The notes under the pieces are model-generated. The model was not told the origin of the DNA, did not search any database, and worked only from the letters and a program-made list of their open reading frames with translations. From Prochlorococcus sp. AG-409-B05 (lineage in GTDB: Bacteria > Cyanobacteriota > Cyanobacteriia > PCC-6307 > Cyanobiaceae), in assembly GCA_003216075.1 (NCBI GenBank), contig QCJK01000002.1, positions 1 through 64,000 of the forward strand: DNA of 64,000 nucleotides, read 5' to 3'. The translations under genes and the position numbers were made by a program. Shown here one piece after another: positions 1-64,000 of this stretch (position 1 is its first letter; each line of letters starts with the position of its first letter).

Positions 1-81
1 AGCTCCTGATTTGTTGAGTTAAACGCGAAGCTTGACCTGAATGATTTAGGTGTAGCCAGAACAGAACTAGAAGCCGCTCCG

Positions 82-261
82 ATGCCTAAAGCAAAAGGAG
101 AACAGAAATTTGGGAATACCCAGGGAGGACTAATGCGCTACTTCTGGCCTATCGCTCGGATCGTTTTCTGCCCGCTCACAATCCTGTTTATTTACCTCAC
201 CGTCACTGAGCCACCAGCAGATAAGCAAGAGCAAAGCAGTAGCTACTCTGTTCTTGATTGA
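82..261 (+). CDS. small membrane protein of the tRNA-Pro island
   Basis: This 59-codon reading frame ends just before a strong terminator. It has a basic N-terminus, one hydrophobic segment at about residues 20-40 (FWPIARIVFCPLTILFIYLT) and a short polar tail, so a single-pass membrane protein is likely. The frame stays open upstream to base 10, after a TGA at 7-9, but no ATG or GTG occurs there, so I chose the ATG at 82. I recognise no family. It is transcribed away from the replication-like genes to its right. Confidence 0.5.
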   Translation: MPKAKGEQKFGNTQGGLMRYFWPIARIVFCPLTILFIYLTVTEPPADKQEQSSSYSVLD

Positions 262-273
262 CAGTCGACTTTC

Positions 274-299
274 AAGGGGGCCAACTAAGGCCCCTTTTT
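274..299 (+). terminator. rho-independent terminator
   Basis: A GC-rich hairpin, GGGGCC at 277-282 and GGCCCC at 289-294 with flanking A-U and G-U pairs, is followed by a run of T. It lies 12 bases after the stop codon of the small membrane protein ending at 261. Confidence 0.85.
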
Positions 300-394
300 A
301 ATGCCTGGGTCCTTCTCGCTTATTACTACCAGGGTCGTCCAAAGGAGCGATATTTTTCTAGCGTGCAGTGTTCGAAAGTTTGGACACTTAACGC

Positions 395-595
395 TTAACT
401 AAAAACCCCATTCGATCTAGGAACTGTATTGGCGGTCATGAATTCGCGCAGGCCCTTAAGTTTTAGATATTTTCTGCCCTTTTTATCCAAATAAAGGAAT
501 TCATCGAGTCGTCCACTATCAATCCATTGATATAACTGTGATCTCGAACGAAAACCCAGGATTTTGGCTGTCTCACTGATAGTGGCAAAGGCCAT
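395..595 (-). CDS. small helix-turn-helix protein, excisionase-like
   Basis: This 66-residue protein starts MAFATISETAKILGF and then RSRSQLYQWIDSGRLDEF. The pattern is a MerR/excisionase-type helix-turn-helix: a recognition segment, then a short basic wing (KKGRKYLKLKGLREF). Such proteins often act as recombination directionality factors or element repressors. The gene is the last of three minus-strand genes in the island. The perfect inverted repeat at 665-683 lies about 70 bases upstream of its start, a plausible operator. The function is inferred only from the fold. Confidence 0.6.
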   Translation of the reverse strand: MAFATISETAKILGFRSRSQLYQWIDSGRLDEFLYLDKKGRKYLKLKGLREFMTANTVPRSNGVFS

Positions 596-664
596 TTAAT
601 TAAAAAGGCTTAAATCGACTTAATTGAGCTAAAAGTTCTTTATTTGCAGTGGTTCTGACGGTAT

Positions 665-683
665 AATAGACAGTTTGTCTATT
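665..683. promoter_or_regulatory. inverted repeat, candidate operator of the island
   Basis: AATAGACA, spacer GTT, TGTCTATT: eight-base arms forming a perfect palindrome. Its core AGACAGTTTGTCT matches the repeats inside the replication-like gene at 1128-1213. It lies between that gene's stop (771) and the start of the HTH gene (595), overlapping an AT-rich promoter-like sequence. A regulatory or origin role is inferred. Confidence 0.55.
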
Positions 684-770
684 TAAAAAAGGGCTATCGC
701 TAAAAAATAAGCGAGGTCCGAAATTACCTACAACGCCCCCGACAGTAAGGACCCCCTGAAGTTCTTAGTT

Positions 771-1616
771 CTACTCGACAAATCTGCCATTTTGAAAAAG
801 CCTTTGGGAAGGATGTTTATGAGGTTGGCAGTCAGTCTGCCTTGGGTTGAGTTGATATTGCTCATATTTAGCAACCTCTATGTTCTGCCAACCCTTACCG
901 ATCGCCAGAACCAACTGATCTTTAACCACAATATCTCCGTACTTCTCATGTAGTTCTAAAAGCTGAGCCATTTGCCAATTCCATTGAGACGTTGTGGTTT
1001 TCACCTGTCGTGATTTTATGAATTCTCTGATTTGTTCTTCGTGATCAATTAACTCGTTAGGAACTTTGAATGTTTGTTCTATAGAGACCTTTTCTATTGC
1101 TTCTTGTTTTGTTCTTGTATTTGCAACCGACAGTTTGTCTTTCGGGTAACCGACTGGTTGTCTTTTAGCTAAACGACTATTTGTCTGTTCTGCGTCAGAC
1201 AAGTTTTTGTCTGTTAGATGAAGCGCATCTTCAATTGTTACTAGTTGAAAGTACTTCTTCTGGATATAGCCCTGCCGCTCATAAAGCAGTAGACCTAATG
1301 ATTTAAGAACTGCGAGTCTCCTTTCAACACTTTTTATTGAGCATGAAGTTTTTTCAGCTAACCACTCCTGCGTTATTTGTTTCCAGAGACCAGATTTTCC
1401 ATTTAAAGGATATCTCTCACGCCCTTTTGTCCAGACTCTATAAAGCAAGCTATAGAGTTCAGTCAGACTCTTTAATTTTTGAAGAGATAAAAGAAGGCGT
1501 TTGTTTAAGGCAAGTTGAGCGACCTTTAAGACAAGATCGCTATCAATGTAAAAGTAACCTGCGGTTTGAGTTGCCTTTTCCCCTTTCTCCTCAAATGAAG
1601 AGGGAGTTGAGTCCAC
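771..1616 (-). CDS. winged-helix replication-initiator-like protein
   Basis: This 281-residue protein has an N-terminal winged-helix domain: WKQITQEWLAEKTSCSIKSV and then ERRLAVLKSLGLLLYERQG, at about residues 75-120. This resembles plasmid and phage replication initiators and element-borne wHTH proteins. The middle is hydrophilic and low in similarity to anything I know, and it is encoded over the iteron-like repeats. The C-terminal part (residues 190-250) is helical. It starts two bases after the stop of the upstream HTH gene, so the two are co-transcribed. No catalytic motif of a relaxase, primase or helicase is visible, so the replication role rests on fold and on the repeats. Confidence 0.6.
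   Translation of the reverse strand: MDSTPSSFEEKGEKATQTAGYFYIDSDLVLKVAQLALNKRLLLSLQKLKSLTELYSLLYRVWTKGRERYPLNGKSGLWKQITQEWLAEKTSCSIKSVERRLAVLKSLGLLLYERQGYIQKKYFQLVTIEDALHLTDKNLSDAEQTNSRLAKRQPVGYPKDKLSVANTRTKQEAIEKVSIEQTFKVPNELIDHEEQIREFIKSRQVKTTTSQWNWQMAQLLELHEKYGDIVVKDQLVLAIGKGWQNIEVAKYEQYQLNPRQTDCQPHKHPSQRLFQNGRFVE
1128..1213. repeat. iteron-like array, four units with 23-bp period
   Basis: Units begin at 1128, 1151, 1174 and 1197, exactly 23 bases apart. Their cores are CGACAGTTTGTCT, CGACTGGTTGTCT, CGACTATTTGTCT and AGACAAGTTTTTGTCT; the last has three extra bases. Because 23 is not a multiple of three, the repeats fall in different codon phases and encode different residues, so selection is on DNA and not protein. 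A fifth core is at 668-680. The pattern fits initiator binding sites of an iteron origin located within the initiator gene. Confidence 0.6.
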
Positions 1617-1618
1617 AA

Positions 1619-1945
1619 TTACCTACCCCCCTTCGCAACGAGGTCAATTAGGTGATCTTCGTTGTAGGTCTCAACTGGTTGAATAGATTGTGTCTGCGCC
1701 TTTTGCTTAGCTAGTTCTGCAGTGCGCTTAAGCAATGCAGCTCTACAACGTTCCAGGCAATAAACATGCTTACCTCGAACTTTTCCGGAGCCCAAGGTAT
1801 AGAAATCATTTCCAGGAACTAAAACTCGTTCGTTTTTTAATTCGTAGATAAGTCGAGTTGAGCAATGTAGTTGTTCAGCCAACTGTTCAATTTCCAGCCA
1901 AGTTCCTTCTAAAGATTGGCAATCCAACTGATTATTGGATGACAT
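1619..1945 (-). CDS. HTH DNA-binding protein of the island
   Basis: This 108-residue protein contains TWLEIEQLAEQLHCSTRLIY at about residues 15-34, a clear helix-turn-helix, followed by a basic hairpin. The C-terminus is polar with an Ala/Lys/Gln-rich helix. It is the first gene of a minus-strand pair and ends two bases before the start of the replication-like gene. A regulatory or replication-accessory role is likely by context. I do not recognise a named family. Confidence 0.6.
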   Translation of the reverse strand: MSSNNQLDCQSLEGTWLEIEQLAEQLHCSTRLIYELKNERVLVPGNDFYTLGSGKVRGKHVYCLERCRAALLKRTAELAKQKAQTQSIQPVETYNEDHLIDLVAKGGR

Positions 1946-2331
1946 ATGAAGTGATGATCTTCGCGAATCCGACCCACGTATACATTTGTCCTATTACGTG
2001 CGGTTGATGCCGTTCACCTCCCCTGTAGCGACTATTCCTGAGGATGCTCTTCAATCTCAGGTCACCTGCTGAATTGCTTCCCCATAGCTTTCTCAACCCT
2101 TCAACAGGATGTTTGAGATTTTCAACTCAGGATGCGCGGGGCCGCATTAATCCCTGAGTGGTCGTGATTGCTGGAGGATTCCGACTTCGCTAAAGGAAGT
2201 TTAGCTAGATGAATCGAGTTGAATGGAAAAACCTGAGATTCGCGTGGAAACCTTGCTACAACAAACCATTGAAAAAGACCATTCCACGGATTTTTCCACG
2301 GATGGCCTTTCGTCAGTCAATGAGACTCCAG
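1946..2331. other. spacer between island genes and tRNA-Pro, with short direct repeats
   Basis: No convincing gene is seen in these 386 bases. A 10-base direct repeat TTCCACGGAT occurs at 2282-2291 and 2294-2303, with a 12-base period and a core similar to the DnaA-box consensus TTTTCCACA. In element-in-tRNA arrangements the stretch directly 3' of the tRNA is where the attachment junction lies. A second copy of the tRNA 3' end was not found in the window. Confidence 0.4.
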
Positions 2332-2405
2332 TCGGGGCGACAGGATTCGAACCTGCGACCTAGTGCTCCCAAAGCACCCGCGCTACCAAGCTGCGCCACG
2401 CCCCG
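2332..2405 (-). tRNA. tRNA-Pro (anticodon UGG)
   Basis: Read on the minus strand, the acceptor arms CGGGGCG and CGCCCCG pair, with discriminator A. The D arm is GCGC/GCGC, the anticodon stem is GGTGC/GCACT with loop TTTGGGA (anticodon TGG), and the T loop is TTCGAAT with stem GCAGG/CCTGT. It is 74 bases with no encoded CCA. Its 3' end faces the island genes at lower coordinates, the usual orientation for site-specific integration into a tRNA 3' end. Confidence 0.97.
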
Positions 2406-2707
2406 TGCTTTTTGATTGTAGTTGGTAGCTTGTCTCCAGGCCAGAGGAAGTCATGTGACAGTGCTTCTTTGTCTGTTAAATGAGATTTCAAGTCAAATAA
2501 AAATTAACTTCAGAGAAATCAAAATATAGAATCTCATCAATTCATCTCATCCTGATATGGCAGAATCAGAAGTCTAATTTTCAATCGCTGGATTCCACCA
2601 GCAAAATTTACTGGAACTTTCTGAGGCCTTAAGTATTCACTATAATTAATGCACTAATAAATTTTAAACAATTATCTAACTTACTCACTATTAATTGGAT
2701 TAGCATC

Positions 2708-3289
2708 ATGAAGATAAATTTAGGATCAGGGCCTTATAAAGGTGAGCAAGGATGGACAAATATCGATTGCATTGGTGGTGCAGACATTAAAGCTGACCTG
2801 ACCAATGGCATTCCCTTTGATAGCAATACAATAGAAAGTATATATTCCTCTCATTTTCTTGAGCATCTTTATTATCCCGAAATATGTAAATTACTTCTTG
2901 AAGCCTTCAGAGTAATCATCCCAGGAGGGAAAATATCGATATGTGTGCCTAACGCAAAGTTATTCATTCAATCATATATGAATAACGATTTAAAAGCAGT
3001 ATGCTTTCAATCCGGAGAGATAATGAGGGTTCCTTCTTTTATTATAATGCCTGGCGAAAGTATATATCCAGAAGCGTTAATTAAAACTGGAAGTTCGATT
3101 GATTGGGTTAATTATATTGCCTACTCAAATAGTGAACATAAGTATATGTTTGACGAAGAAAATTTAATTTCACATCTTAGAAGGGCAGGGTTTAAAAAGG
3201 CTTGCTTAAGAAAGTTTGATCCTAAATTAGACAACAAGCATGCAAAATTTTCGTCAATATATGCACATGCAATAAAAGAAATAAGCTAA
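2708..3289 (+). CDS. class I SAM-dependent methyltransferase
   Basis: This 193-residue protein opens with a compact motif I, MKINLGSGPYKGEQGWTNID, typical of methyltransferase type 11 proteins that modify sugars or small molecules. Motif II is IKADLTNGIPFD. Later comes SSHFLEHLYYPE (motif IV region) and an IIPGGKISICVPN strand typical of the fold. There is no membrane segment. The substrate cannot be told. It sits alone on the chromosomal side of tRNA-Pro and may be variable cargo. Confidence 0.75.
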   Translation: MKINLGSGPYKGEQGWTNIDCIGGADIKADLTNGIPFDSNTIESIYSSHFLEHLYYPEICKLLLEAFRVIIPGGKISICVPNAKLFIQSYMNNDLKAVCFQSGEIMRVPSFIIMPGESIYPEALIKTGSSIDWVNYIAYSNSEHKYMFDEENLISHLRRAGFKKACLRKFDPKLDNKHAKFSSIYAHAIKEIS

Positions 3290-3853
3290 TTATGCTTCAA
3301 AAAGAAAATTGCACTCCTTTGTTATTCCTGATAATGACAAAAGACTCAAGTCGATATGTGAGAGGACGATGCTTAACCGTGGTAAGGATACATGCGCACC
3401 AGAAGACTTGATGTGGCATGTTCGTTAAAATATATCCACTAAAAACATTAACATTGTTGGCTCAATATTTTGACTACACTAGTAGTAGGCCGTCAGCTTT
3501 TTGATGTGCTCAGGACTAAGGCAACTAATCCTTGAAGCCGCTGGTATGCCTAGAAGCGTAAAGACAGCAAGTAAGTCATCAGTAGCAACTTTGAGCTGCT
3601 AGGCAAGCTCTAAAAACATGATAGTAATGCCTTTTGCGTACTTTCAGCTGTAAAGTCTATCCGAGATATTCTTATAGAGTCGTCTCTTATTTAAGTTAAA
3701 TAATCAATGCAAGTATGATGTCTAGAGATGAAAAAATATAGAAGAAGCTTCTTTGAGTCTTTTGAGATTTGTCTACCATAAAATCAAGGGAGGGTTTTTA
3801 CTTATTGCTTGAAGCTGGGAATAAGTTAAAAAGGATCAATTGTGATCCTGCTA
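3290..3853. other. gene-poor stretch with possible relic ORF
   Basis: No gene of normal size is visible in these 564 bases. A 32-codon frame at 3504-3602 reads MCSGLRQLILEAAGMPRS and onward. After its stop, a shifted frame continues with ELLGKL, which could mean a decayed small gene. This is weak, and most of the stretch shows nothing recognisable. Confidence 0.3.
3832..3849. promoter_or_regulatory. perfect inverted repeat just before a small gene
   Basis: AGGATCA, four-base spacer, TGATCCT ends five bases before the ATG at 3854. The left arm contains an AGGA ribosome-binding-like sequence. It could be an operator or a hairpin that hides the ribosome-binding site; both are inference. Confidence 0.4.
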
Positions 3854-4018
3854 ATGGGAATTAATACGCAACCGGAAAACGGTTTTTCCTTGCCTGTGGG
3901 ATGTGTCGTTGAAGAAATTATTGAGAATGCTGGCGTTTTCGAGAGGGTATACAAGTGTCCTGATGGTCAGAAACATTATATCCCTGAGAGTTTGTTGTTC
4001 AGTAACGATGTTGAGTAA
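3854..4018 (+). CDS. small conserved-looking protein, 54 aa
   Basis: This short frame encodes a soluble, acidic 54-residue protein starting MGINTQPENGFSLPVGCVVE and ending in SLLFSNDVE. The middle, YKCPDGQKHYIP, contains a single CPDG turn. Residue use looks protein-like, and the frame is followed by a strong terminator, which supports a transcribed gene. I recognise no family. Confidence 0.5.
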   Translation: MGINTQPENGFSLPVGCVVEEIIENAGVFERVYKCPDGQKHYIPESLLFSNDVE

Positions 4019-4154
4019 ATAATGATCTACTGACAACAAGTTAAGGTTTTATATTTCATCAACCAATCACTCCTGTTAAAAACTAGTTAATGTTATAAAT
4101 TTCTATCCTGTCAATTAAAATAATAAATATTATTTTTTATTTTTAGATAAAAAA

Positions 4155-4184
4155 AGGTCTCATCTTATTTGATGAGACCTTTTT
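4155..4184. terminator. bidirectional rho-independent terminator
   Basis: A perfect ten-base stem, AGGTCTCATC at 4155-4164 and GATGAGACCT at 4171-4180, has a six-base loop and an A-run on one side and T-run on the other. It lies between convergent genes (the 54-residue ORF and pcb) and can terminate both. Confidence 0.9.
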
Positions 4185-4238
4185 AAAGTTAAGCAAGAAG
4201 ATTCTTTATGCAATTAAATCTCAAATTGAATTTGGTAT

Positions 4239-5327
4239 TCAACCATTCAAATTGACACTTGCATTGTCAAGGTTGCCGATGGCAGCTGGAATGCGCTTGA
4301 AGTCGAAGCCCATTGCGCGAATAGCGTGCCAAAGATGGCCTTGGATGAAGAAGAATCCTAAATAGTAGTGGACGTTGGTTAACCAAGCACGGGAAGTGTG
4401 GCCTAGAGGTGCACCATCGATAGAGGCAACTGTATCTGCCCAATATGGAGAGATGCCAAACTTGAGTGCCAAAGGCTCTCCGTACCAAGCTTCTGGATAC
4501 ACAGTTGTATTTGATGCGCACCAGAAAGCAGCAACAATTGCCATCCAACCAATACCAGCTAGTGACCAGGAAAGTATGGCCTCGGCTGATAGAACATTTT
4601 TACCTTTGAAGGAGGTGTATTCACCAATTTGCTTTGTAGCAATGTGGAAAGCACCGCCTATGATTTGCCAAAAAGCAAGGAATGCATGGCCGCCTAAAAC
4701 ATCTTCAAGACTGTCAATAGCTAAGAAGTCAAATTGATGGTTCCAGATGGCTGAGACATCTAAGTTGTAGGTGACTTGACGAATACCCTCTATTGCTGGG
4801 TCATAGATTCCGTGAACTCTGGCCCATTCAACGAACCAGATATTCGCAACACCAAAGAACACTAAGTGGTGGCCAAGAATGAAAGTCTGGTTATCAGGGT
4901 TGTCCCATTCCAGCTTGAATCTTGCGGCTTGACGGTGCTCAGGTCTATCAGGTGCAAAAAGCCCTGAGCTGTTTTGTGTGTCTTCACTGAAGACCAAAGA
5001 GTGCAGTACTCCTGCGCCTGCGTAGACCATGGAGCAGATCAAGTGGAAGACGCCTATGAAGACAACTCCCGCTCCTGTCCATACTCCAGCTTCGTCGAAG
5101 CCAATGCCGAGAGAAGCTAAATGGGGTAGGAAGATTAATCCCTGGTGCCCCATTGGTAGGGAGGGGTCAAAGCGTGCTAATTCAAAAAGGGTGATAGCAC
5201 CAGCATTGAAGGCAATCAATCCTGTATGGGCAACATGCGAGCCAATAAATCGGCTTGACTTGTTGGTCACCACAGAATTACCAACCCACCACCCGTAGGT
5301 GACGTCTGGATTTCCGTAGGTCTGCAT
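4239..5327 (-). CDS. pcb: Pcb chlorophyll a/b-binding antenna protein (copy 1)
   Basis: This 362-residue member of the CP43/IsiA/Pcb superfamily binds divinyl chlorophylls and forms the thylakoid antenna of Prochlorococcus. It starts MQTYGNPDVTYGWWVGNSVV. Six hydrophobic helices are visible, with His residues in AHTGLIAFN, FHLICSMVY, ILGHHLVFF, GGAFHIATK and GHLWHAIRAMGFDF likely to bind chlorophyll. The large CP43 lumenal loop is absent, as expected for Pcb. The loop near residues 115-140 is longer than in copy 2 (17063-18118). A long leader with a structured element (5564-5627) lies upstream. Confidence 0.95.
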   Translation of the reverse strand: MQTYGNPDVTYGWWVGNSVVTNKSSRFIGSHVAHTGLIAFNAGAITLFELARFDPSLPMGHQGLIFLPHLASLGIGFDEAGVWTGAGVVFIGVFHLICSMVYAGAGVLHSLVFSEDTQNSSGLFAPDRPEHRQAARFKLEWDNPDNQTFILGHHLVFFGVANIWFVEWARVHGIYDPAIEGIRQVTYNLDVSAIWNHQFDFLAIDSLEDVLGGHAFLAFWQIIGGAFHIATKQIGEYTSFKGKNVLSAEAILSWSLAGIGWMAIVAAFWCASNTTVYPEAWYGEPLALKFGISPYWADTVASIDGAPLGHTSRAWLTNVHYYLGFFFIQGHLWHAIRAMGFDFKRIPAAIGNLDNASVNLNG

Positions 5328-5563
5328 AATTTAAGAGTGCAAGACAAAATAAACCGCCTAACCTTACAGGCTTCTCTATTGATATCCCTGGAATAGTTAA
5401 AGGTCTTTATTTTCCAACCCTGATCTTTTCGAAATAACGTAGAACTGATGTCTTTGCGACTGTTAAGACCAATGCTTTAAATGTCAGTTTTTGCTTTTCT
5501 TGTCCAAGAAGGCAGTTGCCAGGCTTTCGACTCCCTTCAAAGAGCCCAAATCAACTATCTCAG

Positions 5564-5627
5564 AACCCCTTAACGCCTGAGGAAGGCAATTACTGAGAAT
5601 AGGTCTCAATAATTACCTTTAGGGGTT
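5564..5627 (-). ncRNA. long imperfect hairpin upstream of pcb
   Basis: Outer arms AACCCCT (5564-5570) and AGGGGTT (5621-5627) enclose a 16-base inner stem, 5583-5598 against 5604-5619, with a five-base loop. The two mismatches in the inner stem become G-U pairs only if minus-strand RNA is made. It lies 237-300 bases upstream of pcb and just past the end of purU, so it may be a pcb leader structure, a purU 3' end or a small RNA. No U-run follows it. Confidence 0.4.
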
Positions 5628-5720
5628 GGAGCCTTGTTGCCATTATTTTAATTCCTGAATTAGTTATAATTGCTTAATTGCTATTGAGAAGATGAGGGGA
5701 TATTCCAAAACAAAAAAAGT

Positions 5721-6575
5721 TTATGCAAATACTGCGGTCCGCCCTCTGTAAACTATTACTTGTCGACGCAAATGCAACCTTAAAGCTCTAGCCAAAGCAA
5801 GTCTTTCTGTGTCACGACCTTTCCTTATTAAATCGGTTATTTCGTCACGATGACTTACATGCGTGATTGTTTGTTCGATAATTGGACCATCATCAAGATC
5901 CTCAGTTACATAATGAGCAGTTGCTCCAATTAATTTTACCCCACGTTTCCATGCACGATGATATGGTTTGGACCCTTTAAATGCAGGAAGAAAGGAGTGA
6001 TGAATATTAATAATTGTAGGATACTTTTCGATAAATGATCCACTTAATATCTGCATATATTTTGCCAATACAATAAGTTCAATTTTATACTTATTCAGTT
6101 GATCAATTATTTTATTCTCAGCCTCTAACTTATTATTACTTGTGACTGGAATATATATAAAATCCACACCAAAATCATTGCAAAGTGGTTTTAGATCAAT
6201 GTGATTTGAAATCACCAATGCTAAATGCATTGGCATTTCCCCATTTCTTGTCCGCCAAAGTAAATCTAATAAACAATGACTTTGCTTGCTTGCAAAAATT
6301 GCAACTCTGGGAAGATCATCAGAGAAATTTACTTGTGCTTTACCACTCATCTTTTTTGCAAGTTCATTTACCGCTATGACAATTGATTCTTTTTTTAATT
6401 GAAATCCCTCAAGTTCCCACTCAATTCTGCTTAGGAAAAGTCCGGCTTCTATATCTGTGTGATGGTCTGCGTGTCGAATATTGCCGCCATTCTCTGTTAT
6501 CCAGCCTGCCAATTCGCTTACTAGCCCTGGCCGGTCGGAGCAAATCAACTGAAGGATAGAGGTTGGCTTATGCAT
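5721..6575 (-). CDS. purU: formyltetrahydrofolate deformylase
   Basis: PurU hydrolyses 10-formyl-THF to formate and THF, balancing one-carbon pools. This 284-residue protein has an N-terminal ACT domain (LQLICSDRPGLVSELAGWI, residues 8-26) and a C-terminal formyltransferase fold. The latter contains INIHHSFLPAFKGSKPYHRA and GATAHYVTEDLDDGPIIEQ, with the catalytic His/Asp set conserved. Length is normal. The start at MHKPTSILQ fits the family. It stands alone on the minus strand. Confidence 0.95.
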   Translation of the reverse strand: MHKPTSILQLICSDRPGLVSELAGWITENGGNIRHADHHTDIEAGLFLSRIEWELEGFQLKKESIVIAVNELAKKMSGKAQVNFSDDLPRVAIFASKQSHCLLDLLWRTRNGEMPMHLALVISNHIDLKPLCNDFGVDFIYIPVTSNNKLEAENKIIDQLNKYKIELIVLAKYMQILSGSFIEKYPTIINIHHSFLPAFKGSKPYHRAWKRGVKLIGATAHYVTEDLDDGPIIEQTITHVSHRDEITDLIRKGRDTERLALARALRLHLRRQVIVYRGRTAVFA

Positions 6576-6981
6576 GGCGCCAGGCTGATAAGGACTTCTT
6601 ATTACCTCGCCGTCACGAATTAAACGGGTTGGATTTTTAAGTTTTGATTTAATAGTATTTGTATATTGAGACCCCTAAAAAAAGTCACTAGGTGTAAATA
6701 CCTGTCAGTCTTGGACCTGATAGGGATTTGCTGCTTTCAAGTCTATATAAGGTTTTACCCCTTATTGATATGACATCACTTTGAATGCCTATTGATTAGC
6801 CAGTGGAGAGACAAGGAAAATCCTTACGAGCTTTCCAGGCGTATTAGGAGGTGGGTTAATGCATTAACTTGATTGTCAGGACTATGCGAGTCAATAAGAT
6901 CAGTAAATTACTTTGGCAAAATCTTTATATTTACAAGATTAAGACTTAGAATCCATAATCGGTATTGGTGAGATCAAGAAA
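6576..6981. other. divergent promoter region between purU and acsF
   Basis: These 406 bases lie between divergent genes and contain no credible ORF. Small hairpins such as ATAAGG with CCTTAT and AAGGA with TCCTT are visible but not distinctive. It presumably holds both promoters. Confidence 0.4.
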
Positions 6982-8034
6982 ATGACAGCGACTGCATCTA
7001 GGGCCTCTGCTGACATGAGAGGAGCTGGGAGAAATGAACTGCCTCCACATTTAGATGAGAACCTTTTAACTCCAAGGTTTTATACAACCGAATTCGACAA
7101 GGCTGCCAAAACTGATCTCGAAATAGCTCGTCAAGATTTTGAGGCGATGTTTAAGGAGATGGAGGCTGACTACAACCTTAAACATTTTGATCGGAAGGCC
7201 TCTTTAGATCGGCTTAATGAACTTTCACCGGAGGATAAGGCTGTTTATGAGAGCTATCTTGTTCGTTCTGTAGTCTCTGAATTCTCAGGATTCTTACTTT
7301 TTAAAGAGATCTCAAATCGATTTAAGAAGGCAGGAAGGCAAGAGTTAGGTCAGTTTTTTCAATTTTTGGCACGAGATGAAGCTCGTCATGCTGGTTTCTT
7401 GGGCAGGGCGCTTAAAGCAGAGGGGATAAATGTTGATCTCCCGAACTTAGGTAACAAGAGAGCCGCAACGTTTTTTCCTTTGAGCTGGGTTCTTTATTCT
7501 TTATATCTATCAGAGAAGATTGGATATTGGCGTTATATCTTGATCAATAGGCATCTCAATGCCAACCCAGACAAGGCATGTGCCCCTTTATTTGATTTCT
7601 TTGAGCCATGGTGCCAAGATGAAAATCGTCATGGTGATTGTATTAATTTAATGATGCGTTGTTGGCCTGGCATGACCAAAGGGTTCCGAGGAAAAATGCT
7701 TAGCCGCTTTTTTCTATGGACTGTTTTCCTAACTCACACACTCACTGTTTGTGAACGTGGAGATTTTTATGAATTATTAGGTATAGACCCTGTCCTCTTT
7801 GATGAAGAGGTTATAGCTCAGACTAATAATACTTCGCGTAATGCATTTCCATGGGTGTATAAGTTTGATGATGGAAGATTTCTTGAGATGCGTGTTCAGA
7901 TTTTGGCAGCTTTTCGTAACTGGAGAGAGAGTTCTGGTTTGGCAAAGCCTTTAGCTCTTGGTAAGTTTGTTTCATTGATTCTTAGACAATTTGCACTGCC
8001 AATGGAAAAAACAAATGCAGTTCGTTATGGATGA
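6982..8034 (+). CDS. acsF: Mg-protoporphyrin IX monomethyl ester oxidative cyclase
   Basis: AcsF is the oxygen-dependent diiron enzyme that forms the isocyclic ring of chlorophyll. This 350-residue protein has the ferritin-like diiron ligands in DEARH (residues 132-136) and DENRH (213-217), with an upstream Glu in FLLFKEI. The length and the typical N-terminus TPRFYTTEFDKAA match cyanobacterial AcsF. A 2Fe-2S ferredoxin gene lies convergently about 120 bases downstream and may supply electrons (inference). Confidence 0.95.
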   Translation: MTATASRASADMRGAGRNELPPHLDENLLTPRFYTTEFDKAAKTDLEIARQDFEAMFKEMEADYNLKHFDRKASLDRLNELSPEDKAVYESYLVRSVVSEFSGFLLFKEISNRFKKAGRQELGQFFQFLARDEARHAGFLGRALKAEGINVDLPNLGNKRAATFFPLSWVLYSLYLSEKIGYWRYILINRHLNANPDKACAPLFDFFEPWCQDENRHGDCINLMMRCWPGMTKGFRGKMLSRFFLWTVFLTHTLTVCERGDFYELLGIDPVLFDEEVIAQTNNTSRNAFPWVYKFDDGRFLEMRVQILAAFRNWRESSGLAKPLALGKFVSLILRQFALPMEKTNAVRYG

Positions 8035-8155
8035 TATTTCCTGAAATCAATTAGAGATATAGGAAATATTAATATTTGGCCTATAATAATGTAGGCTAGG
8101 TAACTATCAATTTGGTTATTCAATTCCAATCATTGAAACATGGATTCAATTTAAT

Positions 8156-8521
8156 TTATATATCAAATGGGTTTCCTTTCTTAGGCTTAACCTTACCCAA
8201 ATATTCCCCAAATTGAATATCGTAAACCTCATCTTCATCTTGAGTTTCTATTTCAAGAGGTCCAATTGCTTTTGCAATGCAAAGTAGGCCATAGCCTTTC
8301 GATTGCAAGTCTTGCGAGAGACCAATTCCTGCTGATTGGTCCATATCTCCTGAAAGGATTTTGACTGCACAGGTTGTGCAGCAACCATTTCTGCATGAGA
8401 AGGGTAATTTCTCTCCATGTGACTCAAAGCAACGCAGAATAAATTCCCCTTCAGGAACATCAAAGGTTATAGTCCTACCAGTTTGTCGATAGTGGATCGT
8501 AACCTTATGAAGAGATGACAT
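8156..8521 (-). CDS. 2Fe-2S plant-type ferredoxin
   Basis: This electron carrier has the cluster motif CRNGCCTTC, with CX4CX2C spacing, and a fourth Cys in GYGLLCIAKA. From the ATG at 8521 it has 121 residues (MSSLHKVTIHYRQTGRTITF). A longer frame begins at 8560, but those extra 13 residues do not fit the family start. Compared with PetF it has an extended acidic C-terminus ending KPKKGNPFDI, as in some cyanobacterial ferredoxin paralogues. It is convergent with acsF. Confidence 0.9.
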   Translation of the reverse strand: MSSLHKVTIHYRQTGRTITFDVPEGEFILRCFESHGEKLPFSCRNGCCTTCAVKILSGDMDQSAGIGLSQDLQSKGYGLLCIAKAIGPLEIETQDEDEVYDIQFGEYLGKVKPKKGNPFDI

Positions 8522-8645
8522 TTTAGAAATCCTTGATGTGAGTTGGTTATGCGTTCTCAATTAAAGCCAGTCATAATTTCATATTTATCTTCATTATTAT
8601 TGCTTGACTTTTCTTTGATAACAGATTTAAAGATGGTTGAGATTA

Positions 8646-8975
8646 CTATTTAGCACTTATATCTTTAACTATTGGAGGAGGAGGTAGGAGGTTGGCTTGT
8701 TTTCTTAATTCTTCTGTATCAAGTTGAGCTATTAAACTTTGCCCTCCAAATCGAAGTTTCAGCCAGTTTATGGCAGTAGGTTCATCTGCTACAACAGCTT
8801 CAACTTCATTCCCAGGAAGATTGAATTTTTTTACTAGTTCGGGTGAAAGATACCAAAAGGCAACATCTTTTCCTTTGCGATTTCGCCGCTCTTTGATTGT
8901 CTCGCGTAACTGGCCATTGCCGCTGAGTTGGCCAGTAGGGGCTAAAAGGACATATAGGCCTTGAGGCTCTGACAT
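8646..8975 (-). CDS. conserved picocyanobacterial protein, 109 aa
   Basis: This soluble protein has no membrane segment or metal motif. The middle is a predicted alpha/beta stretch (DVAFWYLSPELVKKFNLPGN), followed by ADEPTAINWLKLRFGG. The C-terminus carries a run of four prolines. The composition and clean spacing to neighbours support a real gene. Function is unknown; the type of protein is conserved in marine Synechococcus and Prochlorococcus as I recall. Confidence 0.75.
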   Translation of the reverse strand: MSEPQGLYVLLAPTGQLSGNGQLRETIKERRNRKGKDVAFWYLSPELVKKFNLPGNEVEAVVADEPTAINWLKLRFGGQSLIAQLDTEELRKQANLLPPPPIVKDISAK

Positions 8976-9066
8976 GAAAAGTAGGTTTGATAGAGATCCC
9001 TAAGAAATTATAGATTCAGTTATTGACCCATGAAAAAAATTCTGTATCTTCTAGGGAAATTAATAA

Positions 9067-9537
9067 TTACTCAATAGGGGGATCGCCAGGATGCCCTTGA
9101 ACAGGATCCAACGGAGTGGGTAGCAAAGTAGGACAAGGTCCATTCTCAGGTAAAGTTTCATTGTTTATTAATACCCAGGAAAGCAACCAGTTCACAGCAG
9201 TTGCTCGTCTAGTCCGTCTTGGATAGAGTTCCCCTATGCGATAGCCAGGAAAGTTTAATTGTGACTTAAGTAGTTGTTTGTATTGCTTTGGTATTGATCT
9301 TGTTAATTCTACTGAGGCCTTTCGCTGTGTTATGAATTGAGGTGCTTCTAGAAATTTCTTGCGCCACTCCAAAGGAGTTTCATCAGTAGCAGTAGGAGCT
9401 TTGTCTCTAGGTTGTTTTCTTTTATAGCCAAGTCTTTCCCAAAGTAGTTTTACTACAAATGTGTCTTTGATTTGGTCATTAAGAATCGCAATAAGTAACG
9501 TTTTGCTTAAGGGCCAAATTTCTTGGTTGGAATTCAA
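9067..9537 (-). CDS. DUF1823 family protein
   Basis: This 156-residue protein matches the cyanobacterial and plastid DUF1823 family. Diagnostic segments are FITQRKASVELTRSIPKQYK, then YRIGELYPRRTRRATAVNWLL. Function of the family is unknown. The C-terminal tail is proline-rich (PCPTLLPTPLDPVQGHPGDP). It is in the same direction as the 109-residue gene and the ferredoxin, but with wide spacers, so operon membership is uncertain. Confidence 0.85.
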   Translation of the reverse strand: MNSNQEIWPLSKTLLIAILNDQIKDTFVVKLLWERLGYKRKQPRDKAPTATDETPLEWRKKFLEAPQFITQRKASVELTRSIPKQYKQLLKSQLNFPGYRIGELYPRRTRRATAVNWLLSWVLINNETLPENGPCPTLLPTPLDPVQGHPGDPPIE

Positions 9538-9702
9538 TTGTTGCTAGAATGCTTTATAAATAATATATAGAGTTATAAGTAAATTTATTAATTACTTTTC
9601 ATTACTTTATAAGAGCTCCTCTTTAATTGATTTTTTAATGTTCTTTCATGGATTGGACTATAGTTTTTCATTAAATACTATTTTTGGGTAAAGAGACCAC
9701 TA

Positions 9703-10485
9703 ATGAGTCTTGATGATCTGATTTTGCAATTTTCTTTAGGAGTAATTGCATTTGGTTCAAATTTGCTTTCTGCTTTTGCAGGCGGTGGGGCTGGCTTGGT
9801 TCAGTTACCAGCGTTGGTATTCCTAGGGCTACCTTTTGCAAAAGCTTTAGCTACTCACAAATTAGCCAGTGTTGCCTTGGGAATTGGAGCTTGTTGGCGA
9901 CATACAAGGGAAAGAAAATTAAATTCAAAATTAGTAATGAATATTCTTATATTTGGGTTGCCAGGGGTTTGGATAGGGGCAAATATGATCCTATTAATTC
10001 CTAATCAATATGCCACTATGGCTTTGGGGATACTAACATCATTGTTAGGTATATATTCTGTAATATCTCCTGAACTTGGCATAAAACAACTTTCAGTAGG
10101 CTTTACAAAGTATAGGCTTATTATAGGTGCTTTTGTTCTATTCCTGATTGGAGTTCTTAATGGTTCTTTGAGCTCTGGTACTGGCTTATTTGTAACTATT
10201 TGGCTAGTGAGGTGGTATGGACTTTCCTATGTTCGTGCTATTGGATATACATTGGTACTTGTAGGTTTATTTTGGAATGGCACTGGAGCATTAGTATTAG
10301 GGCTGGGTGGAGAGGTTAAATTCAGTTGGCTACCAATGTTAGTAGGAGGGGCCTTTATAGGTGGATATATAGGAGCTGATCTGTCCATTTCAAAAGGAAG
10401 TACACTTGTTAAAAAGTCTTTTGAAATTCTTTCTGTTCTAATGGGAGGATCTTTAATAATACGAAGTGTGGTGCACTGGACCTAG
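9703..10485 (+). CDS. TauE/SafE family membrane transporter
   Basis: This 260-residue integral membrane protein has about eight hydrophobic segments and the glycine-rich repeat motif of TauE/SafE (DUF81): SAFAGGGAGLVQLPALVFLG near the start and GSLSSGTGLFVTIWL in the second half. Members export sulfite or sulfonates and other organic anions. The substrate here cannot be assigned. Its length is typical. Confidence 0.85.
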   Translation: MSLDDLILQFSLGVIAFGSNLLSAFAGGGAGLVQLPALVFLGLPFAKALATHKLASVALGIGACWRHTRERKLNSKLVMNILIFGLPGVWIGANMILLIPNQYATMALGILTSLLGIYSVISPELGIKQLSVGFTKYRLIIGAFVLFLIGVLNGSLSSGTGLFVTIWLVRWYGLSYVRAIGYTLVLVGLFWNGTGALVLGLGGEVKFSWLPMLVGGAFIGGYIGADLSISKGSTLVKKSFEILSVLMGGSLIIRSVVHWT

Positions 10486-10605
10486 CTTGTTTTTGATGAT
10501 GGATTGGTTCTCAGGCGTTTTTGTTATGAAATTGAGTAATCAAACGGATCGCATTACATTCTGCTTTGCGCTTTCTTGAAAACTAGTACTTTCAAAAGTG
10601 AACAC

Positions 10606-10755
10606 ATGCTTAAGATGCTTTTTATTGGGATGTTAGAAGCTTCAACTCAATACTATGGCGATAGTATCGGTCTTGCACCAATAGTTCTTGGTCGTAAGGA
10701 CTCTAAAGAAAGTAAATCAACCAAGCAGGATCACTCAATTTGCAAAAGCTTTTAG
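10606..10755 (+). CDS. possible small protein, 49 aa
   Basis: A frame starting MLKMLFIGMLEASTQYYGDS, with a polar Lys/Ser-rich tail ending ICKSF, is the only candidate gene in the 410-base spacer after the TauE/SafE gene. There is no clear ribosome-binding site and I recognise no family. Confidence 0.3.
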   Translation: MLKMLFIGMLEASTQYYGDSIGLAPIVLGRKDSKESKSTKQDHSICKSF

Positions 10756-10895
10756 ATTTTTAATTGCTTGATATCTTTATTTATTTCTGTTCAAAGGTAT
10801 ACATACTAATTGCTACATATATTTTTATTTTGTCAACTTGAATGAAGCCTTAATATTGCAATACAATATTATTTCAAAGGTTAGATTTCTTAATT

Positions 10896-11102
10896 ATGGG
10901 AAGTAAGTATGGAGATGAACAAAAAATGGCTGCAAAAGCCATTACAGAGGAATTAATCTTACAATTAAAGCTACTTTATCTTAAGCAATTCGAAAAGATT
11001 GGAGAGGAAAACCTGGCCCCTGGCACAATCGTAAAATTAACTCAGCTGTTTCTCATTTCTCGAGATGCAGCCATAACTCCCTTAAGGAAGGAATACGAGT
11101 AA
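10896..11102 (+). CDS. small hypothetical protein, 68 aa
   Basis: This mostly helical, charged 68-residue protein (MGSKYGDEQKMAAKAITEEL and onward) has no membrane segment. The regular amphipathic pattern in ITEELILQLKLLYLKQFEKI suggests a coiled coil or dimer helix. Clean start and stop and coding-like composition support it. No family recognised. Confidence 0.6.
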   Translation: MGSKYGDEQKMAAKAITEELILQLKLLYLKQFEKIGEENLAPGTIVKLTQLFLISRDAAITPLRKEYE

Positions 11103-11251
11103 AAAGACTTTTCGTGGTCTCTAAATGCTAAATAGATTAATTTTGCTTTGAATATAAGTTATTTTCTGATGCTCTATTTTATATGACTAATAAGCATGAG
11201 ATCTTGTGTATACTTAAGTTTCTAAAAAATACTAGTTCTAGTTGATAATTA

Positions 11252-11491
11252 TTACAAAAGGCTTCCTCCGTGGTCTCTTTGCCAGTGACTAACCGTTGCG
11301 GGAGAGAACTTATGTCCATATTCCATTCCAACTTCGACTAGACAACTACTGTTTCCTTTGCACTGTGCTATTTGACGTTGGATGATTTTATTGCCCATAG
11401 CTCTTGATACAAAGTTCGAAAGTTGTTTGTTTGACATTTTGTTGATATCTTGACTTATTTCTTTGTTAGCAAGATAAAAAGCTTGAAGCAA
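11252..11491 (-). CDS. small hypothetical protein, 79 aa
   Basis: This 79-residue soluble protein contains two Cys (QCKGNSSCLVEVG) and ends HWQRDHGGSLL. A helical N-terminal half precedes the Cys pair, which could form a disulfide. It follows the large GSCFA gene in the same direction but is separated by the terminator-like hairpin at 11525-11580, so it is probably transcribed separately. No family recognised. Confidence 0.6.
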   Translation of the reverse strand: MLQAFYLANKEISQDINKMSNKQLSNFVSRAMGNKIIQRQIAQCKGNSSCLVEVGMEYGHKFSPATVSHWQRDHGGSLL

Positions 11492-11524
11492 CTATTTTTA
11501 TTGAATGTTCAAGATCTACCAAGT

Positions 11525-11580
11525 AAAGATTCCAATTACTGTAGTAAATACCTATCACATACTAGGTAATTGGAATCTTT
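11525..11580 (-). terminator. large palindrome after the GSCFA gene
   Basis: Perfect 15-base arms AAAGATTCCAATTAC (11525-11539) and GTAATTGGAATCTTT (11566-11580) surround a 26-base loop that itself can pair TAGTA with TACTA. It lies 45 bases after the stop of the minus-strand gene ending at 11625. The T-run is short, so termination is likely but RNA stabilisation is also possible. Confidence 0.6.
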
Positions 11581-11624
11581 AGATGTCATTTCTATTTGTG
11601 GATTTATATATATCTGTAAATGAC

Positions 11625-13514
11625 CTAATAAGCAGCCGTCATCTCGTCATAAATTTTCTTTGATTCTTGAATAACTTTGAGGACCTCTTTTGCTTGCCAA
11701 CGATTAAATTTTTCATTCCCATGAAAGTTATCTTCCCATTTAAACCCTTTAATCACTTCATTTAATGGGGTATTTATTGATTTAGCGTATTCATTCATAT
11801 ATTTAATAGTTTCAAATTGATGCCAATTTTTACCTAAAGATATAAATGCTAGGAAATCATATAATGCGTTAGCAAGGAATTCTTCTTGTGGACTTTGGTA
11901 AAAAGGAGGATTGTGAACTAACAATAGAAGGTCACATTGTTCTTTTAAGGCATTGAGTACTTTAAGATGATTTCGTCTTACAGACCAGAAGAATGCATTC
12001 CAATTAGTGTGAGTTGCACACGTGGTTCCAGTGACAATTTCACAATTACATTGTTCGAAATATAATCTAGGTAGTGTATGAGGGTGTATACCAATATTAG
12101 TAACGACCACTCTATATTTTGAACATTTTACTTTCCTATTCAAAAATGAATCAGCATAGATTTTCTGCCAAATTTCATTATATAATTGATTATTATCAAC
12201 TCTCAATATATATGTCTCGTCTAACGAGAAGTCTCCCAGAGAAAGTTGCCATCCTGATGGTGGAGTCTTTGCATTAATATGCATCACCTGCTTCTTTAAT
12301 TCTGAGTGAAGACTGCTAATTAGTGAATCTCCCAAAAGAAGAAATTCTACGTCCTGAAACTGACCAATAGAATTTTCTACTACATCAGAACTATATGAAT
12401 TAACACTGCTTTTATTCAAATATGATTCTAGTAAAATATCATCGCACGTATTTCCAAGTGATTTAGATTTGGATTCATTGAGATTAGATTTCAATGAATA
12501 TGAATTGACAAAGCTGCGTTTTACAGCTCTGACACCTAATGTTGGATTAGGATCTCTTTTATTGTCAGAATACATTGGGCTGGCAGTAGCTAATGAATTG
12601 ATTATTTCAAATGATGGGAAATAAGATGTATCTGCATTCTTAGAGCATATATATGAAATTGCAGCACGAATTATCGATTTAGATTCCCAATGAGCCACAA
12701 GAACATGCTTGGATGTATGAGTAGCGACCATGGGTACTGGTGAAACTGTAAGAAGAATTTTTATATTTTGATTTAAGGATTTGCAAATATCAATTATATT
12801 TTGAATTGCACTTACCACTTCATCGTAAAAAAGCACCCTACTATTTATAGGGTAATCTCCAATAGGTTCTTTTTTTAAAGTTCCATAATGGATTGGTACA
12901 CATAATCCAGATCGAGAGCTTATATGTACTTCTGTCATTCCTAGTGTTAGAACAAATAAATCTGCATTTGTAATTCCCTTATTAATCTCTTGTTTAGTTA
13001 GCTCTCTAGATCTGATTAGATTGTCTTTACTAGTATAAGTAATCTCTCCATTTTTTTGGATAACTCTTGGCCTGAGTCCATCAAGATAACCTTCTTCTAC
13101 CTTGATAATTTCAGCATGCCTATATTGGTTCCATACGTTTTCATTAGTTGCCATCTCAAGCCATTGCAGGAGAGTGAGAGGAGAATAAATGTTTCCAATT
13201 CTAAAGGAGTTAGAATCTTGACAATCTTTATAACAACTTTGTTGCATATTGGATTCAGTTTCGATCCATTTAAGTCCGCTTGAAATTAGTACGTTAGTTA
13301 CATGTTCTGAAAAACATGAACCAGCAGATATGAATTTATCTCCTTCAGAAATATTAAATTCTGGTTTGTGTATGTACTTTATGGCTTCATCAATTAAATC
13401 CTGATTGAGCTCGGCATTATTTATATCTTTATTTATTTCTTTTGCTAGTGCCGCTATTGTTGGCTTCCAAAATTGTTTGTTTGGAGCATTCCAGTAGGGA
13501 CTGGAGTTATTCAT
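11625..13514 (-). CDS. GSCFA-domain protein with a second SGNH-like domain
   Basis: The N-terminal part carries the family signature in FISAGSCFSEHV (residues 61-72). It continues with FVLTLGMTEVHI and ILLTVSPVPMVATHTSKH (about 253-270), as in GSCFA proteins related to SGNH hydrolases. After a Ser/Asn-rich linker (about 335-385), a second domain begins with VEFLLLGDSLISSLHSEL, whose GDS (395-397) resembles block I of SGNH hydrolases. At 629 residues it is about twice the length of a plain GSCFA protein. It may act on cell-surface polysaccharide acyl groups (inference). No signal peptide is seen. Confidence 0.75.
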   Translation of the reverse strand: MNNSSPYWNAPNKQFWKPTIAALAKEINKDINNAELNQDLIDEAIKYIHKPEFNISEGDKFISAGSCFSEHVTNVLISSGLKWIETESNMQQSCYKDCQDSNSFRIGNIYSPLTLLQWLEMATNENVWNQYRHAEIIKVEEGYLDGLRPRVIQKNGEITYTSKDNLIRSRELTKQEINKGITNADLFVLTLGMTEVHISSRSGLCVPIHYGTLKKEPIGDYPINSRVLFYDEVVSAIQNIIDICKSLNQNIKILLTVSPVPMVATHTSKHVLVAHWESKSIIRAAISYICSKNADTSYFPSFEIINSLATASPMYSDNKRDPNPTLGVRAVKRSFVNSYSLKSNLNESKSKSLGNTCDDILLESYLNKSSVNSYSSDVVENSIGQFQDVEFLLLGDSLISSLHSELKKQVMHINAKTPPSGWQLSLGDFSLDETYILRVDNNQLYNEIWQKIYADSFLNRKVKCSKYRVVVTNIGIHPHTLPRLYFEQCNCEIVTGTTCATHTNWNAFFWSVRRNHLKVLNALKEQCDLLLLVHNPPFYQSPQEEFLANALYDFLAFISLGKNWHQFETIKYMNEYAKSINTPLNEVIKGFKWEDNFHGNEKFNRWQAKEVLKVIQESKKIYDEMTAAY

Positions 13515-13650
13515 CTTAGATTTACAAACTCTTAATTTAATCTATTCTACCATGAGGATTATATAATGTTTAATTGCTGGATAAAAATATAATTATTATA
13601 GTGGTTCTTAAGAAAAGTCTATTTGTTATATTAATATTTATCTAAAGGGA

Positions 13651-13815
13651 TTACTCCTTAGTATTTTTTCTCCAATCTCTTTTTAAAGCGACATTGGGAT
13701 TAGAGTCAAGTAGGATAACTAAACCCATGAACACTATGCCTAAGACCAACATAAGCAATAGCAGGCTATTTATAGGGCCAAGGTTATGAATCAATCTATT
13801 AATTAGTTCTGTCAT
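13651..13815 (-). CDS. small single-pass membrane protein, 54 aa
   Basis: A 54-residue frame starts MTELINRLIHNLGPINSLLL. A strongly hydrophobic helix at about residues 16-36 is followed by LDSNPNVALKRDWRKNTKE, a basic tail that should face the cytoplasm. The composition is typical of small picocyanobacterial membrane proteins. It is not a known photosystem subunit to my eye. Confidence 0.6.
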   Translation of the reverse strand: MTELINRLIHNLGPINSLLLLMLVLGIVFMGLVILLDSNPNVALKRDWRKNTKE

Positions 13816-14094
13816 AGGACTAAACTTATAATGAGTAATTTAATCATAGATTATAGACCTAGCATTTTAGTCTTGCTGAATCATTCCTTAATAAGGTATT
13901 CTGATTTATTTCTCTAGTCCAGATATACTCCAATTATGTATTATTTTCGAATAATACCTAGGGATACTTTTTCTTATATCATCTATCCTCGCTTTTGATC
14001 CGATTTTAGTGTTGAAGTATAGTTTCATTTGCAATTTCACCTATATATCATGCATAATGAATTGTGCTATCTCTTGCCAACAGATTAGCTACTA

Positions 14095-14373
14095 ATGAAT
14101 TCAACTTTTATCCTTTTCATTTTATTATTACTTCTGATTCTTTTTTGTGTTGACAAACTTAGGTCGTATGGATTACGCAGAAGACATAAAATCCTATCCA
14201 ACATTAATTCTTGGATGAAATTGTCACCAGATAGAAGAAAAAGCTGGAGCGAGCTAAACCAACGTTCTAATTTGAAGAAGAAAAAGAATCTCCTTTTACA
14301 AATAAGGAAGGAGTACAAAATAGTAGCTAAAAAACATCTTCCTCTAGATAAGCCCCCTTTTAAACCTAAATAG
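14095..14373 (+). CDS. small membrane-anchored basic protein, 92 aa
   Basis: An N-terminal hydrophobic helix (FILFILLLLLILFCVDKL, residues 5-22) anchors a very basic 70-residue domain with runs such as NLKKKKN and a KPPFKPK end. The basic part could bind nucleic acid or anionic lipid. No family recognised. The gene is clear from codon use and lack of competing frames. Confidence 0.65.
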   Translation: MNSTFILFILLLLLILFCVDKLRSYGLRRRHKILSNINSWMKLSPDRRKSWSELNQRSNLKKKKNLLLQIRKEYKIVAKKHLPLDKPPFKPK

Positions 14374-14475
14374 ATTCTTTTTCTTACACTTTATTCTATC
14401 ATAATAATTGCTAACTTCATATAGGTTCTAACTTCTGGAAGTGCTATAACCAGTATAACTTCAATAACATGCTTT

Positions 14476-14823
14476 ATGAGATGGCCTCCAAATAAGGCTT
14501 GGACTAGTAGCACACCTCAGAAGGGATATAGACATTATGTCGCCATAAATTACGGTGGCAAAGGAAAAGATAGGTGGGTAAACTTGGTTTCAGTTTTAGA
14601 TGGCAATGCTCGTTTGCGTATATTTTGGGAAGATTTATCAAATCCCTTGTTCTGGAGTTCTGGATGGCAACAAATTTCAAACAACGATCCCAAGCCACTT
14701 AATCATGATTATATAGAGGAGGATTATATAGATAATATTAACGAGCCTTGCCTTCACCCTTCAGAAGATTCAGGCTTGCAAATTCCTTGTAATCAATCAC
14801 CCTTAAGGCCATGGAATTCATAA
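14476..14823 (+). CDS. TIGR02450-type Trp-rich protein
   Basis: This 115-residue protein begins MRWPPNKAWTSSTPQKGYRH. It continues with NYGGKGKDRWVNLVSVLDGN and FWSSGWQQI, the hallmark Trp-rich pattern of the small TIGR02450 family found in cyanobacteria and some bacteria. The conserved part ends near residue 68. The remaining 45 residues are an acidic, Asn/Pro-rich tail that is longer than in typical members. Function of the family is unknown. Confidence 0.8.
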   Translation: MRWPPNKAWTSSTPQKGYRHYVAINYGGKGKDRWVNLVSVLDGNARLRIFWEDLSNPLFWSSGWQQISNNDPKPLNHDYIEEDYIDNINEPCLHPSEDSGLQIPCNQSPLRPWNS

Positions 14824-15390
14824 GGACAATTAATACTATTCGCTTCTATTAAAATCTTTAAACAATTAAGTATATTTTACTTGTTATTCTTTTATGAAAT
14901 ACCCTATTTTTACGCACAACTCTATTCTCATTTTTTTCATTGAATAATTAATCAAATTTTGTTTTTTCTTCAGGAGCTTATATCAGTGTAACCAGTTTTT
15001 TAATGATTCATTAAATGATTGATTTAATAGCTAATAATAGACAAATGCTAATCAATTTATGAATTATAATTCTTGGGTTTGTTCTCATATAAAAAGTAAG
15101 TTCTTAGGCGAAGTGAGAATAATCTTGAATATTGGAGAGAAATCGATATTTAAAACCAGAAACTTATTGGAGAAGTGTTTCACCTTCTCCAATATCCCTT
15201 TTAGTCCAGATGTTTTATCTAATTTAGATTGTTTGAGGAAGTAATAAAATATAAGTTCCCAAGTTTTTTAAGATTGGGAGGGGATATTACATGATTAATT
15301 AGAGGTTTGGAAATTATATCTTTTTAATTAGATTTATATATAAACTATTCTCGTCCAATAACTATTATAATTATCTGGTTTAGCATATTA
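14824..15390. other. gene-poor stretch with one clear hairpin
   Basis: Very AT-rich with no convincing gene in 567 bases. A 61-codon frame at 15059-15244 overlaps the hairpin at 15166-15193 and has poor composition, so I do not call it. Confidence 0.4.
15166..15193. terminator. hairpin in AT-rich spacer
   Basis: ATTGGAGAAG (15166-15175) and CTTCTCCAAT (15184-15193) form a ten-base perfect stem with an eight-base loop, followed on the plus strand by a weak pyrimidine run. It could end a transcript of an unseen small RNA, since no nearby plus-strand gene needs it. Confidence 0.4.
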
Positions 15391-15582
15391 TTATTCGATC
15401 GATTTTTCATTTTTACATAATTTTATACTACTCTCTAAAACTGGATATTCATTAATCATTCGAATGTATTGTGATGAAGTTCGATATTTGTCGGCTTGTT
15501 TGCGATAATGCTCTTTGGTAGCCATTCGCATGACTTGCTCTGATCTTCCCTCATGAAGACTATCCATAATTAAATCATGCAA
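15391..15582 (-). CDS. small hypothetical protein, 63 aa
   Basis: This charged, helical protein contains MHDLIMDSLHEGRSEQVMRM and then ATKEHYRKQADKYRTSSQYI. An in-frame upstream extension (DELEDIDL) is open back to a TAA and includes a TTG, so the true start could be seven or eight codons earlier. No family recognised, but the charged coding-like composition in an AT-rich background supports it. Confidence 0.5.
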   Translation of the reverse strand: MHDLIMDSLHEGRSEQVMRMATKEHYRKQADKYRTSSQYIRMINEYPVLESSIKLCKNEKSIE

Positions 15583-15878
15583 ATCAATGTCCTCTAATTC
15601 ATCTTACATAGATACTCATCTTGATTAGGAAAAACGTTGAATAATTTAATTTCATTTATTTTATTTTATTAATGGTTTTACTTATCAAATTAATATATAT
15701 TTGTTCTATTCTTTCATGCTTTTACCATGGCATACTTTGAATAGATTACTTTATATATGCTGTCATCCATTAGGATTTATACCTTATATTCAGGTTTGAG
15801 ATTCATAAAATAAGTTCTTACTTAAAGTTGTCTTATTAGATAGCTCTAAATAATTTAATCACTTTTCAGAATGACAAT

Positions 15879-16046
15879 TTAGCCTAGTAGATCATTTGGT
15901 AAGTCAGGTATCAGACCTTTGAAATATGTAGCTAAAAACCAAAGGGCAACAATATTTCCAAGCATTGCCAAGGCAAACCTAACTCTAAGATCTTTTATTA
16001 ATGGCAGGATTGACTCCCACAAATTCAGCACTGGTCCACCAGCCAT
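15879..16046 (-). CDS. small single-pass membrane protein, 55 aa
   Basis: The frame starts MAGGPVLNLWESILPLIKDL, then RVRFALAMLGNIVALWFLAT forms the membrane helix at about residues 21-40, and it ends PDLPNDLLG. An amphipathic N-terminal segment before the helix resembles small photosystem or NDH-associated subunits in general shape. I cannot match it to a named one. Confidence 0.6.
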   Translation of the reverse strand: MAGGPVLNLWESILPLIKDLRVRFALAMLGNIVALWFLATYFKGLIPDLPNDLLG

Positions 16047-16412
16047 TTTTTTAAGTAAGTTGTAATAACCTTAAAGTTACCATCTAAGCGCCGGATTATC
16101 AATTTCTATATATAAATGGTCTTGTTCCTGGCTCTGAGCTCTAAATTATTAGTTTTATCAGGCCTTTATGTCATGGATGAAAAACATATTAAAGCAATTA
16201 TTATTATTATTCCAAGGATAAAGTGACTTTGTATGGTTTGACTTTGACGACATTATTTGAAAATATTCATTGAACATCTAAATCACTTCCCTCACTATGT
16301 TTGCTAACCAAGTTATCCTTATCTTCTTGATATTCATTTAATTCTTATTATTATACTTTTGGTTATATATATTATGTATATATGTTTAAGGTTACTTTAG
16401 GTCAGTTTTGGG
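16047..16412. other. AT-rich spacer, nothing recognised
   Basis: Three hundred and sixty-six bases between two small minus-strand membrane-protein genes. No ORF, repeat or strong hairpin was seen; it presumably contains the promoter of the 55-residue gene. Confidence 0.4.
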
Positions 16413-16613
16413 TTAGAGAGGCTTCCCTGAGATAAAACTGTGTACTGATGGTACTGTTCGGTAAAGAAGGTAAGCAAGAATTACTAATAAGTTCCCTCCT
16501 ACAACCATTGCTCCAGTTATTAGATTTTGTCTATCACTTGTGTAATCCCACTTTGGTTGTGTTTCACTATTAGATTTGGTTGATGCGGAATTATTTGATT
16601 TGGTTTCAGTCAT
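16413..16613 (-). CDS. small single-pass membrane protein, 66 aa
   Basis: A Ser/Asn/Lys-rich N-terminus (MTETKSNNSASTKSNSETQP) leads to a hydrophobic helix (GAMVVGGNLLVILAYLLY, about residues 34-51) and a short tail. It is divergent from pcb copy 2 across a 450-base spacer. It has no ExxNGR motif of Hli proteins, so it is not a high-light-inducible protein. Function unknown. Confidence 0.65.
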   Translation of the reverse strand: MTETKSNNSASTKSNSETQPKWDYTSDRQNLITGAMVVGGNLLVILAYLLYRTVPSVHSFISGKPL

Positions 16614-16755
16614 GGTTTTGTTTTTGATGAGATTTATTATGGAGGTTTAGAAATAACAGTGGTTAGATTAACTGGGTCGCAACATATTCTATTACCTCAT
16701 TTTACGAGTATTACTACATCTGATCTGAACTTGGCAATTGTATATGCACATGCAA

Positions 16756-16773
16756 ATTCATTTCAAAATGAAT
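16756..16773. promoter_or_regulatory. AT-rich palindrome, possible Fur-like operator
   Basis: ATTCATTT, spacer CA, AAATGAAT gives perfect eight-base arms in the divergent region upstream of pcb copy 2 (start 17063). The length and AT content resemble Fur-family boxes, and some pcb/isiA genes respond to iron. The match to a Fur consensus is only partial. Confidence 0.35.
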
Positions 16774-16804
16774 CAGTTCAAACTTTTGTCAGGGTCTGAC
16801 GAGC

Positions 16805-16948
16805 ATGTTTTTGACCAGTGCTACCCAAATCCTTTGTGCTGCAGTGGCTTATCACCTTTTGAGCATAGGCAAAACAGGATTCATACCTGATTTATTTTCT
16901 AATGAAATCACAAAATCCTTTGTTGATCCTTGCTTTTATCACCACTGA
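16805..16948 (+). CDS. possible small protein upstream of pcb, 47 aa
   Basis: The frame starts MFLTSATQILCAAVAYHLLS, then IGKTGFIPDLF, and ends DPCFYHH. The hydrophobic N-terminal part could be one membrane helix. It lies 114 bases before the ATG of pcb copy 2 and may share its transcript. Support is composition only. Confidence 0.35.
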   Translation: MFLTSATQILCAAVAYHLLSIGKTGFIPDLFSNEITKSFVDPCFYHH

Positions 16949-17062
16949 AGGGGCTTAGGTTTTAAAACGCGAGAATTTACACAATGTAAAAGTCTTGTGA
17001 CCATATTCCTGAGGCCTTCGTTTAAGAGTAAGGTCATAGCGCTTAGCTTCCCCGCACTATTA

Positions 17063-18118
17063 ATGCAGACCTATGGAAACCCAGACGTCACCTATGGGTG
17101 GTGGGCTGGTAATTCAGGGGTAACCAATCGCTCAGGTAAATTTATTGCAGCTCATGCCGCTCATACCGGCTTGATTGCATTCTGGGCCGGTGCTTTTACC
17201 CTTTTTGAGCTTGCTCGCTATGACCCCACGGTGCCAATGGGGCACCAACCACTGATTGCCCTTCCACACCTTGCAGCTCTAGGTATCGGTTTTGACGATG
17301 CAGGAGTTTGGGTGGGAGGAAGCTCTGTTGTTGCTATTGCTGTAGTACACCTTGTGGCTTCGATGGTCTATGGAGCAGGCGGACTCCTTCACTCACTCCT
17401 TTTTGTAGGAGATATGCAGGACTCTGAAGTTATCCAGGCCAGGAAGTTCAAACTTGAATGGGATAACCCAGACAATCAGACCTTTATTTTGGGTCATCAC
17501 CTGATTTTATTAGGTGTTGCCAATATTCAGTTTGTTGAATGGGCTAGAAATCACGGCATTTATGACGCTGCCATAGGAGCTGTTCGTCAAGTTGAATACA
17601 ACTTAGACGTTTCAATGATTTGGAGTCATCAATTTGACTTCCTATCAATTAGCAACTTGGAAGATGTCATGGGTGGCCATGCTTTCTTAGCCTTTTTCAT
17701 GATTGGTGGTGGTGCTTTCCATATCGCTACTAAGCAAATTGGCGAGTACACTCAATTCAAAGGATCTGGCTTGTTGTCAGCAGAAGCCGTACTTTCTTGG
17801 TCTCTAGCTGGTATTGGTTGGATGGCGATAGTTGCAGCTTTCTGGTGTGCGACAAACACAACCGTTTATCCAGAAGCTTTCTTTGGCGAGACGTTGGCTT
17901 TTAAATTCGGTATCGCTCCATATTGGGTAGATACTGTTGATTTACCAAATGGCTTGCATACTTCACGAGCATGGCTGACCAATGTCCATTATTTCCTTGG
18001 ATTCTTTTATATTCAAGGACATCTGTGGCATGCACTTCGTGCAATGGGTTTTGACTTCCAAAGACTTAAGGATGTTAAATATGGACCTCTAGGAAAGCCT
18101 GCTGATCTTAGAGGATGA
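17063..18118 (+). CDS. pcb: Pcb chlorophyll a/b-binding antenna protein (copy 2)
   Basis: This is a second member of the Pcb family, 351 residues from the ATG at 17063 (MQTYGNPDVTYGWWAGNSGV). A longer frame from a GTG at 16997 is possible, but copy 1 and the family begin at the MQTYGNP sequence. Six membrane helices and the chlorophyll-binding His pattern are intact (ILGHHLILLG, GGAFHIATK, GHLWHALRAMGFDF). It differs from copy 1 mainly in a shorter loop before FKLEWDNPDNQTF and in the C-terminus. A strong terminator follows, so it is probably monocistronic. Confidence 0.95.
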   Translation: MQTYGNPDVTYGWWAGNSGVTNRSGKFIAAHAAHTGLIAFWAGAFTLFELARYDPTVPMGHQPLIALPHLAALGIGFDDAGVWVGGSSVVAIAVVHLVASMVYGAGGLLHSLLFVGDMQDSEVIQARKFKLEWDNPDNQTFILGHHLILLGVANIQFVEWARNHGIYDAAIGAVRQVEYNLDVSMIWSHQFDFLSISNLEDVMGGHAFLAFFMIGGGAFHIATKQIGEYTQFKGSGLLSAEAVLSWSLAGIGWMAIVAAFWCATNTTVYPEAFFGETLAFKFGIAPYWVDTVDLPNGLHTSRAWLTNVHYFLGFFYIQGHLWHALRAMGFDFQRLKDVKYGPLGKPADLRG

Positions 18119-18169
18119 TTCTGAGTAGTTATCAACTCAAATAGCTACTACTGTTCCTTCAGTTTTTAA

Positions 18170-18200
18170 AACGCCTCGTCTTATGCGAGGCGTTTTTTTT
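18170..18200 (+). terminator. rho-independent terminator of pcb copy 2
   Basis: AACGCCTCG and CGAGGCGTT form a nine-base stem with a seven-base loop, followed by a run of at least eight T. It is 50 bases after the pcb stop codon. Confidence 0.95.
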
Positions 18201-18293
18201 TACTTCGCAGGAGCTTTCTTTTATTTCACACTTTTCTTATTAAGATCCTGCAATCAAAATCAGCCTTAAAGCATCACTACTCTTCATCTTGAG

Positions 18294-18521
18294 TTGAAGA
18301 ATTATCACGACTCTATATATGGTAGTTGCTTATCACTACTGGGAAGCGCTTTATTGGGTTGTAACGAAATAGATATGGCCTATTCACCCTGGGGACATAA
18401 GACCAACCTGAGTCTCACGTCAAGTGCCTCAAAAGATGTTGTCGTGACTTCTGATATTAAATTGAAGCTGGGTCTTTTTGAATTGTTCCTGCACGCACTT
18501 CTTTTGTTTTTATTAGTTTGA
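18294..18521 (+). CDS. doubtful small ORF between pcb and gltS
   Basis: A 75-codon frame from a TTG has a hydrophobic C-terminus (LGLFELFLHALLLFLLV). An internal ATG at 18375 (MAYSPWGHKTNLSL) would give a 48-residue tail-anchored protein. There is no recognisable family and no clear ribosome-binding site, so this may be chance. Confidence 0.3.
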   Translation: MKNYHDSIYGSCLSLLGSALLGCNEIDMAYSPWGHKTNLSLTSSASKDVVVTSDIKLKLGLFELFLHALLLFLLV

Positions 18522-18807
18522 TAAAGGCTTGATAGAAATTCTAAAACCATCTTTTGACAGAAGGTCTTAATAGTACAGTCTTTTTTATGTGATCTCTTTT
18601 TAATTATTTTTATGACTTTCTAAAAATTAAGAATATCTTTGATGATATTTAAATAATAATACTATATATTGATTGTCTTGTGACAATTGAATAGCTGTAG
18701 TTTGTTCTCAACCATATGAAGGAATCGTCTTATAGAGCATTTTGGGGGGCATTAATTATGCCTTTGAATTTATTTGATAATCCCCTTCTTTCTTGTCTGG
18801 CTTTCTA

Positions 18808-20205
18808 ATGGATCGTGAACTTAATGGTTTGAGTGATCTCATTAATTCAATTGCAATTCCCTCTTTGGTTTGGGCATTTGGTCTATTAATTATTTTAGGG
18901 GTTTTGTTGTCTTATGGTAGACGTCTAGATCAGGCGATGAAATTAGAGCGAATAGGTATTCCAATTGCACTTGTATGTGGACTACTGGCTTTATTGATTG
19001 GTCCCTATGGAATAGTTCCCATTCTTCCTGTGTCAGTCACTCAGATTTGGGTTCAATTACCTGTCCCTCTTCTTACTTTGGTATTTGCAACCTTGCTTCT
19101 TGGTAATCCACTCCCAAATGGAAATGGATTAGTAAAACCAGTTGCATTTCAGGCATTATTTGGACTTTTTCTTGGTTTTGGTCAATATTTAGTTGGTGGA
19201 ATTGCAGTTTTATTTTTCTTGACACCCTTGTTGGGCGTAGATCCATTAATGGGATGTCTTATTGAGGTTGGCTTTGAGGGTGGGCATGGAGCAGCTTCTG
19301 TGATGGGAGAAAGCTTTATGAAATTAGGCTTTTCTAGGGGGTTAGACCTTGGATTGGCTATGGCGACTGTGGGATTGCTCTCTTCAACTATTATTGGAAG
19401 TTTGATAGTTGTTGTAGCACGCTTATTGGGATGGTTAAGTCCACAATTGCCTATATCTAAAGAAGAAAAAGAAAATGAGTTTGGTTTAATTGGACTTGTA
19501 GATCAAATCAAGTCCCTAGCAGTAAACCTTGCACTTGCAGGAATCGCAGTAGTAGTTGGACTCATATTATTGTATCTTTTAAAACTAATATCTCCTTTGA
19601 TGGGAGTTTATTTTCAAGATATTATAGAAGTATTTCCAGTCTTTCCAATGGCTCTTCTAGGGTCTTTTGTAATTCGTTTTATACTAGAAAAGACTAAAAA
19701 AACTCATATTGTCTCACAACTATTCCAGAGAGAAATCGGTATTTTGGCAACAGACCTCTTGATAACTACTGCTATGGCCAGTCTCAATTTGCCTTTACTT
19801 TTAATAGACTGGTTTCCTATAGTTGTATTGTCAGTTATTGGACTAGTGTGGAATCTATTTGGAATGTTTGTATTTGGGAGATTACTTATTAGGGATGAAT
19901 GGTTTGAACGCTCAATAGCTGAATTTGGTAATTCTACAGGAGTAGCAGCAAGTGGTCTTTTGTTGCTTCGCCTTGCTGATCCTACTAATGTAACTAAGAC
20001 TCTTCCTGTATTTTCTTTTAAACAGTTATTTCTTCAACCTATTTTGTCAGGGGGTTTGATTACTGTTATAGCGCCAATAATTATTGTTCAAATAGGATTA
20101 CAAGGGTGGACGGAAATATGTGGAGGATTAACATTATTTTTTGCTTTTCTTGCGTTAATAATTCCAAGGACTGATTTGGTTCGTGACAAATCAATTGTAG
20201 AATAA
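18808..20205 (+). CDS. gltS: sodium/glutamate symporter
   Basis: This integral membrane protein of about 465 residues has ten or more hydrophobic helices. It matches GltS, which imports glutamate with sodium. The conserved segment VGFEGGHGAASVMG is intact, and a second-half counterpart occurs at FGNSTGVAASGLLLLR. The long cytoplasmic loop near the middle (SKEEKENEFGLIGL) is expected. I prefer the ATG at 18808 to an upstream TTG at 18793. Together with the ABC system at 44.6-48.5 kb it points to amino-acid scavenging. Confidence 0.85.
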   Translation: MDRELNGLSDLINSIAIPSLVWAFGLLIILGVLLSYGRRLDQAMKLERIGIPIALVCGLLALLIGPYGIVPILPVSVTQIWVQLPVPLLTLVFATLLLGNPLPNGNGLVKPVAFQALFGLFLGFGQYLVGGIAVLFFLTPLLGVDPLMGCLIEVGFEGGHGAASVMGESFMKLGFSRGLDLGLAMATVGLLSSTIIGSLIVVVARLLGWLSPQLPISKEEKENEFGLIGLVDQIKSLAVNLALAGIAVVVGLILLYLLKLISPLMGVYFQDIIEVFPVFPMALLGSFVIRFILEKTKKTHIVSQLFQREIGILATDLLITTAMASLNLPLLLIDWFPIVVLSVIGLVWNLFGMFVFGRLLIRDEWFERSIAEFGNSTGVAASGLLLLRLADPTNVTKTLPVFSFKQLFLQPILSGGLITVIAPIIIVQIGLQGWTEICGGLTLFFAFLALIIPRTDLVRDKSIVE

Positions 20206-20279
20206 CAGGCTATTATTGGTCGTTGATCTGATTTCATTAAAGTCTAAACCTCCTTTTATCCCCAACTATTACTAAGAAT

Positions 20280-20528
20280 ATGCAATTCAAGGAAATTCCT
20301 CCTCAAGAGTCACGTGAGAAATGGTTTAGGAGTCATCTACTTGGTCGTGAAGTTGAACTTAGAGAACTATATGAAATGCCCCAACCTGAACTGGATCTAT
20401 TAATGGCAGAGACTGCCGAATTAAGGAGTGATCAGGGAAATAGGGAGAGGAATGTTGGTAAATATTGCACTGCAGGGTATTTTCTTGAATTAGCAAGGAT
20501 TATTGATCATAGAAGACTAAATGAATAA
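20280..20528 (+). CDS. conserved small protein, 82 aa
   Basis: This charged, helical protein begins MQFKEIPPQESREKWFRSHL and ends LELARIIDHRRLNE. Nothing suggests membranes or metals. It follows gltS on the same strand with 74 bases between, so co-transcription is possible. Proteins of this type look restricted to picocyanobacteria; function unknown. Confidence 0.65.
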   Translation: MQFKEIPPQESREKWFRSHLLGREVELRELYEMPQPELDLLMAETAELRSDQGNRERNVGKYCTAGYFLELARIIDHRRLNE

Positions 20529-20585
20529 ATATATGATTTTATATTATTAGTTCAACATTGAAGATATTGAAATTGGATAGTTAAT

Positions 20586-21479
20586 TTATTCTTGTATTTT
20601 TATTAAACGACTAAGAGCTGTAATGTCCTCATCTTTATAACCACTCTGTATAAGATCTTCTTCTAGATCTTTAACTTTATTTGTAATAGGTAGGTTTAGT
20701 CCTAATTTAGCTGCAATTTCTAAGGCAATATTTAGATCTTTATGGTGAAGTGATACTTTGAACCCTAGAGGATATTTCTCATTGAGTATTGAATTAGATC
20801 TATGTCTTAGAGCCCATGAATCAGCAGCCCCATTTGTTAACGCTTTAATAACTCTTTCCATTGGTAATCCTAATTGCTTTCCTGTAATAATGGCTTCAGC
20901 TAGTGCTGCATAAGTTCCAGCAACAAGAATTTGATTTATTGCCTTAACTTCTTGTCCTCGTCCTACTTCTCCAAAGTGATATATTTCCTTCCCAATGACT
21001 TGAAGGATTGGAAGAACGTAATTTATTGTAGATGATTCTCCTCCTAATAATATTGTAAGCAATCCATCTTTAGCATTTTCAGTTCCTCCAGTTACAGGTG
21101 CGTCTAAATAGGTGACTTGAGTCTGGATAAGTCTTTTTGCATTTTCTTTGGCCTTTTTTGGACTAATAGTTGATAAATCTATAACAATACTATTGCGTTG
21201 GAGTGTTTTTGCTGCTCCATTTGAACCAAATAGGATCTCATCAACAGCAGAGTCATCACTAACGCACAATATAAATACTTTACAACCAATTGCTGCTTCT
21301 TTTGGATTTGAAAATACTATGGTATTAGTACCAAGTTCTTGATATAAATGCTTCCTCGTCCTGCTGTAAATATTTAATCTATAGCCAGCAGCTTTGAGAT
21401 TTCTTGCTATAGGTAAACCTATAGCACCAAGTCCAACAAATCCAATTAGACAAGAAGGGTCTAGGTGATCCTTAAACAT
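20586..21479 (-). CDS. 3-hydroxyisobutyrate dehydrogenase-like enzyme
   Basis: This 297-residue member of the beta-hydroxyacid dehydrogenase family oxidises short 3-hydroxy acids with NAD(P), including tartronate semialdehyde and succinic-semialdehyde reductases. The N-terminal Rossmann motif is IGFVGLGAIGLPIARNLKAA, and the substrate motif DAPVTGGTENAKDGLL is intact. The catalytic Lys lies in GRGQEVKAINQIL. The exact substrate cannot be read from sequence. It is followed closely upstream by a GST gene on the same strand. Confidence 0.85.
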   Translation of the reverse strand: MFKDHLDPSCLIGFVGLGAIGLPIARNLKAAGYRLNIYSRTRKHLYQELGTNTIVFSNPKEAAIGCKVFILCVSDDSAVDEILFGSNGAAKTLQRNSIVIDLSTISPKKAKENAKRLIQTQVTYLDAPVTGGTENAKDGLLTILLGGESSTINYVLPILQVIGKEIYHFGEVGRGQEVKAINQILVAGTYAALAEAIITGKQLGLPMERVIKALTNGAADSWALRHRSNSILNEKYPLGFKVSLHHKDLNIALEIAAKLGLNLPITNKVKDLEEDLIQSGYKDEDITALSRLIKIQE

Positions 21480-21515
21480 AATATTTTAGAAAAAAATAGT
21501 ACTTTATTATATCTT

Positions 21516-22184
21516 TTAAGGAAATATAAATGGCTTGTCAGAAGGGCTCCATGGTTTATAACGAGTCATTAAAATTTCGAAAAGTGTATGATTTTGAAAG
21601 TATTCAAGCCAGTCTCTAATGGGTTTTAGGTTTTGATAGCTGTCAAATGCTTTTATGTTAGCAATTCTAAATTGTCGAACAAATGGCCATAATGCCCAAT
21701 CAGCTAAACTTTCTTGAGCACCAATTATCCATGGTTGATTGTTTGGTGTATTATTTTTATAAATCCTTTCATTCCATTCCTCAATTATCTCTAAAGCTTT
21801 GTTCTTGTGGTAAATATAGTCTGAATTAACGTATCTTGAGTTATATTTGTATCGGTCTAGATGATATTTAAATCCATTATCATTTTGATCAATTAATTTT
21901 TCAATTTCACTCTTATTAGTTCTAGATGTATTTTTTAGGTGTTCTAAATTAACTGAGCCTTCAATAGCCCAGTTCATTATTTCTCTACTTTCATCTATTA
22001 CTTTACCTTGAGATGTGATTAGGATAGGTACTGTTGCTTTCGAAGACACCTTTATTAAATCCAATGGTTTTCTTTTTAGATCTATTTCTCTAATCTCTAC
22101 AGATTTCTTTGCTGACAGAATTGCCCAACGTGCCCTTATTGCGTAAGGACAACGCCTGAAGCTATATAAAATATCCTGAGCCAT
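21516..22184 (-). CDS. glutathione S-transferase family protein
   Basis: This 222-residue protein has a thioredoxin-like N-terminal domain with an active-site-like RRCPYAIRARWAI at residues 10-22. A glutathione-binding ATVPIL and DES pattern follow at about 50-65. The C-terminal helical domain contains the SLADWALWPFVRQFRI segment common in cyanobacterial GSTs. It probably protects against peroxides or xenobiotics. It lies 37 bases before the dehydrogenase gene on the same strand, a likely pair. Confidence 0.85.
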   Translation of the reverse strand: MAQDILYSFRRCPYAIRARWAILSAKKSVEIREIDLKRKPLDLIKVSSKATVPILITSQGKVIDESREIMNWAIEGSVNLEHLKNTSRTNKSEIEKLIDQNDNGFKYHLDRYKYNSRYVNSDYIYHKNKALEIIEEWNERIYKNNTPNNQPWIIGAQESLADWALWPFVRQFRIANIKAFDSYQNLKPIRDWLEYFQNHTLFEILMTRYKPWSPSDKPFIFP

Positions 22185-22252
22185 ATTAGCTTAGTATACT
22201 TATATAAAACTATCTTCACATTAACATGATCTCAGTGGATATATACTAAGTT

Positions 22253-22744
22253 TTAATTTATCAATGGTAATAGTCTATTCGTAAATATTTGAATTATATT
22301 TACGATCCATAAAATAATAAGAATTAGTGTTAGCCGTTTAAGCATTTTAAATTTCTTGATTGAACTCTGCAATATAAACAATTGAACCACTCTTAAAGTA
22401 CTGAATATTAAACCAATTAAAACCCCCACTCCTTTTCCAATGAAATTTACAAATAATATTTCAAATAATATTTGAGACAATATTAAGACGAGATAAGGAT
22501 CTAATACTGATGAATAAATGTCGTTTTTCAAATTTGTCAACTTTACATATAATGGTACTAGTATTCCAATTGTCAGGAAAAATAAGAAGTAGTAACTAGA
22601 TAGGGGAATACGCTCAATTATGCTAACGAAACTATCAGAGATTGAATATAATAATCCTTGACTCCCTATCAAAATTAGTAGCAAAGACAAAAAAATATTG
22701 ACTTTGTATATCCCTTCAACACTTGTTAGGAATCCCTTTTTCAT
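22253..22744 (-). CDS. membrane protein of unknown function, 163 aa
   Basis: About four hydrophobic helices are visible, for example IFLSLLLILIGSQGLLYSI near residues 16-34 and YYFLFFLTIGILVPLYV near 50-66. It begins three bases after the stop of the metallo-beta-lactamase-fold gene, so the two are an operon. No family recognised; the pairing suggests a membrane partner or co-expressed function. Confidence 0.7.
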   Translation of the reverse strand: MKKGFLTSVEGIYKVNIFLSLLLILIGSQGLLYSISDSFVSIIERIPLSSYYFLFFLTIGILVPLYVKLTNLKNDIYSSVLDPYLVLILSQILFEILFVNFIGKGVGVLIGLIFSTLRVVQLFILQSSIKKFKMLKRLTLILIILWIVNIIQIFTNRLLPLIN

Positions 22745-22747
22745 ATT

Positions 22748-23515
22748 TTAGGAATTAGGGTGATCGATATCTTTCTGATCGACAAGTAAATACTCTTTAC
22801 CAGGAAGAGGATCAATACAATTAATATGTTTAGTCAAATTGTTTTCTAGATCATTTAATGTCCCTTTAATTTGAATAATCTCATTAACAATTCCTGAATA
22901 AATAGCATCACCACCTGTAGCGCTTGCAAGTATATTTATGGGATTGAATTTTTTAGCGAGTTGTAGTGCTGCTTCCCTTCCTCTTATTATATTACCGATT
23001 ATTGGTAAACTTACATCTACAATTGGTGTAATTATTGTATGAATGTTTTCTATTTCAATATTTTTGTCTACGTAACCATGTGGTTCAATGTATAAATTGA
23101 AATGTTTATAACTAATTATATATCCATTCTCTGTTTGCGGTACAGGTGCTCCTGATGTAACTAGTATTCTTAGCCCGAAGACATAAATTTCATTCCCTGG
23201 ACTTAATTTCTTAAAAGATTTAAATCCTAGCTTTTTTACTACTTTGCTACAGGATTTAGAACCATATACTGGAATGTTCTTAGAAAATTCATCAAGAGTG
23301 GCCGAATGACAATGGTCAGAAAGCCCTTGAGTAAGGAGAATTAGATCTATATTTTTTGGAATTGGCCATTTATTGGAAAGCCTTCCTTTGAAAAACCACG
23401 CTCCTGGTGGAAATATCAAATCTCCTTTAAGCCAGGGATCAACAAGAATTCTTATCTTGTCAAATTCGAGCAACCACCCATTAGAACCGTAATAGATTGC
23501 TTTAATCCTAGTCAT
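22748..23515 (-). CDS. degenerate metallo-beta-lactamase-fold protein
   Basis: This 255-residue protein has the fold's N-terminal strand (IKAIYYGSNGWLLEFDKIRI) and LVDPWLKGD. The metal motif reads LLTQGLSDHCH: the canonical first two His of HxHxDH are Gln and Leu, while Asp-His remain. The usual GDT is EPHG. Plant and cyanobacterial homologues share this Q variant as I recall, so it may bind one metal or none. It heads an operon with a small membrane protein. Confidence 0.8.
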   Translation of the reverse strand: MTRIKAIYYGSNGWLLEFDKIRILVDPWLKGDLIFPPGAWFFKGRLSNKWPIPKNIDLILLTQGLSDHCHSATLDEFSKNIPVYGSKSCSKVVKKLGFKSFKKLSPGNEIYVFGLRILVTSGAPVPQTENGYIISYKHFNLYIEPHGYVDKNIEIENIHTIITPIVDVSLPIIGNIIRGREAALQLAKKFNPINILASATGGDAIYSGIVNEIIQIKGTLNDLENNLTKHINCIDPLPGKEYLLVDQKDIDHPNS

Positions 23516-23726
23516 ATTCTTATCATAATTTCGATTTAACTCTTCGTCTAGCTGTTAGGGCCTTTATTAGTAAGGAAATTTCTAAAAACTGGTACATAAA
23601 ACCTGACATCCTGAATTTTAATAAGAACCTATTGCATTTTGAATAAAAAGGATGCATAAAGGGTCTGGAGGAAGCAAAGGATAATTCAACATATCTATTT
23701 AAAAAACTTATCTACTTCAGGTTCGA

Positions 23727-24026
23727 TTGATGAATTTTGTCAACTATATGCACTATCTTGAACCTATTCAAGAGCATGTGACCAGATTTTATTCAACCAC
23801 ATCAGAGATAATTACTGTACTTCTTGTTATTTGGCTTTTAAACTTCTTTGCTGGAATGGTACATCGTACCTACTCTTCAGGAAAGGCTTTAGGTGGAATA
23901 TATTGGAAATATTTCCATAAATATATTAAGAGTCTTAATAACCTTGTAATGACTTTTCTCCAAAAAAGGCTATTTGGCCCAGCTAAATCTGAAAATAAAA
24001 ATTGTACAGTCAGACAAATTTATTAA
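23727..24026 (+). CDS. small membrane protein, 99 aa
   Basis: This protein has one clear hydrophobic helix (EIITVLLVIWLLNFFAGM, about residues 27-44), flanked by an amphipathic N-terminus and a basic tail (YWKYFHKYIKSLNNLVMTF). It is followed by a strong terminator, which supports a monocistronic gene. Function unknown. Confidence 0.65.
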   Translation: MMNFVNYMHYLEPIQEHVTRFYSTTSEIITVLLVIWLLNFFAGMVHRTYSSGKALGGIYWKYFHKYIKSLNNLVMTFLQKRLFGPAKSENKNCTVRQIY

Positions 24027-24073
24027 ACAGTCATAAATTGATATATATTCTGAAATTTATAGGGTTATTGTTA

Positions 24074-24114
24074 AAGGCCATTACTCGTTAGTAGTTCTGC
24101 CAAGTAATGGCCTT
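24074..24114 (+). terminator. terminator hairpin after the 99-aa gene
   Basis: Twelve-base perfect arms AAGGCCATTACT (24074-24085) and AGTAATGGCCTT (24103-24114) with an extra A-U flank. They lie between the convergent 99-residue gene and the 45-residue gene at 24147, so it may serve both. Confidence 0.75.
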
Positions 24115-24146
24115 AACTTTAAATGAAAAAATTGATAGTACTGGAG

Positions 24147-24284
24147 TTACCCGCCAAATAGACTTGACACTACTGATCCAACAGCAACGATGAGTCCACC
24201 CCACTTAATCACGGGCTGAGCATTGTCATATGAAGAAGCCACTAGAAGAGCTGCTAGTTCAATGACGACTATGTCGGAAGTCAT
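24147..24284 (-). CDS. small membrane protein, 45 aa
   Basis: The frame encodes MTSDIVVIELAALLVASSYD, then NAQPVIKWGGLIVAVGSVVS and a short SLFGG end. Two short hydrophobic segments could form a hairpin or one could cross the membrane. It is convergent with the 99-residue gene across a terminator. Not a known photosystem subunit to my eye. Confidence 0.55.
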   Translation of the reverse strand: MTSDIVVIELAALLVASSYDNAQPVIKWGGLIVAVGSVVSSLFGG

Positions 24285-24482
24285 AGGGCAAATGTTATTA
24301 GGCTCCTATTTTGTAGCAAGAACTACATTTGTCGTCCACCTATTTGCATAAATATTTAGCAAATCATTTTCTAATAAATGGTTTATTCGAGCTTTGAATC
24401 TCCTCCTTGGCCAGGAAGTTGCCCCCAACTGGAATTTACCTTTTCTTTATTTTTACGATTGACCTGAGTTTAGAGCTTTTGT

Positions 24483-24629
24483 TCAGCGATCAAACAATTG
24501 GTGGAGAATGACCCATCTTTTTTCGCTTTCGATTTGTTGATTTTTTATGCTGAGGCAATGACTGCAGTGGCAATAAATACCTTTTGGATCATGTTTTTCT
24601 AATTGTTGTTGCTGAGGTTGTAGTTCCAT
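24483..24629 (-). CDS. small CxCxxC protein, 48 aa
   Basis: A 48-residue frame starts MELQPQQQQLEKHDPKGIYC and contains YCHCSHCLS, three Cys and two His within nine residues, then a basic tail with WVILHQLFDR. The Cys/His cluster suggests zinc or copper binding. No family recognised, but the dense motif in a short frame makes a real gene likely. Confidence 0.55.
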   Translation of the reverse strand: MELQPQQQQLEKHDPKGIYCHCSHCLSIKNQQIESEKRWVILHQLFDR

Positions 24630-24832
24630 AGCCTTGACTTGATTGGTTGGATATTTTGCTAATCAAAGCAACCTATTAGCAAATTGAACACCTTCTTGAA
24701 AGCAAATGTTTGTTAAATTTTATAATTATATAAATGTTCTATTCTTTTCTTTCTATTTAGATAAATGCATTATTTTTAATACATCTAATTCTTACCAATA
24801 TAAATTAGTATATGTATTTCTATCGTTCATGT

Positions 24833-25540
24833 TTATTGCTCCAAATTGCAATTGATTGCAATTTCAAAGGGAACACAGCTATTAGGTAAATCTAAGAGAG
24901 TAGTGGTTATTCTTCCAATGTCATATGGTTGTGTCATTTCACCTTTGTCAATGGAGTCTATGTTTGCAGCCATGTCCGTATTCACCCAACTGGGACAAAT
25001 TGCAGTAATTCTGACCCCAAAATTCCACCCTTCATTTTTTATTGTTTGACAAAGACCCATTAAAGCAAATTTACTCGCAGAATACCCCGCAAGTTTTCCT
25101 TTGGACCTTTTTCCACTCATAGAAACTAAAAATATTACTCTACTATTTCTTTTTTTTATGAGTGTATTCCAAGCTTCTTTTGTAAGTTTCCATGGTCCTA
25201 AGACATTCACCTTCCACATTTCATCTATCTCATCTTCTTGATGTTCTGAAAAAAGGAATTCAGTATTATGAAATACTCCTGCACAGTTGATTAATGAATC
25301 AAAACCATTAAAAGAGTCAATCGTATTTTTAATCCATTCTTTTGCCGTATTGATATCCTTAGCTTCATATTTGTTTATAAGTATTCTATCTTTACCAGAA
25401 ATTTCAGGGTCTAATATAGTCCCCTTTAGTTCGTCTAAGTTCCTAACCCCTAAGCTGACTCTATGGCCATCTTTCATTAATTTTTCTGCAATAGATCTAC
25501 CTATACCTCGATTGGCACCACTAATTAGAATTGTACGCAC
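24833..25540 (-). CDS. short-chain dehydrogenase/reductase
   Basis: A 235-residue classical SDR with cofactor motif ILISGANRGIGRSIAEKLMK, strand motif NCAGVFHN and catalytic YSASKFALMGL, with Ser in FLVSMSGKR. The length is at the short end of classical SDRs. Substrate unknown. It lies between small genes and the lycopene cyclase, on the same strand as the latter, but with a 120-base gap. Confidence 0.85.
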   Translation of the reverse strand: MRTILISGANRGIGRSIAEKLMKDGHRVSLGVRNLDELKGTILDPEISGKDRILINKYEAKDINTAKEWIKNTIDSFNGFDSLINCAGVFHNTEFLFSEHQEDEIDEMWKVNVLGPWKLTKEAWNTLIKKRNSRVIFLVSMSGKRSKGKLAGYSASKFALMGLCQTIKNEGWNFGVRITAICPSWVNTDMAANIDSIDKGEMTQPYDIGRITTTLLDLPNSCVPFEIAINCNLEQ

Positions 25541-25661
25541 TTTCGCAGGTAAAAAATATTATTGACAATTTAAATTAAGATCTCAGTGTTTACCTTCAAG
25601 ACATTACAAATTTAACAAAATGATTTATCTTTTTATTTAATGCTATTTCTAGCTTATTGTT

Positions 25662-26942
25662 TTACTGAGGTTTGAGAAATTTCCATAGGAGTTTTATCTC
25701 TCTTCCCTGCATACCCATAAGTCCAAACCTTACATTCCACGGTGAGTTTACAAACATAGACCACATTGCACGTACTAGTTCATTAAGACTAAGAGTATTT
25801 GTAAGAAATCCATACCACTGTTTTTTAGGAAGATCAAAGAAACTATTAAAGAAATCTCTTAACTGAGATTCTTCAAATCGCATTAATTTTTCGAGGCCAA
25901 ATTGGTATAGAGCTTGTTTTCTTCTTAAATCTGGGGGCCATAGTGTTGACCATCCTTTTGCTGCAAGTTCTGCAGGAGAAGCATTTTCATTTTTCATGGC
26001 CGATGCCAATTCTTTAGCAACTCGAGGTGCTCTTCTAAGTAGGCTTCCAACCATGTACCCAGAAGCTGGGTGAACCATTGCAGCAGATCCTCCAAATCCT
26101 AAAATGGGTTGATCTAGGTTAGGAATTGGTAAATTCATGGGAAGGAATAATCCAAGTTCTTCATGCTCTAGTGAGGTGATTTTTATTCCGCGATTTTCGA
26201 GCCTTTGATGCAGTCGTTTTTGCAATTTCTCAAGAGTTAATGGTGGTGCAAGCCCTAGAGATGTTTCCTCTAAAAAGAAACGTCCTTTACCCATATCCAT
26301 TGCATATAAGAACGTTGGAGGTTCTGCTCTCTCTGATGAACTGAGATGGTCACATCTGTAGTCCATTAAAACGAATTGCCCTTTCTCTAGAGGTGGTTGA
26401 TTAAACCGAGCAACTACGCCATAGCAGGTTTGAACAGCTATCGGACCTGATTTTGGTGCCTTTACAAAAACGGGTTCATAGCCAGTTGCATCTACTACAA
26501 GCCTTGCTTTTAGAGTCAGCCCTTGGTCTGTAGTGACAGTACTTATCTTTTTATCCACGTCTAGTTTGTCGGCCAACCCTCTATGCCACGAAACTGAGGC
26601 ATCATCACATTGTTTTAACCAATATTGTTGAAGCTTTTTCTTATCGAAAAGACCATAATCTCTTCCATGCTTAGTAGGTTTGTTTGCATCTGAATTTGGC
26701 TCTAAAGAACCAACTCCGAAATAGCTAACTGTGTCTACCCAGCGATGCTCAAGAAGGTGGGATAGCCCTAGTTCATCTACTTCTTGTCCCCAGATGCCAT
26801 AGGTGTATGGCCATGGTTCTCTTGGATCGCTTGCTGCAAGTACTCCTACCCGTAGATTCTCTTGACTAAGCGCAGCAGCAATTGCCAGTGCTCCAGGTCC
26901 AGCCCCTAGCACCAAGGCATCTGTATATGCCTCAGAAATCAT
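25662..26942 (-). CDS. crtL: lycopene cyclase (CrtL type)
   Basis: This FAD/NAD-binding carotenoid cyclase closes the ends of lycopene. Prochlorococcus uses beta and epsilon types to make zeaxanthin and alpha-carotene. The 426 residues begin with a dinucleotide motif ALVLGAGPGALAIAAALSQ (10-28), then the family motif PWPYTYGIWGQEVDELGL (43-60). The FGGSAAMVHPASGYMVGSLL segment is also typical. I cannot decide between beta and epsilon type from sequence alone. Confidence 0.85.
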   Translation of the reverse strand: MISEAYTDALVLGAGPGALAIAAALSQENLRVGVLAASDPREPWPYTYGIWGQEVDELGLSHLLEHRWVDTVSYFGVGSLEPNSDANKPTKHGRDYGLFDKKKLQQYWLKQCDDASVSWHRGLADKLDVDKKISTVTTDQGLTLKARLVVDATGYEPVFVKAPKSGPIAVQTCYGVVARFNQPPLEKGQFVLMDYRCDHLSSSERAEPPTFLYAMDMGKGRFFLEETSLGLAPPLTLEKLQKRLHQRLENRGIKITSLEHEELGLFLPMNLPIPNLDQPILGFGGSAAMVHPASGYMVGSLLRRAPRVAKELASAMKNENASPAELAAKGWSTLWPPDLRRKQALYQFGLEKLMRFEESQLRDFFNSFFDLPKKQWYGFLTNTLSLNELVRAMWSMFVNSPWNVRFGLMGMQGREIKLLWKFLKPQ

Positions 26943-27373
26943 GGCATGACCTGCAATTTAGTAGTGACCTGATTCAAACTGTCTTCCTTTAGCAACGATG
27001 TGGATAGGAATGGAAGAAGTTGGCAAGCATCTTTGATCACTAATCCTGCCTCCACATCTAACTCTTTGAGGTTACATCGATTTTATTAAACTTAATTGTA
27101 TTAACAGCAACTGTCGTGTTTATAAACCTTTTTTGACCGTAGCTAAGATTCCTATAATGTTGACCTTTTTTCATCATTCTGAACCTGTAATGCCTTTACT
27201 TGAGTGGCCTGGTCTTCTAGGATTATATGGTTTTCTATCCTGAAAACTTTATCTGAGTTTAACTTTGTGTGCTCAACAAATCATTAAAAGGACTTATTCA
27301 TTAGAAATTCCATGGGTTTTATGTATAATTTACAATATATTTACTTACATTAATTAAATTATACCCATTCACA
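26943..27373. other. divergent spacer between crtL and an LPOR-like gene
   Basis: These 431 bases lie between divergently transcribed genes and hold both promoters. No gene, repeat or strong hairpin was found; the longest small frame (MPLLEWPGLLGLYGFLS) is too short to call. Confidence 0.4.
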
Positions 27374-28423
27374 ATGAAATCTGAAGAAGTATTATCAGTT
27401 AACAAGAAGATATTTATGACAGGAGCTACTTCTGGTATCGGATTTCAGGCTTTATTGAGGCTTCTTAAAGCCGGAAATATTTTGACCATACTTTGCCGAG
27501 ATAGGAAGACAGAAGAAAGAATCTTAAACAAAGTTTTCAAGGAAATAAAAACATCTCAATCACTAAAAAATAAGATTTACACTTGCGTAGCTGATTTAGG
27601 AGATTTGAAAAGTATAGAGGAATGTGCTAATAAATTACTAAGTAATAACATTGATTTTGACATTTTTATTTTTAATGCTGGTCTTCAATATACAGGCTCA
27701 CCTAATCCTTTATTTTCCTCACAAGGGTTTGAATTAACTTTTGCTGTAAATCACCTTAGCCATCAATACTTGCTCCATAAGTTATTACCTTTGCTAGATA
27801 AAAGTGTAGCTCCTCGTATAGTTGTAACTTCATCTGAGGTTCATAATCCAAACACTCCAGGTGGTCGTATAGGTTTGCCTGCTGGTCTTGGTCAATTGGA
27901 AGGCCTTTCTGGTAGATGCAACACTGTGATGCTTGATGGTATTTCAAAGTTCAGCGCTGACAAAGCATATAAAGACAGCAAACTATGCAATATATTGTTT
28001 TGTCGTGAACTGGTTAGACGTTTGAAATTAAGGAATACTCCAATGCCTGTCATTGCTTGGGCTCCTGGCTTAGTTATACCACGAACGAATAAAGGTTTTT
28101 TTAGGTATAGTAGACAGAATAATGAGTTCTCTCAAAGATTATTTGCCCTAATAGCAAGAGATTTATTACATGTAACTGAGACCCCAAATAATGCTGGCAA
28201 GCTACTTAGTATGGTTGCCACAAAAGAATTATATCAAAACAATGGATTTAAGTATTATAGTAATAGATTGGCTGGGTTTGGCACAACGAAGACTTTTAGT
28301 GAGACTTGCATAAGTGATGAAGCATTAAATAATGAATTATCATCTAGACTTTGGGAACTATCATCAGAGTTGGCAAATATTAATCCTGAACTAACTCCTT
28401 TAGTTGATGGGATTAATATCTAG
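27374..28423 (+). CDS. SDR similar to light-dependent protochlorophyllide reductase
   Basis: This 349-residue SDR has the cofactor motif FMTGATSGIGFQALLRLLKA. Its catalytic region ADKAYKDSKLCNILFCREL closely resembles the YKDSK and Cys region of LPOR, which reduces protochlorophyllide in light. Other LPOR-like features are NHLSHQYLLHKLLPLL and the long C-terminal lid. The diverged middle and the C-terminus suggest a paralogue and not the main por gene. Substrate may be a tetrapyrrole or another pigment (inference). Its 3' end overlaps a small convergent gene. Confidence 0.7.
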   Translation: MKSEEVLSVNKKIFMTGATSGIGFQALLRLLKAGNILTILCRDRKTEERILNKVFKEIKTSQSLKNKIYTCVADLGDLKSIEECANKLLSNNIDFDIFIFNAGLQYTGSPNPLFSSQGFELTFAVNHLSHQYLLHKLLPLLDKSVAPRIVVTSSEVHNPNTPGGRIGLPAGLGQLEGLSGRCNTVMLDGISKFSADKAYKDSKLCNILFCRELVRRLKLRNTPMPVIAWAPGLVIPRTNKGFFRYSRQNNEFSQRLFALIARDLLHVTETPNNAGKLLSMVATKELYQNNGFKYYSNRLAGFGTTKTFSETCISDEALNNELSSRLWELSSELANINPELTPLVDGINI

Positions 28424-28573
28424 TTCTTTTAGCTTTTTTCGATATGATTTTATTTGCCTAGAGTACATTTCTATTTCTCCTGATGTCCATCTTGAATGAT
28501 TTTTAATTCTCAACTCTAGCTCTATTATGCGATGCTTTAATCGATATATTTGATCAATTTTATCTTCATACAT
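28400..28573 (-). CDS. small coiled-coil protein, 57 aa
   Basis: A 57-residue frame opens MYEDKIDQIYRLKHRIIELE and continues with a charged helix ending KSYRKKLKELDINPIN. The heptad-like spacing of Ile/Leu suggests a coiled coil. It overlaps the last 24 bases of the LPOR-like gene tail to tail. Charged composition in an AT-rich region supports it. Confidence 0.55.
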   Translation of the reverse strand: MYEDKIDQIYRLKHRIIELELRIKNHSRWTSGEIEMYSRQIKSYRKKLKELDINPIN

Positions 28574-28699
28574 ATTCTTATTTAAACCTTATTTGGTATG
28601 TTTAATTCAATCATAAGTAATTTTGTCAATCTGCAAGTTGTTTCTTAATAATATTATAATACTAATATCTTCTAATGAAATGCTGATGAATCAAAATAT

Positions 28700-29722
28700 C
28701 TAGTTACTATTAGCTAAATGAATTGTTTGGGTTGGGAAGGCAAATTCTATATTTTCTCTTTTAAAACACTCCATTATTGCTATATTAATTTCCTGCTGAG
28801 CAGTCATCGCTCTCAAATAATTATTTGTTGGAATAAAATATACAAATTCAAAATCTAAACTGCTAGGACCAAATTCAACAAAGTGGCACCTATCAAATAT
28901 TGCATCATTGGTACTATCTATAATTGATTTGATTAATGAGGGTATTTTTTTGACTTTTATTATATTTGTATCATAAATAATTCCTATTCTATGACTTATT
29001 CTTCGATTTTCCATCTCTGCGTAATTTGATATGACACCATTAGTTAGTGAGCTATTACTCATTACAATTATCTCTCCACTTAGACTTCTAAGACGTGTAG
29101 ACCTAACGCCAACTCTCTCAACAGTGGCCCAAACATTATCTATATGAATAAATTGTCCATTTTGAAAAGGTTTATCTAAGAGTATTGTTATATATTCGAA
29201 AAATTCCTGTACAGGTTCCTTTAAGGCTAGCCCAGCACCAATTCCACCAGCACTAAGGAGAGCCCAAATTGCTGCCATTTGAACCCCGATATTTTGTAGA
29301 AAGAATATTATTCCAATACCCCATATTAGTGATCTGACCATAGGACCTAATGAGCGTAACATAGTTCTAACTGCTTGATCTTCTATACGGTCTGACCAGC
29401 TTCTTAGGGTTCTAATAACAACTTTATTACAAAAACGTATAAGTAAAACTATACAAAATAATTCTGCTGTGCCTATAATAATAGGATCTGCTTCTCTGCT
29501 TATAGGAAGAATCTTCCAAGATATTATAGATGTTAATGCCCATCCGATAGGCTTTATTATCTTTACCAGCTCATTAACGATATAATCATCAGAATCAGTT
29601 CTGGTTCTCTTAACTATTTTCCGCAGTAATTCTTCTGAAGTTTTGGAAACAACAATTGAAAGGATGAAACCAATAATGAGTACAAATGCAGATGTGAGTA
29701 AGTTCTTATAAAATTCATTCAT
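28700..29722 (-). CDS. MscS-family mechanosensitive channel
   Basis: This 340-residue membrane protein has about four N-terminal hydrophobic helices. It then shows the MscS pore and beta-domain signature: SAGGIGAGLALKEPVQEFFE, then a beta domain with PFQNGQFIHIDNVWATVERV and VRSTRLRSLSGEIIVMSNS. It is longer at the N-terminus than E. coli MscS, like YbdG/YnaI-type members. It would release solutes on hypo-osmotic shock. It is about 65 bases downstream of the isochorismatase-family gene on the same strand. Confidence 0.9.
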   Translation of the reverse strand: MNEFYKNLLTSAFVLIIGFILSIVVSKTSEELLRKIVKRTRTDSDDYIVNELVKIIKPIGWALTSIISWKILPISREADPIIIGTAELFCIVLLIRFCNKVVIRTLRSWSDRIEDQAVRTMLRSLGPMVRSLIWGIGIIFFLQNIGVQMAAIWALLSAGGIGAGLALKEPVQEFFEYITILLDKPFQNGQFIHIDNVWATVERVGVRSTRLRSLSGEIIVMSNSSLTNGVISNYAEMENRRISHRIGIIYDTNIIKVKKIPSLIKSIIDSTNDAIFDRCHFVEFGPSSLDFEFVYFIPTNNYLRAMTAQQEINIAIMECFKRENIEFAFPTQTIHLANSN

Positions 29723-29787
29723 AAATTAATTTGCATATACCACTACTCTGCCGTGGAATAGGTGATACCGCCATTATATTTTGATTT

Positions 29788-30375
29788 TTATATAGTCCTC
29801 TTTATTAGACTGCTGATTAATCTAAATTCATCTCTATCTGCAGTTCCACACCATTCAAAAATGATTGCTTCAGTTGTAGTAGCTACTACATCATTACTTA
29901 CTAACCTATTGATTGCATATTTATGGTCAATCTTATGCCTACTTCCTATTGCATCAATTGGGACATAGACCGCATAACCCGAACTTATAAACCCTAGTGC
30001 AGATTGTAAAATACATACGTGAGACTCAATACCACACAATAATATGTTCTTAACATTATGGCCACTGATTATTTTTTTAACTTCATTTGTATTATGACAA
30101 CTAAAATCCATTTTCATAATAGGATCGTCATCTATTATTTTGTCAATTTCATTTAATGAATTTCCTAGTCTGCATGGATTTTGTTCTGTATAAGAAGTCT
30201 TGATTTTCAGTATAGATGCAGCTTCTATGATTTTTTGTATATTTTTAATTACCACGTCCCTATTAAATATATTATTCATTAGTTTATCTTGAACATCTAT
30301 TACTATTATCAAAGAATTATTAGTTGGCATAACTCCCTTTATGTAGTTTGATGTTTTGGATACAGGCTTTTCCAT
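29788..30375 (-). CDS. isochorismatase-family cysteine hydrolase
   Basis: This 195-residue hydrolase has the triad Asp in LIIVIDVQDKLM (near residue 24), a Lys in the MKMDFSCHN region and the nucleophile Cys in CGIESHVCILQSALGF. Such enzymes act on nicotinamide, ureidoacrylate or isochorismate. The substrate cannot be told. It lies upstream of the MscS gene on the same strand. Confidence 0.85.
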   Translation of the reverse strand: MEKPVSKTSNYIKGVMPTNNSLIIVIDVQDKLMNNIFNRDVVIKNIQKIIEAASILKIKTSYTEQNPCRLGNSLNEIDKIIDDDPIMKMDFSCHNTNEVKKIISGHNVKNILLCGIESHVCILQSALGFISSGYAVYVPIDAIGSRHKIDHKYAINRLVSNDVVATTTEAIIFEWCGTADRDEFRLISSLIKRTI

Positions 30376-30722
30376 TGATAATTACTTAGGATTAGTAATA
30401 GATACACTATAGTCAGGATAGTGCTGATATTTCATGAAGAAATTCTAACTTAATAGTTCAAATCTTTTATTATTTATGACTACATTATAAATCATAAGTA
30501 TGGGTATAACCTTTAGAAATCAATATGAGTCAACTTTATTTTATTTGGTTTATGCATATTAGAAGTAATCTTACTCGCACAAGACCTAGATGATACCCTT
30601 TTCAGGTCTAAATACTTAGTTGCATGTTCCAACTTATGTTATTGATTATTTATTAATTACTTTATCACTACTCTAATGTTGTTATAGGCGCTAAAGTTAT
30701 TAGTGATTCCAACTTTACGGTT
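30376..30722. other. spacer upstream of the fur-family gene
   Basis: Very AT-rich, 347 bases between divergent genes. A weak repeat of TTATGA and TCATAA arms near 30475-30500 may be an autoregulatory site. No gene is visible. Confidence 0.3.
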
Positions 30723-31193
30723 TTGTCTCAATCAACACCTTTACCACGTTTTGAGGGGACGCTTGAGATTGGTTTGCACAAAGGAGGACGTCGACTGACT
30801 CCACAAAGAAGAAAAGTTCTTGGATTATTTGAAGACAAAGGTGCTGGCATTCATCTCAGTGCCGAGGAAGTCCATCATCAATTATTAAAAGCCAACTCTA
30901 GAGTTTCCTTAGCAACGGTTTATCGCACTCTGAGACTGCTTGTAGATATGGGTTTTCTTCATGAACTTGAACTTTCTGAGGGTGGACATAGGTTTGAACT
31001 TGCAAGTAATGATCAGCCAGATCACCATCATTTGGTTTGCGTCCGCTGTGGTAGAACAGAAGAATTTGAGAGTGAATCGGTAATTCAAGCAGGTAGGGCG
31101 GCAGCAGAAAAGATTGGCTTTAAGCTATTAGAATCGACGCTAAATGTGCGTTCAGTATGTCCCGAGTGCCAAAATGATGATTTAGCAAAATAA
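30723..31193 (+). CDS. Fur-family metal-responsive regulator
   Basis: This 156-residue regulator starts at a TTG. The winged-helix recognition helix is RVSLATVYRTLRLLVDMGFL. The Zn/Fe motifs are DHHHLVCVRCGRTEEFE and a C-terminal SVCPECQ, giving CX2C pairs typical of Fur, Zur and PerR. Cyanobacteria usually have several; which one this is cannot be set by sequence alone. The N-terminal LHKGGRRLTPQRR is typical of picocyanobacterial Fur proteins. Confidence 0.9.
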   Translation: MSQSTPLPRFEGTLEIGLHKGGRRLTPQRRKVLGLFEDKGAGIHLSAEEVHHQLLKANSRVSLATVYRTLRLLVDMGFLHELELSEGGHRFELASNDQPDHHHLVCVRCGRTEEFESESVIQAGRAAAEKIGFKLLESTLNVRSVCPECQNDDLAK

Positions 31194-31274
31194 AAAATAT
31201 TCTAATTAGTACATTACGAATCAGGATCAAAAAAAATAGATCTTAAATAATATTTAGCTAACTACTTTGTAAAT

Positions 31275-31559
31275 TCAATGCGAATGTTTATGGTTGATTT
31301 CTAACTTTATCATGTGATTTTCGCAAGCCATCCACATCTCACCCATTTTATGAGAACCACTGCAACCAAATTTCTTAGCAGCCTGCTCAGCTTCCGCTTT
31401 TGTTTTAAATAAAGCTTGAGAACTAGAAGATTTTTGATCACTTGATTCGGAGGGCTCATTATCTATGCCATTGCATGATATTGTGATCAATGGAATGAGA
31501 GTTGAGGCTGAAATTAGTAGCACTTTCTTGAAAGTGAAAAGAATTGTTTTTAGATTCAA
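31275..31559 (-). CDS. DUF3721 putative lipoprotein
   Basis: A signal-like N-terminus (VLLISASTLIPLITISCNG) ends in a possible lipobox Cys at about residue 29. A Ser-rich linker follows, then the DUF3721 core AEAEQAAKKFGCSGSHKMGE and MWMACENHM. The family is small, cyanobacterial and of unknown role. The terminal HKHSH with the conserved Cys pair suggests metal binding (inference). Confidence 0.75.
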   Translation of the reverse strand: MNLKTILFTFKKVLLISASTLIPLITISCNGIDNEPSESSDQKSSSSQALFKTKAEAEQAAKKFGCSGSHKMGEMWMACENHMIKLEINHKHSH

Positions 31560-31697
31560 TTTAATCTGATAATCTAGTTAATATATTTTAGCCTTCTTTG
31601 TCCTCTAGGAGATAAAGATTAATAATTATTTTAAGTTGCGATGAGTCTATTAGGTCTTAATATATTTTGTTGTGGTTGTAGGAATATCGATAGGTAC

Positions 31698-32651
31698 TTA
31701 ACTTAGTGATCCACAGCAGCTTGACCCACTTCCTGCAGTACAGCCAAGACAATGTTTGTTAAAACTAATTTTTTCTCCTTTAAATTGTTTGTAGGAGCTA
31801 AGTAGATCATTGATATGTTTTATCTGTCCAGGCATTCCTAAACCTAATTGTTGGTTAAAATCACAATCAAATAAGAATCCCTGCCAATCTACACTTATTG
31901 TATTTCTGCACATCAAGTTATCTAGGTTTAGAGGATTAAATGAATCGACTAATAATTGATGGTATGAATCAAATTTATTTTCTCTTTTTAGTCGATCAGC
32001 AAATCTTTTTATTGGCATATTAGCTAGGGTGTATAGAGTATTGAAATGTATATCATATTGTTTCTTAAGTTGGTATTTGTATTCATTTTCTAATGCCTTT
32101 TGTGGTGGAGGTAGGTTCGGACCTTGCGGGTTGTAGACTAAGTGTAGAAGTAAGTTTGTATCTTTCAAACCATAGCCTAATTTGTTTAAGCTTTTCAAGG
32201 CTTTAATACTACTTTCAAAGACACCATGACCTCGCTGTGTGTTTACATTCTCAGCTTCATAGCAAGGCAATGAGGCGATAATAATTATTTCATGTTTAGC
32301 CAAAAATTGAGCTAGATCCTCTTGGCCCGGCTCATTGAGAATCGTTAAATTACATCTGTCTAATATATCTATTTCAAATCCTTTGGTTTGTTCTACAAGG
32401 TATCTAAACTTGGGGTGTAATTCTGGAGCACCGCCAGTAAGATCAAGTATTTCTATATTATACTTATCAATAACATCCGGTATCATTTTTAATATGTCCA
32501 TACTCATCATTTCCTCTCTGTTGGGACCTGCATCAACATGACAATGTGAGCAGCTTTGGTTGCATTTATAGCCTAAATTTATCTGCAATGTAGTAGGATT
32601 CGTTCGTACTACATTGTCAAACAAACCGTTTTGTAGAGATTTTTCCATCAT
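31698..32651 (-). CDS. ArsS-like radical SAM/Cys-rich protein
   Basis: This 317-residue radical SAM enzyme has the iron-sulfur motif CNQSCSHC in LGYKCNQSCSHCHVDAGPN. A GGAPELHP motif and a C-terminal Cys-rich domain ending CLGCTAGSGSSCCGS are characteristic of the family that makes arsenosugars from dimethylarsenate. Its usual partner, the methyltransferase ArsM, is not next to it here. It precedes nothing on the same strand closely. The role in arsenic detoxification is by family. Confidence 0.85.
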   Translation of the reverse strand: MMEKSLQNGLFDNVVRTNPTTLQINLGYKCNQSCSHCHVDAGPNREEMMSMDILKMIPDVIDKYNIEILDLTGGAPELHPKFRYLVEQTKGFEIDILDRCNLTILNEPGQEDLAQFLAKHEIIIIASLPCYEAENVNTQRGHGVFESSIKALKSLNKLGYGLKDTNLLLHLVYNPQGPNLPPPQKALENEYKYQLKKQYDIHFNTLYTLANMPIKRFADRLKRENKFDSYHQLLVDSFNPLNLDNLMCRNTISVDWQGFLFDCDFNQQLGLGMPGQIKHINDLLSSYKQFKGEKISFNKHCLGCTAGSGSSCCGSLS

Positions 32652-32780
32652 TTAAGTGCAGTGATTTTTGATTGTTTTTCTTATTACCTTAACAATTATA
32701 ATATCACATTTTTTCCATGTTTTTCCAGCTTTCTTCTTCGATAATAATTCCTTCTCTTTAAAACTAGAGTAACTTTATAT

Positions 32781-33995
32781 TTATACGTTGATACCTGAGC
32801 GAGTTTCGGATAGTGTGATAAACCAAGATATGTAACCTTTTGGACCACTTGGTACCATCGCACTGAAAACCAGTGGATCTTCTGGATCTGTTATACCTAT
32901 TGGTAGTTTGTTATCTATTTTTGGTCTCTCAACTTCACCTCCGCTACTATCTACAAGGATTATTTTGTTGTCTGTTTTATAGTAGTTGCCGATCTCTTGT
33001 ATTAAGGTTAAAAATCCCCTGTCACTCCCCCCTCTTTGGTACATATTTTTTTTATTGCACCATACTGACGTTACAGTATCACCTACACCTACCAAGGTAG
33101 GCATATCTGATTTAGAAACTTTCTGTATAGTTAACTCTAATAAGCCCTTTATTGTCTTCGGAGCATCCCTTACATTAAAGTCTTTACCAAATGGATAGCT
33201 ACCTATTTTACTTTTAATGTGCTTGTTTAAAAGAACTAGTAAGCCAGCCTCCTTAACAGCTCCGCTAATGAGGAATTGTATATCTGTAGTACCTATGTCT
33301 CCTTTGCTAGCATATTTAATGATTTCTTTTCCATTCTCACTCCCTAAATTTGGTGCAATATGAAGATAAAAGGAATCTTTTAGCCCATGGCTAGCAGCTA
33401 AATCTAAGAGGCCTATCATTAGGTTGTTTAGCATTAATTGAATTTCTTTTTGTCTTTCTACTTTACCGTCTAAGTATTCAAATATTCCATTTAGATTTAC
33501 TGTTGGTGAGTAATTTGTATCTAATACAGCTGACTTGCTAAACTCTACCCTTTTTCTTTTACTGACTTCAGGCATTAATCTGTTTAACTCTTTTAGCAAT
33601 TGATTTTCTATTGTTATTGGTAATTTTGATAAGAAATCTATTTCTTCCTTTGATACTCCTGGATGCTCTGTATTTCCGTAATTATCCTGGTACTCGACAC
33701 CACCAGCGGCTAGACCTGGTAGGTATAAACTTGTATCAAGGGGAGCACCTTTGTTTTTATAGAAGAGATTATCAATCAGTCTATTTACACCTCTTCTACC
33801 TTCATGCTCTCCATTTGTCAGTACTTTAAAGTTAGCCTTCAATTTATTTGCTGCAATTACATAATCTTTATCTATTTTCCTTTTTAAGGGATCTTTTACT
33901 AGTGGAATACATACCCCATCCAAATCCTGTATTATTAGGATATTTTCTATAGTTGATAATTGCTTGGTTAACTTGTCAATAGAATCTGCGTACAT
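32781..33995 (-). CDS. stpA: glucosylglycerol-3-phosphate phosphatase-like protein
   Basis: StpA removes phosphate to give glucosylglycerol, a compatible solute in cyanobacteria. This 404-residue protein matches Synechocystis StpA as I recall it: LIIQDLDGVCIPLVKDPLKR near the start, LTNGEHEGRRGVN, LYLPGLAAGGVEYQD and VGVGDTVTSVWC. The DLDG pair is the likely nucleophile region of a HAD-like phosphatase. The synthase gene ggpS is not visible in the window, so the actual solute is uncertain. Confidence 0.85.
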   Translation of the reverse strand: MYADSIDKLTKQLSTIENILIIQDLDGVCIPLVKDPLKRKIDKDYVIAANKLKANFKVLTNGEHEGRRGVNRLIDNLFYKNKGAPLDTSLYLPGLAAGGVEYQDNYGNTEHPGVSKEEIDFLSKLPITIENQLLKELNRLMPEVSKRKRVEFSKSAVLDTNYSPTVNLNGIFEYLDGKVERQKEIQLMLNNLMIGLLDLAASHGLKDSFYLHIAPNLGSENGKEIIKYASKGDIGTTDIQFLISGAVKEAGLLVLLNKHIKSKIGSYPFGKDFNVRDAPKTIKGLLELTIQKVSKSDMPTLVGVGDTVTSVWCNKKNMYQRGGSDRGFLTLIQEIGNYYKTDNKIILVDSSGGEVERPKIDNKLPIGITDPEDPLVFSAMVPSGPKGYISWFITLSETRSGINV

Positions 33996-34342
33996 TTCTT
34001 ATTTGAAAAATACACTACATCAAAAGTATAACCCGTCAGTGTTTTGAACGCGACCAATAGTAACTAATATCCTCTATTTCTCATAATATATTAGTTTCTT
34101 GCTCCTATACTTAGCATAGATAGCCTAAAGCTTCTTACGTTATAGTACCAATAAATCCACTATATATTTTGACTATGATTTTTTAATTAATTTTATGTGA
34201 GTTTATTTTTATAAATAATTCTGTGGTATATTGTCTAGACAACTTTTAGAGTCACATTTATCTTGACTTCATTCAGGGCATAGGATTTTATCTTATGACT
34301 TCAAGTGACTGATTGAATATTCTAAATCAACAAGGACCCAAA
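33996..34342. other. divergent spacer upstream of stpA
   Basis: An AT-rich 347-base region between divergent stpA and the gene at 34343. No ORF or strong structure; an AAGGA-like ribosome-binding site precedes the ATG at 34343. Confidence 0.35.
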
Positions 34343-35857
34343 ATGGAAAACAATTTTTTTGATAATGGAATTGACCCTATTTCTATAGAAAATCGTATAA
34401 ATCAAATAGAGACTGGGAAAGTAGGTTTTTATAGCGTTGGATTGTATCCAGCTTCATTGGCCTATAACTGCGCTATGCAAAATATGGGAGAGAACCTATT
34501 GCTATCTCCTCGACCAGGAAGAAAACTATTAGGAGCATTCCCTAATGAATCTATAGAAGGAATGGACCAAATTCATGTTGAAAGAATGTTAGCTATGGGT
34601 TCACATAAAGAAGGGGAGGAAACTGTCAATAATAAACTTTCAGATCTAATATTACGTTGCGAATTAGTTATATTAAGTGCCAATAGCAAACATATTCAAT
34701 CAGACCTGCAAGAAGCCATTAGACTCCGTATCCAACTTCAGAGACAGCGAGTAGTAATAGCTTGTTTGGCTGGTTCTTTCTGTCATGATGCTGTTAACAA
34801 CCAGTCATATGTACTTTGTGAAAAATACCAATCATTGGCCTTCTTTTCAGGTTTCCATCGTCACGGAGCACTTCGAAATCCTTTGGATAGCTTTACTGCT
34901 AATTTCACCCATCCTGATGCTTTATCCGCAATGCTAGGTGCAAGAATGCTAGATAAACTATCTCCTAATATACAAGTTTCACCTGGTGTGCATAACCTTG
35001 AAGCGCAGTATATAAAAGCTGCTAAAAATATGGCTTCTGTATTTGCTGGTTTTGGCCATACATTCCATAGTGATAATCAAGGCTTGTTACCAACATTACT
35101 TACTCTTTTGTTAAATCAGTGCTTAGATCAAGCTGCTAGTGTATCGATGTGTAGAAAAGATAGAATAGAACTATATAAAAATCAGCCATTTTCATTAACT
35201 GAGTTAGGTTATGGTGTACAAAGGATAGAAGCTGCTCTTATTAGAGATGGAGATATGGAGCAAGTTAGAGATCATACTTTTTCTCAATTAACAGCAATGG
35301 TTGCAGATGTTAGAGGTAGTATGATGTACCCTCAAAATGGTACACCCACAAGAAACTTTATAGCTGGCCAAATATTGGCAAAAAACATGAAGAAGTTCAG
35401 AAGATGTCCAGAAAACATAGATGAATTTATCGATTGGTGTGAAACTTCTGGATTAAAATCTGGAGCTTTAGAAGGCCTTAGGTCTTTAGAATATTGGCCA
35501 CAAATAATTGTTAGTTATTCAATTCCATTACATGATGCTTCTCTTATTAATCTTCTATATATGGCTATATTTGCAGAGTCTGAATTCAAAAATAATATAT
35601 TTGATGTCATGGCAGATAGCCGAGAATTAACTAATTATTGCCAGGAATCTGTCAGACCAACTCATAGTAGAAAATATGCAGAAGCTCTAAATAATTTGGC
35701 TGATCCAGAGTCAATACAACTTTTAGTAAATTCTGTTATTTCAAAAAATATTATATCTGCCCAAAAAAAACATTCTAATTCTCAAATTTTAAAATCAAAT
35801 ACTAACATTCCGTCCTACATAAAGACCATGAAAAGTATTGAAGGTTTTTTTAATTAA
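34343..35857 (+). CDS. Rossmann-type dehydrogenase-like protein next to stpA
   Basis: A 504-residue protein from the ATG at 34343; an upstream TTG at 34313 would add ten residues, but AAGGA precedes the ATG at good spacing. The N-terminal half has a nucleotide-binding-like strand and turn (KVGFYSVGLYPASLAYNCAM). A helical domain follows with HNLEAQYIKAAKNMASVFAG, as in glycerol-3-phosphate or 6-phosphogluconate dehydrogenases. The canonical GxGxxG is altered. By context with stpA a role in polyol or compatible-solute metabolism is possible (inference). Confidence 0.6.
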   Translation: MENNFFDNGIDPISIENRINQIETGKVGFYSVGLYPASLAYNCAMQNMGENLLLSPRPGRKLLGAFPNESIEGMDQIHVERMLAMGSHKEGEETVNNKLSDLILRCELVILSANSKHIQSDLQEAIRLRIQLQRQRVVIACLAGSFCHDAVNNQSYVLCEKYQSLAFFSGFHRHGALRNPLDSFTANFTHPDALSAMLGARMLDKLSPNIQVSPGVHNLEAQYIKAAKNMASVFAGFGHTFHSDNQGLLPTLLTLLLNQCLDQAASVSMCRKDRIELYKNQPFSLTELGYGVQRIEAALIRDGDMEQVRDHTFSQLTAMVADVRGSMMYPQNGTPTRNFIAGQILAKNMKKFRRCPENIDEFIDWCETSGLKSGALEGLRSLEYWPQIIVSYSIPLHDASLINLLYMAIFAESEFKNNIFDVMADSRELTNYCQESVRPTHSRKYAEALNNLADPESIQLLVNSVISKNIISAQKKHSNSQILKSNTNIPSYIKTMKSIEGFFN

Positions 35858-35858
35858 G

Positions 35859-36175
35859 CTAAATTATTGCTGTACTTCTTTTTCTTATACCGCCTGATTC
35901 TCCATGATCATGATTACCTGGTGTAACAAAAACTGGCGAACGTATTTCTCCTATCAATTCTATTACTTCCATTACTTGTTGTGTTTGGACAGTAGATGAA
36001 TCAAACAGATCACCAGCAACCAAAACGGCATCTATTTCTTGTTCATTTGCAATAGCTGCTATTTTACTGACTACTTCTAGTCGTGCCTTGTAGATGAAAT
36101 CGTTTTTGTAAATCGATGATTCTTCCGTAGGGCTTACCGATTTGCCAATCTGCTGTATGGAGGATGCGTGGCAAG
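35859..36175 (-). pseudogene. SbcD-like metallophosphoesterase, frameshifted and truncated
   Basis: One minus-strand frame starting from a TTG at 36175 encodes LPRILHTADWQIGKPYGRI, the canonical first motif of SbcD/Mre11-type nucleases. A second frame, one base shifted, continues with ARLEVVSKIAAIANEQE, VLVAGDLFD and VFVTPGNHDHG, the next motifs. The switch fits one extra base between the HLQ and ARLEVV codons. The coding sequence stops shortly after GNHDHG, where roughly three quarters of a normal gene is missing. Both defects make a relic. Confidence 0.85.
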
Positions 36176-36370
36176 GAAGCAACTACAGTTAAAATCTATA
36201 TCCTATAAGATACTGCTTTTTCTATTGTTGTATAGAAATTCATATATGATTTTTCTTAAGAGCTACAAAACCCCTCTTGCAGCAATTATTTCCTATGGTT
36301 CTGTCAATCGTAATTGTATAGTAGTGTAGAAGGATTAACATTGATTTCATAACAACCTTTTTGCGATACT

Positions 36371-37513
36371 TTGGAAACTATAGAGTCTCTGCCTTTCGAC
36401 ATCGCTAAGAAATACTTTCATTCTGAAAGTATTTCTAGCATAAATAAAATTAATACAGGATTAATAAATTCTACTTATGTTGTGAATGTAAATACGACAT
36501 ACGAAGACTCTTATTATATTTTGCAAAAGATGAATATTAATGTTTTTAAAAAACCATTAGATATAATATCAAATCTCCGAACTATAGGTCATTATATATC
36601 CACTAATAAGAATAAATTAAGTCCTGTCTTATGTCTAAATGAATGGCAAGTACCCCTGCTTAGAAAACCATTAAATTCAAATAATGACTTTATAGAAGAT
36701 AGTTCTGGGTTTTGGCGTTTAACAACATACATTACAAATACGAAAACAGTTACTTCAATTAGTACTGATTTAGAGGCATATCAGCTTGGCCTGGGGTTGG
36801 CCAAATTTCACTATTTAGTTAGGGATATTCCTTTAGATAAGCTCAAAGTAGTTATTCCAAATTTTCATTGCACCCCAATTTATTTACAAGAATATGATAA
36901 TTTCCTGACTCACAATAAATCGTATTTTAAGTATACAACTGAAATCGCAGGAAGAATCGACAAATTGAATAAATTTATTGATTTAAGACGTGATTACGTC
37001 AATTTATTCACTGATTCAACTATAAATTATAAATTATCCAAAATTCCGATACACGGGGATCCTAAAGTCAATAACTTCTTATTTGATTTAGGTACCGATA
37101 GAGCATTAGCCTTAATTGATTTAGATACCGTTCAACCAGGATATATTATCCTTGATATTGCAGACTGTTTGAGATCCTGTTGTAATCAAATGGGAGAGGA
37201 ATGTCTCTATTTGGATTTAGTTACTTTTAACATAGGTTTATTCGAATCTTTTATTGAAGGTTATTATTCCTTCCCATTAAATCCACTTAACCATGAAGAA
37301 ATCCTTTATATACCGTACGCGCTTAGACTTATTACGTATGAACTTGGCTTAAGATTTTTCTATGACTATCTAAGTGGTGACAGATATTTTAAAACTCTAA
37401 GTCCAGAAAATAACTTATTAAGAGCTGAAGTCCAATTCCAACTGCTTCATAGTATAGAATCGAATTTTGATCAAATTTACAATTTCATTACTAAATATCT
37501 AAACTCTATATAA
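36371..37513 (+). CDS. aminoglycoside-phosphotransferase-fold sugar kinase-like protein
   Basis: This 380-residue protein starts at a TTG. It has the APH catalytic motif KIPIHGDPKVNNFLFD (catalytic Asp after HG) and the Mg-binding ALIDLDTVQPG. The closest relatives by pattern are N-acetylhexosamine 1-kinase-like enzymes (NahK), with an N-terminal NTGLINSTYVV nucleotide loop. Resistance to antibiotics is not implied. Phosphorylation of a sugar or glycerol-type solute would fit the stpA neighbourhood (inference). Confidence 0.75.
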   Translation: METIESLPFDIAKKYFHSESISSINKINTGLINSTYVVNVNTTYEDSYYILQKMNINVFKKPLDIISNLRTIGHYISTNKNKLSPVLCLNEWQVPLLRKPLNSNNDFIEDSSGFWRLTTYITNTKTVTSISTDLEAYQLGLGLAKFHYLVRDIPLDKLKVVIPNFHCTPIYLQEYDNFLTHNKSYFKYTTEIAGRIDKLNKFIDLRRDYVNLFTDSTINYKLSKIPIHGDPKVNNFLFDLGTDRALALIDLDTVQPGYIILDIADCLRSCCNQMGEECLYLDLVTFNIGLFESFIEGYYSFPLNPLNHEEILYIPYALRLITYELGLRFFYDYLSGDRYFKTLSPENNLLRAEVQFQLLHSIESNFDQIYNFITKYLNSI

Positions 37514-37627
37514 CTAACCCCTATTGATACAAAAAATACCATATCTCAGAATCCTAAAATTCTTTATTGAATTCTCTTATTTATTGTATAAATTGTTTTA
37601 ATTTGAATTTAATAATTTAATGACGCT

Positions 37628-38686
37628 ATGATTGGAGAACCTTTACAGACTGACATGAGAATATCAAAAATTATATTTCTTTTTGGTTTTATACCTCTTG
37701 AAGCCCTGTTACCTTTAAATAATTTTCACTTAAATTCTCTCGATAACGATTCTAATCATTATGAAAATATACTTAATAGTGAGACAAACTCTTTTGCCTT
37801 AGATGCTAACCTTAGTAAGACTTCTTTAGAAAAGGGTACAAGATATCCACTTATCCCAAAAGATGTCACTGAACTAGTTGCCTTAATTATTAACATTGAG
37901 TCAACAATAATAGATCCCAAAACTTCACCTGATTCCATGCCATCTTTAGGCCATTATCAACAAGTACTCTATAGATATTTGTCATTAAACCCTATTATTT
38001 CTAAAGAGATAGAAGAATTACTCCCCCAAAAATATAAATCTATATTGCTTCGACATTTGTCTGCAAGAAAGCAATTTCTAGAGTTGAGTAAGAAATATAT
38101 CAAATCAAATATGTTGCCAGCATGGGAGATAATCAATCCTGAAACTCCTGAGGATCTTTACTCTTTCTATCTCAAAGCTCAGGCTGCTACTGGTATCGAC
38201 TGGGAAGTACTTGCTGCAATCAATCTAGTTGAAACTGGCATGGGTCGAATCAAGGGCTTTTCTGTAGCTAACGCTCGTGGGCCTATGCAGTTTTTGTCAA
38301 CAACTTGGGAACTTCCTGGTGTTGGTAATGGAGGAGATATCGATGACCCTCATGATTCTATCCAAGCTGCCGCCCGTTATCTTGTTATTAGAGGAGGTCT
38401 AGAAGATATTAGAAAAGGTCTTTGGGGCTATAACAACAGTGATTATTATGGCAAGGCAGTTATGGAATATGTCTCTTTGCTAAAGGATAATCCAAGGTAT
38501 TTTTATGCATTCTACCATTGGGAAATACACGTAAATACCCCTCTTGGGGATATTTGGCTTCCAGTTGGATATAGCCAGGAAACACCAATACCTATATCGA
38601 CCTATTTAAAAAACTATCCAGTTAGTGCTCCGCCCGATTACTCTGCAATTAATTCAATTAAACCTAACGAGTGGCCAAAGAATTAA
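37628..38686 (+). CDS. lytic transglycosylase, SLT domain
   Basis: This exported protein of up to 352 residues has a hydrophobic N-terminal segment (ISKIIFLFGFIPLEALLPL); the true start may be the Met at residue 12. The C-terminal half has the SLT core GIDWEVLAAINLVETGMGRI with catalytic Glu, then ARGPMQFLSTTWELPGVGNG and AAARYLVIRGG. It cleaves peptidoglycan in the periplasm. The next gene overlaps its 3' end by 16 bases. Confidence 0.85.
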   Translation: MIGEPLQTDMRISKIIFLFGFIPLEALLPLNNFHLNSLDNDSNHYENILNSETNSFALDANLSKTSLEKGTRYPLIPKDVTELVALIINIESTIIDPKTSPDSMPSLGHYQQVLYRYLSLNPIISKEIEELLPQKYKSILLRHLSARKQFLELSKKYIKSNMLPAWEIINPETPEDLYSFYLKAQAATGIDWEVLAAINLVETGMGRIKGFSVANARGPMQFLSTTWELPGVGNGGDIDDPHDSIQAAARYLVIRGGLEDIRKGLWGYNNSDYYGKAVMEYVSLLKDNPRYFYAFYHWEIHVNTPLGDIWLPVGYSQETPIPISTYLKNYPVSAPPDYSAINSIKPNEWPKN

Positions 38687-39366
38687 CACACAGAGCTGAT
38701 GAGCTGAAGGGACTTGGTTGGTCGTCTGATGACGTGTCAAGGTACGCTGAACTTTGGGATTACCGTCAGCGTTGGGGGGCTATCAACCTAGAGAGAGACG
38801 ATAGACAGTTTTTACGCAAGGCAGAGGCTGCGCTTCCAAAAATTCTGAGTGGTAAGGCATCTACCAAAAAACCGATCAATGAAAAGTCCTATTACAAATG
38901 GCTTCTTTTTTATCTCGAAGCCATGAATGACCTAGAGAAGACCAGTGAACTTCCTCAAGGGAGTCGTGGATTGTGGGCAATCATTATTGAAGAAGAGTTG
39001 AGAGTCCTTGATTACTATCAACCTGTTTTAGGGCTTCCTGACACCATAAAAGCTAAGGGCCTTGATGCTGTTCGAGAATCTTTGGTTGAAAAAGCCATTA
39101 CTAGTGAAACCACAAATATGCACTACATTGAATTTGATTTTCAAGCTCCTCTTGAAGCCTTAAAGAAAACGCAATCTACTAATTGGCGTTCCTTAAGGGA
39201 AGTGATCCCAGTTGAACAGCAGACATATCCAATTTTGAGCTCAGATGCATTACAACAGTTTCGCGAAGAGGTTCGTAATGAGCTCTCCAACTTGATTCCT
39301 GATTTATTTCCTTCACTGTCCGAGTCTGATAAACCCAAACTTCCTAACGATTGGAACCGGGAATGA
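38671..39366 (+). CDS. conserved hypothetical protein, 231 aa
   Basis: It starts at a GTG that overlaps the end of the transglycosylase gene, giving translational coupling. The protein is soluble and helical, rich in Trp and charged residues (LTHRADELKGLGWSSDDVSR, then YAELWDYRQRWGAINLERDD). No catalytic motif was recognised. It sits between the transglycosylase and metY. Confidence 0.7.
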   Translation: MAKELTHRADELKGLGWSSDDVSRYAELWDYRQRWGAINLERDDRQFLRKAEAALPKILSGKASTKKPINEKSYYKWLLFYLEAMNDLEKTSELPQGSRGLWAIIIEEELRVLDYYQPVLGLPDTIKAKGLDAVRESLVEKAITSETTNMHYIEFDFQAPLEALKKTQSTNWRSLREVIPVEQQTYPILSSDALQQFREEVRNELSNLIPDLFPSLSESDKPKLPNDWNRE

Positions 39367-39376
39367 TGTTTTGTAG

Positions 39377-40738
<1,362 letters not shown>

Positions 40739-40752
40739 GGAGGTATAATTAA

Positions 40753-41646
40753 ATGGCTTTAATTCTTCCACGAAGTTACCATAAGATCTCAGCTGTTGAA
40801 AGGAATCATATTTCATGGATAGAACCCGAACTGGCTGAGAAACAAGATATAAGACCTTTACGAATAGGCATCTTAAATATTATGCCTTTGGGTAAGCAAT
40901 ATGAGTTTAATTTACTACACCCTCTTGGTCTTTCCCCACTTCAAATCGAACCTATATGGATACGTTTAAAAAGTCATTCCTATAAGACTTGGGATCTTTC
41001 TCATTTGGATAATCTTTATGTTGATTGGGAGAAAGCAATGTCCCCTTCTCCCTTGGATGGTCTAATAATTACTGGAGCTCCTGTAGAAAATCTTCTTTTT
41101 GAGGATGTTAATTATTGGCCAGAGCTAATAGAACTTATTGAGGAGGCCAGGATAAATTGTGCTAGTACTCTTGGTCTTTGTTGGGCAGGTTTTGCATTAG
41201 CTTATTTGGCTGGTGTTGATAAGAAATGCTTTTCTAAAAAGCTCTTTGGTGTATTCCCCATGAGAAGTCTTGTTCCAGGACATCCACTTATGGGAACTCA
41301 GGATGATCGTTTCTTCTGTCCTCAGAGCCGTCATGCTGGATTGCCAGACGATTCAATGGAAGATGCGCAACGACAAGGTCGTCTAAGACTTCTTGCTTAT
41401 GGAGATCAAGTTGGATACACAATATTTGAAACTACAGATCAAAGACAATTAATGCATCTAGGACATCCTGAATACAATGCTGGTCGCTTGTTAACAGAAA
41501 TGGAAAGAGATAGAGCCAGAGGAGATGTTCTACCACCTGTGAATTTTGACCCTGACAATCCAGAGACATCTTGGAGATCACATCGAAACTTACTTTTTCA
41601 ACAATGGTTATGGTTTTGTTATCAGAGAGTTAGCCTCTTTACATAA
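40753..41646 (+). CDS. metA: homoserine O-acyltransferase
   Basis: MetA activates homoserine with succinyl- or acetyl-CoA, giving the substrate for MetY. This 297-residue protein has LRIGILNIMPLGKQYEFNLL and the catalytic Cys in STLGLCWAGFALAYL. A C-terminal RQLMHLGHPEYNAGRLL carries the active His and Glu. Acetyl or succinyl preference cannot be read here. Pairing with metY 14 bases upstream is typical of direct sulfhydrylation. Confidence 0.93.
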   Translation: MALILPRSYHKISAVERNHISWIEPELAEKQDIRPLRIGILNIMPLGKQYEFNLLHPLGLSPLQIEPIWIRLKSHSYKTWDLSHLDNLYVDWEKAMSPSPLDGLIITGAPVENLLFEDVNYWPELIELIEEARINCASTLGLCWAGFALAYLAGVDKKCFSKKLFGVFPMRSLVPGHPLMGTQDDRFFCPQSRHAGLPDDSMEDAQRQGRLRLLAYGDQVGYTIFETTDQRQLMHLGHPEYNAGRLLTEMERDRARGDVLPPVNFDPDNPETSWRSHRNLLFQQWLWFCYQRVSLFT

Positions 41647-41743
41647 TAATTAAAGCCTTATTGATTATAATTGTTTGCTTTCTATTGTCATAGTATAATA
41701 CTTTTATTTATTTAGACAAGAATTTAAATTATTATTGGGATAG

Positions 41744-43405
41744 TTATTTTACTTTTAGCAGAGACTTAATTGTAATTATTGAGGAGTCAATATTTGTGAC
41801 TTCATCTATTTTTACTTCTATTTTCTTTTCTTCATTAGTTAATGGCTCTTGGAATATTATTTGTTGCTCCCTTATTTTGAAATCTGCTTCCGATTGATTA
41901 TCAATGTCCTTTAATCTTTTCGAAATTCTCCTTTGGGCTGTCAACTCTGAGCACTCGCAAGTAACTATTACATTAGGAACATTCCTCACTTTGGCAATAT
42001 CCAAAATTATTCTTCTTTCTTTTCTTCTTAAGAATGCTGCGTCAATTATAGTAATAAGACCACTATCTAGACATCCCTTTGTAAGATATGGTACCCATTC
42101 TTGATATAGCCAGGTAGTTACTTCTTCTCTATAGGGATCTCCCGTAAAAAGTGTAAATTTATTTGTTTTGCTAAATCTTGCTTTTTCATGACCATACTTT
42201 TCTTGTAGATTTAAGCGACCAAATGCTCTTTTCCTTTCTATATCAGATTGAATTCTTATTCCAAATAATTTCCTATAAAGAATTTCACTTATAAAGGTTT
42301 TACCACTTCCACTACGACCATGCATAATTATTATACCTTTTAGTGGGATTGATTGGATTTCTTTTGCTGTTTTAATATATACATCTAGATCATTTTTTAT
42401 TTTTATAGACTGTCTTGGAGTTAGACCATTAGATAAGTGCTTTTTTTGCTCTACTGTTAAAGTAGCAACTTTTGCTCTTACCAAGGCTCTATAAACTAAA
42501 TACCATTGTAAAAATCGTGTTCCAACATAGTCACCAGTTTCTTCCAGCCATTTATTTAGCAAGGTTGCAGACGTCTCCTTTTGATTTTTGCATATTAGAT
42601 CTACTATCAAAAAAGCAATTTCGCTTATTGGATCAATAGTTCGTAGATCCTTATTAAAATCAATACTGTCAAATATCTGGAATGTATTGTTTTGCATTAA
42701 TCGAATATTTCCTGTATGTAGGTCCCCATGACATTCTCTAATAACTCCTGAGGATTGTCTTTCTAATAATTCTTTTCCAAATTTGTTTTGGTAATCTTTA
42801 GTCCAATTAAAATATACTTTTAACCATTTTAGGTTACTTTTTGTATGTTTATACTTCATTAATATCTTAAGATTTGAAATTATTGGATTATTAATTTCTT
42901 CCAATGTTTTAAGTTTATAATTATTTCCTGCTTGTTCGACAGTAAAATGAAAACTTGCAAGTTTCGTAGCTAGTTTATTTATAGAAGCTTTATCTAATTT
43001 TCTTTTTTCTAGTTCAAAGCTAAATAATTGTTTTTGAGGGAACTGAATCATTTTAACGGCACTATCTATTATCTTGTGAGAATGTATTTTCTTAGCTATA
43101 TTAGAGACAATTCTGGCTTTTTCGACAGGTCCTAATATTATAACAACACCTAAATATAATTCAGGAGATAGTCTACTATTTAACTTGATTTCTTCTTCAC
43201 AACATTGGTTTCTTAATTCGTATGTTGTCATCTTTATATGTTCTAGATCAACAGACTTCTTTAGCTTATAAGCATATTTACCTGTGAGGAATATCAGTGA
43301 AATATGTGTCTCAATAAGTTTTATGGTATCGATTTTGTGTGGATAGGCCTCTTGGCTCATTAGAGCTTTTATTAATTTTTGTTGATAGTTATCTTTTTGC
43401 TTCAT
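41744..43405 (-). CDS. fused phosphotransferase and P-loop kinase-like protein
   Basis: A 553-residue bifunctional-type protein. The N-terminal half has the APH motif IRECHGDLHTGNIRL and FDSIDFNKDLR (about residues 226-260). The C-terminal half has a P-loop MHGRSGSGKTFISEIL (about 358-375) as in gluconate- or chloramphenicol-kinase-like AAA proteins. The family is annotated as bifunctional aminoglycoside phosphotransferase/ATP-binding protein, with unknown substrate. It is divergent from the AlkB-like gene. Confidence 0.8.
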   Translation of the reverse strand: MKQKDNYQQKLIKALMSQEAYPHKIDTIKLIETHISLIFLTGKYAYKLKKSVDLEHIKMTTYELRNQCCEEEIKLNSRLSPELYLGVVIILGPVEKARIVSNIAKKIHSHKIIDSAVKMIQFPQKQLFSFELEKRKLDKASINKLATKLASFHFTVEQAGNNYKLKTLEEINNPIISNLKILMKYKHTKSNLKWLKVYFNWTKDYQNKFGKELLERQSSGVIRECHGDLHTGNIRLMQNNTFQIFDSIDFNKDLRTIDPISEIAFLIVDLICKNQKETSATLLNKWLEETGDYVGTRFLQWYLVYRALVRAKVATLTVEQKKHLSNGLTPRQSIKIKNDLDVYIKTAKEIQSIPLKGIIIMHGRSGSGKTFISEILYRKLFGIRIQSDIERKRAFGRLNLQEKYGHEKARFSKTNKFTLFTGDPYREEVTTWLYQEWVPYLTKGCLDSGLITIIDAAFLRRKERRIILDIAKVRNVPNVIVTCECSELTAQRRISKRLKDIDNQSEADFKIREQQIIFQEPLTNEEKKIEVKIDEVTNIDSSIITIKSLLKVK

Positions 43406-43460
43406 CGGCCATACTTTTGATAAATAATTATTATTATCTCTTATAAACCCTGATTTTTGT

Positions 43461-44015
43461 ATGAGACCATGGCGATTGATTAAGGGATGGATGGTATCTT
43501 CTAATTGTTTGTATTGGAAGAAAATTCTTATAGAGAAAATTAATTGGAGCCAACCTGTAGTAAAAGTCTTTGGTCAAACACATGCTGTTCCAAGATTAGC
43601 TGCATTCTTAGCTAAGGAAAGAATCTCCTATCGATATAGTGGATATCATTGCACTGCAGAATTATGGCCTGATTGGTTTCTCCCTTTACTTGATGCTGTA
43701 AATACTCAGTGCGATGTTCAGTTTAATGGTTGTCTTTTGAACTTTTATCGTAATGGTTACGATCGCATGGGTTGGCATGCCGATAATGAGGCGGAACTAG
43801 ATTCATCCTCAAAAATTGCTTCACTATCTCTTGGAGCTACAAGAGATTTTCATTTTAAGCATCGTAGTGATAAGACTAAATCTAATTTGCTCTTATCGGA
43901 TGGTGATCTTTTAATTATGGAAAGTCTCTGTCAAAAGGATTGGCTTCATTCTCTTCCCGCACGAAATAGAGTGTATGAACCTCGAATTAACCTGACTTTT
44001 AGGAGATATATATAA
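43461..44015 (+). CDS. AlkB-like 2-oxoglutarate/Fe(II) dioxygenase
   Basis: This 184-residue protein fits AlkB-family repair enzymes that demethylate nucleic acid bases. The iron ligands are HxD in GWHADNEAEL and a distal His in KDWLHSLPARN. The 2-oxoglutarate-binding Arg is in EPRINLTFRR. FNGCLLNFYRNGYDRMGWHA is typical of eukaryote-like ALKBH2/3-related bacterial forms. Start from the ATG at 43461 is the natural one. Confidence 0.9.
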   Translation: MRPWRLIKGWMVSSNCLYWKKILIEKINWSQPVVKVFGQTHAVPRLAAFLAKERISYRYSGYHCTAELWPDWFLPLLDAVNTQCDVQFNGCLLNFYRNGYDRMGWHADNEAELDSSSKIASLSLGATRDFHFKHRSDKTKSNLLLSDGDLLIMESLCQKDWLHSLPARNRVYEPRINLTFRRYI

Positions 44016-44144
44016 TAAAAGAAATATAACTAAAATCTTAATTATATTTCAAAATAAAAAAAGTAAAAATTAAGTAAATTTTGTGGTCTTTTTTATCATT
44101 AAATAGGAGTAAATTCTTAGCTGGGTTGGCCCTTATTTAGTCTT

Positions 44145-44435
44145 TCAATTCTCGCCTTCATTGTTGGCTTTTGATTCAGCCTCTGCTTTGGCTTTTGCCT
44201 TTGCAGCAGCAGCAGCTTTAGCTTTTGCTTCGGCTTCAGCAGCAGCCTTGGCTTTCGCTTCAGCCTCTGCTTTGGCCTTGGCAGCAGCAGCAGCTTTCGC
44301 TTCTTCTTCTGCCTTGATAGCCTGCTCTGCGTAGTAGTTTCGACTCATACGTTGGTCAAACATCCAAAATTGTGCAATTACAATTGGGACGTGTATTAAA
44401 CCGCCTGCTACAACTGTGAATTCGCTGTAAGCCAT
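44145..44435 (-). CDS. membrane protein with Ala/Lys/Glu-repeat tail, 96 aa
   Basis: The first 30 residues form a hydrophobic anchor (MAYSEFTVVAGGLIHVPIVI, then AQFWMFDQRM). Residues 36-90 are almost entirely Ala, Lys and Glu (TolA-like long charged helix), and the end is NNEGEN. The DNA for the tail is itself repetitive (44166-44315). It might span from the membrane as a rigid helix. I recognise no family, though the N-terminal part looks like that of a small thylakoid or inner-membrane protein. Confidence 0.65.
   Translation of the reverse strand: MAYSEFTVVAGGLIHVPIVIAQFWMFDQRMSRNYYAEQAIKAEEEAKAAAAAKAKAEAEAKAKAAAEAEAKAKAAAAAKAKAKAEAESKANNEGEN
44166..44315. repeat. degenerate repeats encoding an Ala/Lys/Glu helix
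   Basis: GCAGCAGCAGC tracts and CTTTGGC/CTTCGGC units recur within about 150 bases and encode the AEAKAKA-type tail. Codons alternate between Ala and Lys/Glu, so the protein pattern and the DNA repeats both can expand or contract by slippage. Confidence 0.6.
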
Positions 44436-44629
44436 TCTTTTTAATTAGCCGCTAATCGAAGTATACAGCTAAGTTCCTATTGCAATTATTCTATAAGACT
44501 TTGTTTTCTTATTTCTTACGAAGTCGTTGCGTGCAGCTCTATAGCATAAACCAAAATCAAATGTCCTGTCCTTCTATGAGTCTTCACCTAGCCATGGATC
44601 TCAAAGCCTAAGACCTAAGGAGCAATTAG

Positions 44630-45373
44630 CTACATCATTTGATTTAGGAATCTCTTACTGCGTTCCTCTTTAGCGTTGTTGAAGAATGATTGCGGTGTTG
44701 ATGTTTCTACTACTTTGCCCTCGTCCATAAAAAGGACTCTATCGGCAACCTCTTTGGCGAAGTTGATTTCATGAGTGACTACAACCATAGTCATGCCTTT
44801 CTCAGCAAGACTTCTCATTGCGTCGAGTACTTCTTTTACCCTTTCAGGGTCAAGAGCGCTTGTTGGTTCATCAAAAAGCATGATCTCAGGGTCTAACGCG
44901 AGGGCGCGAGCTATCGCAACGCGCTGTTGCTGTCCTCCACTGAGTTGATTTGGGTATTTCTTAGCCTGTTCAGCAATTCCCATTTGGCGTAGTAGTTCTA
45001 TTGCTTTCTCTTGAGCTTCTGTAGGGCTTTTGCGTTGGACTTGAATTGGTGCAAGAGTTATATTTTCTAAAATTGAAAGGTGTGGAAATAAATTGAATTG
45101 TTGGAAAACCATACCTACTCGACGTCTAATTTCTCGTACATTAAGTTCATTGTGATTACAATCTAGAGTAATACCTAGAACTTCAATATTCCCAGCATCA
45201 ATTATTTCGAGGCCGTTAAATGTCCTTATAAGGGTACTTTTCCCGGAGCCAGAGGGACCCATGACGACTAGTACCTCTCCCTTTTCTACTTCTAAATTTA
45301 TAGTATCAAGTGCTTTTTTGTCTTGCTCATACGATTTGACCAAATTAGCAGTTTTTATGACTGGGCACGTCAT
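44630..45373 (-). CDS. polar amino-acid ABC transporter, ATP-binding protein
   Basis: This 247-residue ATPase has Walker [16 protein letters not shown], signature [20 protein letters not shown] and Walker [15 protein letters not shown]. It matches GlnQ/AapP/BgtA proteins that power amino-acid uptake. Its start overlaps the stop of the upstream permease gene by four bases (45370-45373), so it is the last gene of the operon. Confidence 0.93.
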
Positions 45374-46395
45374 TTTTGTACCTGACGAGGTATTGGATTT
45401 AGTTGATTCTCAATCCTCTTAGAAAGGAGTGCCATGGCAGTACAAATAAACCAGTAAATCATCGCAAGCCATAAATAAGCTTCAAGATACCTTCCTATAA
45501 ATTCTGGGTTTGCCAGTAGGCTCCTGCTTACTCCTAATACTTCAACTAAACCCAGTATTGCCATCAGACTAGTGTTTTGCATCAAACCTATTGCTTGATT
45601 AGTCAATGCTGGTAGAGCAGTTCTCAAAGCTTGCGGCATAATTATAAGTCGAATACTTTGCATTTGATTAAATCCGAGAACTGCAGCTGCTTCCTTTTGA
45701 GTTACAGGGATCGCTTGAAGACCTCCTCTAATATCCTCAGCTATGTATGAACTTGTAAATAGTGCGAATGCTAAGACTGCTCTAAGCACTCTATTGATTT
45801 CTATTTCCATTGGCAAGAATAGTGGTATTAATAATTGACCGAAGAAGAGGACTGCAATTAATGGCAATGATCTCATTATATCTGTATAAGATCTACAAAT
45901 TCGTCGAATTATTGAGAGTTTGCTTTGTCTTCCTAGTGCAAGACTAATACCTATAGGTAGGGCTATTAATGCACTTGATAAAGTAAGTATTAATGTAAGA
46001 ACTAACCCCCCCCAATTTCTCGTAGCTATTGGAACTAATCCCATCCCTCCAGCAAGAAGATATAGTCCTATTGGTAAAATTAATATCCAAAACAAGGGTA
46101 ATAACTTCCGGGTCAACCCTGTTGGAGCAAAAAGAGTAGTTAATGTTAATGCTAAAAGCATTATTATCCACAAAATAGGTCGCCATCTCTCGGCGGGTGG
46201 ATAACTACCATATATATAAAGCCATAGATTATCTGTTACGACAGTCCAATTAGCAAGAAACAACACCCAAAAAATAATTTTAGCTATAAACCAACAAATG
46301 AGAAAGAAGAAGATAATAGTGAAAACTGCTTCTGTTATAGAGCCAGAATGGGTAAGATTACTTTTTATAATTCGTAGACATTTCTTGATTGACAT
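45370..46395 (-). CDS. amino-acid ABC transporter permease (AapM/NatH type)
   Basis: This 341-residue inner-membrane permease has an N-terminal extension of several helices before the HisM-type core. The EAA loop is ITQ-like: [20 protein letters not shown] followed by [17 protein letters not shown]. It pairs with the permease at 46571-47479, and the two would form the membrane pore. Overlap with the ATPase gene is four bases. A 175-base gap separates it from the other permease gene. Confidence 0.9.
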
Positions 46396-46570
46396 GATTT
46401 GGTATAATTAAAAATTTTGACAATTAATATGGTTATGCAGAGATTATTTTTTTGAATTCATATGATTTATTGGTCATATCTTAGTATTTTAATCGATATG
46501 GCTCGGAGGAATAAACTTAATTAATAATTCTACAGGTTAATTAATTTTCTAATTATTCTATGGAAAGTTG

Positions 46571-47479
46571 TCAATTTCTTTGTACTGATTTTAGGATATA
46601 TTTATTGAGGTGTTCCATTATTCCACTTATGAGTATGTTTAGTATTAAGAAACTGATTATAAGTACTATAAACCCCTCAATTGCTCTTCCTGTTTGAGTG
46701 ATTGTTGTATCGCTAACAGCATAAATATCAGAATAACCAATTGCAATTGCAAGAGTACTATTTTTTGCAAGGTTTAAGTACTGACTTGTAAGGCCTGGAA
46801 GAATTGCAGGCAAGGCTTGAGGTAATATCACTTTTCTTACACCCAGAGCTTCTGATAAGCCTAAACTCCTAAATGCTTCCCATTGTCCTTTAGATACTGA
46901 ATTAATTCCCCCCCTAACGATTTCAGCTATTGAAGCTCCAGTGAATACACTTAGTCCAAGAAGTAATGCTGTGAACTCTACACTTAGTTTTAGTCCAAAG
47001 ATAATAATCCCCTGATTAGATATTTTAATAAGTGAATTAAATATGCTTAAAGGGGTTTCTGAAAGATTTAGCAAAACAACAAAATACCAGAATAAAAGTT
47101 GTATCAATAAAGGAACTTGTCTTATTAAGGCTACATATAATTGAGCAAGATTTTTTAAAAATGTATTGCTTCCTGTCCTTACTGTGCCGGATACAACCCC
47201 TAGAATAGTAGCCAAAAATAACCCTGCAATTATTACTTGTAGGCTATTCATCCATCCAACTAAAAGTGCCCACGCATAACTGTTGGTTGGCCTAAAAGGC
47301 AGAAGGGTTTCGCCTAATGCGAATCCTGCGGGTTGTGTAAGCCAATTAAAACTCAACTCCATGTCAGTTCTAATCAGATTTATTAGTAGATTATTTGTAA
47401 ATATTCCTACGAGAGAAAGAAGGGCTAATAATATAATTAATTGAATAAAGAGCTTTGATGATGACTTTATTTCTTTCAT
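46571..47479 (-). CDS. amino-acid ABC transporter permease (AapQ/NatG type)
   Basis: This 302-residue permease has about five to six helices. The EAA loop is EAFRSLGLSEALGVRKVILP and then QALPAILPGLTSQYLNLAK. It starts within the stop region of the binding-protein gene (overlap 47476-47479). Family and order match general or polar amino-acid transporters (Aap, Nat II). Confidence 0.9.
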   Translation of the reverse strand: MKEIKSSSKLFIQLIILLALLSLVGIFTNNLLINLIRTDMELSFNWLTQPAGFALGETLLPFRPTNSYAWALLVGWMNSLQVIIAGLFLATILGVVSGTVRTGSNTFLKNLAQLYVALIRQVPLLIQLLFWYFVVLLNLSETPLSIFNSLIKISNQGIIIFGLKLSVEFTALLLGLSVFTGASIAEIVRGGINSVSKGQWEAFRSLGLSEALGVRKVILPQALPAILPGLTSQYLNLAKNSTLAIAIGYSDIYAVSDTTITQTGRAIEGFIVLIISFLILNILISGIMEHLNKYILKSVQRN

Positions 47480-48525
47480 TTTAAAGGAGGTGAAATTAGT
47501 ATGCCACCATTTTTGTATGATTGATTAAGGCCTCTTGGAATAGGTACAGAACTATTTGGACCTAAATGTCTATTATATATTTCACCATAATTACCAGTAC
47601 TCTTAATTATTCTGACTACAAAATCATTTTCAAGACCTATTTTTTCACCTAGGCCTCCATCAATTCCTAGGAATCTACGAAGTGATGTCTGGTTTGGATT
47701 ACTATTGGCGAAGATTATTTTTTCATCCAAATTCTGTTTGTTTATATTAAATTCTTCTGCAGCAATAAGAGAGTAAATGACCCAGCGCACAGCATCAGAC
47801 ATACGCTGATCCCCTCCAATAGATGCAGGAGCAAGTGGCTCTTTGCTTAATATTTGATCAAGAATTATGTGTTTTTTGGGATTTTTAAAACCTGATCGTG
47901 CAGCTGCTAATTGTGATCGATCTGATGTCATTGCTTTACATCTACCCTGAAGGTAGCCTGCAACAACTTGATTTAAATCTTGATATTTTATTGGCGTGTA
48001 TGATAAGTCTCTCTCTTGAAAAGCGTCATTCAAGTTCTGTTCAGTTGTAGTTCCAGATCCAACACATATAGTTGCTTTATTGAGATCCTCAATGCGACTA
48101 ATTTCTTGTTCTTTTTTGATCATAATGCCTTGTCCATCATGAAATATTACTGGAGCAAATGTCACTCCATTTCCACCTATGGAGTCTCTGCTTAGATTAA
48201 AAGTTGTGTTACGTGAAAGGATATCAATCTCGCCAGTTTTTAGTGCAGTGAATCTTTCGGGAGCCGTTAGAGGACGGTATTGAACTTTGTTGGGATCTCC
48301 AACCATTGCAGCAGCCACAGCTTTGCAGACATCTACATCCAGTCCTTGATAACTACCATCACTTTTAAGAAAGCTAAAGCCCGGTATTTTGCCGCTGACT
48401 CCACAGATCAGTTCCCCTCTCTTTTGGATTAGTTCTAGGCGAGAGCTTTTGCTTGACTCTAGCTGAGCACAACCTGTTCCTAGTAGCGCCAAGCTCATTA
48501 TTCCAATTGCCAATTGTCTTTTCAT
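47476..48525 (-). CDS. amino-acid ABC transporter substrate-binding protein
   Basis: This 349-residue periplasmic binding protein has a lipoprotein-type N-terminus (GIMSLALLGTGCAQLESSK, with Cys at about residue 19). It contains the binding-protein pattern GVSGKIPGFSFLKSDGSYQG, LDVDVCKAVAAAM and FTALKTGEIDILSRNTTFN. AapJ/NatF-type proteins bind acidic and neutral amino acids; the exact ligands need testing. It is the first gene of the operon. Confidence 0.9.
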   Translation of the reverse strand: MKRQLAIGIMSLALLGTGCAQLESSKSSRLELIQKRGELICGVSGKIPGFSFLKSDGSYQGLDVDVCKAVAAAMVGDPNKVQYRPLTAPERFTALKTGEIDILSRNTTFNLSRDSIGGNGVTFAPVIFHDGQGIMIKKEQEISRIEDLNKATICVGSGTTTEQNLNDAFQERDLSYTPIKYQDLNQVVAGYLQGRCKAMTSDRSQLAAARSGFKNPKKHIILDQILSKEPLAPASIGGDQRMSDAVRWVIYSLIAAEEFNINKQNLDEKIIFANSNPNQTSLRRFLGIDGGLGEKIGLENDFVVRIIKSTGNYGEIYNRHLGPNSSVPIPRGLNQSYKNGGILISPPLK

Positions 48526-48723
48526 GTAGCGATCCTAAATTGTTCTTTTAATTTTCTCAGATAATCAAGCCTAAACAAGGCAGAGAATCTTTCAGAATCA
48601 TAATTTTGATCCAAAATTTATTAAATAAATCATGAGAGATCTAAATCAGAAAACTTTTATTGACAAACCCTTTGCAAATGAGCTTTTATATATTGATTAA
48701 ATCTTTTATCCTTATAAAATAAA

Positions 48724-50307
48724 TTAAATATGATTGCTAGAGTCCTGATTCCCTAATCGATCAAATAGATCATGGCTTTCTTGATTAAGACCTATTATAT
48801 CTACTTTTGCTCCTCCTAATGTTAGTTTACGAACTATTTGATCTAGAGCGGCAACACCGCTTTGATCCCAAATATGTGCTTTTGAAAGATCAATGGTTAC
48901 TTTGGCTATGTGATCATGAAGATCAAATCCTTGAATAAAGTATATTTTGCTTACAAAAAATAATTGGCCAATGACTTCATAATGGACTTCATCTGAGGAA
49001 ATCTTAGTAGAGATTACTCTTATAACTTTTGCCACTTTTCTACTGAATAGAATTCCTGCTAATGCGACACCTGCCAAAACACCAAGTGCAAGATTATGCG
49101 GTGTTGTTAGCATTGTAACGGCAAATGTCATAAGCATTACAGCTGTATCACTCCTTGGGATCTTTGAAATTGCCTTTAAACCATTAATGTCCGCAGTACT
49201 TATCGCAATGGTTATCATGACAGCAACTAATGCGGCCATAGGAATCCTCTCAAGCCATGGCCTACATAAGAGAATCATGCCTAGAAGGCTAATTCCAGAG
49301 ACAAAAGTCGAGAGTCTTGTTTTTCCTCCATTTTCTGTATTCATTACAGATTGACCTACAAGTGCACACCCTGCCATCCCACCAAATAAGGATGAAATTA
49401 TATTTGCGATACCTTGACCACGTGCTTCTACATTCTTATTCGAATTGGTATCTGTTATGTCGTCAAGTATGTCTTGTGTGAGAAACGTTTCCATTAAACC
49501 GACAAGTGATACTGCTAATGAGGTTGGAAGCACAATTCCTAAAGTTGTTAAATTAAATGGGACCTTTCCTTCACTTAATAATCCAAATGGATTGGTTAAT
49601 GTTGGTATTCCATTTGGAAGCTCACCCAAATCCCTGACTGTTGGAATATCTAAGTTTAATGTTGTACATATGGCAGTTAAAATTATTATTGCGACTAATT
49701 GAGATGGGATAAGACGAGTTATTCTGGGTAATCCATATATTATTAATAGTCCAATCAGAACTAAACCCCAGATTATCGGTATTTGTTGTCCACTAGGTAG
49801 AACATGATTCATATGAGCTTCAGGTGATAAATGTTCTCCATGGTCCAGATTTATGCCTAATTGTGGGAATTGAGCTTGAAGAATGAGAAGAGCAAGCGCA
49901 TTTACAAAACCACTTAGAACCCCTTGTGGAACAAAGCGCATTTGGTAAGCAAGTCGTAGATAGCCCCATAGGATCTGAAAAACTCCTGTAAGTAGACCAG
50001 CTGCAATTAGATATGAAAGGCCAAGACCTTCTCCTTGCATATTCCCTGTTGCAACTAATCCAGTCATTAAAAGAGCTGTTGATCCTGTCGCAGATGTAAT
50101 CATTCCCATTCGTCCGCCTACGAATGCGATTGTTATTGACAAGCAGAATGCTCCAAAAAGTCCTACTTGTGGATCTACTCCAGCGATTCCTGAAAAGGCT
50201 ATTGCTTCGGGAATCATTGCGAAGGCAACTACCAAGCCTGAAAGAACATCTTTTCTAGGGTTATCAAGCCATTGCTTGATGAATGTACTGTCTGATCTTT
50301 TGGCCAT
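48724..50307 (-). CDS. SulP-family anion transporter with STAS domain
   Basis: This 527-residue membrane protein has about ten to twelve helices and opens with the SulP signature [22 protein letters not shown]-terminal STAS domain includes [20 protein letters not shown]. In cyanobacteria such proteins include the bicarbonate transporter BicA and sulfate transporters. The substrate is undecided; carbon uptake would be physiologically sensible. It is the neighbour of the FAD oxidase gene in the same direction, about 30 bases apart. Confidence 0.88.
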
Positions 50308-50337
50308 GAAAGATTTCTTGTATGCGACGACCGTATC

Positions 50338-51651
50338 TCATAAAGGTGTTAAAAGTCCGTTTGGGTCGAAACGTGACTTGAGATCTTTAAGACCTGGAAG
50401 CCAATCCTCAAATGCATATCTTATTTCTTTTTTGTGCCAACTCAGATGTGGGTGCATTTGAGCTAAATGCACTCCAGGGCATACAGGAGTAAGTTTTTCC
50501 CATACTTTTTCAAGCCAATCTAGACTCATTGTTTTTAATTCAGTGTCATTAGCAGGCCATGATGCAGTAATCCAGGGTTTCCAAATTGAATTACGGTGTA
50601 TAAAAGAAGTTAATTCTCTATTTGTATTCTTAACAGTCCCACCTAATTGTTGTGCAGCAACATAGCATCTTGGATCTGGTCTTTCTTTAATCAATTCTTC
50701 AAGCATGTTGACGACTGCTGCACTAGATTCTCCCCATGATGGTCCTAGTAGCCCTACCACCTCTGAATGAGATCTGTATATTTGTTTACTTCTTATGCTT
50801 GAAATACTTAGTTTAGGCATATCATGTAGTCCTATTATCGTTTTAAATTTAAGGTTATTAGCCCCTGGTATTAATTCTTGAATGTTTCTCATTATTAGTT
50901 TTGTATTTTGTTTATTGATTTGGCTTATTCCGTATGCATGTATCTCATCTCCCCATATCCATTGTAGGCTTGAGGAATTGGGCCACTTTTCAGCTTTTTG
51001 AATCAATTTAGCAAGTTGACTTGGGGTTATACGCGCTTCCCAAAATGTTAATGGTTTTATTGGATGAGTTTCTACTTTTAGGCTTGTAATGATGCCAAGG
51101 AATGGTGCTGCTCCGCATAAAGCCCTCCAAGTAAGCCTTTCTTCAATTGATGAAGAGGTACTAGGTTTATTTATTTTGAAACTTTCACCTTGCCCCCAAA
51201 CACCATTTATTTCTGTGATTTGATCTATTGCTAAACCCATAGTTCTACTAAGAGGACTTATTCCACCAGTGAGGATGAAACCCATCCCGGTTTGTCCTGA
51301 TAGCCCTATGGGGAAGCTTCGACCAAATTTGGATAACTCTTTTGAAATACTTCCCATTGTGATACCTCCTCCAATTTCCAAGCATCTGCTCTGATTATCA
51401 AAGTGGAAAGTTGAGTAGTTTTTTCGAAGATCTAGCGTTAAATGGCCTTCAGCTGCACAACGACTTGATGTTCCTCCACTGCAAACTAATAGTGGTTTTG
51501 GGTTGATTTGCCCAGAACGCAAACGCTTATTGAGCTGATCATCGACTTCATAAAGGACCCCTTTTATTGAGGAATCCTCCGCGAAATAATTGGGAACGTG
51601 GAGTTGAGGTTTAGTGATGGACCAATGATCTGGTTTGATAAGCGTAACCAA
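50338..51651 (-). CDS. FAD-binding (PCMH-type) oxidase
   Basis: This 437-residue oxidoreductase has the PCMH FAD-binding stretch [20 protein letters not shown] and [20 protein letters not shown], with [20 protein letters not shown] further on. The C-terminus contains a BBE-like end ([10 protein letters not shown]). Substrates of such flavoenzymes include glycolate, sugars and alkaloids, so the reaction cannot be told. It is upstream of the SulP gene on the same strand and divergent from the CbiX-like gene. Confidence 0.85.
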
Positions 51652-51716
51652 TTTGAACCTTTTTGAACTATTTTGAACTAGTTATGTTTTCCAACTCTTC
51701 GAATAGGTATTGATAA

Positions 51717-52808
51717 GTGAATCCAAATTTGAACGCATCGTTTCTTGCTAATCAGGATGCTGCTGATTTTGGTGTGCTGATATGTGGTCATGGGAGCCGA
51801 AACAAAGTAGCTTTACAGGAATTTGAAGTTTTAGTTAGTGCTATTAAGGACAGGCTTAAAGGCATATCAGTTGAATACGCTTATCTTGAATTTGCTCATC
51901 CAGTTTTGAATGAAGCACTTGACCGATTGAGAGACAAAAAAGTAAAGAAGGTTATTGCTATTCCAGCGATGTTATTTGCCGCTGGCCATGTGAAAAATGA
52001 CATTCCTTCAGTTTTAAAAAAATATTCCGAACAAACTGGATTGGAAGTCCTTTATGGGCGTGAATTAGGTGTTGACCGTGCAATGATTGCAGCAGCAGGT
52101 TCTAGGATAAAAGATGTACTAGATTCAACGTCTAAATATCCAATATCTGAAACACTCTTAGTCGTCGTCGGTAGAGGTTCTTCAGACCCTGATGCAAATT
52201 CAAATGTTTCTAAAATTACTAGGATGTTAGTTGAAGGATTTGGTTTTGGTTGGGGTGAGACTGTATTTTCAGGGGTTACTTTTCCTTTAGTGAAACCTGG
52301 TTTAACTCATATTGCTCGCATAGGTTTTAAGCGAATTATTGTTTTCCCATATTTTTTATTTTCTGGTGTTTTAATTGATCGTATTTTTGAGCATATAGAA
52401 TTAGTTGCTTCAGAACACCCTGATATTGAATTTCTAAAAGCAAAATATTTAGGAGATCAAACTTTTGTTGTAGATACCTTTTTAGACCGCATTAATGAGA
52501 CTTTGCAAGAAGAAAATATAGTTAGTTGTTCTTTATGTAAATATAGAGATAGTATTCTTGGATTTGAAAATGAAGTTGGATTAGCACAGCAGAGTCATCA
52601 TCATCATGTAGAGGGTTTAAATGATGAAGAAAATATAAAAGAGCACGAGAAGGATGATGTGCTATTAAATCAGGAATTAGAAATTAATGGCTTTCAAAAT
52701 TCTCATTCAGGTTTTCATGCTCATCATTACCCTTATCCTCATGCAGATCACCCTTTAGGTCCTATAAGTTTGAATAATAAAACTCCATTCAATCCTAAAG
52801 AAAACTAG
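51717..52808 (+). CDS. CbiX-type sirohydrochlorin chelatase with His-rich tail
   Basis: This 363-residue protein starts at a GTG. It has two CbiX domains: the first with FGVLICGHGSRNKVALQEFE and VEYAYLEFAHPVLNEAL, the second with LVVVGRGSSDPDANSNVSKI. CbiX inserts Co or Fe into sirohydrochlorin for cobalamin or siroheme. The C-terminal 60 residues are rich in His: QSHHHHVEG and HAHHYPYPHADH. These could store or deliver metal, as known for some CbiX proteins. B12-dependent NrdJ elsewhere in the window needs cobalamin. Confidence 0.88.
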   Translation: MNPNLNASFLANQDAADFGVLICGHGSRNKVALQEFEVLVSAIKDRLKGISVEYAYLEFAHPVLNEALDRLRDKKVKKVIAIPAMLFAAGHVKNDIPSVLKKYSEQTGLEVLYGRELGVDRAMIAAAGSRIKDVLDSTSKYPISETLLVVVGRGSSDPDANSNVSKITRMLVEGFGFGWGETVFSGVTFPLVKPGLTHIARIGFKRIIVFPYFLFSGVLIDRIFEHIELVASEHPDIEFLKAKYLGDQTFVVDTFLDRINETLQEENIVSCSLCKYRDSILGFENEVGLAQQSHHHHVEGLNDEENIKEHEKDDVLLNQELEINGFQNSHSGFHAHHYPYPHADHPLGPISLNNKTPFNPKEN

Positions 52809-53186
52809 TGCAATAGCTTGCCTTACCAGTCTCTTTCTCTATGAGACCCGGTAGACTTAAGCGCTATAAGCCCTGCTTATGCAAATCTACTTCAATGATT
52901 TTCCAGATAGATTTCCACAGCTTCAAGTAGGTTTTTCCACTGAATAATTAGCTATTTCCTTTTTCCAGCAGTAGAGCTGTGGTTTTTGTAAAACGTGTCG
53001 AATGTCACTTGACAAGCAGGGAGGATTTATCCCTTTTGAAATCAAGACGAGTAAATAAGTTGGAAATGTCAGCTCTCACATGAGTCTTGGATTGTCTCGC
53101 AAAGAGTTTTTATTTCATAATCACCTTTGACGTAATTGCCTAGCAATTAGATCCTTATGGCTGAAACAAAGACCTAGAGAAGCTGA
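52809..53186. other. spacer with possible DnaA-like boxes and small hairpin
   Basis: No gene in 378 bases. TTTCCACA near 52913 and TTTTTCCACT near 52933 resemble the DnaA box TTTTCCACA, and ATAAGC/GCTTAT near 52865-52880 forms a short hairpin. With dnaN absent this is unlikely to be the chromosomal origin. Confidence 0.3.
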
Positions 53187-53462
53187 ATGAATCGAAACCA
53201 ATTGGATTTTTGCTTAAATCTAGAAAAGGCTTGTGCTATTAAGCCTGAGGTTGATTCCTCCAATTTTGATGTGAGCCTTGAGGCTGAGATCCCTGAAGCT
53301 CTTTACCTTGGGATGAAGGATTTCATAGAGTCACATCCACGTTGGGATCAATATCGAGTAATTAGTTCTGCTTTGGCTAATTTTCTTTTTCAGAATGGTT
53401 GCGAGGACAGGTCTGTAACTGAACGATATTTAAATGATCTTTTTACTCTTTCTGATTCCTAA
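53187..53462 (+). CDS. DUF2811 family protein
   Basis: This 91-residue soluble protein contains SLEAEIPEALYLGMKDFIES, then HPRWDQYRVISSALANFLFQ and NGCEDRSVTERYLNDLF, matching DUF2811. The family is small and restricted mostly to cyanobacteria; function unknown. The end of the gene overlaps the tail of the GMC gene by 20 bases in the opposite direction. Confidence 0.85.
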   Translation: MNRNQLDFCLNLEKACAIKPEVDSSNFDVSLEAEIPEALYLGMKDFIESHPRWDQYRVISSALANFLFQNGCEDRSVTERYLNDLFTLSDS

Positions 53463-55098
53463 CAGCTGCTAAACAGGCTCTCCGAGTAATGGCCATCATT
53501 GTCAGAGTTGGGCTTTGCCATGCTGATGTTGGCCAGCATGATCCATCCACTACAAGGACGTTTTGGCAACGCCAAAGGCGATTAAAGGGATCTAATACAC
53601 TTTGGTTTTCACTCTCTCCCATGGCAGCTCCACCTACTTCGTGTATGTAATACCCAGGAGGGGGAGGTGTTTCTTGTAGGGCAACAGCTTTATTTATTAT
53701 TGGTTCTACTAAAGGCATTTTTATTAATTCAGACAAAGGCCTTATTAGACCTCCCGTTTCGTTAACCATTTTCTTAATAGTCTGATTCATATGCGAAAAC
53801 ATATTGATTTCATTTTCTCGCCAATGACAGTCAATATGAGGAACTGGAACACCCCATTTGTCAAGCGTTTTTGATAGTGTAACTCTATTGTCCTTATAAG
53901 GTAGGACCTCCCCATGTCCTATTAAAAAGCCCGTAGCAGTATTCCTAATCCGTTTTAAACATTGAGGTGGCTCGAAACGATCTATAGCCCCCCATATACC
54001 GTAACCTCTTATGAATTCAGGCTTTTTTGAGGATGAATGATTTGAACCAAATGGTATAAAGAAACTTCCAGCTCCTGAAAGTTTATCTGTTTCAATTCCT
54101 GCAGCTTGTTTACTTGCTATTGTTTTCTTTGGCCATGCAAAGAAATGGCAAGTTGATATATGATCCATTAAATAACAACCTAGATTTTTCGATGGATCTA
54201 TAAGACCATTTGATTGGGACTCCTCCTCTGAACTTAGTAGCAACCTTATAGTTTGTATGGTAGATAGACAGAGAACTATTAACTTAGACTCAAGTACATT
54301 ACGTGCTCCATTATTTTGATCAACTATTAGAATTCCTGTGGCTTTTGTTTGTTCTTTATTCATTATTAATCTTTCTGCCATTTGATTACTTAGTATATCT
54401 ACTTTACCTGTATCTAGAGCTAACTTTAGACTACTTCCAGGACTGCTTGATGAGGGCCAGTAACTGCTTTTGGATGATTCATGAGGAGCAAACCCTCTTG
54501 AATGAATTAAAGGGTAATTAAATTTCTTTTTTATTTTTCCAGAGAATTCTTCTTCACTCTCAGTGAATGATAATGGTTTGAGAAATTCACCATCTGGTAA
54601 CTGTTCTAAATTATCTCGTGATCCATGAACTTTAAATAGTTTTTCTAGGAATGAGTAGTGATCCTTTAATTCCGAATAAGATATAGGCCAATTTGGTCCA
54701 TATCCATCTCTGGTGGAAGCCTTGAATTCGAAATCAGAGAGTCTTAGGGTGATGCCCCCCCATGTAAGACTTCTCCCTCCAACTTGACGACCTTGTGTCC
54801 ATAGGAATGGTCGCTCCTTTGGGAACGTGTATGGATTCGACTTTTCGTTTGAATATAGAGATGGATTTGCTTTCCAATATCCAGGATGTTGACACTGGAG
54901 TCTTTTTTCACCACTAATAAGACCATTTATTCTTTTAATGGTATTTAGGGGCTCAGATCCAAAAGCTTTTTCAGCAGTCAATTCAGGGCCAGCTTCAATA
55001 ACCAAAACTCTGATTCCTTGTGAAGCAAGAGTTAGTGCCGCTACACCTCCTGTAGCTCCTGAACCAATTACTATTGCTTCAAAGGGGGATTGAATCAC
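53443..55098 (-). CDS. GMC-type flavin oxidoreductase
   Basis: This 551-residue enzyme has the FAD motif AIVIGSGATGGVAALTLASQ at its start and GMC signature 1 (QGRQVGGRSLTWGGITLRLS at about 105-124). A C-terminal HEVGGAAMGESENQSVLDPF and SCWPTSAWQSPTLTMMAI follow. Members oxidise alcohols or sugars, but substrate is unknown. No signal peptide is seen. Its start is in a clean leader with a short gap to the next gene upstream. Confidence 0.88.
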   Translation of the reverse strand: MIQSPFEAIVIGSGATGGVAALTLASQGIRVLVIEAGPELTAEKAFGSEPLNTIKRINGLISGEKRLQCQHPGYWKANPSLYSNEKSNPYTFPKERPFLWTQGRQVGGRSLTWGGITLRLSDFEFKASTRDGYGPNWPISYSELKDHYSFLEKLFKVHGSRDNLEQLPDGEFLKPLSFTESEEEFSGKIKKKFNYPLIHSRGFAPHESSKSSYWPSSSSPGSSLKLALDTGKVDILSNQMAERLIMNKEQTKATGILIVDQNNGARNVLESKLIVLCLSTIQTIRLLLSSEEESQSNGLIDPSKNLGCYLMDHISTCHFFAWPKKTIASKQAAGIETDKLSGAGSFFIPFGSNHSSSKKPEFIRGYGIWGAIDRFEPPQCLKRIRNTATGFLIGHGEVLPYKDNRVTLSKTLDKWGVPVPHIDCHWRENEINMFSHMNQTIKKMVNETGGLIRPLSELIKMPLVEPIINKAVALQETPPPPGYYIHEVGGAAMGESENQSVLDPFNRLWRCQNVLVVDGSCWPTSAWQSPTLTMMAITRRACLAAVRNQKE

Positions 55099-55205
55099 TT
55101 TAGTAATACTTTTCTTTAGTGTTTAGCAGTTACATTAAGAAGGCTTAGGGTTTTGAGAAATCTGTTAGACAAAGGTGCATCTAAGAGTCAATTTACCTCG
55201 TTGGT

Positions 55206-55508
55206 TTAGCTTCTACCTAACCAAGAAGGAGCCCCACCAAACCATTCTCCTAAATCATCTTCTTCTGGCTGGTAACTGGATCTTGGGTCAGAAGATCCTA
55301 AAGCTAGATCATTGAGCAGTTTGTCAATACAGTCAGAGTTAGATGACTTTTGTTGTAGTCGACGAGCTTTTTTCAACCAACTGGAAACCGTCTGGTCTCT
55401 ATCTGCGAATTTGTGGACATAAACCCTTTCTTGAAGACTGACCTCTTCTCCATTGGCTATTCGTGAAAGTATGTTTTCAAGACGAAGTCTTGTTGATGTA
55501 GACAACAT
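55206..55508 (-). CDS. conserved cyanobacterial protein, 100 aa
   Basis: From MLSTSTRLRLENILSRIANG the protein continues with the helix EVSLQERVYVHKFADRDQTV, and ends DDLGEWFGGAPSWLGRS. An upstream in-frame extension exists to 55547 but its composition is poor. The combination of helical part and the GEWFGGAPSWLGRS end looks like a cyanobacterial family of unknown role. No membrane or metal motif. Confidence 0.7.
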   Translation of the reverse strand: MLSTSTRLRLENILSRIANGEEVSLQERVYVHKFADRDQTVSSWLKKARRLQQKSSNSDCIDKLLNDLALGSSDPRSSYQPEEDDLGEWFGGAPSWLGRS

Positions 55509-55743
55509 ACATTTAGAGTCTCTTTTATTCTTAGCGAATTTCTGCAATTAGAGAAGCCCTAACGCTACAAAGCTTCGCATCTTTGCAAGGCCCTCTTTAA
55601 AGTTATTGATGGGACCACCTAAGATTTTTAGAAGTCTTTTGGATGGACTAGCTACAAAAATGGATAAATGTTCATATATTAATGATTTATGAAACTAAAA
55701 GTGCCAGTCTTGAATTAAATTCCACCTTTACCTGGTTCTAACC

Positions 55744-56226
55744 ATGAGAGTTTTTGCAATCACCTTTTTTATTATTTCGGCATTAATCCTTATGCCAATT
55801 AATTCAGTTTTAGCTTTAAGAACTATGGATTATTCTAAACAGTCACTTATTGAGGCTGATTTTTCAGGACAGGATTTAAGTGGTGTCACCTTTAATCTTG
55901 CAAACCTTTTAAGGGCTAATCTTTCAAACAGTGATTTACAAGGGGCAAGTTTATTTCGGGCAAAATTACAAGAAGCAGATTTAAGTAACAGTAATCTTAG
56001 TGAGGCTACTCTGGATTCTGCGATATTAGATGGCACTGATTTGAGTAATGCTGTTCTTGAAGATGCATTTGCGTTTGATACTAATTTTAAAAACGTTAAT
56101 ATAAGTGGAGCAGATTTTACAAATGTACTGATGTCTGATGATGTTATTCAAAGCTTATGTTTAATTGCAGAAGGAACAAACTCTAATACTGGCCGCTCAA
56201 CCAGAGAAAGTCTCGAGTGTGATTAG
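55744..56226 (+). CDS. exported pentapeptide-repeat protein
   Basis: This 160-residue protein has a signal peptide (MRVFAITFFIISALILMPIN, likely cut after SVLA). It then carries about fifteen tandem A(D/N)LXX pentapeptides (for example GVTFNLANLLRANLSNSDLQ) forming a right-handed beta-helix. The C-terminus contains two Cys that could be disulfide-linked. It would be lumenal or periplasmic; function unknown. Confidence 0.85.
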   Translation: MRVFAITFFIISALILMPINSVLALRTMDYSKQSLIEADFSGQDLSGVTFNLANLLRANLSNSDLQGASLFRAKLQEADLSNSNLSEATLDSAILDGTDLSNAVLEDAFAFDTNFKNVNISGADFTNVLMSDDVIQSLCLIAEGTNSNTGRSTRESLECD

Positions 56227-56265
56227 TATTGATGGAGATTCATTTTATTGATTATTTGCTTCAAA

Positions 56266-56538
56266 ATGGATTACCTAATTCCACCAGATCTTTTAGGGAT
56301 AGTTGCTGGAACTTTTACAACGATATCCTTTTTACCACAACTTTTAAAAACTTGGAATACTAAATCAGCTAAAGATGTCTCATTGGGAATGTTTATATTA
56401 TTTATAGGAGGTGTAATTCTCTGGTGCGCTTATGGATTTGAAATACATTCAAGTCCAGTTATTATAGCAAATATGGTTACTTTGATTATAGCATCAATGA
56501 TTCTTACAATGAAGTTGTATTTTGAAAATTCAAATTAG
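56266..56538 (+). CDS. SemiSWEET-type PQ-loop transporter
   Basis: This 90-residue membrane protein starts MDYLIPPDLLGIVAGTFTTI, with the PQ-loop SFLPQLLKTWNTKSAKDVSL and three hydrophobic helices. The length matches bacterial SemiSWEET sugar transporters, which dimerise. I chose the ATG at 56266 over a TTG at 56248. The substrate may be a sugar. Confidence 0.88.
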   Translation: MDYLIPPDLLGIVAGTFTTISFLPQLLKTWNTKSAKDVSLGMFILFIGGVILWCAYGFEIHSSPVIIANMVTLIIASMILTMKLYFENSN

Positions 56539-56558
56539 TTTTCTAATTATATTTCACT

Positions 56559-57002
56559 TCAAATTATTTCTTTCTTGATAGACAAGAAGTATTCTTTAAA
56601 TTCTTGAATATCATTTTTGGACTTTAGTCCTATTGGATAGCCACATTCTTTTGAGATATTTACTACGATTGTATCAATTAAGCTTAATTCATCTATTTTC
56701 TCTATTTCACTTTTTCCAGATAGAGTTAAATCTAGCCATAGTGATGGATTGAATTTAGGTTTGATATTTTCAACTATTGAAAGTCTTATAGCGCTTTCTT
56801 TTGATAAGCCTATACCAATTGCATTACAAAACTTGCCTGAATATCCTTTTGCAACTTTCGTTTCTAATTTACTAATAGTGTTCTTCTCATCCAATGTCAA
56901 ACCAAATGAGGAGGAGGGGTTTATTAATATTAATATGATTAAAAGAGCAAATACTACATTCCTTAAAGGCTTTTTCTGTGTTTCTCTTCTCATGATGACC
57001 AA
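56559..57002 (-). CDS. exported hypothetical protein, 147 aa
   Basis: A basic N-terminus and a hydrophobic segment (NVVFALLIILILINPSSSFG, about residues 15-34) mark a signal peptide. The mature part is mixed alpha/beta with two Cys (KFCNAIGIG and KECGYPIG). This recurring pattern of small exported proteins with a Cys pair is common in picocyanobacteria. Function unknown. Confidence 0.65.
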   Translation of the reverse strand: MVIMRRETQKKPLRNVVFALLIILILINPSSSFGLTLDEKNTISKLETKVAKGYSGKFCNAIGIGLSKESAIRLSIVENIKPKFNPSLWLDLTLSGKSEIEKIDELSLIDTIVVNISKECGYPIGLKSKNDIQEFKEYFLSIKKEII

Positions 57003-57044
57003 GTTTTAATTGACTTTATAGATTATACTTTTAGCATGGGCTCT

Positions 57045-58016
57045 TTAGCTATCATTGTCTCTCCCACTATTGAAGAGTAGATACCCCCATCTCTTGTCAT
57101 GATGTCGTGGTGATGCATTAGGGCCAGTGAGGAGATCAGTTCGATAGGTACAAAATGAAGTGCAATCTTTGGATGTAAATTGACCATATATGTGACCGTA
57201 ATTATGAAAAAGAGTACAACCATTTTCAGATAGATAATTAAAGGCATCTTTTTGCCCTAAACCACTTGAGTTGTCGACAAGTAATAGTATTGGAGATTGT
57301 TGATCATCTGCAATATATTCAGCCCAATCTTGGAAATGTTTTCTTCTGTCTCCACCATCAATAAAAACAAGTAAATTGCTATCTTTTTCCCAATAATTAT
57401 TGATAATATATTCTGGCATAACGTTTATTTCATTTGGTTCCTTTAATTCGATATTTATATCTAACTCTTTTGCTCTTTTATGCATTAGTTCCCACCAATT
57501 TAAACCCATACCTAAATCAGATTCCCCAACATTCCGTGCTTCAAATGTGATGCAGTTTCTTGCTTCTTTCTTAAAAAAAAAAGTCGAAATACCGCTACCA
57601 TATTCAATTACGGTGTATTTAGGTAATTCTATGTCTAAGAGTAGTTCCTGTGCTGGCAGGGTAATCCATGGTGCAGTTATTTTGCTATTAGTCGTATAAT
57701 ATTTTAGAGATGGTAAATTTTGTTGATATAAAGAGTCGATAAATCTTGTGTCTTCTCTGGTGATCACACCAGTTTTCAGTAGCCTGAAATAAGCACCATG
57801 CATTATTAATATATTTGTTATTTCACTATAGGAAAATCCATTTAAATTCCCTATCCTGAATATATCTTTAAGGTCTGCTTCTGCAGCCATTTCAAGAAAA
57901 GCTCTTTGAAATCCATCAGGTATGATTATAGAGTCTTCTGTTTGGTTCTTTTCATTTAGTTTAATATAGGCTTTCCATAGTTGAAATGCCTTATGTATAT
58001 ACTGCTCATGATCCAT
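57045..58016 (-). CDS. methyltransferase-fold hypothetical protein, 323 aa
   Basis: The central part shows a class I methyltransferase-like motif: KYTVIEYGSGISTFFFKKEA (about residues 130-150), then SNLLVFIDGGDRRKHFQDWA with the acidic position expected of motif II/III. The N-terminal third is helical and unknown. The C-terminus ends in TSFCTYRTDLLTGPNASPRH. The fold assignment is fairly good, but the substrate is unknown. The gene lies alone before a long gene-poor gap and tRNA-Ser. Confidence 0.65.
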   Translation of the reverse strand: MDHEQYIHKAFQLWKAYIKLNEKNQTEDSIIIPDGFQRAFLEMAAEADLKDIFRIGNLNGFSYSEITNILIMHGAYFRLLKTGVITREDTRFIDSLYQQNLPSLKYYTTNSKITAPWITLPAQELLLDIELPKYTVIEYGSGISTFFFKKEARNCITFEARNVGESDLGMGLNWWELMHKRAKELDINIELKEPNEINVMPEYIINNYWEKDSNLLVFIDGGDRRKHFQDWAEYIADDQQSPILLLVDNSSGLGQKDAFNYLSENGCTLFHNYGHIYGQFTSKDCTSFCTYRTDLLTGPNASPRHHDKRWGYLLFNSGRDNDS

Positions 58017-58460
58017 GATTGATTTCTTTTAGAGGACGAGATTCACTTGGTTTTAGTTTAGTTTGTTCCTTTTAGAGTTGTTATCAGGCGGCCATGAGTA
58101 TATCATAGATTAATGTATTATTTATAGTTGAGTATATTGTTTATCCATTTTAGAATGATTTATATCGGAGTTTTCATTGCTTCAAATTTTCTGGACATAT
58201 AATAATATAGTATATATAAATCAATTGTGATTTATATATTTCTTGAGTGCTCTTAATATCATATGTTACAAGTATCCATGTTCATAAGATATTTGTTTTA
58301 ATAGTGCTTCAGACGGTTTAATAATTACTTAAACTTCCAGGTTAGCTTGTTTGAGATATTTTAAATTTACATGTATTACTCTTTCTATTGACTTAGCTGA
58401 TTACTGATAATTTTAAAATGACTATTTTAAGTTCTTTTGCAGTTAGGAATTAGTTGGGAG
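58017..58460. other. AT-rich spacer beside tRNA-Ser, nothing recognised
   Basis: Four hundred and forty-four bases with no ORF, hairpin or repeat that I can support. It is on the 3' side of tRNA-Ser, where an integrated element would sit, but none is present. Confidence 0.4.
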
Positions 58461-58547
58461 CGGAGGGGGTGGGATTCGAACCCACGATGCCCTTGCGGAC
58501 ATGCTGGTTTTCAAGACCAGAGCCATCAACCACTCGACCACCCCTCC
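58461..58547 (-). tRNA. tRNA-Ser (anticodon UGA)
   Basis: Read on the minus strand, acceptor arms GGAGGGG and CCCCTCC pair with discriminator G. The anticodon arm is CTGGT, CTTGAAA, ACCAG, giving TGA, and a long variable arm is present (CATGTCCGCAAGGGCATCG region), as expected for serine. T loop is TTCGAAT. No CCA is encoded. Confidence 0.97.
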
Positions 58548-59115
58548 AGAGTTGGACAGACGAGTTGTGTCACAAACATATTAGCAACTGCCCTATAACC
58601 ACTAGTGATAAGAGGCCTCGGCACTTTTGCAACCATAGATAATTTTTAGAACGTGTTTTCGCGCTGAACTCCTTTTTGTCAAGAGTATCCCAATAAATGG
58701 ACTCAATATTTCCCAAGCTTCTTTGGCCAAATGAGCTAAAACTCGTTGGTTTTAAAAGCCATGGTTAATAGTCCTTGGTAAATTTAATCTCTCAAGCAGA
58801 GATAAGGACGTTCGTTTTAAAGTGTTATACGTGGTTCTCGGCTTCATCTTCGAGGTACGTTCCTCAAATCTGGTGGCAGCTGAGAGTGGCAAACTGATAT
58901 GTGGGGAGGTTGGCCAAGAGCATCAGTGGAAATATCGACCTTGAGCCACATGACTGTTTCAATCTTGGCTTATTCAAACTATGCCAATTAATTTCGAGTA
59001 GATACCTTTTGCCAAGACAATGGGATATTACATTGCTTTGACTGTGCGAACTTACGCAAGGCAATTAAATTATAAGCAGTTTAAGCAGCAGCTTATATTT
59101 GCCTAAGGTAAAATA
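58548..59115. other. gene-poor stretch beyond tRNA-Ser
   Basis: No convincing gene in 568 bases. A minus-strand frame at 58864-59064 and a plus-strand frame containing ESGKLICGEVGQEHQWKYRP overlap each other and neither has family support. The stretch may hold small genes I cannot prove. Confidence 0.35.
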
Positions 59116-59277
59116 TCAGGCTGCTTTTACTGACTCGTTTTTGAGGGATTTCAGATACCTCTTCCTTTGACCACTATCGTGTGGTGATACACACCAACCA
59201 GCTGCCAATCGGGTATCTAGCTCTTCAAAATCTGGCTGAGATTCCAAATTGAAGATCTTCTTGGATTTCTTTTGCAT
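59116..59277 (-). CDS. small hypothetical protein, 53 aa
   Basis: The frame encodes MQKKSKKIFNLESQPDFEEL, then DTRLAAGWCVSPHDSGQRKR, and ends KNESVKAA. It is basic at both ends with an acidic middle and one Cys. The composition is clearly protein-like, and no competing frame exists. No family recognised. Confidence 0.55.
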   Translation of the reverse strand: MQKKSKKIFNLESQPDFEELDTRLAAGWCVSPHDSGQRKRYLKSLKNESVKAA

Positions 59278-59409
59278 AGTTTATTTATACCATATTCACT
59301 TAAATGTAGCTTGTGCCTTATGCTAAAAACCCTAAGATCCTAAACAGGCATTTGTTTTGATGTTGGATTTCAGTGTAGCTGCTTTTTATTTATTCCCTTA
59401 TGAAAATTG

Positions 59410-59523
59410 ATGTTTTGGTTGATTATGACTTTTTGGATTGGAATCTTAGGATTTTTACTTCTTTTATGCCTTAAGACTGTAATCCAATTTTCTGATTCGA
59501 CGAGTTCTGTGCTCAACCGTTAG
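59410..59523 (+). CDS. possible very small membrane protein, 37 aa
   Basis: A frame MFWLIMTFWIGILGFLLLLC, then a short polar tail ending SSVLNR, would give a 37-residue single-helix membrane protein. A start at 59425 would shorten it to 32. The frame is short and could be chance. Confidence 0.3.
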   Translation: MFWLIMTFWIGILGFLLLLCLKTVIQFSDSTSSVLNR

Positions 59524-59632
59524 TACAAATCAGATGAACTAGAATTTGAAGTGAGAATTCACAAATCAAAAACCTTCGTCTTTTTAGGGTGAGTTGTGCA
59601 ATAATTCCATGTTGACGAGACAATTTTGCTTT

Positions 59633-59827
59633 ATGTCCACCCAGAAGAGTAGTCAGTCCCGGTTTTTAGGAGACCTTCCAATGCAGGGCGGTATATCTGC
59701 CAAGGAAAAGATCCGCTACATCTCACATTTAATGTTTTTCTTAGGCTGTGGTCTTTTTTCATTTGGAGTTTGGGCGCTTTCTGGCTTTAATTCATCTACT
59801 GGTGCAACAGGACCATTCCCATTTTGA
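59633..59827 (+). CDS. small membrane protein, 64 aa
   Basis: From the ATG at 59633 the protein starts MSTQKSSQSRFLGDLPMQGG. It has a hydrophobic helix at about residues 28-45 (HLMFFLGCGLFSFGVWAL) and a Gly/Ser-rich end (GFNSSTGATGPFPF). An in-frame TTG upstream at 59594 gives an unlikely Cys-rich extension. It is not an Hli protein. Function unknown. Confidence 0.6.
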   Translation: MSTQKSSQSRFLGDLPMQGGISAKEKIRYISHLMFFLGCGLFSFGVWALSGFNSSTGATGPFPF

Positions 59828-59985
59828 TATTTAAATAGACCCTTTTATTTTAAACAGAACTAGCAATACCAAATTTAAACCTGATTACACATACATAATA
59901 TCAATCAGTTATTTGTTTATGTTAAAAAAGAATGCCTTGAAATAGCTTTATGACTGGCTTATTAGAAATCCCAATAGATTTAGAT

Positions 59986-60246
59986 TTAATTTATTGGATT
60001 TCTAAGCCTATAATCTCTGTCTGAAATTAATACCCCTAGCCATTTAGCAGCTAGGACTCTAGAAATAGTTCTATTCCTAAGGAAATCACAAATAACTGTG
60101 TGCAATGGGCCTGAATGTGCCTCGTTATCAAACCATTGTTCAAAACTCAGGATCTCTTCTGTTGTTTGACAAGAACGAAGCTTATCCACAATTGCATCAC
60201 GCGCTACCTTGCTCATTCTTTCTGCTGGTTTTTGGGTCGTTGTCAT
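59986..60246 (-). CDS. small hypothetical protein, 86 aa
   Basis: A charged, helical 86-residue protein (MTTTQKPAERMSKVARDAIV, then DKLRSCQTTEEILSFEQWFD). One Cys is in RSCQT and one near HTVICDF. Clean start and stop. It is 3' of nrdJ on the same strand with a hairpin between. No family recognised. Confidence 0.6.
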   Translation of the reverse strand: MTTTQKPAERMSKVARDAIVDKLRSCQTTEEILSFEQWFDNEAHSGPLHTVICDFLRNRTISRVLAAKWLGVLISDRDYRLRNPIN

Positions 60247-60367
60247 TTTTAGGCTCGCGGCGTAGGTCTATATCGCCTACTCATTTATAACTAGCTGATT
60301 TTTGTGTTTTGTGCTACGTCAAATGCAGTTTTTATTGATTGGAATCAATTCCCTTCAAGCCAGGGGT

Positions 60368-60401
60368 CAAATGTCCTATGTCTATTTACATAGGACATTT
60401 G
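60368..60401. terminator. 14-bp perfect hairpin after nrdJ
   Basis: CAAATGTCCTATGT (60368-60381) and ACATAGGACATTTG (60388-60401) are perfect arms around a six-base loop, ending 17 bases from the nrdJ stop codon (60419). Without a T-run it may terminate with other factors or stabilise the message. Confidence 0.55.
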
Positions 60402-60418
60402 AGTAGGCTATTGAGTAT

Positions 60419-62758
60419 TTACGAGTTTGGGGTTGTGAGTGGAAGTAGGCATTTGTCAGAGTCGCATCCTGCTGGTCCGGCCTCATCCAACTCTCCTTTG
60501 TCATATCTATGAAGAGCTTCGAAGAAATCAGTGCTAACTCTCCTTTCTATGACCTTGGATTGAAGCTTTTCATATGTCTCTGAATTTATTGGTTCGAAAG
60601 GTAGTCTTGGAAAAGTTGCATTTGCATCAAATCTTGCTAAAAGAGCAGCAGATATGTAGCCATTATCATTAGATATTGATTGGTGTATTGCTTTTGCTAA
60701 TGCGTTGATTTCATTTTCACGAAATTCAATTGTTGCTGAAGTGTTGTGATCAGTGTAATTAGTTTGAACTTGCATATAGAAATCAAATTGGGCTAATGCT
60801 GAGAAGTTGTTTATATCAACTGAGTCAGCTCCAGGAATATTTGCCCAACTAACTTCAGTTGGAATTTCTACGAGCCATTCTGTACAACGTGGGTCAAATG
60901 GATCATCTAGAAGTCGACCATTCTCATCTTTATCTGATTGAGAAGGAACAATAGTGTAGCCATAGTCCATACATGCCATGGCCACTGGGTCATTTTTCCT
61001 AAAGGTTATTCTTCTAATAAAACGCTGCGCTTTTGGTGGGTGCCATCCAGGGGATGCTCCAGTAAGTAAGCTTTTTGTCCCTGCTGGTTGGACTGTGGTA
61101 CATCTATTTGGACGTCTTAACTTATGTCTATCGCAATAATCCCATACTGTTTCATTTACAATTTCTTTCCATCGTTTTAGATATGCAGCTTCTTTTTCTT
61201 TGAATTTCTTGCCAGGCTCTGAATCTGGTCTTCCTTCTTCCCACCAATTAAGCCATGGAGTACCAAAAGCATGTACGAAAAAGTCAAATAGTCCTGTGAA
61301 ACTTACACCTACAATTGGGTCCCATGTACGACTTTTCCTATACCTCTCTATTACAAACCGATGATTTAGTAAGCATGCTACTGATAGAGCTCCTGCCTTA
61401 AAAGCTTCCTCTTGTCCTTCTTCATCTGAAGGATCGATTTGATTTAGATGTATTTCTGCAAGGTTACAGTGAAAATCCGTTCCAAGAATTTCTCCGCAAG
61501 GATTTAAACCATATCGACTTAGACGATGTTCCAATTCGTCAGAACCAATTGGACCATGATTAGTTTCAAGCCATTTACCAGCTTCTAATTTTCCTTGATC
61601 ACAATATATATTTATAAATTCATTTTTCAATTCCGATGTTGTCAATAAATCTGCGTTGCCTCGTGCAATAGCTTCAGGTGCGAATTGAATTGCCCCTTCG
61701 CCAGATTGAAATTGTTTATTTACTGCTTCAAGTATGACTTCAAAAGTTGGACGAGAATGATAAACCCTTGTGTGATTTGCCATTCTTAGGGCATCCCTCT
61801 CTGGGTCAATTCGCCAATTCCCATCTTTATCTTGCTCCCATAGATTTTCTTTTGCTCCAGAAGCAGATAAATCAGTTGCAGCAAATTGACGCATTCCAGC
61901 ACTCCTGCGAATGTTTCCAGCAACTATGGTTACTGCTGCTTCATCAATGAGAAGACAACATTCAACTGAGGTAAGTCTTCGTCCTATGGATTTATTTAAT
62001 AGTCGCGCAACTCTTGTGAAAAGATCTTTTAATTTGACTGGATTAGCCATTCCTCCAAATCCCTTTAAAGATTCACCTACAGGTCTAACGTCAGACAAAT
62101 CAATTTTTATTTTAACTTCAGAACCACCAAATTCTTTATCACTGGAAATCTCTAGCAATAATTGATAACTGTCTACCCAACCCCTACGACTATCTCCTAC
62201 TTTTATTGTTACATTATTGCCATGAATATTGTGAGTAGTTTTTTCTTGCCTTTGTTTTGCGGGTGTTATTCCGATATCACTTACTGATGTAATGTTTATA
62301 GGATTAAGTATTTGTGGGAGTTTAGAAATTAGATGTGGCTCAATAATCGCTCCTGTTCCACAGCCCATCATTGCTAGGTCCATCATTAGACCAAATGCTT
62401 CCCAGTCCACCAGATTGGTTGATGTGCAGTTATAAGCCCCTGAAAAATTTTGTTGATTTTCTATCCATGATGTACCACCTATCCAGAGCCATCGGCCAGA
62501 GGGAAGAGCCTTCTTTTCGGCTTGCATTTTTGCAAGTAGAGATATTTCTTCAGAATTAAGTTGGCCAAGTTGTGACAGGCCAGAGAGGTTTCTTGCACTG
62601 ACTTGGTTCCAGCTTTCACGACCAGATTGCTTCTTTCGGCTATAAGTCCGGTAAAAAACAGGGTTTGCTGCTGGAGCAGTAGCAGGAAAATCTGCCCGAT
62701 GATCACCTTCTCCGAAGGTACTCATTGAGATTTCGGGTTGAGTAGGAGTAATTGTCAA
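60419..62758 (-). CDS. nrdJ: class II (adenosylcobalamin) ribonucleotide reductase
   Basis: This 779-residue enzyme makes deoxynucleotides using B12 and a thiyl radical, without oxygen or iron. It has the catalytic pair: C111 in GAYNCTST, C421 in NPCGEI and C431 in DFHCNLAE, plus C-terminal redox Cys 765 and 770 (GCDSDKC). A motif TVQPAGTKSLLTGASPGWHP is typical. Length matches the Lactobacillus type. Prochlorococcus is known to rely on class II. Confidence 0.95.
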   Translation of the reverse strand: MTITPTQPEISMSTFGEGDHRADFPATAPAANPVFYRTYSRKKQSGRESWNQVSARNLSGLSQLGQLNSEEISLLAKMQAEKKALPSGRWLWIGGTSWIENQQNFSGAYNCTSTNLVDWEAFGLMMDLAMMGCGTGAIIEPHLISKLPQILNPINITSVSDIGITPAKQRQEKTTHNIHGNNVTIKVGDSRRGWVDSYQLLLEISSDKEFGGSEVKIKIDLSDVRPVGESLKGFGGMANPVKLKDLFTRVARLLNKSIGRRLTSVECCLLIDEAAVTIVAGNIRRSAGMRQFAATDLSASGAKENLWEQDKDGNWRIDPERDALRMANHTRVYHSRPTFEVILEAVNKQFQSGEGAIQFAPEAIARGNADLLTTSELKNEFINIYCDQGKLEAGKWLETNHGPIGSDELEHRLSRYGLNPCGEILGTDFHCNLAEIHLNQIDPSDEEGQEEAFKAGALSVACLLNHRFVIERYRKSRTWDPIVGVSFTGLFDFFVHAFGTPWLNWWEEGRPDSEPGKKFKEKEAAYLKRWKEIVNETVWDYCDRHKLRRPNRCTTVQPAGTKSLLTGASPGWHPPKAQRFIRRITFRKNDPVAMACMDYGYTIVPSQSDKDENGRLLDDPFDPRCTEWLVEIPTEVSWANIPGADSVDINNFSALAQFDFYMQVQTNYTDHNTSATIEFRENEINALAKAIHQSISNDNGYISAALLARFDANATFPRLPFEPINSETYEKLQSKVIERRVSTDFFEALHRYDKGELDEAGPAGCDSDKCLLPLTTPNS

Positions 62759-62870
62759 GAGAGGCTATCGCGGCTAGGTAAAGGCACGCTAACGCCACAA
62801 TTGGGGGAGGCAAGTTTTTTTAACACCATCTACAGTGCTAGATGCAAAAGCTTCGTGTTGGGTTTGATTT

Positions 62871-63566
62871 GTGGAACGTGTTTTAGAACCTGAAATAATG
62901 AATGATGACTTGCAAGTCAAGGAATACGCTCAGGCGGATTTTGAAGTTAGTAATAGGGCTTTTTTGAGTGGACTGGACCAGTATTTGCATTCAGTGATGA
63001 AAAGGCCTGATTCAAGAACTTTGATTTTGGATTTCGGTTGTGGTCCTGGCAAAATCACCAAGGGTATAGCCAATCTTTGGCCCTCTTCCAGGGTTATTGG
63101 ATTAGATGGGTCTCAGAAAATGCTTGATATTGCTTTGCGAAGTAAAAATGAAAGTAATCCTCCGGAAGAATTAGACCAACTTTCTTACAGACTTTTAGAG
63201 GATGGATGGTTAGATGGTCGACTTACTGATTTGGAGGACTCAGTTGATGTAATTGTTAGTAACAGTTTTCTTCATCACCTTCATGATCCTTCAAGATTTT
63301 GGAAATTCACCCAACACTTAACTTCACCAGGCACAGTTCATTTTCATAGAGATTTGCGTAGACCCTCATCTCTATTAAAAGCAAAGGCCTTACAGGAAAA
63401 ATACCTTCCAGAAGCCCCGCCTATCCTTATTAGGGATTATTTGGCTTCTTTACAGGCAGCTTTTACTACTAGTGAGATACTATCTCAGGTTCAATTAGCT
63501 GAACTTGATTTCTTGAAGGTATTCGAGGTTGAGGATCGTTATCTTGATGTATTGGGTAATTCTTAA
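62871..63566 (+). CDS. class I SAM-dependent methyltransferase, GTG start
   Basis: This 231-residue protein has motif I LILDFGCGPGKITKGIANLW, motif II VIGLDGSQKMLDIAL and motif IV VDVIVSNSFLHHLHDPSRFW. These fit a small-molecule or ubiquinone-type methyltransferase. The GTG at 62871 is used because no upstream ATG occurs. It is divergent from nrdJ, with only about 110 bases between, and just upstream of prfC. Confidence 0.8.
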   Translation: MERVLEPEIMNDDLQVKEYAQADFEVSNRAFLSGLDQYLHSVMKRPDSRTLILDFGCGPGKITKGIANLWPSSRVIGLDGSQKMLDIALRSKNESNPPEELDQLSYRLLEDGWLDGRLTDLEDSVDVIVSNSFLHHLHDPSRFWKFTQHLTSPGTVHFHRDLRRPSSLLKAKALQEKYLPEAPPILIRDYLASLQAAFTTSEILSQVQLAELDFLKVFEVEDRYLDVLGNS

Positions 63567-63603
63567 ACTTTCTTTCCAAGGTTTGCTTTAGTCTTAAATT
63601 TCG

Positions 63604-64000
63604 ATGATCAATTCTTCCTCTTCAAATGAATGTTCACCTTCCCCTAAAGGTGATGATTTTCTTTTGGAATTAGCTGATGAAGTAAGTAAACGAAGAAATT
63701 TCGCCATAATCTCTCATCCTGACGCTGGGAAAACTACTCTCACTGAAAAATTACTTCTTTATGGCGGAGCGATACAACAGGCTGGTGCTGTAAAAGCAAG
63801 AGGGGAGCAGCGTAAAGTTACCTCTGATTGGATGGAACTAGAGAAACAAAGAGGTATATCAATTACATCAACTGTTTTACAATTTGCTTACGGTAATACA
63901 ACTATTAATTTATTAGATACTCCAGGTCACCAAGATTTTTCAGAAGATACTTATCGCACTCTTGCTGCTGCTGATAATGCAGTTATGCTTGAAGATGCTG
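63604..64000 (+). CDS. prfC: peptide chain release factor 3 (5' part)
   Basis: The gene runs off the right edge. The first 132 codons are visible: after an acidic/Ser-rich N-terminus the GTPase signature [20 protein letters not shown] (G1), [11 protein letters not shown] (G2) and [20 protein letters not shown] (G3) are present. The sequence is characteristic of RF3, which releases RF1/RF2 after termination. Start at the ATG 63604; 38 bases follow the methyltransferase gene. Confidence 0.92.

Follow-up and report, generated by a model that had tools for sequence, protein, structure and literature searches.

How the genomic islands of Prochlorococcus multiply and spread is poorly understood, and an origin of replication inside an island gene would make their replication directly testable. 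The locus described here, from Prochlorococcus sp. AG-409-B05, raises this question through a replication-initiator-like gene whose own coding sequence carries regularly spaced repeats: do these repeats form an origin, and of what element? Unless another contig or locus is named, coordinates refer to the window, that is, the whole stretch of 64,000 nucleotides that was analysed (contig QCJK01000002.1, positions 1 to 64,000). The gene and the features within it are listed below.

771-1616, minus strand: replication-initiator-like gene of 281 aa with a GTG start (PHROG and Pfam profiles, fold search)
1242-1541, minus strand: predicted winged-helix domain, residues 26-125 (AlphaFold2 model and PDB fold matches)
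1197-1212, plus strand: putative iteron 4, variant AGACAAGTTTTTGTCT, with 6-bp dyad arms and a 3-nt insertion (sequence; homologous site in locus L002, see below)
1174-1186, plus strand: putative iteron 3, CGACTATTTGTCT (exact match; codon phase 1)
1151-1163, plus strand: putative iteron 2, CGACTGGTTGTCT (exact match; codon phase 0)
1128-1140, plus strand: putative iteron 1, CGACAGTTTGTCT, coding strand AGACAAACTGTCG (exact match; codon phase 2)
1086-1125, minus strand: A-rich, purine-rich tract, candidate unwinding element (composition; lambda O parallel)

A pattern search of the window located exact GACnnnTTGTCT sequences at 1129-1140, 1152-1163 and 1175-1186, in steps of 23 bp, and an extra copy outside the initiator gene at 669-680; these four are the only exact copies in the 64 kb. 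The whole 1.8-Mb genome contains 12 copies, compared with 19 of the reversed control pattern, so that the cluster is notable by its density, with 4 of the 12 packed into one 520-bp stretch. The preliminary description had placed four cores exactly 23 bases apart, which is correct for the three exact copies, but the fourth is off register: the core given as nGACnnnTTGTCT at 1197 is in fact AGACAA-GTTT-TTGTCT, with GAC at 1198 (+23) and TTGTCT at 1207-1212 (+26). This fourth site is a better dyad than the other copies, with a 3-nt (one-codon) insertion. All sites of the array are dyads, of the form GAC-N5-GTC or, in the fourth, AGACAA-N4-TTGTCT. Integral helical spacing had also been proposed, but 23 bp corresponds to about 2.2 turns. 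Two further statements were borne out, namely that the same core lies within the perfect palindrome at 665-683 and that the letters shared by the copies are conserved at the DNA level, since the codon phases of the three in-gene copies (2, 0 and 1) are all different. Among 2000 synonymous-codon shuffles of the gene, none contained three GACnnnTTGTCT matches and 9 contained two. In a motif-agnostic test for three-copy periodicity, 14 of 2000 synonymous shuffles equalled the gene at 9/12 matches and 1 of 2000 at 12/16; taken alone, this periodicity carries modest odds, and it is the homologue test below that makes the case. The tract at 1086-1125, directly 3′ of the repeats on the coding strand, is 57.5% A, which no other 40-nt stretch of the gene exceeds and at least one equals; this value is of modest significance, as 32 of 2000 synonymous shuffles reach it. 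ACAAGA occurs twice in this tract.

The repeats occupy codons 135-163 of 281 and encode a linker between the predicted N-terminal winged helix (residues 26-125) and the helical C-terminal part. The protein matched PHROG 678, 'replication initiation O-like', remotely (1.1e-6 over residues 60-262), PHROG 186, DnaD-like (1.4e-4), and other initiator PHROGs. Pfam returned weak matches to HTH_11 and HTH_36 (PF13730), both below cut-off, and none to Phage_rep_O; neither RepA_N (PF06970) nor Rep_3 (PF01051) was matched at E<=1, the likeness to RepA_N being one of fold only. The full-length AlphaFold model was poor (pLDDT 44), and the N-terminal domain was modelled instead with AlphaFold2 (residues 16-135, pLDDT 75). 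Among the best PDB fold matches of this winged-helix model were 4pql, 4pt7 (described as an initiator) and 5kbj (a Rep-DNA complex), while its best viral fold match was a phage replication initiator and the top viral matches were 'replication initiator' proteins. By profile and model, the protein appears to resemble phage O-like/HTH_36 initiators and, by fold, RepA_N-type Rep domains. A plasmid-origin layout had been suggested for this locus; the placement of iterons within an initiator gene survives from that suggestion, the protein itself being of the O-like/HTH_36 and RepA_N-fold kind. A classic Rep_3 iteron plasmid initiator was rejected, as PF01051 was not matched and the iterons lie inside the gene rather than outside it.

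Our reading, to which we give a probability of about 0.8, is that the repeats are iterons of a theta-type origin lying inside the coding sequence of its own initiator, of the lambda O/RepA_N type, and serving excision-linked replication. We favour it because the protein falls, by sequence and fold, among initiators; because the gene matches lambda O in domain order, site number, spacing and side of the A-rich tract; because the four sites are kept in a homologue, as a phylogenetic footprint; because a motif-only scan of viral DNA lands in wHTH initiator ORFs; because comparable initiators adjoin DnaB or an AAA ATPase; and because other Cyanobiaceae genomes carry in-gene iteron initiators. Counted against it were the remote family matches, the single homologue with its degenerate sites, the modest A-rich tract, the poor full-length model and the contig end at base 1, before which no helicase, loader or integrase is seen beside the gene. 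In the mechanism we propose, cooperative binding of the wHTH domain to the GAC-N5-GTC dyads would lead to melting of the A-rich tract beside them; a host helicase or primase would then be recruited through the C-terminal part, directly or via a loader, and the element would replicate after excision from tRNA-Pro.

The closest yardstick is lambda O, whose layout as used here agrees with the published description of ori-lambda (PMC7466680). Both proteins have an N-terminal wHTH-type DNA-binding part, and both genes have four dyad iterons in the part coding for the linker, at codons 117-144 of 299 in lambda O and 135-163 of 281 in the window gene. The annotated lambda iterons start 20, 24 and 23 bp apart, compared with the 23-bp steps of the window, and in both genes an A/purine-rich tract of the coding strand follows just 3′ of the iterons. 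The two differ in iteron letters (CCCTCAAAACGAGGG in lambda, AGACAAACTGTCG in the window) and in the lack of a Phage_rep_O match in the window protein; a P-like partner is not seen before the contig ends. This lambda-like layout suggests that the island can copy itself on leaving the chromosome. RepA_N initiators such as pSK41 Rep likewise consist of an NTD with a wHTH, an ori-encoding linker and a CTD, with four Rep boxes located centrally in rep, and the functional plasmid pPR9 has a chimeric Rep whose N-terminus is an HTH_36 domain similar to a phage replication protein (PMC5703833). The window protein shares the three-part layout, its PDB fold matches include N-terminal domains of Rep initiators, and the HTH_36 of pPR9 has its counterpart in the weak PF13730 match. 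It differs from the RepA_N group in lacking PF06970 and in belonging to a chromosomal, tRNA-integrated cyanobacterial element rather than a staphylococcal plasmid.

A single homologue of the initiator was found among 400 genomes of the family, in genome G017 (locus L002), with 214 aa and 33% identity. No further homologue was present in 266 genomes of the same genus, and searches of IMG/VR, GTDB r220 contigs, named phages (tblastn) and, by sequence, PDB gave no close one. The L002 gene also lies just 3′ of a tRNA-Pro-TGG with a small ORF between them, in the same order as in the window, the small ORF (63 aa) taking the place of the 108-aa ORF there. We derived a position weight matrix from the four exact sites of the window and scored this gene with it; the four best sites of the whole gene were at nt 402, 425, 454 and 471, the homologous positions in the window being 402, 428, 451 and 474. 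This placement was matched by 0, 1 and 0 of 3000 synonymous shuffles for three pseudocounts, and the summed score was never reached. The L002 sites are degenerate, with GTC steps of 23, 29 and 23. All four sites are conserved at the DNA level in a 33%-identical protein gene, albeit in one distant homologue and in degenerate form; loss of the repeats in homologues had been named earlier as the observation that would speak against the proposal, and degenerate forms of all four were found at homologous positions.

We also scanned 2.9 million viral contigs for a GACnnnTTGTCT pair at 23 bp, using no protein information. This pattern was present in 13 contigs, or 8 distinct contexts once duplicates were merged, and in 11 of the 13 (6 of the 8 distinct contexts) the array, which often comprised more than two copies, fell within the ORF of a wHTH protein, immediately 3′ of the wHTH-coding part. 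Of the six distinct proteins, five matched replication-initiation PHROGs at E<=3e-5, and the remaining one, at L029, did so weakly (0.005). In a profile comparison, the wHTH of the window gene and those of the viral proteins matched with a probability of 88.5% over 36 columns. DnaB is encoded after the comparable initiators at L071 and in Vibrio phage 1.177.O, and a few genes on at L073; an AAA ATPase gene follows the one at L028. The symmetric dyad pair AGACAnnnTGTCT, with a gap of 5-33 bp, was less specific, with initiator ORFs at 6 of its 20 new loci, compared with 0 of 17 for its reversed control, only about 6 of which were distinct. The reversed control of the 23-bp pattern returned 6 contigs, 3-4 of them also within O-like initiator genes, which means that a general layout, and not the AGACA/TGTCT letters alone, is detected by such scans. 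Tandem dyads at 23-bp spacing thus mark in-gene origins generally, with AGACA/TGTCT as one flavour among them, and given the result of this control we make no claim that the iteron letters derive from a common ancestor. Since a tandem dyad pattern at 23 bp is by itself enough to locate initiator genes in viral DNA, it could serve as a cheap origin finder for uncultured phages and islands.

Two of the viral arrays deserve separate description. The phage initiator at L028:656-1414, and likewise at L025, has seven AGACAAAATGTCTA-type copies in its linker (one mismatched) and overlaps the AAA-ATPase gene; this linker array is likely a phage origin. At L031:719-935, a viral contig end, a dense array of AGACAAACCGTCTGA dyads lies outside any long ORF.

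The surroundings of the initiator gene, and the related sequences elsewhere in the genome, are as follows.

395-595, minus strand: 66-aa HTH_17/excisionase-like protein (Pfam HTH_17, 2.6e-7, above cut-off; PHROG 66 excisionase/regulator, 4.8e-4)
665-683, no strand: perfect palindrome AATAGACA-GTT-TGTCTATT (sequence)
1619-1945, minus strand: small putative DNA-binding protein of 108 aa, encoded immediately upstream of the initiator gene (weak HTH_11 match)
2328-2376, minus strand: proposed att core, the tRNA-Pro 3′ half up to the anticodon loop (alignment with partial copies)
2331-2405, minus strand: tRNA-Pro (TGG), proposed integration site (ARAGORN)
C45:410-458 (L113): tRNA-Pro 3′-half copy, exact over 49 bp including 3 flanking bases
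C36:9067-9106 (L115): tRNA-Pro 3′-half copy, partial
C30:11545-11593 (L116): tRNA-Pro 3′-half copy, partial
C47:895-944 (L114): tRNA-Pro 3′-half copy, partial
L113:618-1838 (C45): 406-aa divergent tyrosine recombinase-like ORF (PHROG 1, 3.5e-12; Pfam PF00589 only 0.015)

The four copies on other contigs lack the rest of the tRNA and are 96-100% identical over 40-50 bp. Since the 3′ half of tRNA-Pro is repeated in four places, one of them beside a tyrosine-recombinase ORF, the tRNA is very probably an attachment site used by tyrosine-recombinase elements of this genome, in agreement with the earlier description of a tRNA-integrated picocyanobacterial element. The recombinase-like ORF on C45 is intact and lies 160 bp from the exact att copy, and it is not linked to the initiator's contig, C2; no exact overlap between the ends of C2 and those of the contigs with att copies was found. 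The tRNA-Pro island seems to be a composite of several elements, and the assembly may have been interrupted by the island's repeats. On the element side of the tRNA the order is the 108-aa ORF, the initiator, the palindrome and the 66-aa HTH_17 gene, followed by the contig end at base 1; a Pcb-like chlorophyll-binding protein is encoded at 4239-5327, gene content that fits a Prochlorococcus-like picocyanobacterial host. Tycheposons are described, at second hand, in PMC10872708 as tRNA-integrated elements of Prochlorococcus, and the best reading of the present sequence is a tycheposon-like tRNA-integrated island. The likeness consists in a tRNA site with a repeated 3′ half and, in the same genome, a tyrosine-recombinase ORF beside one copy; the difference is that the window element is cut by the contig end. 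Our literature search, beyond whose reach the original tycheposon paper lay, found no paper joining iterons and Prochlorococcus; in-gene origins are of a known kind, and their occurrence in a Prochlorococcus-like tRNA island appears to be undescribed within the literature searched.

The alternative that survives best overlaps with the in-gene origin reading and concerns present activity: initiator and sites would be inactive relics of a phage or plasmid. We regard this as unlikely, if by no means negligible. In line with such decay, no helicase, loader or integrase was seen beside the initiator before the contig end, 394 bp past the next downstream gene, an absence that follows from the contig ending at base 1. 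The shorter G017 homologue may itself be a remnant, and none of its neighbouring ORFs was noted as an integrase. In contrast, the 281-aa reading frame of the window gene is intact, with sites near consensus, and the recombinase-like ORF beside an att copy in the same genome is intact as well.

It is improbable that the repeats are operators only, at which wHTH or small HTH proteins control the element's transcription (autorepression or immunity) with no origin involved. wHTH and HTH genes are found all around, regulation and initiation often share sites, and the lone copy of the dyad at 665-683, just past the stop of the initiator gene and about 70 nt upstream of the 66-aa gene, is probably an extra site or an operator for that excisionase-like gene. 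However, four regular sites well within a coding sequence, with about 0.4 kb of the gene to each side, would be unusual for operators; a promoter scan yielded nothing above chance and no promoter-like site among the four; and the protein family, together with the many in-gene arrays of phage initiators beside DnaB or ATPases, points to origins. Arm-type binding sites of an integrase or excisionase in the attachment region are very unlikely, even with an excisionase-like gene nearby and the att-like behaviour of tRNA-Pro: lambda-type integrases have their arm sites no more than about 250 bp from the core, this array is 1.1 kb from the tRNA, and the comparable phage arrays are inside initiator genes, not beside att. 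Least credible is chance, or a by-product of protein-coding repeats, for although up to 0.7% of synonymous shuffles showed similar periodicity in the motif-agnostic three-copy search, each copy has another codon phase, the exact 12-mer also occurs outside the gene, the 33%-identical homologue keeps all four sites and the viral-contig scan lands in initiator genes.

In-gene origins are not unique to this island, since O-like HTH_36 initiators with in-gene iterons were identified in three other Cyanobiaceae genomes (L101:9027-10091, L102:8854-9825 and L103:1110-2267); their iterons are different, GC-rich CCCCCAAAAGGGG sequences 24-25 bp apart, followed by AACAAGA repeats. Prochlorococcus also has proteins of about 328 aa that match PHROG 678; they lack repeats, their sequence marks them as GntR-like chromosomal regulators, and we left them out. 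If the in-gene origin reading is true, a 1.2-kb cassette of gene and sites predicts a mini-replicon and a rise in copy number on excision, and offers a possible vector for a group of organisms with few genetic tools. Only tentatively, and with more doubt than confidence, do we extend it to the broader proposal that AGACA/TGTCT linker iterons in small HTH_36/wHTH initiators represent a widespread, unnamed class of origins shared by unrelated phages and picocyanobacterial tRNA islands, that excised islands self-replicate, and that such origins can be found by DNA pattern alone.

Further repeated sequences were observed around the attachment copies. A 54-aa ORF with an IF2_N domain (L113:1835-1981) follows the integrase-like ORF of C45, and its DNA recurs with 86-95% identity on C30 and C36 and, within the window, on the right-hand side of tRNA-Pro (3482-3628). 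Positions 1-61 and 241-306 of the window are 82-84% identical to parts of C30, C45 and C36, and the latter segment includes a terminator-like hairpin (AAGGGGGCC...GGCCCCTT).
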